A stretch of DNA of 64,000 bases, taken from assembly GCA_903919145.1 (NCBI GenBank), contig CAIXGW010000016.1, forward strand, positions 49,367 through 113,366, written 5' to 3'. The translations under genes and the position numbers were made by a program. Source of the stretch: an uncultured Myxococcales bacterium (GTDB lineage: Bacteria > Myxococcota_A > UBA9042). Of this stretch, positions 1 through 64,000 are shown one piece after another; within the stretch, counting starts at the first letter, position 1; every line of letters starts with the position of its first letter. The notes under the pieces were generated by a model, which was not told the DNA's origin, made no database searches, and saw nothing but the letters and a program-made list of their open reading frames with translations.

Positions 1-1289
1 GCCAGGCACTGGGCGATCAGCTTGGCCAGGTCGGGATCCACGCCGGGGGCCAGCGACTCGACTTTGGGCGGCGGCGCGTTCTGGTGCAGGTCCCCAAGCT
101 CTTGGGCGGTGCTGGCTTTGAACGGCACCTTCTTGGTCAAGCAGACGTACAGAATGATGCCAAGGGCATAGATGTCGGTGCGTGCGTCGCCCCGCTGGCC
201 CAGCCACTGCTCTGGCGCCATGTAGGTGGGCGTGCCGCGGCCCGCTGAAGTGACCTCCCACGGCACGTTGGCTACCGGCTGCATCGGCTCGTCTGGGCTT
301 GTCTGTGTCTCGTCTACGGCGGTGGCGATGCCAAAATCCATGATCACGGCGCGGCGATGATCTTTGACCAGCATGATGTTGGCTGGCTTCAGATCGCGGT
401 GCACCACACCTGCGCGGTGGGCTGCGCGCAGCCCTTTGCACAGCGGCACGGCGATCTCGCGCAGCTGGTCAGACGTCAGCGGCTCGCCGCGCTTTAGGCG
501 ATCGACCAACGTCTCGCCCTCCAAGAATTCCATGGTCAGGTAGTGGACACCCCCCGCCTCGCCCAGGTCGTAGGTGCGCGCCACCCCGGGGTGATTGATG
601 GCGTGGGCAATAGCCACCTCGCGGCGGAACCGCTCCAGGTCTTCTTCGGTGATGCTGTGGCGGTCGGCAAACAGGGTCTTGAGCGCGACCTTGCGGCGCA
701 GCAGCATGTCTTCACACAGCCACACCGCCCCCATGCCCCCTTCGCCTAGCTTTTGCAGCATGCGATAGCGACCGTTGAGCGGGCGACCAGAGCTCCAGTC
801 AATAGCGCGGATGGCTCCCGGGCGGGCGCGATGGGCCCTGCCCGCAGGCGGCGGCGCCGGTGGCGGAGTGGTGTGCCCGGCCACGTGGGCGCTCTGGGCT
901 TGCAGCGCTGGCGCGGCCGCTTGCGCCGGTCCTGGAGGCCGAGCCGCGGAGGGCTGAGCGGGACCATGCGCGGGCGTCCGCACGGGCGCTGGCTGCGGCT
1001 CTGGCGGTGCGGGCGGCTGGGCCACCGCAGCGGCAGCCAGTGGCGCCGGCGAAACCCGCTGGACTGGCTGTACCGGCTGTACCGGCTGTACCGGCTGTAC
1101 CGGCTGGGCGGGCTGGGGCCCAGGTGGGGGGCGCCGGCCGTGGGTTGGCAGCGTTGGACCGTCAGAATTGGCAGGGCGCGCCAGGGGATTGCGCGGCGGC
1201 GGTCGCCCACCGGGGGGCGGCGGCGCGGCTGGCGGCGGGCTGCCTGGGCGACGCAGTGGCTCTGGACGCGGGGGGTCGTCGCGGCTCAC
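1..1289 (-). CDS. Ser/Thr protein kinase, C-terminus cut by window edge
   Basis: Hanks-type kinase read by hand from the minus strand; the ORF track misses it because it runs off the left edge. It starts at a GTG preceded by AGGAG at 9 nt. About 170 Pro/Ala-rich residues come first, including a four-fold VQP repeat. The kinase domain follows, with the glycine loop GEGGMGAVW, the lysine in VALK, HRDLKPAN, DFG and APEQW, so all catalytic residues are present. Whatever follows the kinase lobe (a membrane segment and sensor in its neighbour) lies outside the window. It directly follows a paralogous kinase gene: the upstream TGA is separated from this GTG by one GCC codon in the same frame. Substrate unknown. 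Confidence 0.9.
   Translation of the reverse strand, partial: MSRDDPPRPEPLRRPGSPPPAAPPPPGGRPPPRNPLARPANSDGPTLPTHGRRPPPGPQPAQPVQPVQPVQPVQPVQRVSPAPLAAAAVAQPPAPPEPQPAPVRTPAHGPAQPSAARPPGPAQAAAPALQAQSAHVAGHTTPPPAPPPAGRAHRARPGAIRAIDWSSGRPLNGRYRMLQKLGEGGMGAVWLCEDMLLRRKVALKTLFADRHSITEEDLERFRREVAIAHAINHPGVARTYDLGEAGGVHYLTMEFLEGETLVDRLKRGEPLTSDQLREIAVPLCKGLRAAHRAGVVHRDLKPANIMLVKDHRRAVIMDFGIATAVDETQTSPDEPMQPVANVPWEVTSAGRGTPTYMAPEQWLGQRGDARTDIYALGIILYVCLTKKVPFKASTAQELGDLHQNAPPPKVESLAPGVDPDLAKLIAQCL
1065..1106. repeat. 9-bp tandem repeat inside the kinase gene
   Basis: Four consecutive copies of the 9-mer gtaccggct, plus flanking degenerate copies. On the minus strand they encode VQP VQP VQP VQP in the proline-rich linker ahead of the kinase domain. 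Length polymorphism by slippage would stay in frame. Confidence 0.85.
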
Positions 1290-1292
1290 GGC

Positions 1293-3131
1293 TCAAATCT
1301 CCTGCGCCGCGGCTTGGTCGGCTCTTGCAAGTGCCCGGCGGAAGCGGCGGCTGGGCGCCAGCAGCACGGCCAACACGACCATGGCTGCCACCTGCCCGGC
1401 ACCCAGGATCAACCACAGGCGCATCAACAGGGCCTCCAGCGCACCGCTGGTCACGTCCACGCCGACCACATAGGGCGCTTTGGTGCGGCCAGAGGGCACA
1501 GGGGCATAGCCGGACATCACGACATGGAACTTGTCTTGGGCAAAATTGTCGTCGGTGTTGGGCGTGCCGCTCAGCCACACCTGCGATGCGCGCGGAAAGC
1601 GCGTGGTGTCAAAGAGGGTGCCGGGCGGCTCCGCCGATTCTTCGCTCTCAGGCTCGATCTTGCCGTTGTCATTCAGGTCGCGATCGAGGTCATAGACGTA
1701 GGGCCAATTGGTGGTCCCCGCTACCGGGCGCAGCACGTAAAAGTAGGTCCCGTCAGGGTTGGCCGTTTGGATCTTGCTGATCTTGGACCGGATCCTCTGC
1801 CACGCCGGCTTGCCTACGTCTGCAGGAGTCACGACGGCATCCAGATCCGCCGGGTCCAAGGCATCGGCGGTGATGACCGCCAGCCGTCGCAGAGAGGGTT
1901 TCAGCTCTCTGAGCAGCGCCGAGGCCACCAGCTGGTACAGGGCAAAGCCAATGACAAACATGCCAATCGCCGACGCCGCGATCCCCAAGGACAGCTGCAG
2001 GGCGTAGGCCTTGCGGCGCGCCGTTCTCTCCAGCCGCTCCAGCACTTCATCCATGTCGCGTGGCCTGGCGTCGGGGGCCTTGGCCAAGCAGTCGCGGATC
2101 AGCTTGGCCAGGTCGGGATCCACGTCCTTGGCTACCTTGGCGACGTCCGGCACGGGCGCGGACTTGTGCATTTCGGCCATTTCATCTGTTGTCTCGGCAG
2201 AGTAGGGCGCCTCGCCCGTCAGGCACACGTAGAGGATGACGCCAAGGGCGTAGATGTCGGTCCGCGGGTCACCGGTGTTCTGGTTCCACTGCTCTGGCGC
2301 CATATACACAGGGGTGCCCAGGCCTGCCGAGGTAACATCCCAATTTGCAGGAACTTTGCCATCTGGGCGGCGAGTGTGGGCAGAAGTAATCCCGTCGCGC
2401 AGATCATGGAAGGAGGCGGCGATGCCAAAGTCCATGATCGACACTTTGCGGTCATCTCCCGTCAGCATGATGTTGGCGGGCTTCAGATCGCGGTGCACCA
2501 CGCCGGCCTTGTGGGCAGCCCGCAAGCCGCGGCACAGGGCCACAGCCAGCTCGCGCACTTCCTTGGAAGACATCACCGGACCGTCTTTGATCCGCTGCAT
2601 CAGGGTCTGCCCGCGCAGGTACTCCATGGTGATGTAGTGCACGCCGCCCATTTCGCCCAAGTCGTACGTTCTGGCGATGGCCGGGTGGCTGACGGCGTGG
2701 GCCAGAGCCACTTCCTTGCGAAATCGCTCGATGTCGTCGGGTTCAAACAGGTCTTCGTCCCACAGGGCCTTGACCGCGACCTTGCGGCGCAGCAGCAGAT
2801 CATCGGCCAAATAGACCGTGCCCATGCCGCCTTCGCCCAGCTTGTCGATCATCCGGTAGCGCCCAGAGAGGGGCTTGCCGGCGGTCCATTCCAGCCGCGA
2901 CACGTGGTGCTGCACTGCCGGCTTGGCCGGGGCCGCCCGGTAGGCGTTTTGGCCGCCCGGTCCAGGGGGCATGATCGAGCCCGGACGCCCCGCCGGCGGT
3001 ACCACATCCATCGCCACGGTCGGCATAAAGTCTGCAGCTGGCTTGGCTGCTGGCATGGGCGGAGACGTCATGCGCCGCGCAGGCAGCGTCGCGTGGGGCT
3101 CGTGGTCTGGATGGTTGGTGCCGTTGGACAT
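1293..3131 (-). CDS. Transmembrane Ser/Thr protein kinase with periplasmic sensor
   Basis: A 612-residue Hanks-type kinase. The start is the ATG preceded by GGAGG; the longer ORF in the track runs into the divergent gene. Residues 1-90 are a Pro/Ala-rich linker. The kinase domain covers about 91-370, with GEGGMGTVY, the lysine in VAVK (about 121), HRDLKPAN (about 213-220), DFG and APEQW. A membrane segment lies at about 377-404. A region of about 170 residues that looks like a Cache-type sensor follows, then a second membrane segment near the C-terminus. The topology implies a cytoplasmic kinase reading a periplasmic signal. The sensor class is my inference; the kinase call is certain. It lies three bases ahead of a second kinase gene. 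Confidence 0.93.
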   Translation of the reverse strand: MSNGTNHPDHEPHATLPARRMTSPPMPAAKPAADFMPTVAMDVVPPAGRPGSIMPPGPGGQNAYRAAPAKPAVQHHVSRLEWTAGKPLSGRYRMIDKLGEGGMGTVYLADDLLLRRKVAVKALWDEDLFEPDDIERFRKEVALAHAVSHPAIARTYDLGEMGGVHYITMEYLRGQTLMQRIKDGPVMSSKEVRELAVALCRGLRAAHKAGVVHRDLKPANIMLTGDDRKVSIMDFGIAASFHDLRDGITSAHTRRPDGKVPANWDVTSAGLGTPVYMAPEQWNQNTGDPRTDIYALGVILYVCLTGEAPYSAETTDEMAEMHKSAPVPDVAKVAKDVDPDLAKLIRDCLAKAPDARPRDMDEVLERLERTARRKAYALQLSLGIAASAIGMFVIGFALYQLVASALLRELKPSLRRLAVITADALDPADLDAVVTPADVGKPAWQRIRSKISKIQTANPDGTYFYVLRPVAGTTNWPYVYDLDRDLNDNGKIEPESEESAEPPGTLFDTTRFPRASQVWLSGTPNTDDNFAQDKFHVVMSGYAPVPSGRTKAPYVVGVDVTSGALEALLMRLWLILGAGQVAAMVVLAVLLAPSRRFRRALARADQAAAQEI

Positions 3132-3267
3132 CGCCTCCGCTCGCAGGCCAAACCTAATGAGGCCAAGGGTAGACTGCGGTGCTAGCTGCCCATCCGTCAA
3201 GATGCCTCTGCCTTGCGACGCAAAGTTGCCCCTTGCAGATAGCCGCCGGTCCGCTACGCTAGGGGGC

Positions 3268-4413
3268 ATGAGTGACCTACACGCCATCGCCAATGCCAAT
3301 GATCTGAAACACGCGCTGCAGTCCGGGCAACTGGAACGCTGCGAAATTGGTCCAGTCGACCTGCCGCCCATGGAGGCGCCCGCCGTCCGGGTCAACCACG
3401 TGCGCATGACGGGGACCAAGCTGGTTGGGCTGCACTGCGCCGGCTGGTCGGCCAATCGCTGGCAGGCCCGCGGGGTGCTGTTGCGCGGCAGCCGGCTGGA
3501 GAAGGCAGAGCTGCACCACTGCGACCTGTCCAATTGCCACGGCCAAGAATTGCACTGGCCGGCCAGCAAGTTGTTTGACACTCGGTTTGTAGAGACCCCC
3601 TTGACCAATGCCAATCTTGGCCGGTCAGTGCTGGTCGGCTGCGAATTTGCCCAGTCGGACCTGAACCATGCCAACCTGACGGAGTCGCTGCTGCTTGGCT
3701 GCCGATTCACCGATGCCCGCCAGGGCGGCGCCGTGCTGGACAACATCAACCTGTCTGGCGCAGTGCTGTGCAATGTCGACCTGCGCGGTGCCAACTTGTT
3801 CCGCGCCAGTTTTGCCAATGCCGTGCTGGTGGGCGTGGATCTGCGCGAAGCCAACCTCACCGGGGTCAGCTTCCGCAACGCCGTCATCGTCGACGTCAAG
3901 ACGGATCGCGCCGACCTCAGCGGCACCACCCATCAGGAATTCACCAGCGCCGGCTCGTCGATGATGGAGGCGTTTGAGCGCCTCCGCCACCTCAGCCCTG
4001 ACGTCACCGCCATGATCGCTGCGGCCCTGCTGCTGCGGTCCCCTGGAGCCACCGCCGCGCCAACGGCAGGCAGCAGTTCGGGCCAGAGCAGTGGCGACCC
4101 GCTGGCATCGCTGCTGCGCCTGAACTTTGCCGCCATGGTTCGCGAGCTGCAGGGCCGCGGCGGACCGCAGGAGCTCGGCCAGCTGCGCGTCGAGGGCGAC
4201 CATGTGTTTGCCCGCTCCGTCAGCGGCGAGGAGGTGCGTCTGACGTCGTCTGCCGCCGCCCCGCCACGAGTGGCACCGCAGATGCGCGCCGTCGATCCTC
4301 CTGGGTCTGGCGCTGGTTCAGGCTCGTCGGCCGCCCGCAGCGCCCCGCCGCCCGCCGCGTCGCCGGCTCCGCCTGCCGCAGGTGGACGCTTCTCAGGCCT
4401 TGAGATCGATTGA
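3268..4413 (+). CDS. Pentapeptide-repeat protein
   Basis: A 381-residue protein with many A(D/N)LxX pentapeptides between about residues 90 and 215, for example LRGANLF, LREANLT and RADLSG. These predict a right-handed quadrilateral beta-helix. The C-terminal 150 residues are Ala/Pro/Ser-rich low complexity. The ATG follows AGGGGG; the 480-residue ORF in the track extends into the promoter region of the divergent kinase gene and is not used. No signal peptide is seen. It overlaps the next gene in a TGATG arrangement, suggesting coupled translation. Function unknown; some pentapeptide proteins are scaffolds or kinase partners, and the divergent kinase makes such a link possible but unproven. 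Confidence 0.85.
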   Translation: MSDLHAIANANDLKHALQSGQLERCEIGPVDLPPMEAPAVRVNHVRMTGTKLVGLHCAGWSANRWQARGVLLRGSRLEKAELHHCDLSNCHGQELHWPASKLFDTRFVETPLTNANLGRSVLVGCEFAQSDLNHANLTESLLLGCRFTDARQGGAVLDNINLSGAVLCNVDLRGANLFRASFANAVLVGVDLREANLTGVSFRNAVIVDVKTDRADLSGTTHQEFTSAGSSMMEAFERLRHLSPDVTAMIAAALLLRSPGATAAPTAGSSSGQSSGDPLASLLRLNFAAMVRELQGRGGPQELGQLRVEGDHVFARSVSGEEVRLTSSAAAPPRVAPQMRAVDPPGSGAGSGSSAARSAPPPAASPAPPAAGGRFSGLEID

Positions 4414-4784
4414 TGAAGGGCTGGCGCCTGCTGCTTGGGGTAGCGGGCTTGGGGCTGCTGCCCATGCTTGGCGGTGGGGCGGACGCGCTGGCGGCGGCCC
4501 CAGTCGTTCAGGTGCAGGTCAGCCGCGCTAGTCCGTGCGACCAAGATACCATTGCAGGAATGCTGAAGTCTGCCCAAGGCCGCATCCGCCGCTGCGTCGA
4601 TGGCGCGCCGGGCAGCTGGAGCGCCAAAGTACAGCTGACGCAGAGCCAGCCCGCGGCCGCAAGGCAGGTCCATTCGACCTTTGAGCCGCGCCAGCAGCGC
4701 TGCCTGATGGCCCGCGTGGTGCGGCCCCTGCGGGCCACGGGCGCCAAACAGTGCTTGCCGCAGCTGAAGATTGTGGTCGACTAG
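4413..4784 (+). CDS. Small secreted protein of unknown function
   Basis: A 123-residue protein. A signal peptide with an ALA-A cleavage site ends near residue 28. The mature part has four cysteines and an IRRCVDGAPGSW motif that loosely recalls the C-terminal domain of myxobacterial AgmX/TonB-like proteins; this resemblance is weak. The ATG overlaps the stop of the pentapeptide-repeat gene (TGATG); the TTG start in the track lies one codon earlier and is unlikely. Confidence 0.7.
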   Translation: MKGWRLLLGVAGLGLLPMLGGGADALAAAPVVQVQVSRASPCDQDTIAGMLKSAQGRIRRCVDGAPGSWSAKVQLTQSQPAAARQVHSTFEPRQQRCLMARVVRPLRATGAKQCLPQLKIVVD

Positions 4785-4830
4785 CGCTGGCGGTCGCAGC
4801 ACCTGCTCGCGCAACAGACAAGGGGGGCTC

Positions 4831-6078
4831 ATGACCATCGGTCGGTCGGGTGATCAAGACTACAGGTGTCGCCGGTGGTTGGCGGTGTGGGCCCTGGGCG
4901 CTCTGGTGGCGACCGGCTGTGCTACGGAAGCCGCGGAGCCAGCCAAGCCCGCGGCCAAGCTGTTGATCAGCGGCACCTTTACCATTGACGTCGAGGGGGC
5001 TGTCCAGACAGTCAGCTATGCCGACGTGCTGGCAGAGGTCCACGCCGTTCACAAGACAGCCGCCGATGCCAAGAGCTACGCCTGCATTGCCCAGCTTGAC
5101 GTGGCCATGGAGAAGCCAGATGGCTCATGCCGGCTGGAATTGAGTTTCGCGCCCAGCTCAGAAGGGTTGCGGGTAACCGGCGGTCAGTTCCACGTGGTTC
5201 GCGGCATCACGGCCGGTGGCGCCGTGGTCAAGACGGTGCCCTGCGGCAGCGGCTGGCCAGAAGCTTCGACCAAGCCTTTGGTCTATTCCGTGCTGGAAGG
5301 GCAGGGCGGCATCAACCTGGACCCGTTGCCGCCGGGCAAAGGTCAGCTGGCCGTGGCGCGCTTGAGCGACTTGAACTTGAGCTTGACCGGCAAGGCCTTG
5401 TTCAAGAAAGGCTTTGCCACCAAGATTGCCGTGGACCTCTCGGCCATCAAGCTCAAGGGCGAGCTGGACAGTACTGGCGACCCCAAGGCCAGCTGCGGCG
5501 CTGCCACCTTTCCGACCGGCGTCAGCTACTGTGCCAAAGCCGGAGCACCGCCAGAGGGCAGCACGCCAGGCACGGCACTGCGCCGCACCGTCAAGCTGCT
5601 GACTTGCCAGGGAGAGGAGCCGTTTGACCTGGGCGAGCTGTGCGGCAACGAAGCGATCTGGGTCATCGACTGGCGCGACTGGAGCGGCTCCAAGCTGCTG
5701 ACGCAGATTCCCCAAGTGCTGGATCTGCTGCCCAAACGTCAGATCGGCATCGCGGTAGTTGTGGCTGAGGGCAAGACCAAGATCGTCGACAAGGACCCGG
5801 CTACAGGTGCCACCACGGCCGACGGCCCGGCGCCCACAGCTGCAGAATGTCAGGAGATCGCCAAGCAGGCGGGGTTGCCGCCGTCAGTCATCCTGCTGTT
5901 CGACAAAGACAAGCAGTTGATCATGCAAGACAAAGAGCTGGTATCGGCAGCGTTTGTGCCGCGGATGCTGTTTGCCAAGCCAGACGGCAAGATTGTCTCT
6001 GTGCTGCCAGGTCAAGACGGCACGGCGCCCACCAATGACCAGATCGTCGCGGCTATCAAAGCGATTACGGGGCCCTGA
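4831..6078 (+). CDS. Lipoprotein of unknown function
   Basis: A 415-residue lipoprotein. The chosen ATG has AAGGGGGG upstream and gives a signal sequence ending in LVATGC, a lipobox. The first 270 residues have six or more cysteines and no family I recognise. The C-terminal 150 residues (from about IWVIDWRDWSGSKLL) have the strand-helix look of a thioredoxin-like fold without a CxxC pair; this is a tentative reading. Its end overlaps the convergent minus-strand gene by 14 bases. Confidence 0.75.
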   Translation: MTIGRSGDQDYRCRRWLAVWALGALVATGCATEAAEPAKPAAKLLISGTFTIDVEGAVQTVSYADVLAEVHAVHKTAADAKSYACIAQLDVAMEKPDGSCRLELSFAPSSEGLRVTGGQFHVVRGITAGGAVVKTVPCGSGWPEASTKPLVYSVLEGQGGINLDPLPPGKGQLAVARLSDLNLSLTGKALFKKGFATKIAVDLSAIKLKGELDSTGDPKASCGAATFPTGVSYCAKAGAPPEGSTPGTALRRTVKLLTCQGEEPFDLGELCGNEAIWVIDWRDWSGSKLLTQIPQVLDLLPKRQIGIAVVVAEGKTKIVDKDPATGATTADGPAPTAAECQEIAKQAGLPPSVILLFDKDKQLIMQDKELVSAAFVPRMLFAKPDGKIVSVLPGQDGTAPTNDQIVAAIKAITGP

Positions 6079-7450
6079 CCCCGGGGGCAGCGGCGGGGGT
6101 CGGCGCCGCCGCGGGCTCTACGGCCTCGTCATCCGGTGGCGTGGCGGGCCTTGCCGGCGCGACTGGAGTGCCCTTGGCCGAGCGCACATCGTCCAGACTC
6201 AGGCCAAGCTCTGCGGCGCGGCGTTCGCGAACTTCTTCAAGCTTAGACAGGCGCTTGGCAAGGGCAGCCAGCTCGGCAGGGGTGGCCTTGCCTTCCTGCT
6301 GGGCCAGCTCGACGGCGGCAGCGTCCAGGTCGCCGGTCTCCAACAGCAGCTCGGCCAGGCGCAGACTGCCCCCCACCATCGACGGCAGGGCGCGCACCCC
6401 GGGGCGCAGCTTGGGCGCTGCAAGGCTGAGCGGGGCCACCAGGGCGACCTTGCCGCGGAAGCGCGGCAGAGGCTCGACCACCACGATGCCGCGGGCATCG
6501 GTGCCGAGCCAGCGCATCCCGTCTGGGGCCACGCTGGCGTCTTGCCACGGCTGGTCACCGCGCACCAGCTCCACGCTGTCTGGCAGGGTCCACTCGGCCC
6601 AGCCCTTGGCGTCGTCGCTGCGAAAGGTTCTCATGCCCAAGCGGAATTTGCAGGCACGGCTGGGGGGGCGCGGGTAGTACACAGCTACGCCGGCGCTGTC
6701 TCGCATCCAGTCGATGGCAAACGTACCGGCGGGCAAGGCGGTACGGCTGATCTGGCCGCTGGCCGCACCAAAACGGCCTTCTCCTTGCAGAATCGGGCCA
6801 ATCACCGACGCCTTGATGCGGGTGTTGGGAGAAATCGCCCCCAGCCGCGGGGTGCGGCGGTCCTCTGGCCAGCCCGGGCGGGCCTCCATGCGCGTCTGTG
6901 CGCCTGGCTCCAGGCCTTTGCGCAGGGCCACTCGCCGCGGCGCCGTCCAATTCAGGCAGCCTTTGCCCGCAGCCGCGGCCCGGGCAATCACGACCTGCAG
7001 GGCCAGCTGATCGGCGGGACCCAGGCCCACAGCGTCGACCACGGCCTCGCCTGCGGCCAGCGGCGCCGTACCGACCAGCACGGTCTTGCCGCCATCGGGG
7101 TCGACCGCCCAGGCTTCGCCGCCAGCGGTGACGGCATAGACCCAGGCACCGTCTGGAGAAAATGCCAGCGCGGCAATGCCTTTCTTCTCCAGCAGCCGGC
7201 GCCGCTCCAGCGTCAAAGCGTTGGTGATGAGCAGCTTTGAGCCGTCGCTGCTGGCGATCTCTACCCGGTAGGGCGCCGACTGCATCAGCCGCGCCGCCAG
7301 CTGGGCGCGGCCTTCGGCGGCCTTGGCCGGGACGTCCGCCAGTGCCACCGCCGGCCCCAGCCAGGCACTGGTCAGCACCAGCCAGGTCAGGAAACGGCCT
7401 GACACAATTGGCAAACTGGCGGCATTGCGTGGGCAGGCGGGCAGGGACAT
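6065..7450 (-). CDS. Secreted beta-propeller-like protein
   Basis: A 461-residue protein with a signal peptide ending in AVALA. The start ATG follows GGAG at 8 nt; the 524-residue ORF begins too far upstream to keep the signal peptide N-terminal. A segment IAALAFSPDGAWVYAV followed by GGEAWAVDPDG resembles a WD40/PD40 blade, so a propeller in the periplasm is likely. The last 100 residues are helical and end in a Pro/Ala tail. No enzyme motif is seen. Confidence 0.7.
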   Translation of the reverse strand: MSLPACPRNAASLPIVSGRFLTWLVLTSAWLGPAVALADVPAKAAEGRAQLAARLMQSAPYRVEIASSDGSKLLITNALTLERRRLLEKKGIAALAFSPDGAWVYAVTAGGEAWAVDPDGGKTVLVGTAPLAAGEAVVDAVGLGPADQLALQVVIARAAAAGKGCLNWTAPRRVALRKGLEPGAQTRMEARPGWPEDRRTPRLGAISPNTRIKASVIGPILQGEGRFGAASGQISRTALPAGTFAIDWMRDSAGVAVYYPRPPSRACKFRLGMRTFRSDDAKGWAEWTLPDSVELVRGDQPWQDASVAPDGMRWLGTDARGIVVVEPLPRFRGKVALVAPLSLAAPKLRPGVRALPSMVGGSLRLAELLLETGDLDAAAVELAQQEGKATPAELAALAKRLSKLEEVRERRAAELGLSLDDVRSAKGTPVAPARPATPPDDEAVEPAAAPTPAAAPGVRAP

Positions 7451-7681
7451 CGCTGGCTCCGGCGGAATCTGCTGGCCATTGTAGCCCAGACCCCGCCAGA
7501 CCGCGCGCAAATCGCCGGTCCAGCGCAAGGTCCGCGGCGAGCACCTATCGAACGAAGGGGGGGCGGGGCCTTGCCGCTCAACTAGACCAGCAACCTTGGC
7601 CAGGCTTTTCAGCCATCCACCCGCCAGCCAACTGGTCACTGTCCAACAGGTCCGTGGGGCACACAGGCAGACGCGCCGGGC

Positions 7682-10600
7682 CTACTTGGACTTCCACGGT
7701 GGGTCATAGCCAGGCTGCGGCTGCGGCGTTGGCTGCATCTGCGGTTGGTAGTTGGGCGCGCCCAGCAGATCGGGCTCATCGGTGCTGCGCACGGCGTAGG
7801 CCCAGGAGATCCAGGCCCAGGAAGACAGCAACTTGGAAGAAAAAGCGTCGACTGTCAGCCCCGGTGAGTAGACCCGCCACAGCCGCACGTACGCCGTCCC
7901 CTGTGGCAGCGGCGAGCTGGCGCCCATCGCCGCAAAGTCGGGCAGCTGGACCGCCATCACGGTGCCTTTGACAAACAATTCCCAGCGGGTCTGGTAGCTG
8001 TAGTCGGCGATGCGCACGATGTTCAGGGTCGGGTCCAGGCCTGGCTCGGCGGTCCAGGTGACTTGCTGCGCGCCGCCCGGGCCGGAGATCGGCTGCCCAG
8101 GCACCGGCAGCAGCAAGTTGGGGTATTCCAAGTAGGGCCCGATGACCAGCACCGGCTGGCCGGCGGCGATGCGCCCGCCGTCAAAAGTGGGCAACCACCC
8201 GCGCAGGTCCACCCGCAGATCGCTGGCTGACAGGTCCTGGACTTCGCCGCTGGGGTGGATGCGCAGCCACGTGCCTTGACCACCCACGGCCTCGATCGGC
8301 AATCCGGCGCCTGAGCCGCGCACCGACCACAGCGGCTGGGTGATCCCGGTGGCAATGACTTTCCATTTGGCGCCATTCCAATGGGCCAGGTAGCCGCGGT
8401 CGCCGGCGACCCATACGTCGCTGTCGCTGGTGCCCCAGACCGAGCGCAGCGTCAGCCAAGTAGGGCTGGCCATTGCGCTGAAAACCATCGACTCCGCGGG
8501 GGTGATCTGCTCTGGCAGGGGGGCCGCCAGCTGCAGCGATCCGCTGACCACCGCGCCCTGGTCGCCAACCATCCACAGGGATCCCTGCGGGCTGTGCCAC
8601 AGAGCCTGAATCTGCTTGGCCGGCGGCAGCGGATCCCACTTGTTTTTGGGCGGCGCCGCCTCTGGCCACGGACCTGGATAGCCGGCCCAGTAAGCGCCGT
8701 TCCAGTGCATCAGCTGGCTCTGGTCATCCACGAGCCAGGCGTCCTGGGCGGTGCGGCCGGCGATGGCCACCACGTCTCTAGGGGCCTGTTGCGGCCAGCC
8801 TTGCCAGCCCAGGCCGGTCTTGCGCAGCAGCAGGCCGTCTTGACCGCCGATCCAGCCGTCGCCCTTGCCGTCGGGCGCCAGCCACACGGCGCGCAGGTCC
8901 GCGGCTGTCGGGCTCGGCTGGGGCGTAAAGTTGCCGCCGGTCCAGTGCAGGATGGTGCCGCGGTCGCCCACGGCTACCCGCAATTCGCCTGCACTATCCA
9001 GACTTGCCAGCGAACCCAGCGGTGCTCCAGAGGCGGCAGCCTTGGTGGCCCCGGGCGCCAGCCAGGCCATGCGATCCAGCCCGCGCGGGTCAATGTGCGT
9101 CGCCTGACTGGTGGTATTGGGCGAGGCACCGTAGGCCTGCGACAGGCCGCCGTACAATTCGTAGCGCAGGTCGCTGTTTTCGCCGCTCCACAGGCTTGGC
9201 GCCGGCTGCCGGTCAAAGACCAGGGTGTCGGTCTGGGCGTAAGTCGTTACCTGGCCGGTGGGGATATAACCTTCTGAACCCAGGCTAATTCCCGCCGTCA
9301 TTTGCCGCAGACCGGTGGCCTGAGCCCCCATGGGAATGCGGTCCATCCGCACCCGCATGGTGCGGTCCAGCGGCACCTGGATCTGCACCACCGCGCCGTC
9401 TTGCTGCTGGCCGGGGATCGAGAACAGCCGCCGCACCAGCCCCATCGCCAGCGGCACAAACTCGCCAGATATCTTGTCCACATAGCCGGATCGACAGAGG
9501 ATGGCGGTGTCACCGGGCGTCACCCTTACCGTGAATTTGCCCTTGCTGTCGGCCACGCCGTTGTTGGGGGATTGCGGCGGATAGCCAAAGATCGAGCCGC
9601 TGGACCCCTCGCAGCGCACTTGGGGCGTGCCGATGCGCGGCGTGCAGCGAAATTGTACCTTGGCAATGTCGGGGCCGACGGCGCGGCACTCGTAGCCGGG
9701 CTGGCAGTCACTGGCAGCCGTACACGGAAAAAGGCAATACTTTTGGGCAGTATTGGGCGGGACGGCAGCAGCCAGCGCCCCGGTGACCAGCGGCGGAGCG
9801 ACCTCCTGGCAGACCGTGCCAGCCAGACAGTCCAGCGGGGTGCTGCAGGGCTTGCACTGGCTGGCTACGGCCGGCTCGTTCTTGCAGCTGCCCATCGGAA
9901 AGACCGTGTATTTATCGGCATCTACCACGGTGCCGGTGACGTAGCTCGGCAGCGGTGGCGGGTCGCCGGTGCCGCCGCCGCTGCCACTACCCGAGGCGGC
10001 CGGCGGAAATTCCTGAAGGCGGACCGTGATGTTCTCTACATTGACGGCGACCACCGACGCTGCCGACCAGCCCGCCTTGGTTGCGTGGACATGCAGAGGC
10101 CCCGCCAGCCCCGGGGCAGAGATCGTGACCTGGCCATTGGCGTCGGTCAGGCCCTGCAGCTCGGTCTGGGGGTCGCTGCCAAGCACCACCAGCGCGCCGG
10201 GCACAGGGCCGATCTTGCCCTTCTTGAGCACCGTCACATTGACGGCACCGTCGATGGCGTCACCCCAGGTGCCGTTGTCTGCTGAGATCGGGTCAAAATA
10301 GACAAAAGCCTTGGGCAGCGAGCGCTGTTCGCCGCTGTGCAGTTGTGCCAGAAGGGTGGCCGCTCCTGGCTTTCCCGGCGGGGTCCGCAGGCGGATGGCG
10401 CCGTCGTGCAACACCTGAAACACCTTGACGGGGGCGTCGCCCAGCCACAGTGACTTGACCTTGCCAAGGCCGCCGCCGACCAGGGTCACCCAGGTGCCGC
10501 CAGCCTTGGCGCCCTTGCCGGGCAGCAGCCCCCACAAGCTGACGTCCGTAGGCAGATACTGCACCCCAGCGACCAGCGTGGCCTGGCTGCCGTCGGCGAA

Positions 10601-12217
10601 CCGCACGGTCACATCTGCCGGTCCCACCGAGCCGGCGGGGGCAAGGCCCTGGACCGTCAGCTCTGCGCCAGCAGAAACACTTGCGGTAGAAAGAACTTGC
10701 GAAGCCTGAAGCGCGCCGATCCGCAGCTGGGTGGCTTGGCCGTGGCCCTGAGTCCCCACCAGGTTCACTTGCACCAGCGGCCCGCCCAGCGGCGGCAGGG
10801 TCGCCGGGGTCACCGATTGGATCTGCGGCTGCGGCGCCAGATAGGTAAAACCCTTTGGCTTTGACAGGGTCGCGATGCCCAGCTGCACCTCAACGTCCAC
10901 CGCCAGCGGCAGCGCGGACCAGCTGACGGCTGGCACCGGTGGCACCACCACAAAGGTGGCCCCAAGGCCCTGACCGGCTGGACCCGGCAGCGCTTGCAGG
11001 ACCTTGACGGCCTGACCACCTAAGCGCACCACTGCGTTTTGGGCCATGGCGGCAGAAATCGGCCCAGAAACCGCCACGGCAACGCTGGCCAGCGCATTGA
11101 CTGGCAGGGCGTTTGGGGCCACGCCAAGCAGGTCAGCTCCTTGCTGCCCGTGGACGTAGTGGAACGCGCTCTGCAGCTCGGCGGAACCGTCCTGGTTGGT
11201 GTAGCGGACGTCCCAGCTGCCTTGGCTCGCCACCGTCGGCGCGTTGACCACCAGCTGGCTACCGCCACCGCTGCTGCCAACGATCTGGGCGGCCAGAGTC
11301 GTCTTGCCCTGCAGCCACTGCACCACGGCGCCGCTGCCAGAAAGGCCGGTGCCGGTCAGCAGCACCTGCGGCCCCGTGCCAATGCCGGCAGTCGCAGGAG
11401 AAACCATGGTAAGGGTAGGCGCTTGGCGGTAGGTAAAGCCCTTCTTGAGCAGCCCTTGGCCATCGGCGTCGACGGCGGTGACGTTGGCCGGACCCGGGCC
11501 ATGGGCCGGAGCCAGCACCATGGCAGTGTGCTCGTCTACCACCACCGCCTGCAGCGCTTGGCGGATGCCAAAGAAGAAGCGCGTCTGCGGGCCAAAGCCG
11601 CTGCCGGTCACGGTCACAGGGGTGCCACCGGCGCTGGGCCCATAGGTCGGTTGAACGGAAGTGACTGTAATGTCTGCTGTGTAGCGATACGCGTCGGGCA
11701 GGACCAGCTCCGGCCGGCCGGTGGCCACAACGGTCACATCGACCAGCCCGGGCGAACGCGGTGGCGCGGTGACTTGCACCGTTTGGTCGTCCAGCAATTG
11801 CAGATCCAGGCCGGGCGACTCGCCAAAGACCACCTGAATTGTGTCCTGCAGATCGAGCCCGCTCAGGGTCACCAGGTTCATCCCCAAAGAGGGCCCCTCG
11901 GCCGGCTCCAGCGACGACACCGTAGGGGCTTTGGGCTGCCAGGGAGCCTGCAGATCGCTCTTGGAGTTGCCATCGGCGGCTGAGCCAGAGGTCGCATCGC
12001 CCGGCAATTCTGCGGAGGTGTCGCCAGCGGAGCTTGAACCGTCCAGAGCTTGCGCCGATGGTGCTGAGGCGTCGTCTTGGCAACCGCATGCCAAGCTCAA
12101 GCCCAGGACGAGCAAGGCCAGCCACGCCAGCCTGCCGATCAATGGCACGCAGGCGCGCCGTGGCGCCGCGCGCTGGAGCCACAGGCTGCACCGGAGCTGC
12201 TGGGTTCGATCCGTCAC
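7682..12217 (-). CDS. Giant IPT/TIG-repeat lipoprotein with propeller-like C-terminus
   Basis: About 1511 residues from the GTG chosen here. A signal sequence ends in SLACGC, a somewhat atypical lipobox. Several IPT/TIG immunoglobulin-like repeats follow (motifs such as VQPTYGPSAGGTPVTVTGSGF). Next come a carboxypeptidase-regulatory-like segment (GLTDANGQVTISAPGL), a cysteine-rich module (CKPCSTPLDC, CLFPCTAASDCQPGYEC), and a run of BNR/YCF48-like propeller blades (LHWTGGNF, DVWVAGDRG, LAHWNG). The architecture suits a surface-exposed adhesion or sensing protein. The true start is uncertain: an upstream ATG at 12308 is possible, and neither site has a convincing ribosome-binding site. It is divergent from selD. 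Confidence 0.85.
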   Translation of the reverse strand: MTDRTQQLRCSLWLQRAAPRRACVPLIGRLAWLALLVLGLSLACGCQDDASAPSAQALDGSSSAGDTSAELPGDATSGSAADGNSKSDLQAPWQPKAPTVSSLEPAEGPSLGMNLVTLSGLDLQDTIQVVFGESPGLDLQLLDDQTVQVTAPPRSPGLVDVTVVATGRPELVLPDAYRYTADITVTSVQPTYGPSAGGTPVTVTGSGFGPQTRFFFGIRQALQAVVVDEHTAMVLAPAHGPGPANVTAVDADGQGLLKKGFTYRQAPTLTMVSPATAGIGTGPQVLLTGTGLSGSGAVVQWLQGKTTLAAQIVGSSGGGSQLVVNAPTVASQGSWDVRYTNQDGSAELQSAFHYVHGQQGADLLGVAPNALPVNALASVAVAVSGPISAAMAQNAVVRLGGQAVKVLQALPGPAGQGLGATFVVVPPVPAVSWSALPLAVDVEVQLGIATLSKPKGFTYLAPQPQIQSVTPATLPPLGGPLVQVNLVGTQGHGQATQLRIGALQASQVLSTASVSAGAELTVQGLAPAGSVGPADVTVRFADGSQATLVAGVQYLPTDVSLWGLLPGKGAKAGGTWVTLVGGGLGKVKSLWLGDAPVKVFQVLHDGAIRLRTPPGKPGAATLLAQLHSGEQRSLPKAFVYFDPISADNGTWGDAIDGAVNVTVLKKGKIGPVPGALVVLGSDPQTELQGLTDANGQVTISAPGLAGPLHVHATKAGWSAASVVAVNVENITVRLQEFPPAASGSGSGGGTGDPPPLPSYVTGTVVDADKYTVFPMGSCKNEPAVASQCKPCSTPLDCLAGTVCQEVAPPLVTGALAAAVPPNTAQKYCLFPCTAASDCQPGYECRAVGPDIAKVQFRCTPRIGTPQVRCEGSSGSIFGYPPQSPNNGVADSKGKFTVRVTPGDTAILCRSGYVDKISGEFVPLAMGLVRRLFSIPGQQQDGAVVQIQVPLDRTMRVRMDRIPMGAQATGLRQMTAGISLGSEGYIPTGQVTTYAQTDTLVFDRQPAPSLWSGENSDLRYELYGGLSQAYGASPNTTSQATHIDPRGLDRMAWLAPGATKAAASGAPLGSLASLDSAGELRVAVGDRGTILHWTGGNFTPQPSPTAADLRAVWLAPDGKGDGWIGGQDGLLLRKTGLGWQGWPQQAPRDVVAIAGRTAQDAWLVDDQSQLMHWNGAYWAGYPGPWPEAAPPKNKWDPLPPAKQIQALWHSPQGSLWMVGDQGAVVSGSLQLAAPLPEQITPAESMVFSAMASPTWLTLRSVWGTSDSDVWVAGDRGYLAHWNGAKWKVIATGITQPLWSVRGSGAGLPIEAVGGQGTWLRIHPSGEVQDLSASDLRVDLRGWLPTFDGGRIAAGQPVLVIGPYLEYPNLLLPVPGQPISGPGGAQQVTWTAEPGLDPTLNIVRIADYSYQTRWELFVKGTVMAVQLPDFAAMGASSPLPQGTAYVRLWRVYSPGLTVDAFSSKLLSSWAWISWAYAVRSTDEPDLLGAPNYQPQMQPTPQPQPGYDPPWKSK

Positions 12218-12417
12218 AACGCCATCCCACACAGGTCGCCTCTGGCCACCCCACCGCGATTTAGAGTAGCAGAGCCTGCGAGCCGCGCTACGGTCCAGCG
12301 CAGAGTTCATGATCCAGCGTAGAAAAGTCGCTGCTGCTGGCCAGTTGACTTGCATCGCTGTGGCAGCGGCGCGATCCTGCGGCACCGCTGGCCAGCCCGC
12401 CGGCCCACAGGTTCACC

Positions 12418-13515
12418 GTGACACACCCCCGCGAACTGCCCTCTGCATCCGTTCAGCTGTTGCCGCCCCTGACGAGCTTGTCTGCCACCGCCGGCTGTGC
12501 CGCCAAGATCGCCCAGGTAGACCTGCGCGCGGCGCTTGGGTTCTTGCCAAAGCGCAGCGACCTGCGGGTGCTGGTGGGCCTGGAAACCGGCGACGACGCC
12601 GCGGTCATCGAGCTGACGCCGGAAATCGCACTGGTAGAGACCGTGGATATCTTTACGCCCATCGTCGATGACCCCTTTGACTTCGGCCGGATCGCTGCCG
12701 CCAACGCCTTGAGCGACATCTACGCGATGGGAGCCAAGCCGCTGTCAGCGCTGTCTTTTGTGGCCTGGCCGATGGCGGACTTGGGGCCAGAAGGACTGGG
12801 GCAGATCCTGCAAGGCGCGCAGAGCGTTTGCGACGAGGCGGGCATCGTGCTGGCGGGTGGCCACTCGATCGTCGACAAAGAGCCAAAATTTGGCCTGTTT
12901 GTCACTGGGACGGTGCATCCGCAGCGGATCGTCCGCAACGACGGCGCCCAGGCAGGCGACGTGCTGGTGCTTACCAAGCCCATTGGCACCGGAATCCTAA
13001 CGACCGCCCGCAAGCGCGGCCTGATTGGCGACGCCGACCTGGCAGAAGCCGTGACCAACATGACCACCCTCAACGCCGCGGCCGCCGAGGCGATGATCGA
13101 GGTGGGCGTCCATGCCTGCACCGACGTCACCGGCTTTGGCTTGCTGGGCCATCTGGCCAATGTGCTGCGGGCCTCCAGCGTTCGCCTGCAAGAGAGCCTG
13201 GGGGCGCGCATCGATTTTGACGCAGTGCCGCTGCTGGCGAAGGTGCGCGATCTCACCGAGGCAGGGGTTTGCCCCGGCGGGACCAAGCGCAACCTGGCCT
13301 ACGCGGCCCCAGACGTGAAGTTCTCTAAGGACTTCAGCGAGGCCGATCAGCTGCTACTGGCGGACGCCCAGACTTCTGGCGGGCTGCTGATCTGCGTCTC
13401 GGCGACCAAGCTGGACAAGTTGCTGGTGGCGCTGTCTCGCCGCGACGTGCCGGTGCGCGCCGTGATTGGCCAGGTGGTGGCGGCCGATATTCCTGGATTT
13501 ATAGCGGTTGTTTAG
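12418..13515 (+). CDS. selD: Selenide, water dikinase
   Basis: SelD makes selenophosphate from selenide and ATP, the selenium donor for selenocysteine and selenouridine. At 365 residues the length is normal. The active-site segment reads AGCAAKI: the essential Cys and Lys are present, while the second Cys of the common GCGCK form is Ala. The AIRS-type ATP-binding motifs GDDAAV, NALSDIYAMGAKP and GGHSI are intact. The start is a GTG with AGG at 8 nt. No selA, selB, selenocysteine tRNA or recognisable selenoprotein lies in this window, so its selenium sink is elsewhere in the genome. Confidence 0.93.
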   Translation: MTHPRELPSASVQLLPPLTSLSATAGCAAKIAQVDLRAALGFLPKRSDLRVLVGLETGDDAAVIELTPEIALVETVDIFTPIVDDPFDFGRIAAANALSDIYAMGAKPLSALSFVAWPMADLGPEGLGQILQGAQSVCDEAGIVLAGGHSIVDKEPKFGLFVTGTVHPQRIVRNDGAQAGDVLVLTKPIGTGILTTARKRGLIGDADLAEAVTNMTTLNAAAAEAMIEVGVHACTDVTGFGLLGHLANVLRASSVRLQESLGARIDFDAVPLLAKVRDLTEAGVCPGGTKRNLAYAAPDVKFSKDFSEADQLLLADAQTSGGLLICVSATKLDKLLVALSRRDVPVRAVIGQVVAADIPGFIAVV

Positions 13516-13741
13516 GGCCAGCCAAGCGTACCGCCGCTGCAGCCGCTGGCGCCCGAGCAGGGCCCTGCGGTGAGCCTTGCTGGCGCCCGTGGGTGCGTGC
13601 TTGTCTAGATAAGCCAATGACATTCCTAAGAGCGACTGCAAGCCCTGGGGCGAAAAGTCGGCAGATTGCGCGCCGCGCCACCGGGCAGGGGCGGCGGCAG
13701 GATCTTGCGGGCCTTCGCCTTGGGCGTCGCCGCCGACCCTG

Positions 13742-13770
13742 TTGACCTATGACGCACTGCGTTGTAGCGT
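13742..13770 (+). promoter_or_regulatory. Possible housekeeping promoter of the fad pair
   Basis: TTGACC, 17 bases, TAGCGT, about 45 bases upstream of the fadI start. The -35 box is good but the -10 box is weak. It sits in the 299-base gap after selD, where nothing else is seen. Confidence 0.3.
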
Positions 13771-13814
13771 GGTCTGGCCCGCGAGTCGTCGGTCGCGGTG
13801 CTGGCGAGGACGCA

Positions 13815-15245
13815 ATGGCAACGCGCAAGAAAGCTTCTGCTGAAGGCAACTTGGACCTGGGGACGGCCCCCGCTGCGGCGACTGGTGCCGCAAGCCCTGA
13901 GGCACCGCCTGCCCCGGTGGCAGCCGCCGTGGCTGCCAAGGCTGCGCCTAGCCCCACAGTCATCATCGCCCCGGCGCGCGAGCGCATTGCCATCGTCTCG
14001 ACGCTGCGAACGCCGTTTTCGCGTTCCTGGAGCGATCTCAACGATGTCGACCCGGTCGAGCTATCGACCCAGGTCGCCCGCGAGCTGCTGTTCCGCCTAG
14101 AGCTGCCCTACCAAAAGGTCGATCAGGTGGTGTGGGGTACGGTGATCGCCGTGCCGCGCAGCCCCAACATCGCCCGCGAAGTCGCCTTGAATCTGGGCAT
14201 GTACCATGCGCACGGCGTGACCGTGTCGCGGGCCTGCGCCAGCGGCTTTCAGTCGATCGCTTCTGGCGCAGAGATGATCTGGGCAGGGGTGGCCGACGTC
14301 GTGCTGTGCGGCGGCGTCGATGTAACCAGCCATGCGCCGGTGACCTACAAGAAAGCCGTGGTAGACAAGCTTCTGGAACTGCAGAAAGCCAAGGGCATTG
14401 ACCTGCTCAAGAAGCTCCGCGGTCTGAACCCGCTGGATTTGCTGCCTTCGCCGCCGGCGCTGACCGAGCGGTACACCGGCAAGACCATGGGCGAGCACGC
14501 CGAAGAAATGGCCCAAAACTTTGGGATCAGCCGCGCCGCCCAAGAAGAATTGGCGATGCAGTCGCACCAGAAGGCCTATGCCGCGGTGCAGACAGGGCTG
14601 CTGGCGCAAGAAGTGATGACCGTGCAGACCCCCAAAGGTCCGATCAGCGCCGACAACCTGATCCGCGGCGACATGGACGCGGCCAAGCTGGCCAAGCTCA
14701 AGCCAGTTTTTGACCGCCGCAACGGCACCATCACTGCGGCGACCAGCTCGGCCCTGACTGACGGCGCCGGGGCCTGCCTCATCGCCCGCGAGTCGCGCGC
14801 CAAGGAGCTAGGCCTGCCGATCCTGGGCTACCTGCGCAGCTATGCGTTTGCCGGCCAGGATCCCAGAGAGAACATGCTGCTTGGCAACGTCTACTCGATG
14901 CCGCTTGCGATGGATCGCGCTGGCGTGGGTCTGGCCCAGCTGGACTTCATTGAAATCCACGAGGCCTTTGCCGCCCAGGTGCTCAGCAACCTCAAGATGC
15001 TCAAGGACCGCGAGTTCTTCCGCAGCAAGCTCGGTCGCGACCAAGCGCTGGGCGAGGTCGATCCGGCTCGCCTCAACGTCCGCGGCGGTTCGCTGGCCTA
15101 CGGTCACCCGTTTGCCGCGACGGGCATTCGCATCATCGGGTCCATGCTCCACACCCTGCGCCACAACGGCAAGTCGCTGGGCTTGGGCACGGCCTGTGCG
15201 GCTGGCGGCATGGGCGCAGCCATGGTTGTGGAAGTCGAAGGATAG
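13815..15245 (+). CDS. fadI: 3-ketoacyl-CoA thiolase (acetyl-CoA acyltransferase)
   Basis: A thiolase of the FadI type, 476 residues, cleaving 3-ketoacyl-CoA in fatty-acid beta-oxidation. The N-terminal 55 residues are an Ala/Pro-rich extension. The nucleophilic cysteine lies in SRACASGFQS, the C-terminal catalytic region in YGHPFAATG, and the second cysteine in GTACAAGGMG. The long insert around TERYTGKTMGEHAEEMA is typical of the FadI/HADHB branch. The ATG has GAGG five bases upstream; the ORF start 66 bases earlier has no such site. It lies 30 bases upstream of fadJ, so both subunits are probably co-transcribed. Confidence 0.93.
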   Translation: MATRKKASAEGNLDLGTAPAAATGAASPEAPPAPVAAAVAAKAAPSPTVIIAPARERIAIVSTLRTPFSRSWSDLNDVDPVELSTQVARELLFRLELPYQKVDQVVWGTVIAVPRSPNIAREVALNLGMYHAHGVTVSRACASGFQSIASGAEMIWAGVADVVLCGGVDVTSHAPVTYKKAVVDKLLELQKAKGIDLLKKLRGLNPLDLLPSPPALTERYTGKTMGEHAEEMAQNFGISRAAQEELAMQSHQKAYAAVQTGLLAQEVMTVQTPKGPISADNLIRGDMDAAKLAKLKPVFDRRNGTITAATSSALTDGAGACLIARESRAKELGLPILGYLRSYAFAGQDPRENMLLGNVYSMPLAMDRAGVGLAQLDFIEIHEAFAAQVLSNLKMLKDREFFRSKLGRDQALGEVDPARLNVRGGSLAYGHPFAATGIRIIGSMLHTLRHNGKSLGLGTACAAGGMGAAMVVEVEG

Positions 15246-15275
15246 CCTGGTCTTTTTCGATAAAGGGAGTCTGAC

Positions 15276-17432
15276 ATGACTACGCAAACCCAAGCGATTC
15301 GCCTGGAAGGCCCAGACGCCGACGGCATCGCCACCCTATGGATCGACTGCCCGGGCAAGAAGGTGAACACCCTGTCCGTGTCGCTATTGCCCGACTTCGA
15401 GAAGGCTTTTGCGGCGGTGCAGGCCAATTCGGCTATCCGCGGCTTGGTCCTGGCCTCGGGCAAAGAGAGCGGCTTCATTGCTGGAGCCGACATCGACGAC
15501 CTGGGCCAGGTGCGCACCGCTTCTGACGGCGAGAAGATCAGCCGCGAAGGCCAAGCGGCTCTTGGCAAGCTGGCTGACCTCAAGCTGCCCACGGTGGCCG
15601 CCATCCACGGCGAGGCGCTGGGCGGAGGCCTGGAGCTGGCTCTGGCGTGCAAGGCGCGTGTGTGCACGACCCACAAGAAGACCAAGCTGGGTCTGCCCGA
15701 AGTGATGCTGGGTCTGCTGCCGGGCGCCGGCGGCACAGTGCGGCTGCCCAAGCTGGTGGGGCTGACAGCCTCCTTGGACATGATGCTGACCGGCAAGACG
15801 ATTCGCGGCGAGAAGGCCCTGAAGATGGGCCTGGTCGACCGCTGCGTGCCGGCTCCGCAGCTGATGGACGCGGCCCGCGGTCTGTGTCGCGACATGGTGC
15901 ACGGCAAGGTCGAGCCCAAGGCCAAGCACGGCGTCAAGGAAGAGGTCCAGTCTTTCTTGCTGGAGCGCAATCCGCTGGGCAAGATGATGGTGCTGAGCGA
16001 GGCCAAGAAGAAGGTTCTCAAGCAGACCAAGGGCATGTACCCGGCGCCCCTCAAGATTTTGGAGGTCCTGCACAAGGGCACCCTGGAAGCGGAAGCCCGG
16101 GCGTTTGGCGAGTTGCTGATGACCCCAGAGTCGGCTGGCCTGCGCCACCTGTTTGCGGCGATCTCCCACCTCAAGAAGGACGACGGGCCGGGCACGGCGG
16201 GCATCACCGGCCGCAAGGTGGCCCGCGTGGGCATGTTGGGCGCGGGTTTGATGGGCGCTGGAATTGCGACCGTCTTGGCCGACAACGGCGTGGAGGTCCG
16301 GCTGAAGGACCGCGAGCACACCGCCATTGGCCGGGCCCTGGACTACGCCCGCAAGGTGTACGGCAAGGCCAAAAAGAAGAAGGTCTACCCGCAGGCCGGC
16401 GTGGACGAGCGGATGGCGCGCATCTCTGGCGGCACCGACTGGGCGGGCATTGGCCAGGCCGACGTGCTGATCGAGGCGGTCTTTGAGGACCTGGGGCTCA
16501 AGCAGCGCCTGCTGGCCGAGTTTGAGGACGTCACCAAGCTCGGCGGGATCTTTGCCAGCAACACCAGCGCCTTGCCGATCACCGAGATTGCGGCCAAGGC
16601 GGCCCGGCCAGAGAACGTCATTGGCATGCACTTCTTCTCGCCCGTAGAGAAGATGCCGTTGGTCGAGGTCATCGTCACCGATCAGACTTCGCCCCAGGTG
16701 ACCAAGACCACTGTCGATATCGCCCGCAAGATGGGCAAGAACGTGATCGTGGTCAAGGATTGCGCGGGGTTCTACACCACGCGGGCCCTGGTCCCCTACA
16801 TGTCAGAGGCGATCTTCCTGGCGCTGGACGGCTACAAGCTGGAAGACATCGATGAGGCGGCCACCCGGGTCGGCTTTCCGGTGGGACCGATCACGCTGTC
16901 CGACGAAGTGGGCATCGACGTGGGGGTCAAGGTCCTTAAGGAAATGAAGCACTACTACGGCGAGCGCATGCAGCTGCCGCCGGACGTGTCGGCGGCCCTG
17001 ATGGAAGAAGGGCGCCTGGGCCGCAAGAACAACAAGGGCTTCTACCTGTACAAAGACGGCAAGTCGCTCAATGACGACAAGGGCCACAAGCAGATCGACG
17101 AGACGGTCTACCGCCACTTCCCGGGCGGCAAAGGCACCAAGCAGCCCGATTGGCGCGAGATGGCTGACCGCCTGATTCTCGGCTTGGTCAATGAAGCGGC
17201 TTTGTGCTTGCAGGAAGGGATCTTGCGCGACGCCTATGCCGGCGACCTGGGCGCTGTGATGGGCATTGGCTTTCCGCCGTTTGAGGGCGGGCCGTTCCGC
17301 TTTGTCGACCGCTTTGGGGCTCGCAGCACGGTCGACAAGATGCGCGGCCTGGAAGCCAAGTACGGCAAGCGCTTTGCCCCGTGCAAGCTGCTGGTAGAGA
17401 TGGCGGAGAGCGACGGCAAATTTTACCCCTAG
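15276..17432 (+). CDS. fadJ: Bifunctional enoyl-CoA hydratase / 3-hydroxyacyl-CoA dehydrogenase
   Basis: The 718-residue alpha subunit of the fatty-acid oxidation complex. The N-terminal crotonase domain (about 1-290) has the oxyanion-hole segment IAGADIDDL, GGGLELALACKARV and the glutamates of GLPEVMLGLLPGAGG. The NAD-binding Rossmann motif GMLGAGLMGAGIA begins near residue 320, and the HAD C-terminal domains follow with HFFSPVEKMPLVEV and the substrate motif GVGFPVGP-like segment. AAGGGAG precedes the ATG. With the adjacent FadI it should carry out three consecutive steps of beta-oxidation. Confidence 0.94.
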   Translation: MTTQTQAIRLEGPDADGIATLWIDCPGKKVNTLSVSLLPDFEKAFAAVQANSAIRGLVLASGKESGFIAGADIDDLGQVRTASDGEKISREGQAALGKLADLKLPTVAAIHGEALGGGLELALACKARVCTTHKKTKLGLPEVMLGLLPGAGGTVRLPKLVGLTASLDMMLTGKTIRGEKALKMGLVDRCVPAPQLMDAARGLCRDMVHGKVEPKAKHGVKEEVQSFLLERNPLGKMMVLSEAKKKVLKQTKGMYPAPLKILEVLHKGTLEAEARAFGELLMTPESAGLRHLFAAISHLKKDDGPGTAGITGRKVARVGMLGAGLMGAGIATVLADNGVEVRLKDREHTAIGRALDYARKVYGKAKKKKVYPQAGVDERMARISGGTDWAGIGQADVLIEAVFEDLGLKQRLLAEFEDVTKLGGIFASNTSALPITEIAAKAARPENVIGMHFFSPVEKMPLVEVIVTDQTSPQVTKTTVDIARKMGKNVIVVKDCAGFYTTRALVPYMSEAIFLALDGYKLEDIDEAATRVGFPVGPITLSDEVGIDVGVKVLKEMKHYYGERMQLPPDVSAALMEEGRLGRKNNKGFYLYKDGKSLNDDKGHKQIDETVYRHFPGGKGTKQPDWREMADRLILGLVNEAALCLQEGILRDAYAGDLGAVMGIGFPPFEGGPFRFVDRFGARSTVDKMRGLEAKYGKRFAPCKLLVEMAESDGKFYP

Positions 17433-17469
17433 CCCGCAAGCCTACATTTCTTGAACTAATGACCGAAAG

Positions 17470-17492
17470 CCCAATGGTATTGAGTGATTGGG
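17470..17492. other. Weak inverted repeat downstream of fadJ
   Basis: CCCAAT and ATTGGG separated by 11 bases, about 40 bases after the fadJ stop. There is no T-run, so termination here is only a possibility. Confidence 0.25.
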
Positions 17493-17601
17493 TGTAAGTT
17501 GGCCGTAGGATGCCCCAAGGGCCCAGCCGGATTGCCTTAGCATTGCAGCAGCTTTGCCGCCCCTGGACCCACCAGCGGGCAGGGGGCAACCGCGCAGCCT
17601 C

Positions 17602-17631
17602 TTGTCCGCCACGGTGGGCAAACTCTACAGT
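17602..17631 (+). promoter_or_regulatory. Possible promoter of the YiiX-like lipoprotein gene
   Basis: TTGTCC, 18 bases, TACAGT, about 45 bases upstream of the chosen start. Other candidate -10 boxes in this window share the TACACT/TAGACT/TACAGT form. Confidence 0.35.
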
Positions 17632-17676
17632 CGGGGTGACCCCAGCGATTGGGGCCGCGCCTTGGAGGACCCCGAC

Positions 17677-19263
17677 ATGCTGTCCAGAGCCCCCCTCAAG
17701 CGTCTTGGCTACCGCAGGGCTGCGCACCCGGTCCGCCCAGCCGTGCTGACCATGAGGCTGCTGGCGATGCTGGCGCTGGTCTTTGCCGTGGGTTGCGCGC
17801 CCGAAGCCGGCAACGCGCCGACCGAAGCCGATGGCAAGGCGTTGGCCAAGCTCGTCCAAGACGTCGAGACCGTGCACAAGCTGATTCTTGCCAACCCACC
17901 ACCCAACAAGAAGAAGTCAGAGGGCGACCTGACCGCCGACCAGCGCTCTAAGCTGCTGTCGCTGTGGGGGCCGCACGTCGACCACGATCTGGCGTTGGCT
18001 TCGTACCAAGAGCGCTTCTTGGATACCTGGCGCGGCGCTGGCGAATTTGACGATCAGACCCGCGCGCTCTCGGTGGGGGTGGCGGCGCTGGCGGTGCGGG
18101 TGTCGAGCAACCTGGACTTTCTGGAGATCGGCCTGCGCAGCGAGGCAGCTGAAGCGGCGATGGAAGATGCTTCGCCAGAGTACGGCTTGATGAGCGGCCA
18201 CTTTCACCGGATTCTGATCGACACCGCCAAGCCCCACACCCAGCTCAAGCTTCAGCTCGCGCTGGAGGCGCTGCGGCGGCGCCTGACAGAATTTCGCAGC
18301 AAGAAGCGCCCCAAAGACGCGCCGTTTGTGGTCGTGTCTGACAAGGGGCTGCTGCTGGCCGAGGATGTCGAGCGCCGCTACAACTCGGTGGCGCCGCGGC
18401 TCATGGCGCGGGCCATGGGCAAGGTCACCGGCGGCCAGCTACAGACCTTGAGCGGAGCCCTGGTGACCAACATCGCCCTGTGGCTGGGCGACACCCGGCT
18501 GCGCGGGGCCCGCAAGAGCCTGATTTCCGCAGAGCAGGTCGAGTGGCTGGCCACCCAGGCCCAGCCGGGCGACGTCATTGTAGAGCGCCGCAACTGGTAT
18601 CTCTCTAACCTTGGCTTGCCTGGATTCTGGCCCCACGCGGAGCTCTACATCGGCACGCCCGCCGAGATGGCCGCCGCGCTAGACAAAGACCCAGACGTGA
18701 TCAAGGTTTTTGGCGCCGCCGGCCTCACCGGATGGCTGCAGGCCAAAGCGCCGGACACGTGGGCCCACTACAGCGAGCTGGCAGCCGACGGCAAGCCGCA
18801 CCGGATTCTTGAAGCGATCAGCGACGGTGTGCTGTTCTCTAGCCTCAACGAGGCCGCCCAGGCCGACTACGTGGGGGTGCTGCGGCCGCGCCTGAGCAAC
18901 CTCGACCGCGCGCAGGCGATCGCCAAGGCTTTTGACCAGATCGGCAAGCCCTACGACTTTGATTTCGACTTCTTGACGCTGGACCTGCTGGTGTGCAGCG
19001 AAGTTGTGTACCAGGCGTACCTGCCGGAGAAAGCCAAACAGACCGGGCTGTTGCTGCCGCTGACCGAAGTGATGGGCCGCAAGACCCTGCCGCCCAATGA
19101 CATCATTCGCACTTTTGACCAGCAGTACGGTACAGCGCAACAGCAGTTTGATTTTGTGGCATTTCTTGATGGGCGCGAGGCGACGCGCTCGGCAATCCTT
19201 GGCTCGGAGGCGGATCTGCGCGCTTCGTGGCGGCGGCCCAAGTGGGACCTGTCGCAGCAGTAG
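17677..19263 (+). CDS. Lipoprotein with permuted papain-like (YiiX/YaeF-type) domain
   Basis: A 528-residue lipoprotein with lipobox VFAVGC. The ATG at 17677 was chosen because GGAGG lies 8 nt upstream; an internal ATG at 17752 lacks a ribosome-binding site. The C-terminal half carries the permuted NlpC/P60 signature: QPGDVIVER, then FWPHAELYIG with the catalytic His, then LLVCSEVVYQAYL with the catalytic Cys. The His-before-Cys order is that of the YiiX/YaeF/LRAT branch. The N-terminal half is helical and unrecognised. A cell-wall or lipid amidase/acyltransferase role on the inner face of the envelope is likely; the substrate is unknown. Confidence 0.8.
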   Translation: MLSRAPLKRLGYRRAAHPVRPAVLTMRLLAMLALVFAVGCAPEAGNAPTEADGKALAKLVQDVETVHKLILANPPPNKKKSEGDLTADQRSKLLSLWGPHVDHDLALASYQERFLDTWRGAGEFDDQTRALSVGVAALAVRVSSNLDFLEIGLRSEAAEAAMEDASPEYGLMSGHFHRILIDTAKPHTQLKLQLALEALRRRLTEFRSKKRPKDAPFVVVSDKGLLLAEDVERRYNSVAPRLMARAMGKVTGGQLQTLSGALVTNIALWLGDTRLRGARKSLISAEQVEWLATQAQPGDVIVERRNWYLSNLGLPGFWPHAELYIGTPAEMAAALDKDPDVIKVFGAAGLTGWLQAKAPDTWAHYSELAADGKPHRILEAISDGVLFSSLNEAAQADYVGVLRPRLSNLDRAQAIAKAFDQIGKPYDFDFDFLTLDLLVCSEVVYQAYLPEKAKQTGLLLPLTEVMGRKTLPPNDIIRTFDQQYGTAQQQFDFVAFLDGREATRSAILGSEADLRASWRRPKWDLSQQ

Positions 19264-19296
19264 CCGCCCCCCTTCCCAGACTTTCTTGAGGCATCT

Positions 19297-20067
19297 ATGA
19301 AAACCCACCGCCGGCGATCGGCCACGTGGCCCGCCTCCGCCCTGGTCGCCGTGCTCTTGGGCCTGACCACCGCCGCGACGTCCGGTTGCAGCGTGGCGAC
19401 GCTGGGTGCGGCGCGACCCGTCGACATGGGCAGCCATCAAGTGGTGATCGCCCCGTCGATGGTGCGGATTGCCCGAGGCGGTAGCCCGTATATCGGCCCG
19501 CAGCTGGAAATCGGCGAGCGCTACGGCGTGTCCAAGAAGGCTGACATTGGCGTCAGGCTGTGGCTGCCGATGCCTGGCTACGTGGTCGATTCGCGCATAG
19601 CGCTGCGCCGCTCGGCCGATCCCAATTCTGGCTTGGACATTGCGCTGCAGCCGGGCACTTCTTACCTGTACGTGCCCGGCGGCGATGCCAATTCGTCGCC
19701 CCTGCACATCGCCACCCTGGCGCTGCCGGTGTTGTTTGGCCTGAATTTTGGCGGCGGTCGACAGCTGGTGCTGGGGGCAAAACTGCTCGACATTCTTGCA
19801 GTCGACACGGTCAACGGCGCCGAGCCAGCCAACATCCTTAGCGCCGCGGCCACGGTGGGCCTGGTCTGGCCGATCACCGACAGCTTCTCTGTGGCGCCAG
19901 AATTGGGCGTGGGCGCGGCGCTTCTGGGTTCGCTGGCCGGCTACGGCAGCGACCTAGGCGTCTCTGGGACCACGGTGCAGTTCTCCTTGGGGCTTTTGCT
20001 GGGCGGCAAGGCCCCGGCGCCGATGAAGTGCGTTGCGCTGCCCGTCGACTCCACCCCTCAGGACTGA
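19297..20067 (+). CDS. Beta-barrel-like lipoprotein
   Basis: 256 residues with lipobox ATSGC and GAGG ahead of the ATG. The mature part has alternating hydrophobic strands and glycines (GLVWPITDSFSVAPELGVGA, QFSLGLLLGG), like small outer-membrane barrel proteins. It lies 33 bases after the YiiX-like gene, so probably in the same transcript. No specific family recognised. Confidence 0.65.
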   Translation: MKTHRRRSATWPASALVAVLLGLTTAATSGCSVATLGAARPVDMGSHQVVIAPSMVRIARGGSPYIGPQLEIGERYGVSKKADIGVRLWLPMPGYVVDSRIALRRSADPNSGLDIALQPGTSYLYVPGGDANSSPLHIATLALPVLFGLNFGGGRQLVLGAKLLDILAVDTVNGAEPANILSAAATVGLVWPITDSFSVAPELGVGAALLGSLAGYGSDLGVSGTTVQFSLGLLLGGKAPAPMKCVALPVDSTPQD

Positions 20068-20214
20068 GTCGCGGCGGACCCCTAGGCCCCTAGACCGGCA
20101 GAAATTCTGCGCAACCTTGGGGTTGCCGTCAGGAGGGGTGCATCCTCGGCCAGGGTTCGCTATTCTCTGGCGACCGCGCGAGCCAGCGCGAGCACCAGTT
20201 GAACCACGGCCACC

Positions 20215-20949
20215 ATGCTCCACGCCCGCCACGAACATAGCCCGAGCGCCGCCTACGGCCGACCAGTGCACATGTGGACCTATGGCCATGCCGGCCGCCC
20301 AGTGCTGGCTTTTCCCACCGCCGGTGGCTATGCCCACGAGTGGGAGCACCACGGCGTGGTCAAGACGCTGGCCGACTGGATTGAAGCGGGGCGCATCCGC
20401 CTGTACTGCCCAGAGACCAACGCCGCGGCCGTGTGGATCCATCCCGGCACCGATCTGGCGGACCGCATGGCCCGTCACCAAGCCTATGAGCAGTTTATCT
20501 CTCAGGAATTAGTGCCGCGCATCTGGGCTGAGAGCGGCCGGCGAGACATTGCCGTCATCGGCGCCAGCGTTGGAGCTATGTATGCCGTCAACGCCGGTTT
20601 GAAGCACCCCGAGCTTTTCAGCCACGCGATTGGCCTGTCGGGGCGCTACCGCGCCAACTACTTCACCGGTGGCTCGCGCGACGAAGGAGTCTACTTCAGC
20701 GACCCCAGTGCCTACGTGTGGAACCTGGGCGGCGATCACCTGGCCCGGGTGCGCCACCACGCCAAGATCACGCTGGTGTGCGGCCAGGGCGCCCACGAGG
20801 GCACCTGCCTGGCAGAGACGCGCCATCTGGCCAGTGGCCTGAGCAGTGCCGGCGTGCCCACGTGGCTTGACCTGTGGGGCCAGGACGTCTCGCACGACTG
20901 GAAGTGGTGGCGTCGGCAAATCCGATATCATATCGGGATGTTGCTTTAG
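20215..20949 (+). CDS. Esterase-type alpha/beta hydrolase
   Basis: A 244-residue cytoplasmic protein of the putative-esterase (esterase D-like) type. The nucleophile elbow reads GASVG, and the likely catalytic His is in SHDWKWWRRQ near the C-terminus; this pairing is typical of small esterases annotated with D-family hydrolases. No signal peptide. The ATG has no strong ribosome-binding site, but the N-terminus aligns sensibly with the fold. Substrate unknown. Confidence 0.78.
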   Translation: MLHARHEHSPSAAYGRPVHMWTYGHAGRPVLAFPTAGGYAHEWEHHGVVKTLADWIEAGRIRLYCPETNAAAVWIHPGTDLADRMARHQAYEQFISQELVPRIWAESGRRDIAVIGASVGAMYAVNAGLKHPELFSHAIGLSGRYRANYFTGGSRDEGVYFSDPSAYVWNLGGDHLARVRHHAKITLVCGQGAHEGTCLAETRHLASGLSSAGVPTWLDLWGQDVSHDWKWWRRQIRYHIGMLL

Positions 20950-21062
20950 GTTCCCCCCGTCAAGAAAAAGTGCAAGAAAATCTTTGGCCGCTGCGCTTGG
21001 CGCAGATCCAAGGCCCCCGCCGCGCGTCCAAGTCGGTGGACTTTGGCGTTGCGAGGTGGCCA

Positions 21063-22022
21063 ATGCAGACGAAAACTTTTGCTTCTTCTTTGATTCTATT
21101 AGTCTTTGCTGGTTTGGGTGTGGGGTTTCCCACTCAGGCAGCAGCCAGTGCGGCTACCGGCTCGTATTCGGTAGAAGTGGTCGACCAGTGGGGTGGCCGC
21201 TTGCCGACGTGGTGGCACGGCGGTCGCACCTGGGTGATGGGCGAACAAGGTCAGCGCTACCGGATTCGCGTGCGCAATCGCAGCCCGCAGCGGGTGGAAG
21301 CTGTCATCTCTGTGGATGGCCGCGACGCGATCGACGGCAAGGCCGCCCACACCAGCAAGCCCGGGTACATTGTGCCGCCGTGGGGCGAGGTGGCCGTCGA
21401 TGGCTTCCGCGTGTCGATGCGCGACGTGGCGACCTTTCGCTTCTCTTCGGTAGAGGACTCTTATGCCGCCCAGATGGGCAACGACCGCAACGTCGGCGTG
21501 ATTGGTGTGGCGGTGTTCAGCGAGCGGCGCTACGTGGAACCCCAGCCAGTGCGCCGGCCATGGGAGGAGCGGCCAGGGTGCGGCAGCTGCGACCGCGACC
21601 AGGGCCGCGCCGGCCCGACCCGCCAAGGAGAAAGCAAGGCGGGCGGCGGCGCTGCTCCGCAGGGCAGCGCGGACTCGGCCAAGGCCGAAGCAGCCCCGCG
21701 CAGCCAGGGCGGGGCTTCCAAGCGCGCGATGGCTGACAGTGAGGCCGGCGAACGTCCTGGCCTTGGCACCCAGTTTGGCGAGCGCCGCGAATCACGGGTC
21801 CAACAAGTCGATTTTCTAAGGCGCCACCCCAGCCAGCCCGATGCCGTGCTGTCGATCCGCTACAACGACGCGCCAGGCCTCATCGCCGCCGGTGTGCCGA
21901 TCCGTCCGCCGCGCCCGACCCCGCTGCAGCGCGAGCACTGGCGCCGCGACCACGCCCGGCCCTTTGAGGACCAGCCCAATGCTTTTGCCTCTCCGCCCGC
22001 CGGTTGGGACGGCGACTGGTAG
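21063..22022 (+). CDS. Secreted protein of unknown function
   Basis: 319 residues with a signal peptide ending near TQAAAS; the ATG follows GAGGTGG. The N-terminal 150 residues form a compact domain (YRIRVRNRSPQRVEAVISVDG, GYIVPPWGEVAVDGFRVS, NVGVIGVAVFSE) that I recognise as recurrent in secreted proteobacterial proteins without an assigned role. The remainder is low-complexity Gly/Ala/Arg, and the end is Pro-rich with FASPPAGWDGDW. Confidence 0.7.
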   Translation: MQTKTFASSLILLVFAGLGVGFPTQAAASAATGSYSVEVVDQWGGRLPTWWHGGRTWVMGEQGQRYRIRVRNRSPQRVEAVISVDGRDAIDGKAAHTSKPGYIVPPWGEVAVDGFRVSMRDVATFRFSSVEDSYAAQMGNDRNVGVIGVAVFSERRYVEPQPVRRPWEERPGCGSCDRDQGRAGPTRQGESKAGGGAAPQGSADSAKAEAAPRSQGGASKRAMADSEAGERPGLGTQFGERRESRVQQVDFLRRHPSQPDAVLSIRYNDAPGLIAAGVPIRPPRPTPLQREHWRRDHARPFEDQPNAFASPPAGWDGDW

Positions 22023-22091
22023 CGCCGCGGCCAGCCGTGTCGGATTCTTCGGACGGCGTGTCTAGGTTCGGCGAAATTGCTAGAAATCCAT

Positions 22092-22113
22092 GACAAGTAT
22101 AGCTATTTATGTC
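22092..22113. promoter_or_regulatory. Symmetric dyad, candidate enhancer site
   Basis: GACA-N3-ATAGCTAT-N3-TGTC, exactly symmetric about one centre, about 108 bases upstream of the -24 GG of the sigma-54 element. Position and symmetry fit an upstream activator site for an NtrC-type protein. Which regulator binds it is inference; the one encoded at 28.7 kb is the obvious candidate. Confidence 0.4.
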
Positions 22114-22207
22114 TGATGGGCGCCGGCGTCGGGATTTGGCGAAGCGACATTAAGACAGCTCCAGCAGCAAGCTATCTGCAACCCTCTGAAAACTATAAGT
22201 AGTCAAG

Positions 22208-22224
22208 TTGGCACGGCCCTTGCT
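22208..22224 (+). promoter_or_regulatory. Sigma-54 (-24/-12) promoter
   Basis: TTGGCACGGCCCTTGCT matches the full sigma-54 consensus, with GG and GC separated by exactly 10 bases. Transcription would begin near 22235, about 150 bases before the small membrane protein gene. The 360-base gap it lies in (22023-22382) holds no gene; besides this element it contains the symmetric dyad at 22092. Confidence 0.85.
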
Positions 22225-22382
22225 ATACCTATAGTCAGGACGCGATGGCAAGCGCCCAGCCCACCGAGACAGCGGATGCGACCCGCGCAAGAGGTGGAAG
22301 TTAGGCCGCAATGCCGCGTTCTTGCCTCATACCAGCTTTCCTGTCTAGCCGCTTGGCTAGCCCCAACTGACCGGAGGACCCT

Positions 22383-22733
22383 ATGTCGACTTCTCGCAAC
22401 CACATCGCCCTGCTTCCCACCTACATCGGCGCTGGCCTTGGCATGCTGGCCTTCTTGCTGGTTGGCGCGGTTCCCGGAGTGCTCTACGGCGGTTACATGG
22501 GCCTGGTGATGACCGAGGCCTTGTTTGGCCACGTAGATGAGGTGTCGATGCTGGCGCGAAGCGTGACCGGCGGCGGCATGATCCTGGGCCTGCTCTCTTC
22601 GATGTTCCTGTTCTTGGTCAGCGGTGCCTTCGCCGGCACGCTGGTCGGCCTGCCGTTTGCCCGGTTGCTGCACGGAGCCAGCGCTTCGGCGGCGGTGCCA
22701 AGCCCGGTGGCCGCAGAGACCCCCAGTCGCTGA
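22383..22733 (+). CDS. Small membrane protein, first gene after the sigma-54 promoter
   Basis: 116 residues with a GGAGGA site ahead of the ATG. Two long hydrophobic segments (about 10-40 and 62-92) are rich in glycine (GAGLGMLAFLLVGAVPG, GGGMILGLLSSMFLFL), and the tail is polar. No family recognised. It lies between the sigma-54 promoter and the cytochrome genes, but two hairpins follow it, so it may be made partly as a separate short transcript. A membrane accessory role for the cytochromes is inference. Confidence 0.75.
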   Translation: MSTSRNHIALLPTYIGAGLGMLAFLLVGAVPGVLYGGYMGLVMTEALFGHVDEVSMLARSVTGGGMILGLLSSMFLFLVSGAFAGTLVGLPFARLLHGASASAAVPSPVAAETPSR

Positions 22734-22742
22734 GGCAGCCCT

Positions 22743-22782
22743 GTCTGACAATCCCGACAACGCCCTGTCGGGGTTTCCAGAC
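22743..22782 (+). terminator. Hairpin after the small membrane protein gene
   Basis: Inner stem CCCGACA/TGTCGGG with a six-base loop, and an outer GTCTG/CAGAC pairing. The following GTTTCC is a poor T-run, so this may attenuate or stabilise RNA rather than terminate. Confidence 0.45.
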
Positions 22783-22820
22783 ATCCAGGGCAAGTTGATG
22801 AAAGTTAGCGGTTCGTCCTT

Positions 22821-22867
22821 GTCGCCCAATCCCGACACCCGGGGTTGGGCGACTTCCTTTTTGTTCC
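22821..22867 (+). terminator. Rho-independent terminator
   Basis: A 13-bp stem, GTCGCCCAATCCC pairing with GGGGTTGGGCGAC (one G-U pair), a seven-base loop, and a CTTCCTTTTTGTT tail. It should end the short transcript from the sigma-54 promoter, at least in part, before the cytochrome genes. The 356-base gap 22734-23089 otherwise holds the sigma-54-like element at 23003. Confidence 0.75.
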
Positions 22868-23002
22868 CCAGCGGGTCCAAGGCTCTCTGCGCACGGCCGC
22901 GACTCTCCACGTGCTCGGGCCGCCTGTGCCGCGATTGCCGGTAGACTGTAGCAAAAGCAATGGGTTGCCGATTTGTGATGGTTTGGTCACAGAGCGAGCG
23001 CC

Positions 23003-23019
23003 TTGGCACGGATCTTCCA
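23003..23019 (+). promoter_or_regulatory. Imperfect sigma-54-like element before the cytochrome genes
   Basis: TTGGCACGGATCTTCCA has a perfect -24 half, but the -12 GC is CC. It lies within a palindrome CCTTGG-N10-CCAAGG, 71 bases upstream of the heptaheme gene. It could be a weak sigma-54 promoter or a binding site. Confidence 0.35.
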
Positions 23020-23089
23020 AGGCATTGGGGCGGTGCAGGGGGGAGTCTATCCCCAGACCTGACCGACGAGGCCGCCCAGGAGGATAGCG

Positions 23090-24949
23090 ATGAACACCCC
23101 CGACCCACCGACCTTGCCGCCTACGGCGAGACCAAGACGCTACCTGCAGTGCGCACAGACTGCCCTGCTGGCGCTGCTGTGGCTGTTGAGCGCCGCGCCC
23201 GCCGTTGCTGCGCCCCAAGACGCTGACGATCCCAAGTGGTGCCGAGCCTGCCACCAGGAGCCAGAGCTGTCGGCCAAGTCCTTCCGCCAGAGTGCTCACG
23301 CCAAGCAGACCTGCCGTGACTGCCACACTGGCTTTCAGTTCAATCCCCACGAGCCCGTACAGGTGGCCAAGGGCAAGGACATCGACGCTCTCAAAGAGCT
23401 GGGCTTTGGCCAACCGGTGGCGCTGGCTTCTTGCATCAGCTGCCATGACGACTCGACGGCGGCGGCGGGCACTTTTGACCACGCCAAGCCGCGGCAAGGG
23501 GCCAAGCCGCTGACCGCCAAGCAGGCCAAAGACCAGGGCATCCCCTATTGCTTTGACTGCCACGGCCCGGTTCACGAGATCGCCCTGGCCAAGGACCAGC
23601 CGCCCGTGGAGCGCCGGCGGGCCATGAACAAGCGCTGCGGCAATTGCCACGGCGACGCCAAGAAGATGGAGCCATTTCAGCGCAGCTCGCTGATGGTCAA
23701 GGAATACGGGCACACCATGCACGCCCGCAAGCTGGAGCTGGGATCAGACGACGCGCCTGGCTGCATGGACTGCCATCCGGCGCACCAAAAGGCGCGGGCC
23801 AAGGCAGAACAAGCGGGTAGCGCCTGCGCGCAGTGCCACAAGGGTGTTGCCAAGGAATTCAGCGTACTGGCCAACCACAAGCCGGTGGACCGCGACTCGC
23901 GGCCGGTCAGCTTCTGGACCCAAAAGTTCTTTGCCTGGTTGACGTTCTTGACGATCCTGGCCCTGTCTCTGCACGTGCTGCTCGATCTGCTGGGCGTGAT
24001 TCGCCGCTCTTGGTTCAAGCAAGAGGACCCGCACCACGCCGCCAAGCTGGCCGAAGTGCCTCTGCCGGCACTGGCAGCGGTGAGCGGCGGCCGGGTCGAG
24101 CCCGCCGGCACGGTGCTGCGCTTTGACCTATGGCAGCGCATTGCCCACGGCGTGATGGCGCTGTCCTTCACTACCTTGGTGTTGACGGGCTGGCCTCTGT
24201 CGGCGGCCGGAATTGGCGCGTCGCGCTCGCTGGTTGGCGCCTTTGGTGGGCTTGAGCAGGTGGCTTGGCTGCACCGGGTCGCTGCGGTGGGCTTGGTCCT
24301 GGCCTGCGTCATTCACCTGATCTATCTGGTGGCTTTGGTGGCCAAGGGCAAGCTGCGCTTCTCCATGTTGCCCAAGCCCAAGGACATCAAGGACCTGGTG
24401 GCCAACCTGGCGTGGTTTGTCGGCCTGCGCAAGCAGCGCCCGGCGTACGACCGCTTCTCTTACTTTGAGAAGTTTGACTACTGGGCGGTGTTTTGGGGCT
24501 GCGTCATCATGATTGGCTCTGGAGCCGTGCGCTGGTTCCCCGACACCGTGCTCAAGGTCGCGCCGACGTGGGTCTACGAGGTCGCCTTCCTGGCCCACAC
24601 CGACGAAGCGCTGCTGGCGGCCCTGGCGATCTTTGTGTGGCACTTCTACAACGTCCACCTGCGCCCGGCGGTGTTCCCGATGTCGTGGGTGTTCCTGACG
24701 GGGCGCATGACCTTGGAAGAGCACGCAGAGGAGCACGGCGCCGAGTTTGAAGCGTGGCAGGCTGCCGCCAAGGCGCGCGCCAACGCCGCGGCCGCCCCGG
24801 CGCCAGCAGCGGAGCCCGTTGCCGCCGTTTCAACTGCCGGCCAGCCCGCAGTGCCAGCGGCGGTGGAGCCAGCGGTGCCCGCCAACGCCAAAGCAGATCA
24901 GCCGGCCACGCCGAATCCGCCGACGGCCAAAGACGGCGAGGGGAGGTAG
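23090..24949 (+). CDS. Heptaheme cytochrome c fused to a membrane cytochrome b domain
   Basis: A 619-residue protein. A signal peptide ends at AVAAP. The periplasmic part holds seven CxxCH motifs (CRACH, CRDCH, CISCH, CFDCH, CGNCH, CMDCH, CAQCH) up to about residue 250. Four or more membrane segments follow, with histidines placed like those of di-heme b-type cytochromes of reductases and hydrogenases (RIAHGVMAL, WLHRVAAV, FVWHFYNVHLRP). The tail is Ala/Pro-rich. It should pass electrons between the quinone pool and periplasmic haems. A GGAGG site precedes the ATG. It is first in a run with a triheme and a dodecaheme protein and then a two-component system. Direction of electron flow is not determinable from sequence. 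Confidence 0.88.
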   Translation: MNTPDPPTLPPTARPRRYLQCAQTALLALLWLLSAAPAVAAPQDADDPKWCRACHQEPELSAKSFRQSAHAKQTCRDCHTGFQFNPHEPVQVAKGKDIDALKELGFGQPVALASCISCHDDSTAAAGTFDHAKPRQGAKPLTAKQAKDQGIPYCFDCHGPVHEIALAKDQPPVERRRAMNKRCGNCHGDAKKMEPFQRSSLMVKEYGHTMHARKLELGSDDAPGCMDCHPAHQKARAKAEQAGSACAQCHKGVAKEFSVLANHKPVDRDSRPVSFWTQKFFAWLTFLTILALSLHVLLDLLGVIRRSWFKQEDPHHAAKLAEVPLPALAAVSGGRVEPAGTVLRFDLWQRIAHGVMALSFTTLVLTGWPLSAAGIGASRSLVGAFGGLEQVAWLHRVAAVGLVLACVIHLIYLVALVAKGKLRFSMLPKPKDIKDLVANLAWFVGLRKQRPAYDRFSYFEKFDYWAVFWGCVIMIGSGAVRWFPDTVLKVAPTWVYEVAFLAHTDEALLAALAIFVWHFYNVHLRPAVFPMSWVFLTGRMTLEEHAEEHGAEFEAWQAAAKARANAAAAPAPAAEPVAAVSTAGQPAVPAAVEPAVPANAKADQPATPNPPTAKDGEGR

Positions 24950-24952
24950 CTC

Positions 24953-25603
24953 ATGCAACCCAAGACGGCAAAGGCCTGGCTGATGGTGGTGGTAGGTGGC
25001 TTTGCGGTCCTAGCGGTGCGCGGCAACACGGTGTTGGGCGGCGAGGCGCCGGCCGTCGACCCCGCAGCCGCTGCCTCCGAAGAGTCCGCCAAAGGCGGCG
25101 CAGCCGGGGTCAAGCCCGCCGCAGCGGCGGCCGCGGACCCAGCCGAGGTGGCGCGCGCCGCCAAGATGGAGAAGGTCAAGAAGCTGGGGTGTTTTCAGTG
25201 CCACAACTTTGAGCACTACCTCAACGGTCGGCCCAAGCCGGCCAAGCCTCCCGGTGGCCCGGCAGGGCTTGCGCCGCCGGACGGCGCCTGTGGCGGCCCC
25301 GGGCACGAGTGCAAGGCGGCGCCGCCCAGCGCGGTCGCCGCTGTAGCGGCGGCAGGGACCGTAGCGGCGGACAAAGAAGAGGACAAGGACGAGCCAGAAG
25401 CGCAAGCCCAAGACAAGGAAGAGGAGAAGGAAGAGGCAGAGGCCGAAGAAGAGGAAGAGGAAGAGGATAGTCCCCCCGATCCCAAAGATTTTGCCCACGG
25501 ACCGCATGAGCAAGAGGGGATTGGCCACTGTCACCAGTGCCACGCGATCGAGGGGCATTTTCAGGTGAAGGTCCGCATGCAAGCATGCGCGGAGTGCCAC
25601 TGA
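24953..25603 (+). CDS. Triheme cytochrome c with very acidic linker
   Basis: 216 residues, starting three bases after the previous stop with GGGAGG upstream. An N-terminal hydrophobic segment anchors or exports it. CxxCH motifs are CFQCH near residue 80, CHQCH near 195 and CAECH as the very last residues. Between the first and second lies a spacer of about 100 residues, ending in a long Glu/Asp/Lys run (EEEKEEAEAEEEEEEEDS). Such an acidic tether could bind cations or basic partner cytochromes; that is inference. Haem attachment at an extreme C-terminal CxxCH is unusual. Confidence 0.82.
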   Translation: MQPKTAKAWLMVVVGGFAVLAVRGNTVLGGEAPAVDPAAAASEESAKGGAAGVKPAAAAAADPAEVARAAKMEKVKKLGCFQCHNFEHYLNGRPKPAKPPGGPAGLAPPDGACGGPGHECKAAPPSAVAAVAAAGTVAADKEEDKDEPEAQAQDKEEEKEEAEAEEEEEEEDSPPDPKDFAHGPHEQEGIGHCHQCHAIEGHFQVKVRMQACAECH

Positions 25604-25701
25604 CCCTTGGCGGGCCAAGGCGCAAGCGGACCAGGGCAGACAACCCGTTTTGAGATCAGTGGCTCTAGCCACCAGCGCACGGCGGGGGAGGCAGCGGGAC
25701 C

Positions 25702-26637
25702 ATGAATGCCAATGAGCCGCTGCTGCCCTGGCCCTTGCACACCCGTGTGGCGCAGTTGCTGGTTTTTGGCCTGGTGCCGGCGCTGTTGCTCATGGCTTTT
25801 GTCAGCTGGCAGCACGTGGCGAATTATGTAGAGAGCGACCCCGGTTACTGCGCCCAGTGCCATGCCAGCCGCGATCAATACGTGGTGTGGGACCAGGATG
25901 CCCACCACCGGGTCGCTTGCCAAAAGTGCCATCAGCAGACGCTGCAAGAGGCGGCCGCCATGTTGCAGGCCTATGTCAAAGGCGGAGGCGTTGCGCGCAG
26001 TGGCAAGAAGAAACTCATCCATTCTGGGTGGGTAGAGGACCGGGCCTGCCTGGGTTGCCACGGACCCACGGCCAGCAGCAGGGTGTCGATGGCCAACTCG
26101 CCCGCCCACCTGGTCCACCTGGAGCTGCCCAGGGTAGACTGCCTAACCTGCCACTCTCGCGGCATTCACCGCCGCAGCGAGCCCGAGACGTCTTGCCAGA
26201 AATGCCACGACGAGAAGGCCGGCAAGGGCTGCGCAGGAGACGGAAAGTGCACGGCCTGCCATACTTTTGTTGGCCCTGCGGACTCCTTGCTGCCTTCGCG
26301 GGCCACCTGCGAGGGCTGCCATCAGGTCTCTGGGGTTGGCAAGAGCACCCACGCCAAGGATCCGCACATGGGCAACCTGGACTGCTCGGTCTGCCATCGC
26401 CCCCACGCTCCAAGTGGACCCAAGGTGGTAGCTTGCCTTTCCTGCCATGCCGGCAAAAGCAGCAGCTGTTTTCACGGGGTGGCCGGCCGATCGACCTGCA
26501 TCGACTGCCACAAGCCACACTTGTGGGACGCCAGCGCCGTAGAGTGCCGCAGCTGCCACAGCGGTCCTCACGTGGTCGCCGCTGGGCCTGACTGCCGCCA
26601 GTGCCACGGCGTGCGGCCCCAAGAGAGGGCGCCGTGA
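25702..26637 (+). CDS. Membrane-anchored dodecaheme cytochrome c
   Basis: 311 residues with one N-terminal membrane anchor (about 13-35) and twelve CxxCH motifs spread evenly to the C-terminus. The first two (CAQCH, CQKCH) follow the anchor as in NapC/NirT-type quinol dehydrogenases, so the N-terminal part is probably related to that family; the rest is a longer haem wire of no class I recognise. GGAGG lies upstream. Its stop overlaps the GTG of the histidine kinase gene, so both are translated from one transcript. Probable periplasmic electron conduit. Confidence 0.85.
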   Translation: MNANEPLLPWPLHTRVAQLLVFGLVPALLLMAFVSWQHVANYVESDPGYCAQCHASRDQYVVWDQDAHHRVACQKCHQQTLQEAAAMLQAYVKGGGVARSGKKKLIHSGWVEDRACLGCHGPTASSRVSMANSPAHLVHLELPRVDCLTCHSRGIHRRSEPETSCQKCHDEKAGKGCAGDGKCTACHTFVGPADSLLPSRATCEGCHQVSGVGKSTHAKDPHMGNLDCSVCHRPHAPSGPKVVACLSCHAGKSSSCFHGVAGRSTCIDCHKPHLWDASAVECRSCHSGPHVVAAGPDCRQCHGVRPQERAP

Positions 26638-28658
26638 GATTCTGGCTGCCACCGCGTCTACCAGAGCTGAGCCTGCGCACCAAGCTGCTGGTGCTGATCT
26701 CCAGCGTGACGTGCCTGATCCTCAGCGGTCAGACGCTGTTTTGGCTGTCGAGCGAGGTGACCTCGATTGACCGGCGGATCGTCGCCCAAGGCGTCATTCA
26801 GGCTCAGGGCGTCGCCACCGGCATTGCCGACCGTCTGGGCGCGACCGACGGCGCCCGGCTGGCCCAGATGCTGCAGCGCGTGGCCAAGGTCATTGACGTG
26901 GTCAGTCTAGAAATCTATGACGCGCAGGGATTCTTGCTGGCGCGCGCGGGGGCAGGCAGTGGCACTCCCGTCAAGATTACCCCGCTTGGCGTGTTTGAGC
27001 GGCCGCGCCCAGGCCCAGGGCTGGCTGGTTTGCTGGGCGGCAAAGTGGTCTATGCGGTGCAGGCGCCGATTGTCCGCGATGCAGCGGTGATTGGCCACGT
27101 CGCCCTGACCTACCGGTCCAGCGAAATCGCCGACAAGTCAGCCCGCCTCATCGCCGTGGCCCTGACCATGGCCGGGCTGTGGCTGGTCATTGGCGCAGGC
27201 CTGAGCACCTTCTATGTCCGCAGGATCACCAAGCCGCTGGCAGTGTTGACCGACGCCGCACTCAGGATTGCCGATGGCAAGGTCGAGTCCGTGCAGCTGG
27301 GCAAGGCGATCGGTGGCGATGAGATCGCGGTGTTGCATGGGGCATTTGCTAAACTTGTTGATGACTTGCGGGCGCAGATGCAGCAGAACAAGCAGCTGCT
27401 GGAGGTCCAGCGCCAGCTCAACGCCAGACTGCGCGAGCGGGTCGATGACATGAGCGACGACCTGCGGGCGCGGGTGGCGCACCTTCACGCGGTCATTGGC
27501 GGTCTGCAAGAAGGCGTCATTACCTGCGACCTGGAAGGCGATGTGCTGGACTACAACCCGGCGGCGACCCGCCATCTGGTGGGGCTGGCGCGGCTGGCGG
27601 CCGGCATGACGGTGGCCGAAATCACCGGTGTGGCCAGTGAGTTGGCACCGACGGTGCGAGAGGTTCTGGCCAGCGGCCGGCCGCGGCAATTAGAGTGGAC
27701 CGTGGCCAGCCAGGTGGGCCCGTGGGGCGCGGAGACGGCGGTCGACCGCAACTCAGTGGCTGGCGAGCGGACCATTGCCTTTACCGTGGCGCCGATTGCC
27801 CATGGCACCGCTGCTCCGGTGGGGGCCGTGGTGACGCTGCGCGACATGACCATAGCCCGCCTGGCCGAAGCCCGTCTGCGCCGCCACGACCGGTTGATTT
27901 CGCTGGGGACTATTGCCGCGGGGCTGGCCCATGAACTGGGCAATTGCATGCACGCCATCAACGGCTTTGCCACGCTGCTGTACCGCGACACGCCGGCCGA
28001 CGATCCGCGGCGCAAAGACGTCGCCACCATTCGCGACGAGAACCAGCGGGCCATTGACCTGCTAGAGCGCTTCTTGCAGTTCGCGCGGCCGCGGCGGGTG
28101 GCGGTCCGCAATGAGCCGGTGGCGGATCTGCTGAGCGAGACCCTGTCGCTGTGCGCCTACAAGCTGCGCAAGGCCAAGATCGAGGTCACCCAGCACCTGG
28201 ACGAACGCGCCGACACCGTGCGCTGCGACGGCCCGCTGCTGGTGCAGGTGCTGGTCAATCTGGTGCTCAATGCCTCAGACGCCATGGAGGGGCTGGAGGT
28301 CAGGCAGTTGCGGCTGCACGCCCGCCTGGTAGAGGGCGACAAAGTGGCGATCGAAGTGGCCGACAGCGGCGCCGGCATCGCCAAAGAGCACCTGGAGCGG
28401 ATCTTTGACCCGTTCTTTACCACCAAGGAGGCGACCGGCACGGGGCTAGGCCTGTCGATTGCCCATCAGATCGTCGATGCTCACCATGGCACCCTGACAG
28501 TCCACAGCTCGCCGGGCGCGGGTGCGACCTTTGTGGTCACCTTGCCAAGGAGCGCTGCCGCCGAAGGCGCTCTGGCAGAATCCAGTGCCGCAACCGACCA
28601 TCCGCCCAAGGCCGCAACGCCATTGGCTGCCGACCAGCACTGTGAGGTAGGGGCATGA
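26634..28658 (+). CDS. NtrB-like membrane sensor histidine kinase
   Basis: 674 residues from the GTG that overlaps the preceding stop (GTGA), with GAGAGGG upstream. Membrane segments at about 15-38 and 172-195 flank a periplasmic sensor. HAMP follows (196-248), then a coiled coil, a PAS-like domain (about 283-408), and HisKA with His433 in GLAHELGN. The ATPase domain has NLVLNASDAM, DSGAGI, FDPFFTTK and GTGLGLS. Its gene overlaps that of an NtrC-type regulator (ATGA), making a cognate pair. The sensor ligand is unknown; a redox-related signal is plausible because cytochrome genes precede it. Confidence 0.93.
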   Translation: MRFWLPPRLPELSLRTKLLVLISSVTCLILSGQTLFWLSSEVTSIDRRIVAQGVIQAQGVATGIADRLGATDGARLAQMLQRVAKVIDVVSLEIYDAQGFLLARAGAGSGTPVKITPLGVFERPRPGPGLAGLLGGKVVYAVQAPIVRDAAVIGHVALTYRSSEIADKSARLIAVALTMAGLWLVIGAGLSTFYVRRITKPLAVLTDAALRIADGKVESVQLGKAIGGDEIAVLHGAFAKLVDDLRAQMQQNKQLLEVQRQLNARLRERVDDMSDDLRARVAHLHAVIGGLQEGVITCDLEGDVLDYNPAATRHLVGLARLAAGMTVAEITGVASELAPTVREVLASGRPRQLEWTVASQVGPWGAETAVDRNSVAGERTIAFTVAPIAHGTAAPVGAVVTLRDMTIARLAEARLRRHDRLISLGTIAAGLAHELGNCMHAINGFATLLYRDTPADDPRRKDVATIRDENQRAIDLLERFLQFARPRRVAVRNEPVADLLSETLSLCAYKLRKAKIEVTQHLDERADTVRCDGPLLVQVLVNLVLNASDAMEGLEVRQLRLHARLVEGDKVAIEVADSGAGIAKEHLERIFDPFFTTKEATGTGLGLSIAHQIVDAHHGTLTVHSSPGAGATFVVTLPRSAAAEGALAESSAATDHPPKAATPLAADQHCEVGA

Positions 28659-30034
28659 AGAAGCCAGTCGTATTGTTCATTGACGACCAGCAGTCGGCCC
28701 GCGACCTGTTCATCCGCCTGCTGGACCCAGCGCGCTATCAGCCGGTGGTGGCCCCCGGAGTCAAGGCGGCAGAGGACTACCTGCGCACCGGTCCAGCCGA
28801 TGTGGTGGTCACCGACCTGCGCATGCCCGATGTCGACGGGCTGGAGGGCTTGGAGCGGCTGCACGCCATCGACGCAGACCTGCCCGTAGTGCTTATCACC
28901 GCTTTTGGCACGGTAGAGACCGCCGTGGAGGCCATGAAGCGCGGGGCCTTTGACTACCTGCGCAAGCCTTTTGACCCCGGCGAGCTGGAGATCGTCATTG
29001 ACCGGGCCCTGCAGCACCGTCAGCTTTTGCAGGAAAACAAACACCTGCGCTCCCAGGTAGCGCGCAACTCTACCTCGGCCGCCATCGTCTGCGATGCCCC
29101 GGCGATGTTGCCGGTCATTCGGCTGATTTCGCGGGTGGCCGGTTCAGATGCGTCGGTGCTCATGCTCGGCGAAAGCGGCACCGGCAAAGACGTGTTTGCC
29201 CAGCAGATCCGCAAGCTCAGCCACCGCGCGGCGGCGCCGTTTGTGTCGATCAACTGCAGTGCGATTCCCGAGCATCTGCTAGAGAGCGAGCTGTTTGGTC
29301 ACGAAAAGGGCGCGTTTTCAGGGGCCAATACCGCGCGAGACGGCTTCTTTGCCGAGGCAGACGGCGGCACGCTATTTCTGGACGAAATCGGCGACATGAG
29401 CCTGGCGCTGCAGCCCAAGCTGCTTAGGGTGCTGCAAAACGGCGAGTACTACCGCGTTGGCAGTCGGCGCCTGGCCAAGACCGATGTGCGGCTGGTCTCT
29501 GCCTCCAACCAGGCCATGGAGGACCTGGTCGAGCGCGGTCAGTTCCGCCGCGACTTGTACTACCGCATCAACACCGTGCGCATCGATCTGCCACCGCTGC
29601 GCCAGCGCATGGAGGATCTGCCCAAGCTGGCCGAGCTGTTTTTGGCCAAGGCCCGCGAGCGCGATCCCGGGCTGCCATCGCGGTGGTCGGCCGCGGCGCT
29701 GCAGGCGTTGATGGCTTACCACTGGCCTGGCAATGTCAGAGAGTTGCAGCACATGGTCCAGCGGGCCGCGCTGGTGACCGATGGAGACGTGATCCAGCCA
29801 GAAGCCTTGCCCGAGGCGCTGCAGCATAGCCCGGCCGCAAAAGGCCTGCACGTGGCCGAGGATCTGCCCTTCAAGGAAGCCAAGAAATCCTTTGAGCACT
29901 CCTATTTCAGTAGGCTCCTGGACCGCAGCGGCCACAACGTGCAGCGCGCGGCAGACGCAGCCGGCCTGCACCGCAGCACTCTGTATGAGAAACTGGCCGC
30001 GCTGGGCATTGCCACCGAGGGCGAGAGCAGCTGA
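28655..30034 (+). CDS. NtrC-family sigma-54-dependent response regulator
   Basis: 459 residues in three domains. The receiver has acidic residues D10/D11, phospho-acceptor Asp54 in VVTDLRMP and Lys104. The AAA+ domain has Walker A GESGTGKD (about 172-179), the sigma-54 contact loop GAFSGA (about 219-224, Ser for the usual Thr) and Walker [10 protein letters not shown]. The C-terminal Fis-type helix-turn-helix ([22 protein letters not shown]) binds DNA. All parts needed to activate sigma-54 promoters are present. The targets are probably the sigma-54 element at 22208 and others; this is inference from proximity. Confidence 0.94.
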
Positions 30035-30060
30035 TTTTGCCAGCGGCCCGCGCCGCGACC

Positions 30061-30088
30061 TTGACTGTGCCGCCGGCCGCCGCAGAAT
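30061..30088 (+). promoter_or_regulatory. Possible promoter abutting the radical SAM start
   Basis: TTGACT, 16 bases, CAGAAT, with the -10 box ending seven bases before the ATG. If used, the mRNA would be almost leaderless. It could instead be a chance match and the gene part of the upstream operon. Confidence 0.3.
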
Positions 30089-30094
30089 CGGCAG

Positions 30095-31447
30095 ATGAAG
30101 TTGCTCCTTGCCGATCCCCCAGAGATGTTCCTGCAAGGGCAGGGCGCTACCCGTCAGGTGCAGCCGCTGGGCTTGGCCTACGTGGGGGCGGCGGTGGCCG
30201 ACCTTGCGCAAGTGCGCTTCTTGCTTCCAGATACCCGCGCCTATCTCGGCAGCGACCCGTGGCAGGAACTGGCCGACGCCATCGCGGCCGAGCGCCCCGA
30301 CGTCCTGGGACTGACCGCGGTGACCGCCAACTACGCCGCGGCGGCCCGGCTGGCCGAGGTGGCGCGCCAGGTCCGGCCCGGCCTGCTGGTGGTCCTGGGC
30401 GGGGTGCACGCTTCGACCGAGCCCGAGGCGGCGCTGCGCGGGGCCCCGGCCGTGGACCTGGTCGTTCGCGGCGAGGGCGAGCAGACCCTGCGCGAGATCC
30501 TGATGGCTTGGCAGCAGCAAGGCCTGCGCCGCCCCCAGTGGGCCGACATTCCCGGGGTGTGGTACCGCGACGGCGACCAGGTGCGCGCCGCCTTGCCGCG
30601 GCCGCCCAGCGCCGACCTGGACGCCTTGCCGCTGCCACTGCGCGAAGGATTGGTGTGGCAAGCCGATGTCCAGCCGGCGTTCTACCAAGCGCTGATTACC
30701 CTGCGGGGCTGCCCGTACCAGTGCATCTACTGCGCGGTGCCCTCCCTTGACAGTGCCCGGACCCGCTACCGCTCTGCCGCCAACGTGATGGCAGAGGTCG
30801 ATCAGCTGCGAGACCGCTATGGCGCCAACTACCTTTTCTTTCACGATAGCGTCTTTACCCTGCACCGCCGCAGGACTCTGGAGCTGGCGGAGCTGCTGGC
30901 TCAGGCGCCCCGACCCACGCCATTTTGCATCCAGACGCGCGCCGACCGTTTGGACCAGCAGGTGTTGGACGCCTTGGTCAAAGCCGGGCTGCACCAGGTG
31001 TTTTTTGGCATCGAGTCGGGGGACCCCTACTCCCTAGAGCAGATCCGCAAGGCCATGCCGCTGGCCGTGATTCGCGACGCCGTCCACCGGGTTCAGCAGG
31101 CCGGCGTGCGCTGCAGCGGCTTCTTCATGATTGGCTGGCCGTGGGACAACGAGGCGAGCATCGCCCGATCCTTGGACTTTGCCGAGACGCTGCCCCTGGA
31201 CGCCATCAGCCTGTTCTCTGCCACGCCGCTGCCGGGCACCGAGCTGTGGCGCCTCAGTCAAAACCGCGCGGTGCCAAGCTCGGTGGACTTCCGCCAGCCC
31301 CAGGTCAACGTGACCAGCATGGCCGATGGCGTCTATGCCCAGGTCTTTGCCGCGGCCAGTCAACGCGTTGAGCAGTTCAACCAGCGGCAAATGGCGCTGC
31401 GCTGGACGGCGCCGACCTGGCAAACCCTGCACCAGCAGCCAGGGTAG
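30095..31447 (+). CDS. B12-binding-domain radical SAM protein
   Basis: 450 residues. Residues 1-140 form a cobalamin-binding-type Rossmann domain (PPEMFLQGQG, GLTAVTANY, GGVHAST) and about 190-400 the radical SAM domain. The 4Fe-4S motif is RGCPYQCIYC (CxxxCxxC) and is intact. The GIESGDP motif is typical of the BchE/MiaB-like class E radical SAM group. Such enzymes methylate or rearrange unactivated carbons; the substrate cannot be read from sequence. It follows the two-component operon by 60 bases and is convergent with dinB. Confidence 0.88.
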   Translation: MKLLLADPPEMFLQGQGATRQVQPLGLAYVGAAVADLAQVRFLLPDTRAYLGSDPWQELADAIAAERPDVLGLTAVTANYAAAARLAEVARQVRPGLLVVLGGVHASTEPEAALRGAPAVDLVVRGEGEQTLREILMAWQQQGLRRPQWADIPGVWYRDGDQVRAALPRPPSADLDALPLPLREGLVWQADVQPAFYQALITLRGCPYQCIYCAVPSLDSARTRYRSAANVMAEVDQLRDRYGANYLFFHDSVFTLHRRRTLELAELLAQAPRPTPFCIQTRADRLDQQVLDALVKAGLHQVFFGIESGDPYSLEQIRKAMPLAVIRDAVHRVQQAGVRCSGFFMIGWPWDNEASIARSLDFAETLPLDAISLFSATPLPGTELWRLSQNRAVPSSVDFRQPQVNVTSMADGVYAQVFAAASQRVEQFNQRQMALRWTAPTWQTLHQQPG

Positions 31448-31479
31448 GTGCCTGCGGTTCCAAGGCGGGCCTTCTCTTG

Positions 31480-31703
31480 GAGGGTGTTTGCGTTTCAACC
31501 CGGCTGCTGAAGCAGCGGGCTATCATGACGCCGTCTGCCTCCGCAGACGGCCAGACCGGGCCGCCCGTGAAGACGGGCGGCGCGATGATAGCCCGCCAAT
31601 TCATTGGCCGGGCGAATTCTTGGCAAGCCACAGAGCTCGCAATTGCTGGTAAATCTCGAGTCCGCGCCCGCCGACGGCACGGAGGTCTTATGTAAACACC
31701 CTC
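31480..31703. repeat. 224-bp inverted-repeat element with nested hairpins
   Basis: Bounded by a perfect 10-bp inverted repeat, GAGGGTGTTT at the left and AAACACCCTC at the right, the latter ending directly at the dinB stop codon. Inside are a GCTGCT/AGCAGC hairpin and a three-way junction: outer stem GGGCTATCAT/ATGATAGCCC enclosing GCCGTCTGC/GCAGACGGC and CCGCCCGT/ACGGGCGG. A GCCAAT/ATTGGC hairpin follows. There is no ORF of its own. It looks like a small non-autonomous mobile or structured repeat. CTCTT occurs at both edges but does not clearly make a target duplication. Confidence 0.6.
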
Positions 31704-32795
31704 TTACGCACGGTCGCCAAAGGGCAAGATCAATTGCCTAGAGTGCTTGGGCTCTTTGACTTCTGGGCCCAGGCCGCTGGCCGACACCCCCAGCAGGCGG
31801 ATGGGGCGACGGCCGACTTCGGTGGAGGTCCTGAGCAGCTCCAGCGCAGCGGCCACCAGCTGGGGCGAGTCGTCGGTGGCGGCGGCAAAAGTCCGGCTGC
31901 GGGTGATCGAGGTAAAGTCGGCGTACTTGACCTTGAGGGTCAGCGTCCTCGCCGGCTTGCCCAGGCGGCGCAGGTCGGCCGCCACCTCGTCGGCCAGGTC
32001 AGCGGCCAAGCGCCCCAGCGCCGCAGCGTCGGTGGAGTCGTGGGCCAAAGTTGTCTCAGAGCCAACGCTTTTTCGCTCATGGTGGCTGCACACCGGGCGG
32101 TCATCGCGGCCGTGCGCCAGCTCGACCAGGAAATGGGCAAAGGAGCCGACAATGGCCTCTACATCGCTGAGCGGCGCCGCGCGCAGGTCGGCGGTGGTGT
32201 GAAACCCCGCGGCAGTCAAACGCTTGGCAGTCACTGGCCCGACCCCCCACAGCCTGTCAATGCTCAAGCGTGCCACAAACTCGCCGACCCGGTGCGGCGG
32301 CACGACCACCAGGCCGTTGGGCTTGTGGAGGTCGCTGGCCACCTTGGCAATGAACTTGTTGGGGCCGACTCCGGCCGAGGCGGTCAGCTGCAGCTCGCTG
32401 CGGATTCGCTCTTTGAGGTGCATGGCAATGCGGGTGGCCGAGGCCTCGCCCAGCAGGTTCTCGGTCACGTCGAGGTAGGCCTCGTCTAGAGACAAGGGCT
32501 CCACCAGCGGCGTAGCCGACAGGAAGATCGCTCTGATCTGCCTGCTGATGTCCGCATAGTGGCCGATGCGCGGCGTCAGAAACACCGCCTGGGGGCACAG
32601 CCGCTGGGCCTTGGCGCAGCTCATCGCCGAGCGCACGCCGTACTGCCGCGCCAGGTACGAAGCCGAGCACACCACCGCTCGGCTGGCCGGATCACCACCG
32701 ACAATCAGCGGAACATCGCGCAATTCCGGGCGATCGCGCTGCTCTACCGAGGCGTAGTAGGCGTCCATGTCGATGTGGATGATCTTGCGCTGCAT
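31704..32795 (-). CDS. dinB: DNA polymerase IV
   Basis: Y-family translesion polymerase, 363 residues, a normal length. Catalytic acidic residues sit in HIDMDAYYASVE and SLDEAYLDVT. The helix-hairpin-helix segment (LWGVGPVTAKRL) and little-finger domain follow. The C-terminus ends with QLILPF, a sliding-clamp binding motif, so interaction with DnaN is expected. No LexA-like operator was recognised upstream, where an inverted-repeat element begins about 60 bases away. Confidence 0.95.
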   Translation of the reverse strand: MQRKIIHIDMDAYYASVEQRDRPELRDVPLIVGGDPASRAVVCSASYLARQYGVRSAMSCAKAQRLCPQAVFLTPRIGHYADISRQIRAIFLSATPLVEPLSLDEAYLDVTENLLGEASATRIAMHLKERIRSELQLTASAGVGPNKFIAKVASDLHKPNGLVVVPPHRVGEFVARLSIDRLWGVGPVTAKRLTAAGFHTTADLRAAPLSDVEAIVGSFAHFLVELAHGRDDRPVCSHHERKSVGSETTLAHDSTDAAALGRLAADLADEVAADLRRLGKPARTLTLKVKYADFTSITRSRTFAAATDDSPQLVAAALELLRTSTEVGRRPIRLLGVSASGLGPEVKEPKHSRQLILPFGDRA

Positions 32796-32854
32796 CGTTG
32801 GATTCGCACCGCGGCTGCGGGCAGCCCAAGCGTACCGGTTTGGGGTTCAGGGCA

Positions 32855-33063
32855 CTAGGAGCCTGTCGGGATAATCCCCGCCAGGCTCCGTGCCAGTTTG
32901 CGTCTTTTCAGTCGGGCAAGAAATATTGGAAGTGAATTCCAATATTTCGCCCGCCTGGGCGCTCGCAAGACGATCGCCCTAGGACCCTGTCGGATGCTGC
33001 AGCTGATTCAATAGTTTTAACGAGTTATCCGTAGGCGACGGCATTACTCCGACAGGCTCCTAG
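32855..33063. repeat. MITE-like element with IS5-type ends
   Basis: The left end CTAGGAGCCTGTCGG and right end CCGACAGGCTCCTAG are perfect 15-bp inverted repeats, extending with mismatches to about 20 bp of GAGCCTGTCGG-TAAT. The outer CTAG on both sides would fit a YTAR-type 4-bp target duplication, as in IS5-family elements. Inside is a 12-bp hairpin (GAAATATTGGAA/TTCCAATATTTC, five-base loop). A third, direct copy of the end, CTAGGACCCTGTCGGA, lies at 32979-32994. No transposase is present. It fills most of the 405-base gap between dinB and the endopeptidase gene; I see no gene in that gap. Confidence 0.65.
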
Positions 33064-33200
33064 CCTATAGGGCGGTCACGCGCCTGGGCTATGGGCCAGA
33101 GCCATGCTGCGCTGCAGCCGGGCGCCCTGCAGGCCCCAAACCTCTGACAGCCGCGGATCGCGCCTTGACCGCTGGCGAGCCCCTGGGCCTTTCTGCAGGG

Positions 33201-34091
33201 TCAGTCCACGCAACCCGGTCGGTCGGTCTCTGGGCAGCGAAACCTGACGTGCAGGTGGTCCGCATGGCCGGCAGCGTGGCGAATCAGGCCCTGGGGTGTC
33301 GACTTGGCGGCCGGGTACTGAAAGATGGGCTCCAGCTGCCGCTCGCTGTAGCCGTGGTCCAGCAGATCCTGGTAGAGCACCGCCTGCAGGTCATAGTCCA
33401 TGAACACAAAGCCCAACCGGCCGCTCGCCAGCCAGGCATCCAGCAGGGTCCACAGCCGCTCGGTGTCCAGCGTGCTGGCGTCTGTCGGCAGAAACTGGCG
33501 GGCGCCGCGGTCCGTGCGCGGATAGCCCAGGTCGACGTCGCGGCCGCTCTGGTGCGACTTGTGGGGCGGGTAGAAGCCGCCTTCTGGCTTGGAGATGGCG
33601 CCAATGACCAGCGGCGGACTGCCGGGAAACTGCTCGGCCATCTGCGCCGCGCCCCACTGCAGCAGCGCCACGGTCTCATCGGTGCCGTAGCCGTTCTTGT
33701 TGGTCGAGACGTAGCCCGGCCCGGCAGCGGCGATCCGGCACGGCGACTCCAGAGAGCCAGAGGTCACGCCGCCCACAGACAGAGAAGGACCGTCGCGCTC
33801 GCCCTGGTTGGCGCAGCGCGGTGCCGGCAGCGCCAACAGGAGCTCTTTTTGCCCCGCCTGCCCGCCTGCTGCCCGCGGCCGGATCCGCCCCTGGATGACT
33901 TCTACCGCGCTGTCGACCACGCCGTCATCCAGCTCAGGCTGGTTGGCAAATTCCATGCGGTCAAAGCCCGGCTCGCGCCTGGGAGTACTGCAGCCGTGAC
34001 ACCCCAGGGCCATAGCAACGGAGCATAAACTCAAAAGAAGCTTGAATGCCCCAGGCTGCTGGGCCCCCAAAGCGCTAGGTAGCTGCGTCAT
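33201..34091 (-). CDS. MepA-type murein endopeptidase, lipoprotein
   Basis: 296 residues resembling penicillin-insensitive murein endopeptidases (peptidase family M74). Zinc-ligand motifs are SHQSGRDVDLGY and GHADHLHVRF. The N-terminus has a hydrophobic stretch followed by ALGCHGC, so a lipid anchor is probable. It should cleave peptidoglycan cross-links in the periplasm. The ATG lies within the last codons of rapZ (17-base overlap in another frame), so it is translationally linked to rapZ and rpoN. Confidence 0.82.
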   Translation of the reverse strand: MTQLPSALGAQQPGAFKLLLSLCSVAMALGCHGCSTPRREPGFDRMEFANQPELDDGVVDSAVEVIQGRIRPRAAGGQAGQKELLLALPAPRCANQGERDGPSLSVGGVTSGSLESPCRIAAAGPGYVSTNKNGYGTDETVALLQWGAAQMAEQFPGSPPLVIGAISKPEGGFYPPHKSHQSGRDVDLGYPRTDRGARQFLPTDASTLDTERLWTLLDAWLASGRLGFVFMDYDLQAVLYQDLLDHGYSERQLEPIFQYPAAKSTPQGLIRHAAGHADHLHVRFRCPETDRPGCVD

Positions 34092-34986
34092 TGGCCAGCT
34101 TGGCGTTGCGGTGGGTCACCGTTACCCGCCCCAGGCTGAGGCTGCGCAGGTGAACGGCTATGGCCTCGGCCAGGGCGACCGATCGGTGCTGGCCGCCGGT
34201 GCAGCCAATCGCGACCGTCACCAGCGCGCGCCCCTCGTTGGCGTGGAGGGGTAGGGTGAAATCAAGTAGTTGCGTCATGTGCATCAGCGCTTCTTGGCCG
34301 CCGCGCTGCCACACAAACTCGGCGACCGCCCCATCGACGCCAGAGAGAGCGGCCAGCTCTGGCACAAAGTAGGGATTGGCCAGGTAGCGCACGTCGAACA
34401 CGTAGTCGGCATCCCGCGGCATGCCGTGCTTAAAGCCAAAGCTCTCAATCGCCACTTGCAGCCGCAGCTCGCTGGACAGCTCTACATCAAACAAGCGCTG
34501 CACGTGTCGCTTGAGCTGATGGATGTTCATGTCAGAGGTGTCAATGACCAGGGTGGTCCGCTCTCGCACTTCCAGCATGACCGCGCGTTCTTGGCGGATG
34601 GCCTCGGTAATCGTGCCGGCCTGCCAGATTGGGTGCTTGCGGCGGGTCTCGGCAAAGCGCCGGACCAGCACATCGTCGGCACAGTCCAGAAACAAGAAGG
34701 TCGGCAGAACTCCCTTGGCGGCCAGGTGCTCCACAGCTTGGTTCAGGTCGCCCAGCAGCTGGCCGGCGCGGATGTCGATGCCCACTGCCACCGGCGTCGA
34801 GGTCAGCCGCTCGTGCAGCGTGTCCACCAGGGTAGGCAGCAGCACCGCCGGCAGGTTGTCTACGCAGTAGTAGCCCAGATCCTCTAAGGCGCGCAGACAG
34901 GTAGAGCGCCCAGAGCCGCTGATGCCCGTGACCACCAACACCCGCGAGACGCTTTCTTCGCCGCTAGTCTGTAGAGCACCCGTCAT
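34075..34986 (-). CDS. rapZ: RNase adapter protein / nucleotide-binding regulator
   Basis: RapZ/YvcJ family, 303 residues from the ATG 23 bases after rpoN; the longer ORF would overlap rpoN. The P-loop reads GISGSGRST, with Arg at the Walker lysine as in some actinobacterial members, followed by EDLGYYCVDNLP. The C-terminal domain has the conserved GCTGGQHRSVALAEAI. In E. coli RapZ steers small-RNA decay for cell-wall amino sugar synthesis; here the genes hpf, ptsN and npr usually found between rpoN and rapZ are missing. Confidence 0.92.
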   Translation of the reverse strand: MTGALQTSGEESVSRVLVVTGISGSGRSTCLRALEDLGYYCVDNLPAVLLPTLVDTLHERLTSTPVAVGIDIRAGQLLGDLNQAVEHLAAKGVLPTFLFLDCADDVLVRRFAETRRKHPIWQAGTITEAIRQERAVMLEVRERTTLVIDTSDMNIHQLKRHVQRLFDVELSSELRLQVAIESFGFKHGMPRDADYVFDVRYLANPYFVPELAALSGVDGAVAEFVWQRGGQEALMHMTQLLDFTLPLHANEGRALVTVAIGCTGGQHRSVALAEAIAVHLRSLSLGRVTVTHRNAKLANDAAT

Positions 34987-35009
34987 GGCCGCCCGTCGAT
35001 CGGGCAAGG

Positions 35010-36806
35010 CTAGTAGGCCTTGCGCCGCTTGGAAGAGGATTCGATCCCCAGTTGCTCTCTGTATTTGGCTACGGTGCGTCGCGCGATGTCCATTGGCGAG
35101 GTCGGCCGCAAACCTTCTACCTGGCTCTCTGTGCACTGCAAGCGCGCCAACATTCTGCCGCGGTCCCAGCTGCCCTGCAATATTTCTGCGATTTCCTGAT
35201 CGGACAGCGGTGAAGCCGGCTTCTCTCGCTCCAGCAGCTTCTTGATGGCCTGGCGCACCGCACTGGCAGCCATGTCTTCGCCGCCTTGGGCGACAATTCG
35301 CGAGCCAAAGAAGTACTTCAGCTCATAGATGCCCTGGGGAGTGTGGACGTACTTGTTGGTGGTGACGCGCGACACCGTGGACTCGTGCAGGCCCACGTCC
35401 TCCGCCACTTCGCGCAGGACCAGCGGGCGCAGCTTGTCTACCCCTTGGTCCAGAAATGGCCGCTGAAACCGCATGATCGACTCGGTCACGCGCTGTATCG
35501 TCGACTGCCGCTGGTGGATCGAGCGGATCATCCAGGTGGCGGCGCGCAGCTTCTCTTGCAGGTATTCGCGAGCCTTGTCGCGCTGTTGGTCGCGACCGCT
35601 GGGCGGGGTGCTGCTGTCTTTGTGGCCATTGGTCTCGCGCTGAGCGTGGACTTCGGCGTGGCTGCCCGGCTCTTCTCCGGCCAGCGCGGCCTGGTAGTAG
35701 CCGGCGACCCGCAGCTTGGGCAGGCCATCTTCGTTGAGCGTGACCAAGTAGTCGTCTCCGACCTTGGTCACAAACACGTCTGGGGTGATGTAGCGCGCCG
35801 TCTCGCCGGTGAAACGGCGCCCTGGCCGCGGCTCCAGGGTGGCCAGCGTGTGGACCAACCTCTCCAGTTCTTCTGCCGTGCAGCGCAGATCCTTGCGAAT
35901 GGCCGCGTAGTCGCGCGACTCAATGCGCGGCAGGTGCTGGTCGATCAGCCGGTGCAACAACGGCTCTTCTGGGTAGCGCTGCTCGGCCTGCAGCGCCAGG
36001 CACTCTCGCAGGTCGCGGCTGCCGATGCCCACGGGATCCAGCGACTTGACCAGGTCCAGCGCCTGGATGACCTCTTCTTCTGAGGCCCGGCAGCGCAGCG
36101 CAATGTCTCGCAGGCTGTTGGCGGCGTAGACCTCTGTCTCAAAGCCTTTGGCCTCAGCCAGTTCTTGCCACTGCTGCATTTCCTGGTCGGTCATCCAGGT
36201 CAGGACCAAGCCCGCGCCCACCTCTCTGGCCTCGTTGCCCTGGGCCTGGGCTTGGCGCAACAGCGAGCGCCGCAGCGCGTCATTGCCGCCGCGCACGTCC
36301 AGGCGGCTGGGGCGGAAGTAGCCGTCGTCGTCCAGGTTGCCAATGATGTCTTCGGCGATCCGCAGCAAAACGATGTCAAAATCCTGAGTCGCCAGCTGCT
36401 CTTCCAGGTGCTCGCGCAGGGTCGATCCGCGGGTCAGCGTCTGGGCCAGCCCCGGGCGTTCTTCGTCGGTGTCGCGGTAGGAGCCTGCGCCTTCGGTGGG
36501 CGAGCGCGCCAGGTCGGTGAAGTAGTTCTGCCAGTCGATCTCGACCCGCTCGCTAGCCTGGGCGGGCGTCTCAAAATCTGTGGTGCTTCCTTCGCCTTGC
36601 GTGATGGGGCTGGGCGTGTCGCCGGGGCCGATGTCGGCCATTGGCACTTCTTCTAGCATGGGATTTTCTGACAGCGCCTCGCCGATGCTGTCCATCAGCT
36701 CTGCCCGAGACAATTGCAGCAGCCGAATCGCCTGTTGCAGCGACTGGGTCATGACCAGCCGCTGCTCCAGCCCCATCTTGACTTGCAGGCTCTGTCTGAA
36801 ATCCAT
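35010..36806 (-). CDS. rpoN: RNA polymerase sigma-54 factor
   Basis: 598 residues, slightly long for the family because of a polar region I-III linker and an insert near residue 400. Region I is Gln/Leu-rich (LVMTQSLQQAIRLLQLS), the core-binding region is central, and the C-terminal helix-turn-helix and RpoN box (ARRTVAKYREQLG) are intact. It should recognise -24/-12 promoters such as those at 22208 and 36972 in this window. It is first in an operon with rapZ and the MepA-like gene. Confidence 0.96.
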   Translation of the reverse strand: MDFRQSLQVKMGLEQRLVMTQSLQQAIRLLQLSRAELMDSIGEALSENPMLEEVPMADIGPGDTPSPITQGEGSTTDFETPAQASERVEIDWQNYFTDLARSPTEGAGSYRDTDEERPGLAQTLTRGSTLREHLEEQLATQDFDIVLLRIAEDIIGNLDDDGYFRPSRLDVRGGNDALRRSLLRQAQAQGNEAREVGAGLVLTWMTDQEMQQWQELAEAKGFETEVYAANSLRDIALRCRASEEEVIQALDLVKSLDPVGIGSRDLRECLALQAEQRYPEEPLLHRLIDQHLPRIESRDYAAIRKDLRCTAEELERLVHTLATLEPRPGRRFTGETARYITPDVFVTKVGDDYLVTLNEDGLPKLRVAGYYQAALAGEEPGSHAEVHAQRETNGHKDSSTPPSGRDQQRDKAREYLQEKLRAATWMIRSIHQRQSTIQRVTESIMRFQRPFLDQGVDKLRPLVLREVAEDVGLHESTVSRVTTNKYVHTPQGIYELKYFFGSRIVAQGGEDMAASAVRQAIKKLLEREKPASPLSDQEIAEILQGSWDRGRMLARLQCTESQVEGLRPTSPMDIARRTVAKYREQLGIESSSKRRKAY

Positions 36807-36971
36807 GCGCAGTGGTCTTGGGGGTAGAGCCCCTGAAGCAATAGGTTATAGAATCGGCAGTTGACTGGGTCGGGCTTTCCCAAATCGCTGTCCGCTGCCG
36901 GCCCGTGAGCCAGTGTAGCCCGCTCGCTCATGCCTGTACATGGAACAACGACCACCGGTCCGCAACTTTCT

Positions 36972-36989
36972 AGCAAACTTCGTGCCAGA
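36972..36989 (-). promoter_or_regulatory. Sigma-54 (-24/-12) promoter in front of rpoN
   Basis: On the minus strand, TCTGGCACGAAGTTTGCT has the GG-N10-GC spacing and matches TGGCACR-N4-TTGCW. Transcription would start near 36961, giving rpoN a leader of about 155 bases and positive autoregulation. The 363-base gap 36807-37169 otherwise contains the dnaJ promoter candidate. Confidence 0.7.
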
Positions 36990-37033
36990 TTTGTCACAGC
37001 GGCCAAAATGATTGACAGACCAGCGGCAACCCC

Positions 37034-37061
37034 TTGACAGCGGCGGCCCGCGACCTTGAAT
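37034..37061 (+). promoter_or_regulatory. Possible dnaJ promoter
   Basis: TTGACA, 16 bases, TTGAAT. The -35 is perfect and the -10 matches four of six; about 108 bases upstream of the dnaJ start. Confidence 0.45.
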
Positions 37062-37169
37062 GTCCGGCTCGGCGGTGCAAGCCGCGACCCCTTGCCCGCA
37101 GTCTCTCGCCCGCGGATCCTCTGCTGGAACGCCACATTTCCCGCCCTATTGCCCTGGGAGTTCATCGGA

Positions 37170-38225
37170 ATGTCCAAGCGCGACTACTATGAAGTGCTAG
37201 GTGTGGCCCGCGATGCGGGAGATGCCGATATCAAGAAGGCCTTTCGCCAGAGCGCGCTCAAGAACCATCCCGATCGCAATCCCGGCGACAAGGAAGCGGA
37301 AGAACGCTTCAAAGAGGCGGCGGAGGCCTACGACGTCCTATCGGACGCCGACAAGCGCAGCCGCTTTGATCGCTTTGGCCACCAGGGCATGGGGGGAGCC
37401 GGCGGCGCCTCCAACTACGCCAATATGGACGATTTGTTCAGTCATTTTGGCGACATCTTTGGCGACATCTTTGGCGGCAGAGGCCAGGGCCGCAGCCGGC
37501 CCCAGCGCGGCGCCGATCTGCGCTACGATCTGGCGATCAGCCTGGAAGAAGCGGTGCAGGGCGTGCGCAAAGAGATCGCTCTGCCGCGCGTCGACCCCTG
37601 CGAGGTGTGCCGCGGCAGCGGCGCCAAGCCGGGCACCAGCCCTGATGAATGTGCGCAGTGCCGCGGCCGCGGCCAGGTCAGCACCCGCCAGGGCCCGTTC
37701 ATGTTCTCTGTCTCCTGCCCCGGCTGCGGCGGCCAGGGTCGCACGCTCAAGGCCGCCAACCGCTGCACCGGCTGCGGCGGCACCGGTCAGACCCGCAGCG
37801 AGCGCAAGGTGGGGGTGCGCATCCCGCCCGGTGTCGACACCGGCACCCGCCTGCGCATTTCGGGCGAGGGCGAGAAAGGCGCCTCCGGCCAGCCGTCGGG
37901 CGATCTGTACGTGGTGGTGCAGGTAGAGCCGCACCACTCATTCCAGCGCCATGAAGACGACCTACACTGCGAGATCGCCATTGACGTAGTTCGCGCCGTG
38001 CTGGGCGGGCTTGTAGATGTGCCGCTTGTCGATGGGACCATTGAAAAGGTCAAGCTTCCCGCAGGCATCCAGCCCGGCGAGCAGGTCCGCATTCGCGGCA
38101 AGGGCGTGCCCCACCTCTCTGGCGGCGGTCGCGGCGACCAGTTTGCCCACGTCAAGCTGGTGGTGCCGCGCAAGCTGACGCCGGAGCAGCACGAGCTGTT
38201 TGAGCGCCTGGCCGCCCTGGGCTAG
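37170..38225 (+). CDS. dnaJ: Chaperone protein DnaJ
   Basis: Hsp40 co-chaperone of DnaK, 351 residues. The J domain (1-70) holds the HPD motif. A Gly/Phe-rich stretch follows, then the zinc domain with four CxxCxGxG motifs ([32 protein letters not shown]), and the C-terminal substrate-binding domains. The start is the ATG giving [11 protein letters not shown], 114 bases inside the track ORF. dnaK and grpE are not adjacent. Confidence 0.95.
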
Positions 38226-38238
38226 CAGCCAGTGCCAA

Positions 38239-38267
38239 TTGACTTGAAGCCGCTAAGCTCTTACACT
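38239..38267 (+). promoter_or_regulatory. Promoter of rplY-pth
   Basis: TTGACT, 17 bases, TACACT: ideal spacing and two strong boxes, about 180 bases upstream of rplY, just after dnaJ. The best housekeeping-type promoter seen in the window. Confidence 0.6.
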
Positions 38268-38445
38268 TCCGCGCCCGCTGCGGCGGCACACCGGGCTTGT
38301 CCAGGTCCGGCCCCGCACAAGCTGACGCCGTCCGGCTCAGCAGGCGCAGCACCCCACGGCGCAACGGCGCGAGACCTTGTCTGGACCTCGCCGCGCTTAT
38401 CCGCGTCGCACCTCGGCCGCCGAGCCGAGCAGAAGGATACGATTC

Positions 38446-39045
38446 ATGGATACCGTGCAAGTCAATGCCCGCCCGCGCTTTCTCTCTGGTTCCGATGTGG
38501 CGAAGAAGGTGCGCCGCGCCGGTTATCTGCCAGCGGTGATGTACGGCCAGGGCTTCGGCAACAAAATCGTCGCCGTTGAGCCCCAGAGCGTCAAGAAGGG
38601 TCTGCAGGGCCCCTACGGTCGCAATGCGATGTTTGACATCACCTTGGAGGGGGAGACCCACCTCGCGATCGCCAAGGAAGTGCAACTGCACCCCTTGACC
38701 CGCACGCTGGTGCACGTCGACCTGATGGTCGTCAAGCCGGACACCCGCATGGTCGTCACCGTTCCGGTCGTGCTGAGCGGTCGTTCTGTGGGCCAGAAAG
38801 CCGGTGGTCGCCTGGAGCAGACCACCCGCTACGTCAAGCTGGCTTGCACCCCCGTGTCGCTGCCCAAGCTGATCGAGATCGATCTGACTCCGTTCGAAAA
38901 CGGCACGCTGATGACCATTGAGACGCTGCCGCTGCCGGCCGACGTCACTCCGGTGTTCAAGCGCTCGTTCAAGATCTTTGAGATCATCGCTCCGAAGGTC
39001 GAAGACAAGCCGGTCGAAGAGGTCAAGCCCAAGGGCAAGAAGTAG
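38446..39045 (+). CDS. rplY: Ribosomal protein bL25 (TL5/CTC form)
   Basis: 199 residues: the N-terminal 5S-rRNA-binding L25 domain followed by the CTC/TL5 C-terminal domain, so the long form. The start ATG follows AGAAGGA; the track ORF is 23 residues too long. The Lys-rich tail is usual. It neighbours pth, the common arrangement. Confidence 0.93.
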   Translation: MDTVQVNARPRFLSGSDVAKKVRRAGYLPAVMYGQGFGNKIVAVEPQSVKKGLQGPYGRNAMFDITLEGETHLAIAKEVQLHPLTRTLVHVDLMVVKPDTRMVVTVPVVLSGRSVGQKAGGRLEQTTRYVKLACTPVSLPKLIEIDLTPFENGTLMTIETLPLPADVTPVFKRSFKIFEIIAPKVEDKPVEEVKPKGKK

Positions 39046-39068
39046 CCAGCTAAGGACGTCGACTGACG

Positions 39069-39803
39069 ATGGCAGCGGCATCTTCAGCGGGGCCCCCTCG
39101 CACGCCACCTGACGCATCTGCAGCCGCGGGTGCGATCAGGGCAGTGGTGGGTCTTGGCAATCCGGGCAAACAGTACGCCCTGACCCGCCACAACGTCGGG
39201 TTTATGGCGGTAGAGCGCCTGGCCGAGGGCCTGGGCGCCAGTTGGTCCGCCAAGTTCAACGGTTTGATGGCCCGAGCCCGCCTCGGTGACCGCGAGCTGA
39301 CGCTGCTGGAGCCCCAGCAGTTCATGAACCTGAGCGGACATGCCACCCAAGCCATGGCGCAGTTCTACGGGATCAAACCCGCAGAGATCCTGGTGGTGCA
39401 TGATGATCTGGACCTGGCCTTTGGGCGGATCCAGCTCAAGGTCGGCGGCGGGCATGGCGGGCACAACGGCCTGCGCTCGCTGCAAGCCCAGCTTGGCGAC
39501 GCCGGATTTGCCCGGTTGCGCATTGGCATCGGGCGACCAGATGGCGCCAAAGGCGGCGAAGAGGCAGTGTCCAACTGGGTGCTGTCGCCCTTCTCACCCG
39601 CCGAGCGGGCCGAGCTGGCCGACGTGCTGGCGCGCGCGCTGGTCGCCGTGCAAGACGCCGTGAACCTGGGGCCGCGCCCGGCCATGAACCTGCACAATGC
39701 GGTGGCCAAGCCGGCGCCCACAGGCAAGGCAGGAGACGGCAGGGCGGATGCAGGCAAGGTCGCAGACGGCAAGCCCGTCTCGGCTGAGAAGAAGCCGGGC
39801 TAA
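39069..39803 (+). CDS. pth: Peptidyl-tRNA hydrolase
   Basis: 244 residues. It recycles peptidyl-tRNA released by stalled ribosomes. GLGNPGKQYALTRHNVGF contains the conserved Asn and catalytic His; FMNLSGHA and the catalytic Asp in VVHDDLDL are present, and GHNGLRSL follows. About 20 low-complexity residues are added at the N-terminus and a 45-residue Lys/Ala tail at the C-terminus relative to the usual 190-200. Confidence 0.94.
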   Translation: MAAASSAGPPRTPPDASAAAGAIRAVVGLGNPGKQYALTRHNVGFMAVERLAEGLGASWSAKFNGLMARARLGDRELTLLEPQQFMNLSGHATQAMAQFYGIKPAEILVVHDDLDLAFGRIQLKVGGGHGGHNGLRSLQAQLGDAGFARLRIGIGRPDGAKGGEEAVSNWVLSPFSPAERAELADVLARALVAVQDAVNLGPRPAMNLHNAVAKPAPTGKAGDGRADAGKVADGKPVSAEKKPG

Positions 39804-39959
39804 GGTACGCAGGCGCCTAGAAGGCCTGCACAGAGCGCGGTGGGTGCGGTGCTTCGGCAGCGTGTCCTCCAGCGGCAGAAGGCAGATGGACTGCTGACTG
39901 CCCCTTGCTCGCCACGACTCCACCGGCTGAAAGGCCAGGGGAGCCCCGAGCGGGCGAAA

Positions 39960-39982
39960 GCACCTGGGATTGACCCAAGTGC
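39960..39982 (+). promoter_or_regulatory. Hairpin in the rpsF leader
   Basis: GCAC-c-TGGG, loop ATTGA, CCCA-a-GTGC, directly followed by CTATCCGAGAGGAG. A hairpin with a nearby CCG just before rpsF recalls S6:S18 autoregulatory leaders, but I cannot fold or compare it, so the function is tentative. Confidence 0.3.
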
Positions 39983-40003
39983 CTATCCGAGAGGAGTAGC
40001 GAA

Positions 40004-40459
40004 ATGCTCGTCAGACTGTACGAGACGCTGTTCATCACTCGAGTGGACGCGGAAGCAGAGGCGGTGGAGAAGCTCCACCAGCGACTGCTGAAAGCCCTCG
40101 AGACGATCGGCGGTGTTGAGATCAAGCTGGCCGATTGGGGCAAGCGCAAGCTGGCCTACGAAATCGCCAAGAACAAGAAAGGCAACTACTGGTACTTTGG
40201 GTACATTGCCAACCCACAGTTCGTCAAAGAGTTGGAGCGTCAGCTGCGCATCAGCAACGACGTCATCCGCTACCAGACGGTCTGTCTGTCCAATCTCGCC
40301 CAGCTCTCAGATTTCGATCTGGAGAACGAGAAGAAGCGCGTGGAGGGTCTGACCCCCGAGCGCGAAGAGGACGAAGAGGACCAGTACCTTCGCCGTGCCG
40401 AGGAGCGCAAGTTGCGCCGCCTGGACGATGAAGATGACGACATGGACGAGGAGGTCTGA
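40004..40459 (+). CDS. rpsF: 30S ribosomal protein bS6
   Basis: 151 residues: the S6 fold ([32 protein letters not shown]) with a long, highly acidic C-terminal tail, common in this family. AGAGGAG lies upstream. The stop overlaps the rpsR start (ATG within GTCTGATG). Confidence 0.95.
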
Positions 40460-40713
40460 TGAAGCCCGCTGAAGGAGCTACGCGTCAGCGCCGCTTTGGC
40501 CGTCGGAAGGTTTGCCCTTTCTGCGCCGACAAGACGCTATACATTGATTACAAGACCCCGAGCATGTTGAAGCGCTTCATCTCTGAGCGCGGCAAGATCG
40601 TGCCCCGGCGCATCTCTGGCGTTTGCGCCATGCACCAGCGCCAGCTGTGCACGGAGATCAAGCGGGCGCGCATCATGGCTTTCATGCCGTACTCCAGCGC
40701 CACCGCTGACTAA
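40459..40713 (+). CDS. rpsR: 30S ribosomal protein bS18, zinc-binding form
   Basis: 84 residues. CPFC near the start and CAMHQR later give the C-x2-C and C-x2-H zinc ligands of the cysteine-containing (C+) form of S18. It pairs with S6 on the 30S platform. The start overlaps the rpsF stop. Confidence 0.95.
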
Positions 40714-40724
40714 GGGAGGGAGCC

Positions 40725-41168
40725 ATGAAAGTCATCCTGCGCGAAAACGTGCCGAACGTCGGCAAGATCGGCGACGTTCTTGAGGTGGCGGACGGCTTTG
40801 GCCGCAACTACCTCCTGCCGCGCAACTTGGCCATGCTGGCCAACGAGCGCAACGTCAAGGAAATGGACCACAACAAGCGGATCGCCGCTTCGCGTATGGC
40901 CAAATCCAAGGCCAAGGCCGAAGAGGACAGCAAGCAGCTGTCTGGCGTTCGCATCTCGGTGTCCAAGCATGCTGGCGAAGAAGGCAAGCTGTTTGGCTCG
41001 GTGACGGTGCGTGAAGTGGCAGATCTGTTGGCCGAAAAGGGCTTCATGATCGATCGCCGCGACATCACCCTGCCAGAGAACATCCGCACGCTCGGCGAGT
41101 ACGCTTTCACCGTCAAGTTGCACCACGACGTCGTGGCCAAGCTGACTCTGGAAGTCGTCGCCGGCTAA
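40725..41168 (+). CDS. rplI: 50S ribosomal protein bL9
   Basis: 147 residues, normal length. The N-terminal domain VPNVGKIGDVLEVADGFGRNYLLP is canonical, followed by the connecting helix and the C-terminal domain. GGGAGGG ahead of the ATG. Last gene of the rpsF-rpsR-rplI operon. Confidence 0.96.
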   Translation: MKVILRENVPNVGKIGDVLEVADGFGRNYLLPRNLAMLANERNVKEMDHNKRIAASRMAKSKAKAEEDSKQLSGVRISVSKHAGEEGKLFGSVTVREVADLLAEKGFMIDRRDITLPENIRTLGEYAFTVKLHHDVVAKLTLEVVAG

Positions 41169-41189
41169 GGCGATCAGGTTTTACCTGGC

Positions 41190-41239
41190 AACGGCCGGGG
41201 TTGCTCTGCAAAGAGTGTCCCCGGCCGTTGGCGTTTTTG
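41190..41239 (+). terminator. Rho-independent terminator of the ribosomal operon
   Basis: 11-bp GC-rich stem AACGGCCGGGG/CCCCGGCCGTT with an 18-base loop and TTTTT soon after. It lies 22 bases after rplI. Confidence 0.85.
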
Positions 41240-41340
41240 GCAGGGGCTGGCGGCCCTAAGGGTCGGTGGCCAATGGTCCTGCGCGCAATTCCAGCCAAGA
41301 TCCCCAGGTGGCTGGCGTCGGCAGGATCGGCTCCAGCCCG

Positions 41341-42132
41341 CTAGGGCTCGGCGCCAGGCCCGCTGGCCAAAGCCAGGGCATAGCGCTCGCGTAGCGCGTC
41401 GGCCACGACCCGCGCATCCTCGTCTTCGCTGATGCTGAGGGGAGCCAGGGCATCAATGACCGCGACGCCGCGCTTGGGCACAAACTGCCCCTGCGGCCAC
41501 AGGGCAAAGTGGTTGTGCAGGACCATCGGTTGAATCGGCACCTTGGCCATGGCGGCCAGGTGAAAGGCCCCCAGCTTGAAGCGCCCAAGCGCGCCGTCGG
41601 CCGAGCGGGTCCCCTCGGGAGCGATCAGCAGCTGCAGCTGTTCCGCGTGCATGCGCGCCGCGGCGTGCTGCAGGGACTCGTAGGCGTGCTCGCGGTTGCC
41701 GCGCTCTAGGAACACCGAGCCCAGCGAGGCACAGCCAATGCCAAGCAGCGGGATCTTGCGCATTTCTTTCTTGACGACCAGGACGCCGCCTTCTGGCAGC
41801 AGAGCCGCCCCGGTCAGGACGTCCAGCGTCGAGCTGTGGTTGAACGTCAGGACCCGCGGAGTCCGCTGGGCCAGCACCTGCTGGGCGCGGGCAGTAAACT
41901 GCACCTCGATGCCGGCGATGCGGGCCATGGTGCGCCCCCACATCCGCACCAGCTGCGGACCGCCCACCGTGCGCCGCTTGGGGCCCATGACCGAGCACGC
42001 GACCACAATCCCGGGGATGAAGGCAGAGGTAAACGCCCAGCCCGCAGCCTGGCGCGCCCAAGCCGTGGCAGAGAAGGCAGAGATGCTGGGATCGGCAGGT
42101 GGGCGAGAGGAAGAAGCCATCATGGCAACCAT
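41341..42132 (-). CDS. PlsC-type 1-acylglycerol-3-phosphate acyltransferase
   Basis: 263 residues. The acyltransferase motifs are NHSSTLD (H-x4-D catalytic), a FLERGN segment and PEGTRS (phosphate binding), followed by motif IV-like VPIQPMVLHN. An N-terminal hydrophobic segment anchors it. It should acylate lysophosphatidate or another lipid precursor; exact substrate unknown. Lies 30 bases downstream of the GCS2-like gene, so it may share its transcript. Confidence 0.88.
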   Translation of the reverse strand: MVAMMASSSRPPADPSISAFSATAWARQAAGWAFTSAFIPGIVVACSVMGPKRRTVGGPQLVRMWGRTMARIAGIEVQFTARAQQVLAQRTPRVLTFNHSSTLDVLTGAALLPEGGVLVVKKEMRKIPLLGIGCASLGSVFLERGNREHAYESLQHAAARMHAEQLQLLIAPEGTRSADGALGRFKLGAFHLAAMAKVPIQPMVLHNHFALWPQGQFVPKRGVAVIDALAPLSISEDEDARVVADALRERYALALASGPGAEP

Positions 42133-42162
42133 CTTGGATCTCTGTGGCGCGGCTGTCTAGAG

Positions 42163-43860
42163 CTATTGCGGTCGCACCCGGCGCACTGCAGCCAGCAGCT
42201 TGGCAATCCGCAGCTGGTCCAGCGGCGGCAAAGACGGCAGGTCGCGCTCGATCATGGCCAATTCAAGGGTCATGGCCGCGCGGGTGCGCCGCAGCAGCTC
42301 GCGGGGGTAGGAGTCATCTGGCAGCAAGCGGGCGTTGGCGCGCGAGTCGGTGTCGATGCCATACCAGGCCCCTGCTTCGCGGCGGATCCGCTCGGCCGGC
42401 GGAGCGACTTCGCCCAGGGCGGCGCGGCGGATGAGCGACAGATCCTCTGTTCTGCCAAGGGCGTCAGCTACCTGAGCCGTGTCATTGAGCACCCGGGTCA
42501 GGGCTTCTCTGGCGGACATGGCGTGCATCGAAGACGGGATCCAGCGGATCTGGGCGTTCAAGCCGCCATATAGGACGGCCTGCTCGTTGCTCTTGGCGGC
42601 CTGCAGCTCAAGCTCGCCGTACTCCAGCTCGTCGATCTGCGCCGGGTTCTCTGCCAGCCAGACAAACAACACATCCAAGAAGCTGTGGACAGCCTTCATC
42701 CACTCGTACGGCGTTTGGTAGTCGCCTCCAGGGCTGTCTACGGCGAACGCTGGCGGCGTCTCTAGGGTGCGCACTTCGACCCGGTTGCGAGGCGCCCGCA
42801 CGTAGCGCTCTAGCAGGTCTTGGCGCCATCGCTCCATCTTCTGCCAGGCTGGGTCGCCGCGCAGGGGGTTTTCTTGATAGTGGGGGCCGTGTTGGAAGCA
42901 GGCGAACAGCAGGGCTTTGGCCCGCGCCTCGCCCTCCGCATCGCCCAGGTCCAGCCCGGCATCGGCGCACAGCTCGGCAAAACTGGGCCCCGGGGCGACG
43001 CGGCCCGGCTGGGCCCGCACCGCCAGCCAGATGTCGCGACCAGAAAGAAGGGTGCCTGACTCGGCAAACTGCCTCATGGTGCGGCGGAACTGCACTGGGT
43101 CGTGGTACAGCCCAGACACGTCCATCAGGGTGCGGCCCGGCCACACGTGGCCTAACCGGGCGGAATCCCAAGGCGTGATGCTGGTGCCGTACACCGGAGC
43201 CGGCCGCTCAAACCCGGCGCCAAAGAACAGCGGCGAAGACGCCGACAGGGCGATCGACAGCGCACCGGCCACCAGGCGCATTCTGCCGGTCATCTCAATG
43301 ATTTTGCGCGAGATATCGGCTTCACCGACGTCGCCAATCCACGGCGCCGACAGGTTGAAGTGGTCGCCAGCCGCAGCGCCTACTTTGTCGCCGTGCACGC
43401 CGATCTGGTACTGGTAGTAGAAGCGCTTGAACGGATCGGTGTCGCGGGTTGCGTCGTCTTGGGTGATCCACGGCGGTCGCCACGCAGCGCCATGCAGCAA
43501 CTGAGCGCGGTGGCCGTGCTTGGCGTTCAGGTCCTGCAGCGCCGAGTCAATGAGGATGGCCATCAGCCGCTGCGCCGCAGCCGTAGACACCGGCGCGCGC
43601 AGAGGTGCCGGGTTGGCCTCGACGATGGTCTCTGGCACGTCTGGCACGACTTCTTCAGCCAGCTCAGCCACATCGCCGCCATGTCCGCGCAGCCACCGCC
43701 GAATGGCGCTGGTGGGCTGCTGGCCGGCCAGGGTGTGCAGCACTTCAAAAGTCTGCGAGTCGATGACAATGCCTTCGGTCTCGGGGCCCAGGTGAGGGGC
43801 GCCGGTCTCGATGGCGGTGCGGATCGCGTCGAGGCGCCGGGATGTGATTCGCTCAGGCAC
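42163..43860 (-). CDS. Glutamate-cysteine-ligase-family (GCS2) protein
   Basis: 565 residues related to the GCS2/YbdK carboxylate-amine ligases that form amide bonds to glutamate using ATP. Recognisable signatures are GPETEGIVID (nucleotide/Mg-binding strand), GDHFNLSAPW, ALSASSPLFFG and NRVEVRTLETPP. The C-terminal 150 residues are a helical extension beyond typical family members (about 370-450). The GTG start lies in the last codons of the aminotransferase-like gene (8-base overlap, GGAG seven bases upstream); the longer track ORF is rejected. Substrates are unknown; genuine glutamate-cysteine ligase activity is one option. Confidence 0.8.
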   Translation of the reverse strand: MPERITSRRLDAIRTAIETGAPHLGPETEGIVIDSQTFEVLHTLAGQQPTSAIRRWLRGHGGDVAELAEEVVPDVPETIVEANPAPLRAPVSTAAAQRLMAILIDSALQDLNAKHGHRAQLLHGAAWRPPWITQDDATRDTDPFKRFYYQYQIGVHGDKVGAAAGDHFNLSAPWIGDVGEADISRKIIEMTGRMRLVAGALSIALSASSPLFFGAGFERPAPVYGTSITPWDSARLGHVWPGRTLMDVSGLYHDPVQFRRTMRQFAESGTLLSGRDIWLAVRAQPGRVAPGPSFAELCADAGLDLGDAEGEARAKALLFACFQHGPHYQENPLRGDPAWQKMERWRQDLLERYVRAPRNRVEVRTLETPPAFAVDSPGGDYQTPYEWMKAVHSFLDVLFVWLAENPAQIDELEYGELELQAAKSNEQAVLYGGLNAQIRWIPSSMHAMSAREALTRVLNDTAQVADALGRTEDLSLIRRAALGEVAPPAERIRREAGAWYGIDTDSRANARLLPDDSYPRELLRRTRAAMTLELAMIERDLPSLPPLDQLRIAKLLAAVRRVRPQ

Positions 43861-45277
43861 GCGCTTGCTCCAGCAATTGTTCAAGGATGGCGCCGACCCG
43901 CTCGACATCGGCCAGGGTCACTGCCGCCGTCAGTCGCACCAGCACGGTCGCCTCGGGCGCAGGAGAGAACATGCCACCCGGCGCCCCCACCAAGCCGTAG
44001 CGGGCCACCAGCGCAGAGATCACAGCCTTGGCATCGGTCAGCGGCTGGCCGCCTGGGTCCTTGAGCAGGCTGTTGCCCTGGCCGTCTACAAGGGCGGCGG
44101 TGCCGTAGAAGGAGCCGCCGATCGACAGGGGAATGCCCAGCCGGTCGCAGACCGCGCGCATAGCGTCGCGCGCATCGCGCAGGGCCACGTAGCGCGGTCC
44201 CATGGCGGCGTGCAGGCCACCGGGAAAGGTGTGCAGCGCCGCCGCCACCAGCGCCTCTTGCGGCCGCGGATAGAGGTTGGTGGTCTTGAGCCGCTCGCTG
44301 GCGTGGTGTATCAGCGTCTTGGCCGGGCCATCGTGGCCCGCCGGGGCGCACCAAATCAGCGAAGCGGTCTTGTTTTGCGAGCTGGAGACCTTGGTCTCGC
44401 CCACCAAAATGCCCAGGTATCCCAGCACCTCCGGCGCCAGCTTGGCCTCGAGCTCGGCCATTGGCACGCACGCCGCGTGGCCGCGCGGGTCCAGCGGCGA
44501 GTAGAACGCGTCGATCAGCATGGGCACCTGGGCCGCTGCCGCCACCTCGGCCATGCGCGCCAATTCTTCTGCGCTAAGGCCGATACCGCTGGGATTGCTG
44601 GGGACTACGGGTACCACGCCAATGACCGACCGGCCCACTTCGGCGGCAAAAGCCAGCGCCGAGCGCAGCCCCTCGCAGCTGCCCGCCAAGCCGTGGCCCG
44701 GCACCGCCGGCATGTGGATGAGCTCCAGGTCCAGGTCGGCCGCCAGCGGCTGATAGCCCGACCAGGCCAGCGGATCCAAGACAATGGCATAGGGGGCCGG
44801 CAGCTTCTGCAGCTTGGCAGCGGCGATCATGCCGCGAAAGGCGCAGTCGAGTGCGGCGCGGCCAGACACGGTGTGCACCGCCAGCGTCCGCCCTGCGATT
44901 CCCCAGCTCTGGGCCAAGATGTTCAGAACCGATAGATACTGCTGCTGATAGTTGCCGGGATAGCCATAGGCGCCCCCCGTCACGCGCCGCAGCTCGCTGG
45001 CGCCCTCGGCCACCAGCCGGTCGCGGGTCTGCTCGATCCAGGCGCCCAGATCGGCGTGAAGAGGCTGGCCGACGTCGTCGATGTCACCGGCCGACTGATC
45101 GATGACCGGCAAGCCAGCGGCGCGGCGGTCGCGGGCCAGCTTCTTGAGGTCGGGCAGCGTCGGCAGGCCGGGAACAGCAACAGAAATGAGCGGTTCGCGC
45201 AAGCCGACCGCGCCGGCGACAAAGCGCTCCATGGCGGCGGCGCTTGGAGAGAGGGATGGGATCACGGTGAACTCCAT
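43853..45277 (-). CDS. PLP-dependent aminotransferase-like enzyme
   Basis: 474 residues of fold-type I PLP enzymes. Features are GGAYGYPGNYQQQYL, a VPSNPSGIGLS segment (the NPxG-type motif), LIDAFYSP (cofactor Asp), and GETKVSSSQNKT with a candidate cofactor lysine. It is not a close match to aspartate or tyrosine aminotransferases that I know. The coding region overlaps the GCS2-like ligase by 8 bases, so both are made together. A coupled aminotransferase-ligase step in making an amino-acid conjugate is inference. Confidence 0.82.
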   Translation of the reverse strand: MEFTVIPSLSPSAAAMERFVAGAVGLREPLISVAVPGLPTLPDLKKLARDRRAAGLPVIDQSAGDIDDVGQPLHADLGAWIEQTRDRLVAEGASELRRVTGGAYGYPGNYQQQYLSVLNILAQSWGIAGRTLAVHTVSGRAALDCAFRGMIAAAKLQKLPAPYAIVLDPLAWSGYQPLAADLDLELIHMPAVPGHGLAGSCEGLRSALAFAAEVGRSVIGVVPVVPSNPSGIGLSAEELARMAEVAAAAQVPMLIDAFYSPLDPRGHAACVPMAELEAKLAPEVLGYLGILVGETKVSSSQNKTASLIWCAPAGHDGPAKTLIHHASERLKTTNLYPRPQEALVAAALHTFPGGLHAAMGPRYVALRDARDAMRAVCDRLGIPLSIGGSFYGTAALVDGQGNSLLKDPGGQPLTDAKAVISALVARYGLVGAPGGMFSPAPEATVLVRLTAAVTLADVERVGAILEQLLEQARA

Positions 45278-45433
45278 GGGCAGGGCTGCGCGATTGGCCC
45301 GGCGGCGCTCGGTGTACCAAGCCCGCGGCGGTCGCGCAAGCTGTGTCCGCTTTGGTGCCAGCGGGTTGCGATTCCGCGGGCGGCCGGGGCAAGAATCGGT
45401 CCACCGGAGCTGAGGTGAGAAGAAGGTGTGCGC

Positions 45434-47269
45434 CTACTTGCAGATCGGCGCCACCGTGATGCTGGACCCGGGCGTGCAGGTCTGGTCCTTGCAGTCCTTG
45501 TACTGGGTCCAGTCGCCATAACTAGTTATTGACCCTGCGCATTTCGAAGGCTCGGTGCCGGTGCAGCCGCCGCTGAAGACGTCGCGCTTCATCACCAGGC
45601 TGCCCTCGCACTTGTACTCGGCGCCGCTCTTGAGGCCGCCGCAGGTGGCGCCCTTTTCTTTAAGGGTGTTGGTCGGGATGTCGCAGCAGATGCCGGCGGT
45701 GCAGCAGCCCGCCACGGCCTTGAGCTCGCACTTGCCCGTGACCGTGTTGCAGGCTTTCTCTTCGCAAATGCCCGGCACGGCGGGATCGGCGTCGCAGTCG
45801 GCATTGGTCACGCAGCATCCGGGCTTCTGGGTGCCGCTGCACACGCCCGCCGCATCGCACTTGGGCAGGTTGAAGCAGCCGCCAAGGTTGCAGGCTGAGC
45901 CGGCGGCCTTCTGGGTCCACGCGCTGGGCGTCTTGGTGTCGCACACAAAACAGCCGCCGCTGCCGGGCTGCGAGGCGCCGCTGGCGATGCACTTGCCGTC
46001 AATCAGGCACTTGCCGGCCGCCGCCGTCCAGCCGCTTTTGTTCTTGGCGGGATCGCAGGTTTGGCAGGCGTTGGTCGGGTCGGCTTGGCCGGTCGAGTAG
46101 CAGGTGCCGTCAATGAGGCACTTGCCGGCCGCCGCGGTCCAGCCGCTCTTGTTCTTGGTGGGGTCGCAGATCTGGCACGAGTTGGTGGGGTCGACGGCGT
46201 TGGCGGCGATGCAGGCCCCGTCAATCGCACAAAACCCGGTCTTGCCGGACCAGCCGGTGGGGTTGGCGACCGGGTCGCAGATCTCGCAGCTGCTGGCGGG
46301 GTTGATGTCGCCGGACTTGTGACACACGTCGCCGATCAGGCAGCTGCCGGTCTTGACCGACCAGGCGCTGGTGGACTTGGTGGTGTCGCACACCGCGCAC
46401 GCCGCACCGTCTTTGGCCGTGCCGCTGGCCACGCAGACGCCCTGGATGGCGCACTTGCCCGTCTTGGCGGTCCAGGCGGTCTGCGACTTGGCCGGGTCGC
46501 AGGTCGAGCAGCCGCCCGAGTCGGGCTGTTCGTCGCCGGCTTTGAAGCAGGCTCCATCGACCAGGCACTGTACGGCCTTGGTCTTGTTGACGCACTTGCC
46601 GTCGGCCTTGCTGCAGTAGTCGTCGGTACAGGCAATGCCGTCGTCGCAGTTCATGGGCTGCAGCGTGCAGGTACCTGACAGGCACTTGGGGGTGTTGCAG
46701 GCGTCTCCGCCGCTGCACTCGCTGTCGGCCATGCAGCAGGACTTCAAGGGCTGCTGAAAACAGATGCCCTGGGCCTTGTTGCACGAGTCCTGGGTGCAGT
46801 CATTGCTGTCGTCGCAGTCCTTGTCGCTGCCGCAGGTGCAGACGGCCGCAAAGTCGTCACAGCAAGAGCCCTCGCTCTGGCATAGCACCGAGCAGTGGCA
46901 AGCATTCTCTTCCAGGTAGATGCCGCAGTGCCCTTGGCAAGAGGTGATGGGCGCCGTGGTCTCTGGGCCAATGTCCTGGGCATCGCTGCCGGTAGCGCCA
47001 TCTTCCAGGTCGCTAGGCGCCACATCACTGCCGGACTGTTCGTCGCCGGCAAGGCCATCTGGGTCGGCCGTGTCTGGCAGGCGCGCGCTGTCTTCGCCGC
47101 CGCTGGAGTCGGGCACGGGAAAGCCGTTCTCGCTGTCGAGCTCCGTCTTGGTTTCTGGCAGGTTGTAGCTGGGCTCTTTCTTGGGCTCTTCGCTGGCACA
47201 GCCGATCGCCAAGGCCGCGGCCACCGCGAACTGCACTGCCAAGCGGACCTTTTGACTGCACCCGACCAT
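45434..47269 (-). CDS. Cysteine-rich repeat lipoprotein with somatomedin-B-like domain
   Basis: 611 residues, lipobox ALAIGC. The ATG is chosen over a TTG one codon earlier; GAGG is five bases upstream. Residues 25-110 are an acidic Pro/Ser linker. Residues 111-144 (CQGHCGIYLEENACHC...CCDDFAAVC) have the cysteine spacing of a somatomedin-B domain. From about 234 to 457 there are six tandem 37-38-residue units with six-cysteine spacing (CLIDGxC...CQxCDPxKNKSGWTAAAG). A further cysteine-rich tail follows. All point to a disulphide-rich surface-exposed protein. Function unknown. Confidence 0.85.
   Translation of the reverse strand: MVGCSQKVRLAVQFAVAAALAIGCASEEPKKEPSYNLPETKTELDSENGFPVPDSSGGEDSARLPDTADPDGLAGDEQSGSDVAPSDLEDGATGSDAQDIGPETTAPITSCQGHCGIYLEENACHCSVLCQSEGSCCDDFAAVCTCGSDKDCDDSNDCTQDSCNKAQGICFQQPLKSCCMADSECSGGDACNTPKCLSGTCTLQPMNCDDGIACTDDYCSKADGKCVNKTKAVQCLVDGACFKAGDEQPDSGGCSTCDPAKSQTAWTAKTGKCAIQGVCVASGTAKDGAACAVCDTTKSTSAWSVKTGSCLIGDVCHKSGDINPASSCEICDPVANPTGWSGKTGFCAIDGACIAANAVDPTNSCQICDPTKNKSGWTAAAGKCLIDGTCYSTGQADPTNACQTCDPAKNKSGWTAAAGKCLIDGKCIASGASQPGSGGCFVCDTKTPSAWTQKAAGSACNLGGCFNLPKCDAAGVCSGTQKPGCCVTNADCDADPAVPGICEEKACNTVTGKCELKAVAGCCTAGICCDIPTNTLKEKGATCGGLKSGAEYKCEGSLVMKRDVFSGGCTGTEPSKCAGSITSYGDWTQYKDCKDQTCTPGSSITVAPICK
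45899..46570. repeat. Six 111-114-bp tandem repeats within the Cys-rich lipoprotein gene
   Basis: Six coding repeats of 37-38 codons. The fourth and fifth units share long identical peptide runs (for example KNKSGWTAAAGKC), so the array has expanded by recent duplication. Confidence 0.85.
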
Positions 47270-47367
47270 CAAGACCTCGCGACGGCGGTCGCCATCAGCG
47301 CCCAGGCTCAGGGCAAAGGTGACCCTCGGCTCGGTCAGTATATCGCCGCTCTTTCAGCCGCGCGAAT

Positions 47368-47739
47368 TCACCGGCCCCAATCAGCAGCGGATTGCGGCGG
47401 GACGCGGGCGTCGCTGGGCGGGGCGGCCTCTTCATCGCCGTCGTCTCCGCCGATATTGGCCGTAGATGGTGCGGGATCCGGCGGCGGCGCTTCTTCAGTA
47501 GCGGCCGGCTTGGCGGGCTCTTCTGCCGACGGCGCGGCTGCGGCAGGCGTCGCATCGCCCCCGGAAGAGGGCGCGGGAGCTTCGGCGCACGGTACGTCTG
47601 GCCGCGACAATTCCTCAGGCGCCGACGCCGGCTTCAGCTGGGCTGCCGGGCCACAGCCAAGCTGCAAGGCCGCCATTGTCAACGCTGTCGCCACGGCCAA
47701 GGCGATTCGCAAGCGTGCTGACTCTGACCGATGCTGCAC
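47368..47739 (-). CDS. Small Pro/Ala-rich lipoprotein
   Basis: 123 residues. The start is a GTG with GGAGG five bases upstream, and LQLGC is the lipobox; the track ORF beginning at 47913 has no such site. The mature part is a Pro/Ala/Glu/Asp-rich flexible tail with no domain. It may be a lipid-anchored linker. The coding density and strong ribosome-binding site support it despite shadow ORFs on the other strand. Confidence 0.65.
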   Translation of the reverse strand: MQHRSESARLRIALAVATALTMAALQLGCGPAAQLKPASAPEELSRPDVPCAEAPAPSSGGDATPAAAAPSAEEPAKPAATEEAPPPDPAPSTANIGGDDGDEEAAPPSDARVPPQSAADWGR

Positions 47740-47822
47740 AGGTGCCTCCACAAGCGTGCGCCAAGGGTGCGACCGCAGGCCCGGCTTGTCAAACACGGCA
47801 GTCTGCCGCAACCTTCCCCACC

Positions 47823-48998
47823 ATGACCAACCTTCCTCTGCTTTTGTTGCGCCATGCCCACCTGTACGACCCGGTTGACCGCGGCGTAGTGGACTTACTG
47901 ATTGCCGGCTCACAAGTGGCTGCTGTGGGAGCTGGTTTGGGGCCGGCGCCAGCGGGTTGGCCCTGCGAGACCCTGGATCTGCAAGGGGCGGCGGTGGCGC
48001 CGGGGCTGATAGATTGCCATGTGCATTTTGCCGGTGGCGGCGGCGAGGCGGGCGCCCAGACGCGGGTGCCGCCGGTGCAGCTGACCCACCTGACCCTGGC
48101 GGGCGTCACCAGCGCGATTGGCCTGCTTGGCACCGATGGATCGACACGCACCATTGCGGAATTGCTGGCGTGTGCCCGTACCCTGGCCTTTCACGGCCTG
48201 TCTACCTGGTGCTACACCGGCTCCTATGAGCTGCCGCTGGTGACCCTGACCGGCTCGGTGCGCGGCGATCTGGTGCACAACGATCGCCTGGTGGCCGTGG
48301 GCGAGCTGGCCGTGTCAGACCACCGCAGCTCGCAGCCGACCTATGACGAATTGCTGCGGGTGGCCGCGGATTGCCACGTCAGCGGCATGATGACCGGCAA
48401 GGCCGGCCTGCTGCACCTGCACCTGGGGGACGGCAAGCGCGGCCTGGAGCTGCTGCGGCGGGCCTTGACCGAAACAGAGCTTCCCGCCAGGACTTTTCAC
48501 CCAACCCATGTCAACCGTCAGCGCTGGCTGTGGCAAGAGGCCAAGGCGCTGGCCCGCGACCACGGCTGCACCGTGGACGTCACGGCCTTTGAGGCAGACG
48601 CTGACTCCCTAGATGTGGTTGAAGCAATTGAGGATTGGCTCGACAGTGGCCTTGACCCGGCGCGCCTGACCGCCAGCAGCGACGGCGGCGGCTGCTTGCC
48701 GGTGTTTGATCGCGACGGCGTGTTGCTGCACATGGACGTGGGCCGCTCGATGGGCCTGTCTGACGCGCTGGTCGAACTGCTTAGCCGCGGCCGGACCCTA
48801 TCAGAGGTGCTGCCGTTCTTTACCAGCAATGTGGCGCGGTTGTTTCGCCTGCGCGGCAAAGGCAGCTTGAGCGCGGGCGCCGATGCCGACCTGCAGGTGC
48901 TGGATGCCAGCGGCCGACCGACCGACGTGCTGGCCGGCGGGCGCTGGTTGGTGCGCCATCGCCAGCCGGTGGTGCGCGGCCTGTTTGAGCCGGGGTGA
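47823..48998 (+). CDS. iadA: Isoaspartyl dipeptidase
   Basis: 391 residues, the length of E. coli IadA. An amidohydrolase-superfamily metalloenzyme that hydrolyses beta-aspartyl dipeptides. DCHVHFAGGGGEAG carries the HxH metal ligands and the family GGGGEAG segment, HPTHVNR a further His pair, and SSDGGGCLPVFD the catalytic Asp. The start ATG lies well inside the track ORF, which runs back through the small lipoprotein gene on the other strand. Confidence 0.92.
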   Translation: MTNLPLLLLRHAHLYDPVDRGVVDLLIAGSQVAAVGAGLGPAPAGWPCETLDLQGAAVAPGLIDCHVHFAGGGGEAGAQTRVPPVQLTHLTLAGVTSAIGLLGTDGSTRTIAELLACARTLAFHGLSTWCYTGSYELPLVTLTGSVRGDLVHNDRLVAVGELAVSDHRSSQPTYDELLRVAADCHVSGMMTGKAGLLHLHLGDGKRGLELLRRALTETELPARTFHPTHVNRQRWLWQEAKALARDHGCTVDVTAFEADADSLDVVEAIEDWLDSGLDPARLTASSDGGGCLPVFDRDGVLLHMDVGRSMGLSDALVELLSRGRTLSEVLPFFTSNVARLFRLRGKGSLSAGADADLQVLDASGRPTDVLAGGRWLVRHRQPVVRGLFEPG

Positions 48999-49011
48999 CC
49001 CTGGGATAAGC

Positions 49012-49623
49012 CTAGGCGGCCCATGAACAAATTGGGCATGCCGCTGGGTCGTGGCCCCGCGCCGGGCACTGGCCGCGGCCAAAGTAGATGATCTGCAGGT
49101 GCAGCTTGTTCCAGTGTTCTTTGGGAAACAGGCGCTTGCAGTCGCGCTCGGTCTGCTCTACCGACTTGCCAGAGGTCAGCCCCCAGCGGGTGGCCAGCCG
49201 GTGAATGTGGGTATCCACCGGAAATGACGGCACGCCAAAGGCTTGCGCCATCACCACCTGGGCAGTCTTGTGGCCCACGCCAGGCAGGGCTTCTAGGGCG
49301 TCCAGGTCCGCTGGCACCTCGCCGCCGTGGCGTTGCAGCAGCAGCTCTGATAGTCCCTTGATAGCCTTGGATTTTTGTGGAGACAGCCCGCACGGCCGGA
49401 TGATGGCGCGGATCGCCTCTTCAGACTGTTTGGCCATTTGCTGAGGGGTCCGAGCCAGGGTGAACAGGGCCGGCGTGACGGTGTTGACCCGCACGTCGGT
49501 GCACTGGGCGCTCAGCAGCACCGCGATAAGCAGGGTGTAGGCATCGCTGTGGTCCAGCGGTACGGGCGGGGCAGGGTAGAGCGAATCAAGAATAGCCATG
49601 ATCCGCTGGCATTTTTCTGCCAT
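49012..49623 (-). CDS. nth: Endonuclease III, probably with altered iron-sulfur site
   Basis: DNA N-glycosylase/AP lyase of base excision repair, 203 residues from the ATG whose N-terminus aligns with E. coli Nth. The helix-hairpin-helix with catalytic Lys is LPGVGHKTAQVV and the catalytic Asp is in PVDTHIHR. The C-terminus reads GRGQCPARGHDPAACPICSWAA: compared with the canonical C-x6-C-x2-C-x5-C cluster, the first spacing is nine and the fourth cysteine is absent. The 4Fe-4S cluster may be lost or differently liganded. Confidence 0.9.
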   Translation of the reverse strand: MAEKCQRIMAILDSLYPAPPVPLDHSDAYTLLIAVLLSAQCTDVRVNTVTPALFTLARTPQQMAKQSEEAIRAIIRPCGLSPQKSKAIKGLSELLLQRHGGEVPADLDALEALPGVGHKTAQVVMAQAFGVPSFPVDTHIHRLATRWGLTSGKSVEQTERDCKRLFPKEHWNKLHLQIIYFGRGQCPARGHDPAACPICSWAA

Positions 49624-49673
49624 GGCAGCGTCGCTCGGCGGCTGCGTTGCCGCGGGTCCTGCCGCCGCCGCGG

Positions 49674-50582
49674 CTACCACTGCCACAGAAAGTCCACGGT
49701 AGGCCACACCTCATGGCTGCGAACCCTCTCGACCTTGGCGTAGCCGTCGCTGCCTTTGGACTCTTCTCGCTGGTGGCGGTCGCTGTTCCAGTAGATGGCG
49801 CCCAGGGTCAGGCGGGTGTGGGTGCTGGTGCGCAAGTCGGCGCCCAGGTAGGCACTGGCGACCACCGGAGAGGTGTCGTCTTCCAGCGGCCGGCCCAGCA
49901 GATAGGCGCCCAGCTCGCCGCGCAGCCGCAGGAAATCGGCCACCGCGTGGTCGTAGGCGACGCGAACCTGGCTGCGCGACTGGCCCAATTCTGGATTCAG
50001 CTGCGTCTCTACCGGAGCCCAGGCGTGCAGCGGCCGCGCCGCGTCGCCCACCAACGGCAGGGCTCCCGCGGTCTGGGCGCGCAGCGTCAGGGTGCCGCGC
50101 TCTTGGCCCGCCGCATCGACAAAGCCCTTGGAGATCAGCAATCCTAGCTTGCCCGCCAGCAGCCAGCCCGGCCGCTCGCAGCTGCCGCTGCGCTGGGGAT
50201 CGTCGCCGACCACCTTGCAGGAAGGCACCAGATCGCCAGCCAGACCCAAGGGCTTGGCCAGCCGCCAGGCACCGGTGGGCAGAGACAGGCCGGTCTCCAG
50301 GGTCCAGCGCCACTCTCCGGGCTTCTCTGCCACTTTGAGCGGCGTGCGCAGCGTGACGTGGGGCGCCACCAGCATCACCAGCGGGTTGACCTCGAATTCG
50401 CCGGCCCAGGTGCCCACCCGCAGGGGATTGAACACGCCAATGGCAAAGCTGCCGCGCGGCAAGACGTCGGCTGTCTCGCGGGCTGGCAGCAATTCAGCAC
50501 GGGCCACAGCTGGCGACAGCACAGCGGCAGCCACAGCAGTCAGCGCCAGCGCGGCTGCCCGGATTGCATGGCAATAGCGCAT
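49674..50582 (-). CDS. Secreted beta-barrel-like protein
   Basis: 302 residues with a signal peptide ending near VARAE. The ATG overlaps the stop of the EEP-family gene (TGATG) and has GGGAGGTGA upstream, a very strong site. Alternating strands with Gly and aromatic residues and a final W (VDFLWQW) suggest an outer-membrane barrel; the terminal aromatic is typical of barrel substrates of BamA. No closer family recognised. Last gene of the SPFH operon. Confidence 0.7.
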   Translation of the reverse strand: MRYCHAIRAAALALTAVAAAVLSPAVARAELLPARETADVLPRGSFAIGVFNPLRVGTWAGEFEVNPLVMLVAPHVTLRTPLKVAEKPGEWRWTLETGLSLPTGAWRLAKPLGLAGDLVPSCKVVGDDPQRSGSCERPGWLLAGKLGLLISKGFVDAAGQERGTLTLRAQTAGALPLVGDAARPLHAWAPVETQLNPELGQSRSQVRVAYDHAVADFLRLRGELGAYLLGRPLEDDTSPVVASAYLGADLRTSTHTRLTLGAIYWNSDRHQREESKGSDGYAKVERVRSHEVWPTVDFLWQW

Positions 50583-51784
50583 CACTTCACCTCCCACAGG
50601 CCAGTGACCGGCGCATGGTCAGACAGGCGCAGGTAGTCCTGGGTCAGCACCGGGCCCAGGCCGTTGGCGCCGCCAAGTTTTTGGCCCTTCTGCTGGGCGA
50701 CGTCGGCCGAGCCAGCCACCCAGCTGGTGCCTTTGCTGACAAACAGGTAGTCCAAGGTGCGATTCCAGAAGCCGGCTTCGCCCTTGTCGTTCTTTTCGTC
50801 TGGGCCCAGAACGGTGTGGGTGTAGTAGCGCTTCTGCTCCAGCTCGCTGCCGCCGTACTGAGACAGGTCAATGAAGGGCACCATGTCGTCATAGAACGGC
50901 TTCATCACCGCTGGGGTGTAGGGCGGCTGGACAAAGTCAGAGCTGCACACGGCCTTCTCGCGCTCGTCCATAAAGCCCACCACCTTGGCAGCGCTGGGTG
51001 GCAGCTCGTTGAAGTCGCCGCCGACGACCACCGGCAGGGTCTCTTTGAGCGCCAGGTCGTGAATCTGCTTGATTTGCTTCTGCTTGGTGCCGTCGTTGTC
51101 ATAGGCTTCGGTGTGGACCACCATGGCCACGACCCGCGATCCGCTGCGGACCTCGATCTCGGCCCGGCCAATGGCGCGCTTGATGTAGAACATCGCCGTC
51201 AAGCCGTCCTGATCGGTTCTGTCGACCTGGCGGATGCGCTCTGCCTTGGTGATGGGGTACTTAGAGAAGATGGCGTTGCCCAAGTTGATGCGGCCCACGC
51301 CCTCTGACGCCACATACTGGCTGTCCCACGTCTCGTAGTAGGCGGCGTAGTTGAGGTCGGTGTTCTCTAGGATGCCGCGCACCATGTCAAAGTAGGCGCT
51401 GCGCCGCGAATTGACCTCGATCTCTTCGGTCATCAGCACGTCGGGGTTCAGCTCATCAATGGCGGCGTAAAGCTTGGCCATGTTGGCGTCGACCTCGGCC
51501 TTGCTCATCTGCACCCGATCGCCCCAGCAATCGAACCAGAACGGGATCCGCGCGGCGCCATACTTGACGTTCCAGGCGACCACCCGCAGCTGGGCCGGCT
51601 GGGGCTGAACCTTGGGCGGCACCAGCGTCGACCTCTTGAAAATCAGCACCTCTTGCCGATCAAAATCCTGTGGATCAGCAAAGGGTTCACACCCCAGCTG
51701 CCCCACGGCCAGGCTCAAGGCCACCAGCAGCAGCGCGGCCCGGCGGGCGATGCTTTTCCTTGGGCTTGTTGTCGGCGTGGTCAT
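50582..51784 (-). CDS. Endonuclease/exonuclease/phosphatase-family lipoprotein
   Basis: 400 residues with a signal sequence and GQLGC lipobox. The ATG has AAGGA eight bases upstream; another ATG 36 bases earlier is also possible. EEP-fold motifs are AWNVKYG, the metal Glu in TEEIEV, GGDFNELP and LSDHAPV at the end, so the hydrolase core is complete. Such lipid-anchored members can act on phosphodiesters including nucleic acids or phospholipids; the substrate is not visible. Its stop overlaps the next gene's start. Confidence 0.85.
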   Translation of the reverse strand: MTTPTTSPRKSIARRAALLLVALSLAVGQLGCEPFADPQDFDRQEVLIFKRSTLVPPKVQPQPAQLRVVAWNVKYGAARIPFWFDCWGDRVQMSKAEVDANMAKLYAAIDELNPDVLMTEEIEVNSRRSAYFDMVRGILENTDLNYAAYYETWDSQYVASEGVGRINLGNAIFSKYPITKAERIRQVDRTDQDGLTAMFYIKRAIGRAEIEVRSGSRVVAMVVHTEAYDNDGTKQKQIKQIHDLALKETLPVVVGGDFNELPPSAAKVVGFMDEREKAVCSSDFVQPPYTPAVMKPFYDDMVPFIDLSQYGGSELEQKRYYTHTVLGPDEKNDKGEAGFWNRTLDYLFVSKGTSWVAGSADVAQQKGQKLGGANGLGPVLTQDYLRLSDHAPVTGLWEVK

Positions 51785-51832
51785 CCGCGTCGTCCTTTGG
51801 GTTGCCCCCGGCGTTTCCATCTGTGCCCCCGG

Positions 51833-52384
51833 TCAGCGATTGCGTTTGATGTTGGCCAGTTCTTCGCGCATCTCGCGGTTGGCATCGGCGACGCGCTGCA
51901 GTTGCTCAGAGTGCTCTGCAAAGCGCTCGCGAGCGTCCTGCAGCGCATCCTGCAACCGATCGGCCGCGTGGTCCAGCAGCACACCGCGAATCGCATCCAG
52001 GCGCTGCAGGGCCTCGGCCAGCGACTCGTCGGTCCGGGTCACGGACGCCGTCAGGTGGTCGCGCTGGGCGCTGCCCTCGCTGGTCCGAGCCTGCTCTACC
52101 CCAAGGCCCAGGCGCACTTCTACCAGATCGGCAATGCTGTCGACCAGGGCATCCACATCGGTCAGCACGCTAGAGGCGATCGGCAGCTGCGACCCTTGCA
52201 GGACCTGGGTGATCTGCTGGCGCTCGCGCAGCGCGGTGGCCATCGCCGGGTGCTGCCAGCCCAGCTTGCGCCAGCGCCACGCCCCGGGGCTGCGCCGCAG
52301 CGACTGAACCATCCGCCAGACGGCCCAGACCACCAGGCCAAGCAGAAAGGCGCGTATTCCCAGGCTGAAGATCCGGCTCAGCAC
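51833..52384 (-). CDS. Membrane-anchored coiled-coil protein
   Basis: 183 residues starting from a GTG with GGGGGAG upstream. One membrane segment (about 8-25) is followed by a basic patch and a long amphipathic helical region (about 85-178), likely a coiled coil (RLDAIRGVLLDHAADRLQDAL...). Starts six bases after the SPFH gene stop. Probably a partner of the SPFH proteins. Confidence 0.75.
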   Translation of the reverse strand: MLSRIFSLGIRAFLLGLVVWAVWRMVQSLRRSPGAWRWRKLGWQHPAMATALRERQQITQVLQGSQLPIASSVLTDVDALVDSIADLVEVRLGLGVEQARTSEGSAQRDHLTASVTRTDESLAEALQRLDAIRGVLLDHAADRLQDALQDARERFAEHSEQLQRVADANREMREELANIKRNR

Positions 52385-52390
52385 GAAGCG

Positions 52391-53557
52391 CTACTCCCCC
52401 AAGAAAAAGCGCCGCCAGGCAGACATCGAGCCAAATTCATGGAGGAACCGCGGGTCAGAAGAGTTGAGCTCAATGGCCCCCAGCTTGAAGTTGCGCGTGG
52501 CCTCGATGGCTGAGAAGGTCTTGCCGGCGCGACTGGCAAGCGCATCGGCCTCCAATTTCTTGCCCAGCGCTTCAGCCTCTGCTTCGGCGCGCTCTCCTTG
52601 GGCCAGCAGCTTCTCATACTCCGCGTCGGCCTCAGAGCGGCGCGTCTTGTCAAACTCCACCGCCTTGGCCTTGACCTCGGCAATGGTGATCTCGATTTCC
52701 TTGCGCTTTTCTTCGATCTGCTTGTTCCAGGTCTCGCGCTCTAGGGCGACGTCTTTGTCGATGCCCTTCTGCACGGTGTCCGTCTCTTGCTTGGCCTTGG
52801 ATTCCTGCTGCTTGGCCGTGTCGAGCTCGGCCTGTACGGCAAACAGCTGCTTGGCCTGCAGCTGCGCCTCATAGGGCGGGTCAAACTGGATGGCGCGGAT
52901 GACCACCCCCGACTCGACGACCCGGATGTGGTACTGCCGCAGCTGCTTGTTGAGCGGCTTGATGGCCGACTTGGCGACTTTTTCGCGCTCGGCGGGAATC
53001 TGCACGGTCTCATTGGACAGCTGCGCCAAGTGTTCGCGCAGAAAACCTTCTGACACGGCCTGGACTTTGCTGTGGTAGCTGTCGGCAAAGCCCTCTCTGA
53101 CGATCAGGTGCGCCTCGCCCGGCACGATCTGGTAGATGACGGCGATGTCGACGTGAACGACGTTGTTCTCTCTGGTTCGCAGATCCAGCGTGTTGGTGCC
53201 GGTGAATTCGACATAGTGCAGGCTGCGCTTGAGCCGGTACCAGCTGTGCAGCAGCGGCAGGCCAATGTGGTGGCCCTGCTCAAAGTCGTCGTCTTCGATG
53301 CCCGAGCTCAGCGAGCGGCGCACGCCGATCTCGTCGGGTTCGATGTAGGTGCTGCACATCGACGGCGCCACCCAGGCGCAAATCGTCAGCAAGCTCAGCG
53401 TCTGCAGGTTGATCCAGCGCTTCCAGCCAGGGGCGGCTGGCTGCGTGTCTGGCTCCTGCGCCGTGGCCGCTTCGGGCCCGGGCTTGCGCCGCGGAGGCGG
53501 GGGAGGAGGAGGTGGCGCTGCGCCTTCCGTGGGATCGCCGTCGACTTCGCTGCTCAT
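52391..53557 (-). CDS. SPFH/prohibitin-family membrane protein
   Basis: 388 residues. A Pro-rich N-terminus (PPPPPPPP) precedes one membrane segment (about 52-68), then the SPFH core (IEPDEIGVRRSL, VHVDIAVIYQI) and a long Lys/Glu coiled coil (QQESKAKQETDTVQKG to EAEALGKKLEAD). Members form large ring-like oligomers on membranes, like HflK/HflC. Its start overlaps the stop of the second SPFH gene (ATGA). Confidence 0.88.
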   Translation of the reverse strand: MSSEVDGDPTEGAAPPPPPPPPRRKPGPEAATAQEPDTQPAAPGWKRWINLQTLSLLTICAWVAPSMCSTYIEPDEIGVRRSLSSGIEDDDFEQGHHIGLPLLHSWYRLKRSLHYVEFTGTNTLDLRTRENNVVHVDIAVIYQIVPGEAHLIVREGFADSYHSKVQAVSEGFLREHLAQLSNETVQIPAEREKVAKSAIKPLNKQLRQYHIRVVESGVVIRAIQFDPPYEAQLQAKQLFAVQAELDTAKQQESKAKQETDTVQKGIDKDVALERETWNKQIEEKRKEIEITIAEVKAKAVEFDKTRRSEADAEYEKLLAQGERAEAEAEALGKKLEADALASRAGKTFSAIEATRNFKLGAIELNSSDPRFLHEFGSMSAWRRFFLGE

Positions 53558-54687
53558 GGCTTGAGCTCCCCAGCCGCCTCAAGGTGGCGCACGTTTAGCG
53601 TCGAAGGCACGGGCCGCGCATAGGGAACGGCCGTCACGTTTTGCAACTGCGGAAAGACGTTTTTGGCGATCTCCAAGTTGAGCACGTCTGGCCCGGCGGC
53701 GCCCACCGCGTTGATCTTGGCGGCCAGGCCGCGCGCCCGCTCTTTGGCTGCCTCGGCCGCTGCCACAGAGCGATTGGTCTTTTCGGCAAAGATCGCCTTG
53801 GCCTCGGCAATCCGCCCAATGGCGTAGGTCTCTGCCGAGCGCTGCACGCTGACCAGTTCATTGAGGGCCTGCTGCTGCTTGGCCGCCAGATCCGCGGCCA
53901 GGGTCTGGAACTCAGCGGACTTCTGCTCGCGAATCTCTTGGATTTTTCGCTCTTTCTCTTTGACCAGCCGCTCGCGCTGTTTGGCGTTGACCTGCACCGC
54001 CTGCTCTGCGGTCTGCCGCTCTTTGATGGCGGCCTCTACGGCCACGTCAAAGCTGGGCTTGGGCGTCAGAATCTGGCTGACCTCAATGCCGGTGGGCTTG
54101 AGGCGCTGGTTCAGGGTGGTCTTGGAGAGGGTGGTGGCCTTGGAATAGCTCGACGGGTCAGCCGCCTGCAAGAAGCTGTAGCGGCCAAACTCGTCTCGCA
54201 GTACTTCGCGAGCATGGGTCAGCATGGCCTCTTGCTTGTAGGCGTCGCCGCGGCCGTGGGTCTCTATGATCACGTCGGCTTTGGTGGCATCCAGCTGGTA
54301 GTGAATCTCCAGCTTGCCAAACCAGAAGTTGGATCCGTCACTGGCCCGCACCGTCAAGCGCCGCACATGCGAGGCGTCCCTGTCTTGATCGCCTTGCATG
54401 ATAAGGACTTGTGGCCGGATATCCAGCGTCTCTACCCGCTGAAACCACGGCACGTAGCTCACCGTGCCCTGCTCAGCGATGACCCGGCGCTCTGGCCCAA
54501 ACAGGGCGATGCCGGTGGTGTTGTAGATGACGGCCACTTCGCCGGGCTCAATTTCAGTCAAGCCGGCCCCACCGCTGCCAAGGGTATAGGCGGCGAGGAT
54601 CAAGGCGACGCCGGGCAGGATCCAGCGGGTCGGTCGCAACCGGCTGGCAAAGCCTTGGGCGCGCTGCGGTAGGGGGGAACTAGACAT
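53554..54687 (-). CDS. SPFH/prohibitin-family membrane protein
   Basis: 377 residues. A membrane segment (about 22-42) is followed by the SPFH domain (EIEPGEVAVIYNTTG, RLTVRASDG, FWFGKLEIHYQLD) and a coiled coil with LAAKQQQALNELV and AEAKAIFAEKTN. First gene of the operon. The pair with its neighbour resembles HflK/HflC, but no HflX, FtsH or serine-protease NfeD-type gene lies here. Confidence 0.88.
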   Translation of the reverse strand: MSSSPLPQRAQGFASRLRPTRWILPGVALILAAYTLGSGGAGLTEIEPGEVAVIYNTTGIALFGPERRVIAEQGTVSYVPWFQRVETLDIRPQVLIMQGDQDRDASHVRRLTVRASDGSNFWFGKLEIHYQLDATKADVIIETHGRGDAYKQEAMLTHAREVLRDEFGRYSFLQAADPSSYSKATTLSKTTLNQRLKPTGIEVSQILTPKPSFDVAVEAAIKERQTAEQAVQVNAKQRERLVKEKERKIQEIREQKSAEFQTLAADLAAKQQQALNELVSVQRSAETYAIGRIAEAKAIFAEKTNRSVAAAEAAKERARGLAAKINAVGAAGPDVLNLEIAKNVFPQLQNVTAVPYARPVPSTLNVRHLEAAGELKP

Positions 54688-54841
54688 GAGTCACCTCAGC
54701 TCCGTTCTATCGCACGGATCCGCCCGGCATAAAAGGGCGGGCTGCAATGGTATGGAAGAGTTGAGGAGTTTGGCGGCTTGCCCTGGGTCGCGGCCGGCGG
54801 CGAAAGAGCAGGAACAGCCAAGGCGTTGCTTGCGGTACCCC

Positions 54842-55396
54842 TCAGGGGGCGTCGGACTCTGCTGCACCAGCCCACAGAGCGGCCACCTCCAGGTGACTCA
54901 TGTTCTGCTCGGCCGGCTGGGTACACAGGTAGCGGGCGCACTCAATGGGCCGGGCCTGGTAGATCTTGCAGCCGTGGCCATCGTAGAAAACACAGACACC
55001 GCGCAGAGTTCTATACAAGGCATCGACGCGGGTGCCCGGCTGCCAGGCCGGCTTGCCAAAGCGATCCAGCTTGACCGGTGCAAACACCTCTACACGTTTC
55101 TCCTCAAATTCGATCCCATCAATGACCAAGAACTTCCTTACAAACTCATCGGGCTGCATGCCAAGCGCTTGCGCCGATTGCTCTAATTCCCCGGGGCCGT
55201 ACCAGCCAGGGCTGGACTTGCAGCACAGCCCGCGGCGGATGCAGCCCAGAGAGGGGTCGGGGTGCTCGTCTGGCTCTTCGGCAGACCAGTAGGGGTTGTC
55301 GCCGCTCTCTGGCCCCGGTGCGTCTTCCGCGGGGCGGCTAGCTGGCTGCTCGCGGCCAAAGATCTTGAGGCGCTGTACTGGCTTGGGGTCGGTCAT
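54842..55396 (-). CDS. YkgJ-type cysteine-cluster protein
   Basis: 184 residues from the second of two nearby ATGs, chosen because AGGA lies seven bases upstream. Cysteines sit in CIRRGLCCKSSPG, GVCVFYDGHGC and IECARYLC, the pattern of the UPF0153/YkgJ family, thought to bind zinc or an iron-sulfur cluster. Function of the family is not established. The N-terminal 55 residues are polar. Confidence 0.8.
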   Translation of the reverse strand: MTDPKPVQRLKIFGREQPASRPAEDAPGPESGDNPYWSAEEPDEHPDPSLGCIRRGLCCKSSPGWYGPGELEQSAQALGMQPDEFVRKFLVIDGIEFEEKRVEVFAPVKLDRFGKPAWQPGTRVDALYRTLRGVCVFYDGHGCKIYQARPIECARYLCTQPAEQNMSHLEVAALWAGAAESDAP

Positions 55397-55542
55397 CGGC
55401 ATTCCTACTGCGGCTGTCGGGCGCGCGGGTGGCAACGCTAGCACAGATCCGCCGAGCGTATCTGCCCTTTGCTGCTTGCCCGCCCCTCTTGAGCGACCTA
55501 CCGTTCTGCCAGTCGCCCTCCCCAGGCGCCCAGAATTGCCCA

Positions 55543-56148
55543 ATGAACCATCCGAAAATCGCTACCTTTGCCTCACTTTTTCCCGCCCTTGCTCTCTCCG
55601 GTTGCGCCGAAGACGAGCCCTCTCAGTCTACCGCCACGCTGTACCTGATGGACGCACCGCCGCCCGGCGTCACTTCAGTGATCGTCCACGTCGCCAGCAT
55701 CCAGGTTCACGTCGATGACAAGACCAAGACCACCTCGGACGACGCGGCCGACACCAAAAAAGACGGCGACGGCAAGTGGAAGACCCTGCTGGTCAACAAG
55801 CCCGTTGACCTGGTGCTGGCCCAGACTGAGACGGCGGCCGTCAAGCTGGGCGAGCTGCCCCTGCCCGACGGCAAGATCACCCAGATCCGCCTCATGCTCG
55901 ATAGCACCCAGAAGAACACCGCCAAAGTCGGAGACAAGACCTGCGACCTGGACCTCAGCAAGGTCAAGGATGGCCTGAGGATCAATCATTCGTTCAAGGC
56001 GCTGGATGTAGGCACTGGCAAGCAGCACCAAGCCTGGGTCGACTTCAAGCTCGACGAGGCGATGGAGGCCACCAAGGACTGCTACGCCCTCAAGCCGGTG
56101 CTAAAGCTCAAGAAGTTCAAGACGGGCGGCACGGAAGTTGGGCTGTAG
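55543..56148 (+). CDS. DUF4382-like lipoprotein
   Basis: 201 residues with lipobox ALSGC. ATLYLMDAPPPGVTSVIVHVASIQVHVDD, a Trp, VDLVLAQTETAAVKLGELPLPDGKITQIRLML together fit the DUF4382 fold found in secreted and lipid-anchored proteins. The role is unknown. An inserted Asp/Lys/Thr-rich loop (about 60-75) lies within it. Convergent with eutB, with only six bases between the stops. Confidence 0.8.
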   Translation: MNHPKIATFASLFPALALSGCAEDEPSQSTATLYLMDAPPPGVTSVIVHVASIQVHVDDKTKTTSDDAADTKKDGDGKWKTLLVNKPVDLVLAQTETAAVKLGELPLPDGKITQIRLMLDSTQKNTAKVGDKTCDLDLSKVKDGLRINHSFKALDVGTGKQHQAWVDFKLDEAMEATKDCYALKPVLKLKKFKTGGTEVGL

Positions 56149-56154
56149 TCGCGC

Positions 56155-57552
56155 CTAGACTTTTCTTTCAGCCCGCAAGACGTTGGGGCTGTGGAAGATC
56201 GTGGCGTCGCCGGCCCGTTCGGTCAGCTTGCCGTTGCGCCACAGGCCGATCCTCTCCATCCACGCCTCAAACTCGGGCGCGGGACGCAAGCCGTGGATCT
56301 CTCGCAGCTGGGCATTGTTGTGAAATGACGTGGTGTTGTAGTTCAGCATCACGTCGTCGCCCAGCGGAATGCCCATCAGGAAATTGACGCCGGCCGAGGC
56401 CAGCAGCATCTCCAGGCACTCCTGGTCGTCCTGGTCGCTCTCGGCGTGGTTGGTGTAGCAGACGTCGGTGCCCATCGACACCCCCATCAGCTTGCCCATG
56501 AAGTGATCTTCCAGGCCGGCGCGGGCGATCTGCTTGCCGTTCTGTAGGTATTCTGGGCCAATGAAGCCGACCACGCTGTTGACCAAGAACGGATGGTAGC
56601 GGCGGGCAAACCCATAGGTGCGCGCCTCCATGGTGGTCTGGTCGGTGTCGTAGTGGGCATTGGCCGAAAGCGCCGTTCCTTGCCCGGTCTCAAAGTACAT
56701 GACGTCAGGCCCTTCGGCGCTGCCCTCGCGGCGGGTCAGGTCGTAGGCTTCATCGATCATCGCCACAGAGATGCCAAAGTTGCGGTTGGCTTTTTCGGTG
56801 CCGGCCAGCGACTGAAAGCACAGGTCCACGGGGGCTTTGTGCTTGCGGATGGCGTCCATCTGGATGGTCACGTGGGCCAGCACGCACACCTGGGTCGGGA
56901 TGCGGTGCTGGCGGGTCAGGTCTTTGACGGCGTGCAGGATCGCCGCGGTGTTGTCCGTCGACTCGGTGGCCGGGTTGATGCCAATGACCGCGTCGCCGTT
57001 GCCATAGCTCAGGCCGTCTCGCACCGCTGCCAAGATGCCCTCTACCACGTCGACCGGGTGATTGGGCTGCAGCCGCGACGAGATCCGCCCCTCCAGGCCA
57101 ATGGTGTTGTTGCAGCGCCGGACCACGCGGATCTTTTTGCCGGCAACCACCAGGTCCATGGCCGACATCAGCTTGGCAGTCGCCGCCACCATCTCTGGCG
57201 TCAGGCCCTTGGAGATGGCGGCAATATCCTCAGCATTGGTGCGGCGATCCAGCAACCACTCGCGCAGCTGCCCCGGCGTCCAGCTGTGGATCTTCTTGTA
57301 CGCCCGCTGGTCCAAGCCGTCGACGATGAGGCGGGTAATCTCGTCGGTCTCATAGGGGACCGAAGGATTCTCAAAGAAATGGCGCAATTCCACGTCGGCG
57401 ATGACGCGCTTGGCGGCGACGCGCTGGCTGGTGGACTCGGCGGCCAGGCCCGCGGCGCGATCGCCGGACTTCTCTTCGCTGGCGCGGTTGAGCGCGTCTT
57501 TAAGGCTGCGAAAAGTGAAGGTCTGGCCGTGCAGTTGGGTGCTCAGCTTCAT
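56155..57552 (-). CDS. eutB: Ethanolamine ammonia-lyase large subunit
   Basis: 465 residues, close to the usual 453. EutB is the catalytic subunit of the adenosylcobalamin enzyme that splits ethanolamine into acetaldehyde and ammonia. Conserved blocks include RVVRRCNNTIGLEGRISSRLQPNHP, YGNGDAVIGINPATES, FETGQGTALSANAHY and GVSMGTDVCYTNHAESDQDDQE. The small subunit eutC, normally adjacent, is not here; downstream lies a convergent lipoprotein gene. It begins three bases after a Cys-rich lipoprotein gene, with GGAGG upstream. Confidence 0.95.
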   Translation of the reverse strand: MKLSTQLHGQTFTFRSLKDALNRASEEKSGDRAAGLAAESTSQRVAAKRVIADVELRHFFENPSVPYETDEITRLIVDGLDQRAYKKIHSWTPGQLREWLLDRRTNAEDIAAISKGLTPEMVAATAKLMSAMDLVVAGKKIRVVRRCNNTIGLEGRISSRLQPNHPVDVVEGILAAVRDGLSYGNGDAVIGINPATESTDNTAAILHAVKDLTRQHRIPTQVCVLAHVTIQMDAIRKHKAPVDLCFQSLAGTEKANRNFGISVAMIDEAYDLTRREGSAEGPDVMYFETGQGTALSANAHYDTDQTTMEARTYGFARRYHPFLVNSVVGFIGPEYLQNGKQIARAGLEDHFMGKLMGVSMGTDVCYTNHAESDQDDQECLEMLLASAGVNFLMGIPLGDDVMLNYNTTSFHNNAQLREIHGLRPAPEFEAWMERIGLWRNGKLTERAGDATIFHSPNVLRAERKV

Positions 57553-57555
57553 GGT

Positions 57556-58032
57556 CTAGGGGTCCTCCCTGGAGGCACACACGCTCAGACCGGTCGAGAA
57601 CACGCCAGATAGGCCGCTCACACAGTACGGCTGGTTCGGGTTGATCGCTTGGCAGTAGGCGCTGATGCCCGTGGTATTGTCATTCTTGCAGTAGACTGCG
57701 CACTCCTTACCTGCGCCCTTGGCCGCGGCGATGCAGGTGAAGCTGAGGCCCTTGTCATTGCCGTTGTCATTGCTGCACTGCGAGGTGGCGCCGCCGCAAG
57801 AGCACTGCTTGGTGCACACGCCGACCGTCGAAGACAAGCCCTGCTGCATGGCCGTCTTGACGCAGGTGCCGTACTTGCACTGCGCGGCGCTGGTGCAGGC
57901 GATGCCGGGCAGCAACCCGGTGGCGTTGGAAATGACTGGTGCCGGGTAGGGGCACACACCCTGCTCGGTCGTGGTGGTGTCGACGCAGCCGCCAAGCGCA
58001 CCCAGGGCCAAAAACACTGCCAGCCATCTCAT
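57556..58032 (-). CDS. Cysteine-rich lipoprotein
   Basis: 158 residues with lipobox ALGGC; the ATG has GGAGG five bases upstream. The mature protein holds about 13 cysteines in a GTCVKT...CTKQCSCGG...CVYC arrangement, suggesting several disulphides. No family recognised. It lies directly before eutB and 38 bases after a transglycosylase gene, probably in one operon. Confidence 0.75.
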   Translation of the reverse strand: MRWLAVFLALGALGGCVDTTTTEQGVCPYPAPVISNATGLLPGIACTSAAQCKYGTCVKTAMQQGLSSTVGVCTKQCSCGGATSQCSNDNGNDKGLSFTCIAAAKGAGKECAVYCKNDNTTGISAYCQAINPNQPYCVSGLSGVFSTGLSVCASREDP

Positions 58033-58070
58033 CGGAGCCTCCAAAGCGCGGCGATTGCGGCGGCGGGCGA

Positions 58071-58967
58071 TCATCCGCCCACTTCGCGCAACGCTGCGTC
58101 TCGCAACTGATAGTAGGTCTTTAGAACCTTGCGCACGTAGTCATCTGTGGCCGCAAACGGGGTGGCGTCGCGGCTCAGCACCCGCATCGAGCCGGCGTGG
58201 TAGGCCGACAGGACCTTGACCAGATCGCCTTCAAACTTGTTGGCCAAGACCCGCAGAAAGCGCGTGCCGCCCATGATGTTTTGCGCCGGATCGTTGATGT
58301 CCTCTACGCCCAGCGCCGCAGCGGTGGCCGGCAGCAGCTGCATCAAGCCCACGGCGCCTTTGTGCGAGACCACCAGCGGATTGGCGCCGCTCTCTACCTG
58401 CATGACTGCCCGAATCAGCTGGGCCGGCAAGCGGTAGCGCGCCGCCGCCAGGCCGATCTCGACGGCAAAGGGCCCGTCATCTGGCAGGCCGGCGCTGGGT
58501 CCGGCGCCTGCTCCGGCTTCTTCGCGCGGCGGAGCTGGCGTTGGGCTGCGCTTGCCCCAGGCGTCGCGGCGCACCGGTGCGCTGCCCGGCGCGGGCGCAT
58601 AGGCAGCCGGAGCCGACGGGGCCGCGGGCGCGGTGTAGCCGCCGCTGGTCAACACGACGCTGCCGCCGCCGCCACCGCCGCCGCCACCGCGCCATGAGCA
58701 GCCAGGGGGATCGGCATAGGAGACTTCGCAGCGCTTGGCCACCCAGCTATCTGAACGCCGCCCCGCCCGAAAATGTTTGAGGTTGACCGAGCGCAGGACC
58801 TTGGCGCCGGTCTCGTCGCGGTCGCCGAGATCGCAATTGAAGATGACCTCTGAGCACGCGGCGTGGGCAGGCCAGGCGACCGCCATGCCCACCACAGCCA
58901 CCAGCCCTGCGCCGAGGCCGCGCAAGTAGGTGCGCACGCTGACGATGGTCGCTGGCAGCTGGATCAT
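58071..58967 (-). CDS. Lytic transglycosylase (SLT family)
   Basis: 298 residues from an internal ATG giving a signal peptide that ends at WPAHAA. A poly-Gly stretch and a Pro/Ala linker lead to a C-terminal SLT domain: VMQVESGANP with the catalytic Glu, GAVGLMQLLPATA and LSAYHAGS. It cleaves peptidoglycan glycan strands. The N-terminal part also has two cysteines around DPPGCSW. Probably co-transcribed with the Cys-rich lipoprotein and eutB. Confidence 0.9.
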   Translation of the reverse strand: MIQLPATIVSVRTYLRGLGAGLVAVVGMAVAWPAHAACSEVIFNCDLGDRDETGAKVLRSVNLKHFRAGRRSDSWVAKRCEVSYADPPGCSWRGGGGGGGGGSVVLTSGGYTAPAAPSAPAAYAPAPGSAPVRRDAWGKRSPTPAPPREEAGAGAGPSAGLPDDGPFAVEIGLAAARYRLPAQLIRAVMQVESGANPLVVSHKGAVGLMQLLPATAAALGVEDINDPAQNIMGGTRFLRVLANKFEGDLVKVLSAYHAGSMRVLSRDATPFAATDDYVRKVLKTYYQLRDAALREVGG

Positions 58968-59145
58968 GGGCAACCTGGGCAAAAGGAGAATAGGAACCCT
59001 GCGCACCACAACCCCCCAGTATGCCAGATTCTGCCCGCTTGGCCAGAATGGCCGCAGCCCATCGCGGCGCTGCGGTTTTCGCCCTGCTGCCAACGTGCTA
59101 TGAAGCCTTCCGCCCCGCGCATCCCCCGCCTGGAGGCCCTATCCC

Positions 59146-60792
59146 GTGTCCGACTCACCCGCCCCGCCCCAAGTCGCCTTGGTCGGTTTTGGCCCTTGGG
59201 GCCGCAACATCGCCCGCGTCCTTCATCAACTCGGCGCCCTGGCAGGGGTTTGCGACCCCGACCCGGCGGCCCGCGTCTCGGCCCAAGCCGCCTATCCCGC
59301 CCTGCCTGTGTGGTCCAGCGCCGACGAAGTGCCCGCCGCGCTGGCGGTGGCGATCGCGTCGCCAGCGGCCCTGCACGCCCAGCAGGCGCAGTGGTTCTTG
59401 CGGCGCGGCCAGCACGTCTTTGTAGAGAAGCCGATTGCCCTGCAGGTCGACGACTGTGCGCCGCTGCTGGAATTGGCCAAGCACCACAAGCTAGTGCTGA
59501 TGGTCGGCCATCTGCTGCACCACCATCCCGCCGTCATTGCGCTGGACCAGCTGGTGCAGCAAGGGGTCCTGGGGCGCCTACAGTACCTGTACTCCAACCG
59601 CCTGAATTTGGGCAGGTTTCGCCGCGAAGAGAACTCGCTGTGGTCCTTTGCTCCCCATGATATCGCGGTGATGTTGCGGTTGGTGGGCGCCTCGCCCCAG
59701 CGCGTCACGGCCACCGGCGGCTACTTCTTGCATGCCCACATCGCTGATACCACCATGACTACGCTAACTTGGGACCAGGGGGTTCAGGCGCACATCCACG
59801 TGTCGTGGCTGCATCCCTTCAAGGAGCAGCGCCTGGTGGTGGTGGGCCAAGAGGCCATGGCCGTCTTTGACGATCAGCAGCCGTGGCCCAACAAGTTGAC
59901 GCTGTTTCGCCACGGCGTGGACTGGCGAGACGGGGTGCCGTCGCCGCGCCGCGCCGAGCCCGAAGCCGTTCCGCTGCCCCAGCTGGAGCCGCTGCGCCAA
60001 GAGATGCTGGCTTTTTTGCAGGCCATTGCCGACCCGACCGCGCCGATCATCGCCGACGGCGCCGAAGCGACCCGGGTGCTGCGGGTGCTGGACGCCGCCG
60101 AGCGTTCTCTGCGCCAGGCTGGGGTGCCGGTCGACCTGGCCGCCGTGGAGCCGCCGCAGCTGGACCGTCCGATTGGCGAGATTGCAGGGGATTGGCAGAG
60201 CCGCGGCGTGACGGTGCACCCCAGCGCCCAAGTGGGGCAGGGCGCGCAGCTGGGCCAGGGCACCCGGGTCTGGCACTTCTCTCATGTCATGGACGGCGCC
60301 GTGGTGGGCCGCGACTGCGTGCTGGGCCAGAACAGCTTTGTGCAAAGCGGAGCCGTGCTGGGAGACAGGGTGCGCCTGCAGAACAACGTCTCTGTCTACG
60401 CCGGAGTGGTGCTGGCCGATGACGTCTTCTGCGGTCCTTCTTGCGTGTTTACCAACGTGGTTCGCCCGCGGGCCCACGTCAGCCGCAAGCAGGAATTTGC
60501 CGCCACTCCGATCGGCCAGGGCGCTACCTTGGGCGCCAATGCGACCATTGTCTGCGGCAACCGCATTGGCAGCTACGCGTTTGTGGCTGCCGGCGCCGTG
60601 GTTACCCGCGACGTTCCCGATCACGGCTTGGTGGCCGGCAATCCCGCCCGGCTGCGTGGCTGGGTCTGCAGCTGCGGCGAGAAATTGGCTTTGGCGCTGG
60701 CCCCGGTAGAAGGCGCCGCCGCGGTGTGCCAGCGCTGCAAGCTGGTGTGGCAGTGGGACGGCCAGAGCGTCTTGGAGGCAAAGCAGCCATGA
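59146..60792 (+). CDS. Fused sugar-nucleotide dehydrogenase and LbH acyltransferase
   Basis: 548 residues that join two enzymes usually encoded separately (WbpB-like and WbpD-like). Residues 1-330 are a Gfo/Idh/MocA NAD-dependent dehydrogenase ([20 protein letters not shown]). Residues about 350-500 are a left-handed beta-helix acyltransferase ([36 protein letters not shown]). The end has CSCGEK...CQRC, a possible zinc ribbon in place of the usual tail. The GTG start is used; the next gene overlaps its stop (ATGA). With that aminotransferase it should make a 3-acylamino sugar nucleotide for surface polysaccharide. Confidence 0.88.
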
Positions 60793-61934
60793 GCGAAATT
60801 CCACCGGTTCCGTTCTTTGATATGGCCCGCGTCTTGGCTCCGCTGCGCGGCGAGCTGCACGCGGCCCTGGACCGCTGTCTGCAGCACGGCACGTTTGTCT
60901 TGGGGCCAGAAGTCGTTGGCTTTGAAAGCAAACTCTCAGCCTGGCTGCGGATTCCCCATGCTGTTGGTGTATCTAGCGGCACCGACGCCCTGCTGGCCAC
61001 GTTCTTGGCCCTGCAGCTGGAAGGCGGTGACTGGACGCCGCTGCGGGCCGGCGACGAGGTGCTGACCACGCCGTTTTCCTTTATCTCGTCAGCTACCTCG
61101 GTGCTGAGAGCTGGACTGCGGCCGGTGTTTGCCGATCTGGCGCCCGGCACTTTTCACCCGGGCTTGCAGGAGCTGCAGCGAGCCGTCACCCCTCGCACCA
61201 AGGCGGTTCTGGTCGTTCACCTCTTTGGCGAGCCGCTGGACATTGCGCCGATTGCCGAGTGGTGCCGCGCCAACGGCCTGCTGCTGGTAGAAGACTGCGC
61301 GCAGGCGATTGGCGCCGTTCAGCCCGACGGCCGCTCGGTGGGAGGCGCGGGAATCGCCGGCTGCTTCTCGTTCTTTCCGGCCAAGAACCTGGGGGCGCTG
61401 GGAGACGGCGGCGCGGTGGTCACCCGCCACGAAGGGCTTGCCGCCAAAGTCAAAGAGACGCGCCAACACGGCCAGGCGGTGCGCTACCAGTTTGAGCACC
61501 TGGGCGGCAATTTTCGCTTGGATGCCCTACAGGCGGCCTTTCTTTCTACGCTTTTGCCGCACCTGGATGGCTTCTTGGCCCAGCGGCGCCACCGCGCCAG
61601 GCGCTACTTGCAGGCGTTTGGGCCGCTTGCCCAGGTGCGGCCCGACCAGCTGCGGCTGCCGCCTGATCGGCCGGGCCACGCCTGGAACCAGTTTGTGGTG
61701 CGCAGTGACGATCGCAGCCACCTGCGTCAGGTCCTGCAGCAGGCGGGGGTGGCGACGCAGATTTACTATCCATCGGCCTTGCACCAGCAAGGGGCGCTAC
61801 AGGCCGCCGACCCGCCGGTCAGCCTGCCCTTTGCCGAGCAAGCCTGCCGCACGGTGCTGGCGCTGCCGGTGGCGCCGGGAATGACCGATGCCGAGCAAGA
61901 TCGCGTGATTTCAGCAGTTCTGCGGGCCTGGTAG
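60789..61934 (+). CDS. DegT/DnrJ/EryC1 sugar aminotransferase
   Basis: 381 residues. A PLP-dependent sugar-nucleotide aminotransferase of the WbpE type. [30 protein letters not shown] (cofactor Asp) and the lysine in [16 protein letters not shown] are conserved. The track ORF begins much earlier in the wrong region. Translationally coupled to the fusion enzyme. Acts in the cytoplasm on a keto-sugar nucleotide. Confidence 0.92.
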
Positions 61935-62188
61935 AGCTCTCTGCCAGAAAGCCTTGCGAAATTCTGAATTCACAGGGGATCTCTAGAGTTGGGCCGGAGA
62001 CACCCCACAGCGCGGGACCGTTGTGGGTGGCAGGCTCCGCTGGGGGCGAGCCTGTCGACCCGCTGGTGCATCGCTGCTGAAGCCGCAGAGGCCTTGGCGG
62101 AATAGTCGCCCGGAGCCCAGGGTTCAACTCGCGCCGCAGGCCCATTTCGGCTACACTGCGCGCCCCGCCACAGGAGGCACCTATCGCC

Positions 62189-62857
62189 ATGCTCCATTCT
62201 CAGCCGACGGTCCTGCACGACGACGACGACCCAGACGATCCCGACGCTCCGCCGCCGCCCCCGGCAGAAGCTCCTAAAAAAGATGGCGAATCCCGCACGG
62301 ACCTGACCGAGCGCATGCTCAAAGCGCGGCTGGTGGTGCTGTCTGGCCCCGTGGACGACAAGCTGGCTGCCCGGGTGATCCACGAATTGCTGGTGCTGGA
62401 AGCCGATGACGCGACCAAGCCGATCACGATGTACCTCAATAGCCCCGGCGGCAGCGTGACGTCTGGCTTTGCGATCTACGACATGATGCGCTTTGTCCGC
62501 CCGCGGGTGGTGGTGGTCTGCGTGGGGCTGACGGCCTCGATTGGCACCATCATCCTGCTCGGCGCGGCCAAAGAAGATCGCTTGGCTCTGCCCAACACCC
62601 GGCTGCTCATTCACCAGCCGCTGATTGCCGGCAATGTCTATGGCCCGGCCAGCGACCTGGAAATTACTGCCAACGAAATCCTCAAGACCCGCGGCAAGAT
62701 CAACCAGCTGCTGGCGGCGGAGACCGGGCAGCCGCTGGTGCGCATTGAAGCCGACACCCAGCGCGACTACTGGCTGACGGCCCAGGAAGCGATGGACTAC
62801 GGCTTGGTCTCGCGCCTGGTGACCCAGCGCTCTGAGCTGGACGGTCTGACGGCTTGA
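62189..62857 (+). CDS. clpP: ClpP-type serine protease with acidic N-terminus
   Basis: 222 residues. The catalytic Ser lies in GLTASIGT, His in RLLIHQPL, and the Asp region is EADTQRDYW, so the triad is present. Conserved NSPGGSV is intact. The N-terminal 35 residues are an acidic Asp and Pro-rich run (HDDDDPDDPDAPPPPP), longer than a usual propeptide. clpX or another ATPase gene is not adjacent. It may be a ClpP paralogue; AGGAGG lies upstream. Confidence 0.88.
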   Translation: MLHSQPTVLHDDDDPDDPDAPPPPPAEAPKKDGESRTDLTERMLKARLVVLSGPVDDKLAARVIHELLVLEADDATKPITMYLNSPGGSVTSGFAIYDMMRFVRPRVVVVCVGLTASIGTIILLGAAKEDRLALPNTRLLIHQPLIAGNVYGPASDLEITANEILKTRGKINQLLAAETGQPLVRIEADTQRDYWLTAQEAMDYGLVSRLVTQRSELDGLTA

Positions 62858-63018
62858 TTCGCCGCCGCCACGGCGCAGGCGAGTGCACCCTGCGACTCGC
62901 CGCGCCGATGGTGGTGCCGCAGCCGGCCGCACCTGCGGCAAGCTGGGCCTTTCTGCAGGCGCGCAATTCTGAAGAATGGCGAAGAGGATGCGGGCGACCC
63001 AAGGGGCCATGGGCTAGC

Positions 63019-63102
63019 GGCACTGTGAACACTGGCACTGTCAACGCGGCACTGTGACCACTGGCACCGTAAGAGCACTGTAGACGCGGCGCTGTGAAAC
63101 TC
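63019..63102. repeat. Degenerate tandem repeat of about 14-15 bp
   Basis: About six head-to-tail copies of a unit like GGCACTGTGAACACT, with variants GGCACTGTCAACGC, GGCACTGTGACCACT, GGCACCGTAAGA, GCACTGTAGACGC and GGCGCTGTGAAACTC. It lies in the gap after clpP and does not encode an evident protein. Confidence 0.6.
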
Positions 63103-63153
63103 GGGACTTGCCAACGCAGTGGCGCCCCTGGGCTTTGCCAGGAGCCGCGACCC

Positions 63154-63345
63154 TCACATGTCGATAATCATCACACCGTCGTAGTCTTCTTCGCGGCGGC
63201 GGTCGGCGTCGGCATCGCGGTCCCAGCTTGGCGGCCGTTGCAGGGGCATCCGGCTGGGCGGCTCAAGATGAGGCTGCTGGCGACTACCGCGCCGCTGCTC
63301 TTCTTCTCTGCGCTTGATCTGCTCGATGATGAAGGCGTCCAGCAT
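63154..63345 (-). CDS. Small conserved protein beginning MLDAFIIEQI
   Basis: 63 residues, GGGAGGG ahead of the ATG. The N-terminus MLDAFIIEQIKRREEE and the C-terminal VMIIDM recall short proteins that recur in deltaproteobacterial genomes. The middle is Arg/Pro-rich. No function is established. Its strong ribosome-binding site supports it against the shadow ORF on the other strand. Confidence 0.65.
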   Translation of the reverse strand: MLDAFIIEQIKRREEEQRRGSRQQPHLEPPSRMPLQRPPSWDRDADADRRREEDYDGVMIIDM

Positions 63346-63450
63346 GGCACCCTCCCTTGGGGCGGCCGGTGTAGGTCCGGCTCTTTACAAGCTAGCATTC
63401 GGTCAAGGGTCCCGCAAATTCACCGTGCAAGAAGTGCGCTCTGCCGATCC

Positions 63451-64000
63451 CTAGGGGGTTTTGGCCGGCGGCACCGCCGGGTCGGGCGGTGGCATCTGCG
63501 CAATAAAAGCTTCAAGATCAGGGTGGTAACGGTCCTCTAGGCCGCTGGCCAGGTGCAGAGCCAAGCATGACGGAAATGTCAGGGGGGGGCTATCCGCGCC
63601 GCCAGCGCTTGGCCAAAACCCGCCGACCAGGGCGCGCACCGGCGCAGCATCGCCTTCTCGGTGGTAGAGCGGGCACACACGGCTGTGCAGGCCGGCCTTG
63701 GCCAGGGCCTGAACTAGCCTCTCTCGGTCAGCCCACGGAAAGACCCAGGCGCTGATGGCGGTGGGCGCCATGGCCTGAGCGGCGCGCTGGGCAAAGACGG
63801 TCAACGGCGCCGAGCTCTCTACGTGGGCCAGGCGCCGCTCTTCCAGGGCAGGGGCAACACCGGTGCCTGGCACGCGAAATGGCGGATTGCACAGCACCGC
63901 GTCGACCTGCGGCGGCGGCTCTGGCCACGCGGCGGCGAGGTCGAACTGCCAGACCCTGGCCCGCTGGGCCAAGCCGTTCAGGTGTACGTTGCGCAGCGCC
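63451..64000 (-). CDS. SAM-dependent methyltransferase, N-terminus cut by window edge
   Basis: About 183 residues visible; the reading frame runs through the right edge with ALRNVHLNG before the track's first residue, so the start is outside the window. The D-AVLCNPPFR motif is the N-P-P-F signature of N6-adenine or related amino-methyltransferases, and the layout is like TrmN6-type tRNA methyltransferases. The substrate is not certain. Most of the SAM-binding motif lies upstream of the window. Confidence 0.75.
   Translation of the reverse strand, partial: ALRNVHLNGLAQRARVWQFDLAAAWPEPPPQVDAVLCNPPFRVPGTGVAPALEERRLAHVESSAPLTVFAQRAAQAMAPTAISAWVFPWADRERLVQALAKAGLHSRVCPLYHREGDAAPVRALVGGFWPSAGGADSPPLTFPSCLALHLASGLEDRYHPDLEAFIAQMPPPDPAVPPAKTP

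Follow-up and report, generated by a model that had tools for sequence, protein, structure and literature searches.

GCS2 ligases and aminotransferases are each well known. In the carboxylate-amine ligases, a GhExE motif forms part of the Mg/ATP site and is distinctive of the group (PMC2588565). A ligase, an aminotransferase and an M20-type deacylase are combined in one pathway by LysX, LysJ and LysK, and likewise by ArgX, ArgD and ArgE (PMC10433800). In the formation of pseudouridimycin, an amine is made by the aminotransferase PumG and an amino acid is added by the carboxylate-amine ligase PumK (PMC7955054). PumG/PumK shares with the pair of enzymes described here only the logic of an aminotransferase followed by a ligase; it differs in that an orthologue of PumK has been described as an ATP-grasp ligase (PMC6586884), and PumK was rejected as a homologous precedent on this account. 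In the literature searched, no conserved and coupled pairing of a GCS2 ligase with an aminotransferase was found outside of thiol metabolism.

The window analyzed here is a stretch of 64,000 nucleotides from an uncultured Myxococcales bacterium, in which a gene for a PLP enzyme and a gene for a GCS2-like ligase overlap on the minus strand. The features of this pair are as follows.

43853-45277, minus strand: PLP enzyme gene, 474 aa
44366-44398, minus strand: ETKVSSSQNKT of the PLP enzyme, holding K296 and K303, invariant in 8/8 genomes save one residue
43853-43860, minus strand: 8-base stop/start overlap of the two genes, GTGCCTGA on the coding strand
42163-43860, minus strand: GCS2-like ligase gene, 565 aa, GTG start
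43774-43788, minus strand: G-P-E-T-E of the ligase, GhExE-type signature (G25, E27, E29), aligned to the GxExE of GCS2

The GTG start codon of the ligase was found to sit within the 3' end of the PLP gene. An ATG at 43908 was assigned to the ligase by the ORF finder, giving a protein of 581 instead of 565 residues; by protein comparison, conservation of the ligase in relatives starts at the GTG or just past it. The coordinates, the ligase length of 565 residues and the 8-base overlap reported in a preliminary description of this DNA were all exact. The overlap was detected at the same place in 7 of the 7 pair-carrying genomes of the family, as GTGNNTGA or, in one of them, as GTGNNTAG. Both proteins were 76-87% identical to their relatives in the family, and pN/pS values of ~0.19-0.28 were determined within the family for both genes. 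These pN/pS values reveal purifying selection on both genes and, taken together with the protein identity, indicate that the genes are not chance ORFs.

The distribution of the pair was examined among 284 genomes of the phylum by a separate search for each protein. By this approach, both genes were found in the identical eight genomes, and no genome was detected with close homologues of the PLP or the ligase gene only. The carriers comprised every one of the six genomes in the window's genus, a genome from a second genus of the family, and G257, which belongs to another class. A further match to the PLP protein was observed in G080 (E 8e-6), where the best score was that of an ordinary aminotransferase-type protein, and no match to the ligase was found on plasmids by tblastn. 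In G257, the PLP protein and the ligase were 61% and 60% identical, respectively, to those of the window, and the two genes were adjacent and in unchanged order, with a gap of ~20 bases replacing the overlap. A profile search through the class of G257 detected the ligase in none of the remaining 70 genomes covered, one of which is of the same genus as G257. Thus, transfer or repeated loss was involved in the occurrence of the pair in G257, and the genes remained together either way. Pairwise divergences of the PLP and ligase proteins were also found to correlate, with r = 0.98 for all pairs and 0.90 when G257 was left out. The flanking genes vary between relatives, while the 8-base overlap is kept throughout the family; thus, the two genes are the unit.

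It is improbable that the two enzymes are merely co-transcribed and serve unrelated pathways. Bacterial operons often contain overlapping genes, and the sample of carriers is narrow, with 7 of 8 being relatives in one family and the counts covering this phylum; against this, presence and absence of the two genes are identical across the 284 genomes, their adjacency survives across classes despite the changed flanks, and no third gene is conserved with them. The earlier proposal that the genes are coupled agrees with these data, as the pair was unsplit in 8 of 8 genomes; coupling at the level of translation is suggested by the overlap. We conclude that the pair is a real and selected unit, the linkage of its genes being well supported.

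Assignment of the ligase to a family depended on the comparison of profiles. No match was detected for the ligase to Pfam GCS2 (PF04107) or to any NCBIfam model, including the EgtA model TIGR03444, and the ligase of G257 was likewise without a PF04107 match. PDB sequences searched with the ligase by phmmer and by profile yielded no GCS2 match, and when its own genome was searched for the GCS2 family, the ligase was missed and two other genes were picked out. A relation was observed when the ligase family was compared by hhalign to a pooled profile of 40 GCS2-type proteins from related genomes. The local score was 46.0, compared to a maximum of 24.5 over 20 column shuffles and to 14.3 for the reversed alignment. 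In global mode a P of 6e-8 was obtained over 443 colinear columns with the motifs in order, compared to 0.12 for the best shuffle and 0.044 for an unrelated PLP profile. Similarity to single GCS2 subfamilies was only suggestive by hhalign, and the relation required the pooled profile. An AlphaFold model of the ligase, built from seven close sequences, was of too low a confidence (pLDDT 48.7) to bear on a glutamine-synthetase-like fold, and gave no Foldseek match.

The catalytic signature of the ligase was found to be intact, with G25, E27 and E29 invariant in 8 of 8 genomes and the h position occupied by P or A. Besides this G-x-E-x-E, the ligase has the motifs PETIVEAN, GDHFN, ALSIALSASSPLFFG, SARLGHVW and RNRVEVRTLETPP. 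The GhExE-type signature is shared with the GCS2 family (plant-type GshA, YbdK and EgtA; PF04107; carboxylate-amine ligase superfamily), as are the second Glu motif (PETIVEAN), GDHFN, ALSIALSASSPLFFG and VEVRTLETPP, which are colinear over the 443 columns. By contrast to that family, the window's ligase is under Pfam and NCBIfam detection, is longer, is coupled to a PLP gene and is encoded in a genome that carries the ordinary types as well. That it is an ordinary glutamate-cysteine ligase is extremely unlikely: such an enzyme is favoured by the GhExE-type signature and by the remaining GCS2 motifs in colinear order, but no GCL model was matched, likeness to the GshA- and YbdK-type proteins of the same bacteria was only suggestive, the window's protein has extra length, and a plant-type GshA is already present in the genome. 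Judged by its sequence, the ligase is a very divergent GCS2-like carboxylate-amine ligase, which we do not file as a PF04107 member because no match exceeded the curated cut-off of Pfam.

The PLP protein was found to pass Pfam Aminotran_1_2 (PF00155) weakly (3.7e-7, 30.1 bits vs. a cut-off of 19.7), and its G257 relative scored 40.9 bits against the same model. No named transaminase subfamily was reached, the best NCBIfam score being ~26 bits vs. cut-offs of at least 366. Comparison of the PLP profile to other aminotransferases by hhalign gave a P of 7.5e-7 over 351 columns. The AlphaFold model (pLDDT 61.7, pTM 0.66) matched PDB structures of the aspartate-aminotransferase class at 1e-10, with C-S lyases lower in the list of structural neighbours. 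By sequence, the closest solved relative was Rv0858c, an N-succinyldiaminopimelate aminotransferase. Thus, the preliminary description was right in regarding the partner of the ligase as other than a standard aminotransferase, as it reaches no NCBIfam cut-off, and its view of the ligase as a GCS2-type enzyme is backed by the profile-profile comparison, without a Pfam match.

Residues N228, D256, Y259, K296 and R448 of the PLP protein were invariant in 8 of 8 genomes, and we take these to be the residues that contact the cofactor, the lysine of the Schiff base and the arginine that binds the carboxylate in the aspartate-aminotransferase class. K296 comes after a predicted strand in the model and, by its position, is probably the Schiff-base lysine, with K303 as the alternative. 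The fold, the N/D/Y/K/R positions and the G-x-F-Y and APG motifs are shared with members of this class (DapC Rv0858c and Thermus AAT). The PLP enzyme differs from these in being only ~18% identical, in having no subfamily match, in the location of K303 close to where the phosphate-binding arginine would be, and in its conserved ETKVxSSQNKT. The protein belongs to the aspartate-aminotransferase class as a divergent member of fold type I.

Of the two other GCS2 genes in the window's genome, one scored as a glutamate-cysteine ligase of plant type (TIGR01436, 359 bits, below the cut-off of 463) and the other as a YbdK-type carboxylate-amine ligase, above two cut-offs. A glutathione synthetase-type gene (GshB) was also found elsewhere in this genome. 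The pair is therefore not needed for glutathione and does not represent the route to it. Of the two outcomes that the preliminary description named as refuting its proposal, a pair separated in relatives and an ordinary glutamate-cysteine ligase, neither was encountered, the pair being unsplit and GshA, the YbdK-type ligase and GshB being encoded elsewhere. The preliminary description had further suggested that the product might be an unusual thiol, a suggestion that gained no ground here: neither the pair nor its conserved surroundings showed a sulfur-specific feature, and no finding points to a thiol product. In a gamma-glutamyl thiol route, the PLP enzyme would act as a C-S lyase or as the maker of a thiol amino acid that the ligase would glutamylate, similarly to EgtA/EgtE or to glutathione formation. 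Cysteine is the classical GCS2 substrate and C-S lyases are among the lower-listed structural neighbours of the PLP model; however, the ligase has no EgtA match, the best matches of the PLP enzyme are aminotransferases, GshA, the YbdK-type ligase and GshB are encoded elsewhere, and no sulfur gene is conserved next to the pair. We regard this route as quite improbable.

The function that we infer for the pair is drawn at the level of class from two known enzyme superfamilies. The PLP enzyme would most likely transaminate, or otherwise modify, an alpha-amino or alpha-keto acid. The ligase would use ATP to phosphorylate a carboxylate, probably that in the side chain of glutamate or of a comparable amino acid, and this carboxylate would then be joined to an amine. 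The two genes would form a stand-alone, translationally coupled unit, as their overlap suggests, that probably makes, or passes through, an amide-linked amino-acid conjugate other than glutathione. Such a conjugate is made plausible by the enzyme class, and the amide may be the end product or a temporary mask, as the sequence fits both. As a whole, this explanation, in which a coupled PLP enzyme and GCS2-type ligase yield a non-glutathione amide conjugate, is given an about even chance of being correct. As the unit is only two genes, its function is directly testable.

Masking of an amine was considered further in light of an M20 gene beside the pair in G257 and of a separate operon in two other genomes, as listed below.

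L025:3263-4861: M20 peptidase gene of G257, its start overlapping the ligase stop (ATGA)
L069 2-3935, minus strand, and L070 2384-7263, plus strand: ProC - GCS2 - aminotransferase - M20 operon of G046 and G042

The best NCBIfam matches of the G257 M20 protein were DapE and ArgE. No match to it was detected at 1e-10 in 19 relatives, including those of the window's genus, and seven other M20 matches were found in the window's genome. Since the window's genus gave no match to it, the trio of genes is not general. The hosts of the ProC operon are two genera from another family of the window's class, and its ligase was found in 2 of 236 genomes of the phylum. The aminotransferase and M20 genes of this operon overlap by ATGA in both G046 and G042, and its M20 proteins are not close to that of G257. 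Similarly to the window's pair, the ProC operon has a divergent GCS2 gene beside an aminotransferase gene in a tight arrangement. By contrast, its gene order is reversed, both of its proteins are recognised by Pfam, and its ligase is not significantly similar to that of the window. The proteins of the ProC operon are not orthologues of the pair, and the same combination recurs. That the ligases are non-orthologous makes this recurrence more telling.

Besides lending weight to the amide-conjugate reading, these gene sets bear on a scheme in which the ligase would mask an amine (e.g., by forming a gamma-glutamyl amide), and the masked compound would be transaminated by the PLP enzyme and unmasked by an M20 enzyme of ArgE/DapE type. 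Such a scheme would resemble LysX-LysJ-LysK, except that the ligase is of GCS2 type and that a carrier protein is lacking. The ATGA overlap of the M20 and ligase genes in G257 with its DapE/ArgE matches, the separate GCS2-aminotransferase-M20 operon with its ATGA overlaps, the relation of the PLP protein to Rv0858c and the LysW precedent (PMC10433800) are all consistent with this scheme. The combination of ligase, aminotransferase and M20-type deacylase is what is shared with the LysX-LysJ-LysK system; by contrast, the window's ligase would be of another fold, and the pair is without a carrier protein, kinase or reductase. When the LysW-type gene set (carrier protein, kinase, reductase and M20) was sought with the pair, just the M20 was found, and in G257 only. 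The pair is not adjoined by a kinase or reductase that would belong to this kind of pathway, the G257 M20 protein is unmatched in the 19 relatives, although seven other M20 matches occur in the window's genome, and the M20 proteins of G257 and of the ProC operon are not close. Protection and deprotection by this scheme is thus viewed as rather unlikely.

Returning to the amide-conjugate reading, we tentatively suggest, at somewhat less than even confidence, that a GCS2-fold ligase and a PLP enzyme of the aminotransferase class, with or without an M20 enzyme, form a new biosynthetic module that makes or temporarily masks an amino acid. Such a module would have arisen at least twice, in the pair and in the ProC operon, and would lead to an undescribed metabolite. 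If the pair does make or mask an amino acid, the GCS2 fold would extend from redox thiols to biosynthetic amide chemistry, which is better known from ATP-grasp enzymes.

Several other genes were noted during the analysis. Upstream of the PLP gene in the window, the minus-strand gene at 45434-47272 encodes a protein of cysteine-rich repeats that contains a somatomedin-B domain and matches the Dictyostelium CTDC repeats near the cut-off. A beta-aspartyl-peptidase (isoaspartyl dipeptidase; TIGR01975, 360.6 bits, above cut-off) is encoded at 47823-48998 on the plus strand; although near the pair, it was rejected as a partner, being on the opposite strand and not accompanying the pair in those relatives that were read. 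The ligase gene is followed immediately downstream, on the same strand (41341-42132, minus), by a 1-acylglycerol-3-phosphate-type acyltransferase gene, which was not seen as a neighbour of the pair in these relatives. Among GCS2-type proteins, a long protein with a weak GCS2 domain and two CBS domains at its C-terminus was detected at L064:2538-4679, and its relatives in five other genomes (L065, L066, L067, L068 and L071) are also long with a weak GCS2 domain. The fusion of a ligase to a nucleotide-sensing module, as in the L064 protein, is unusual.
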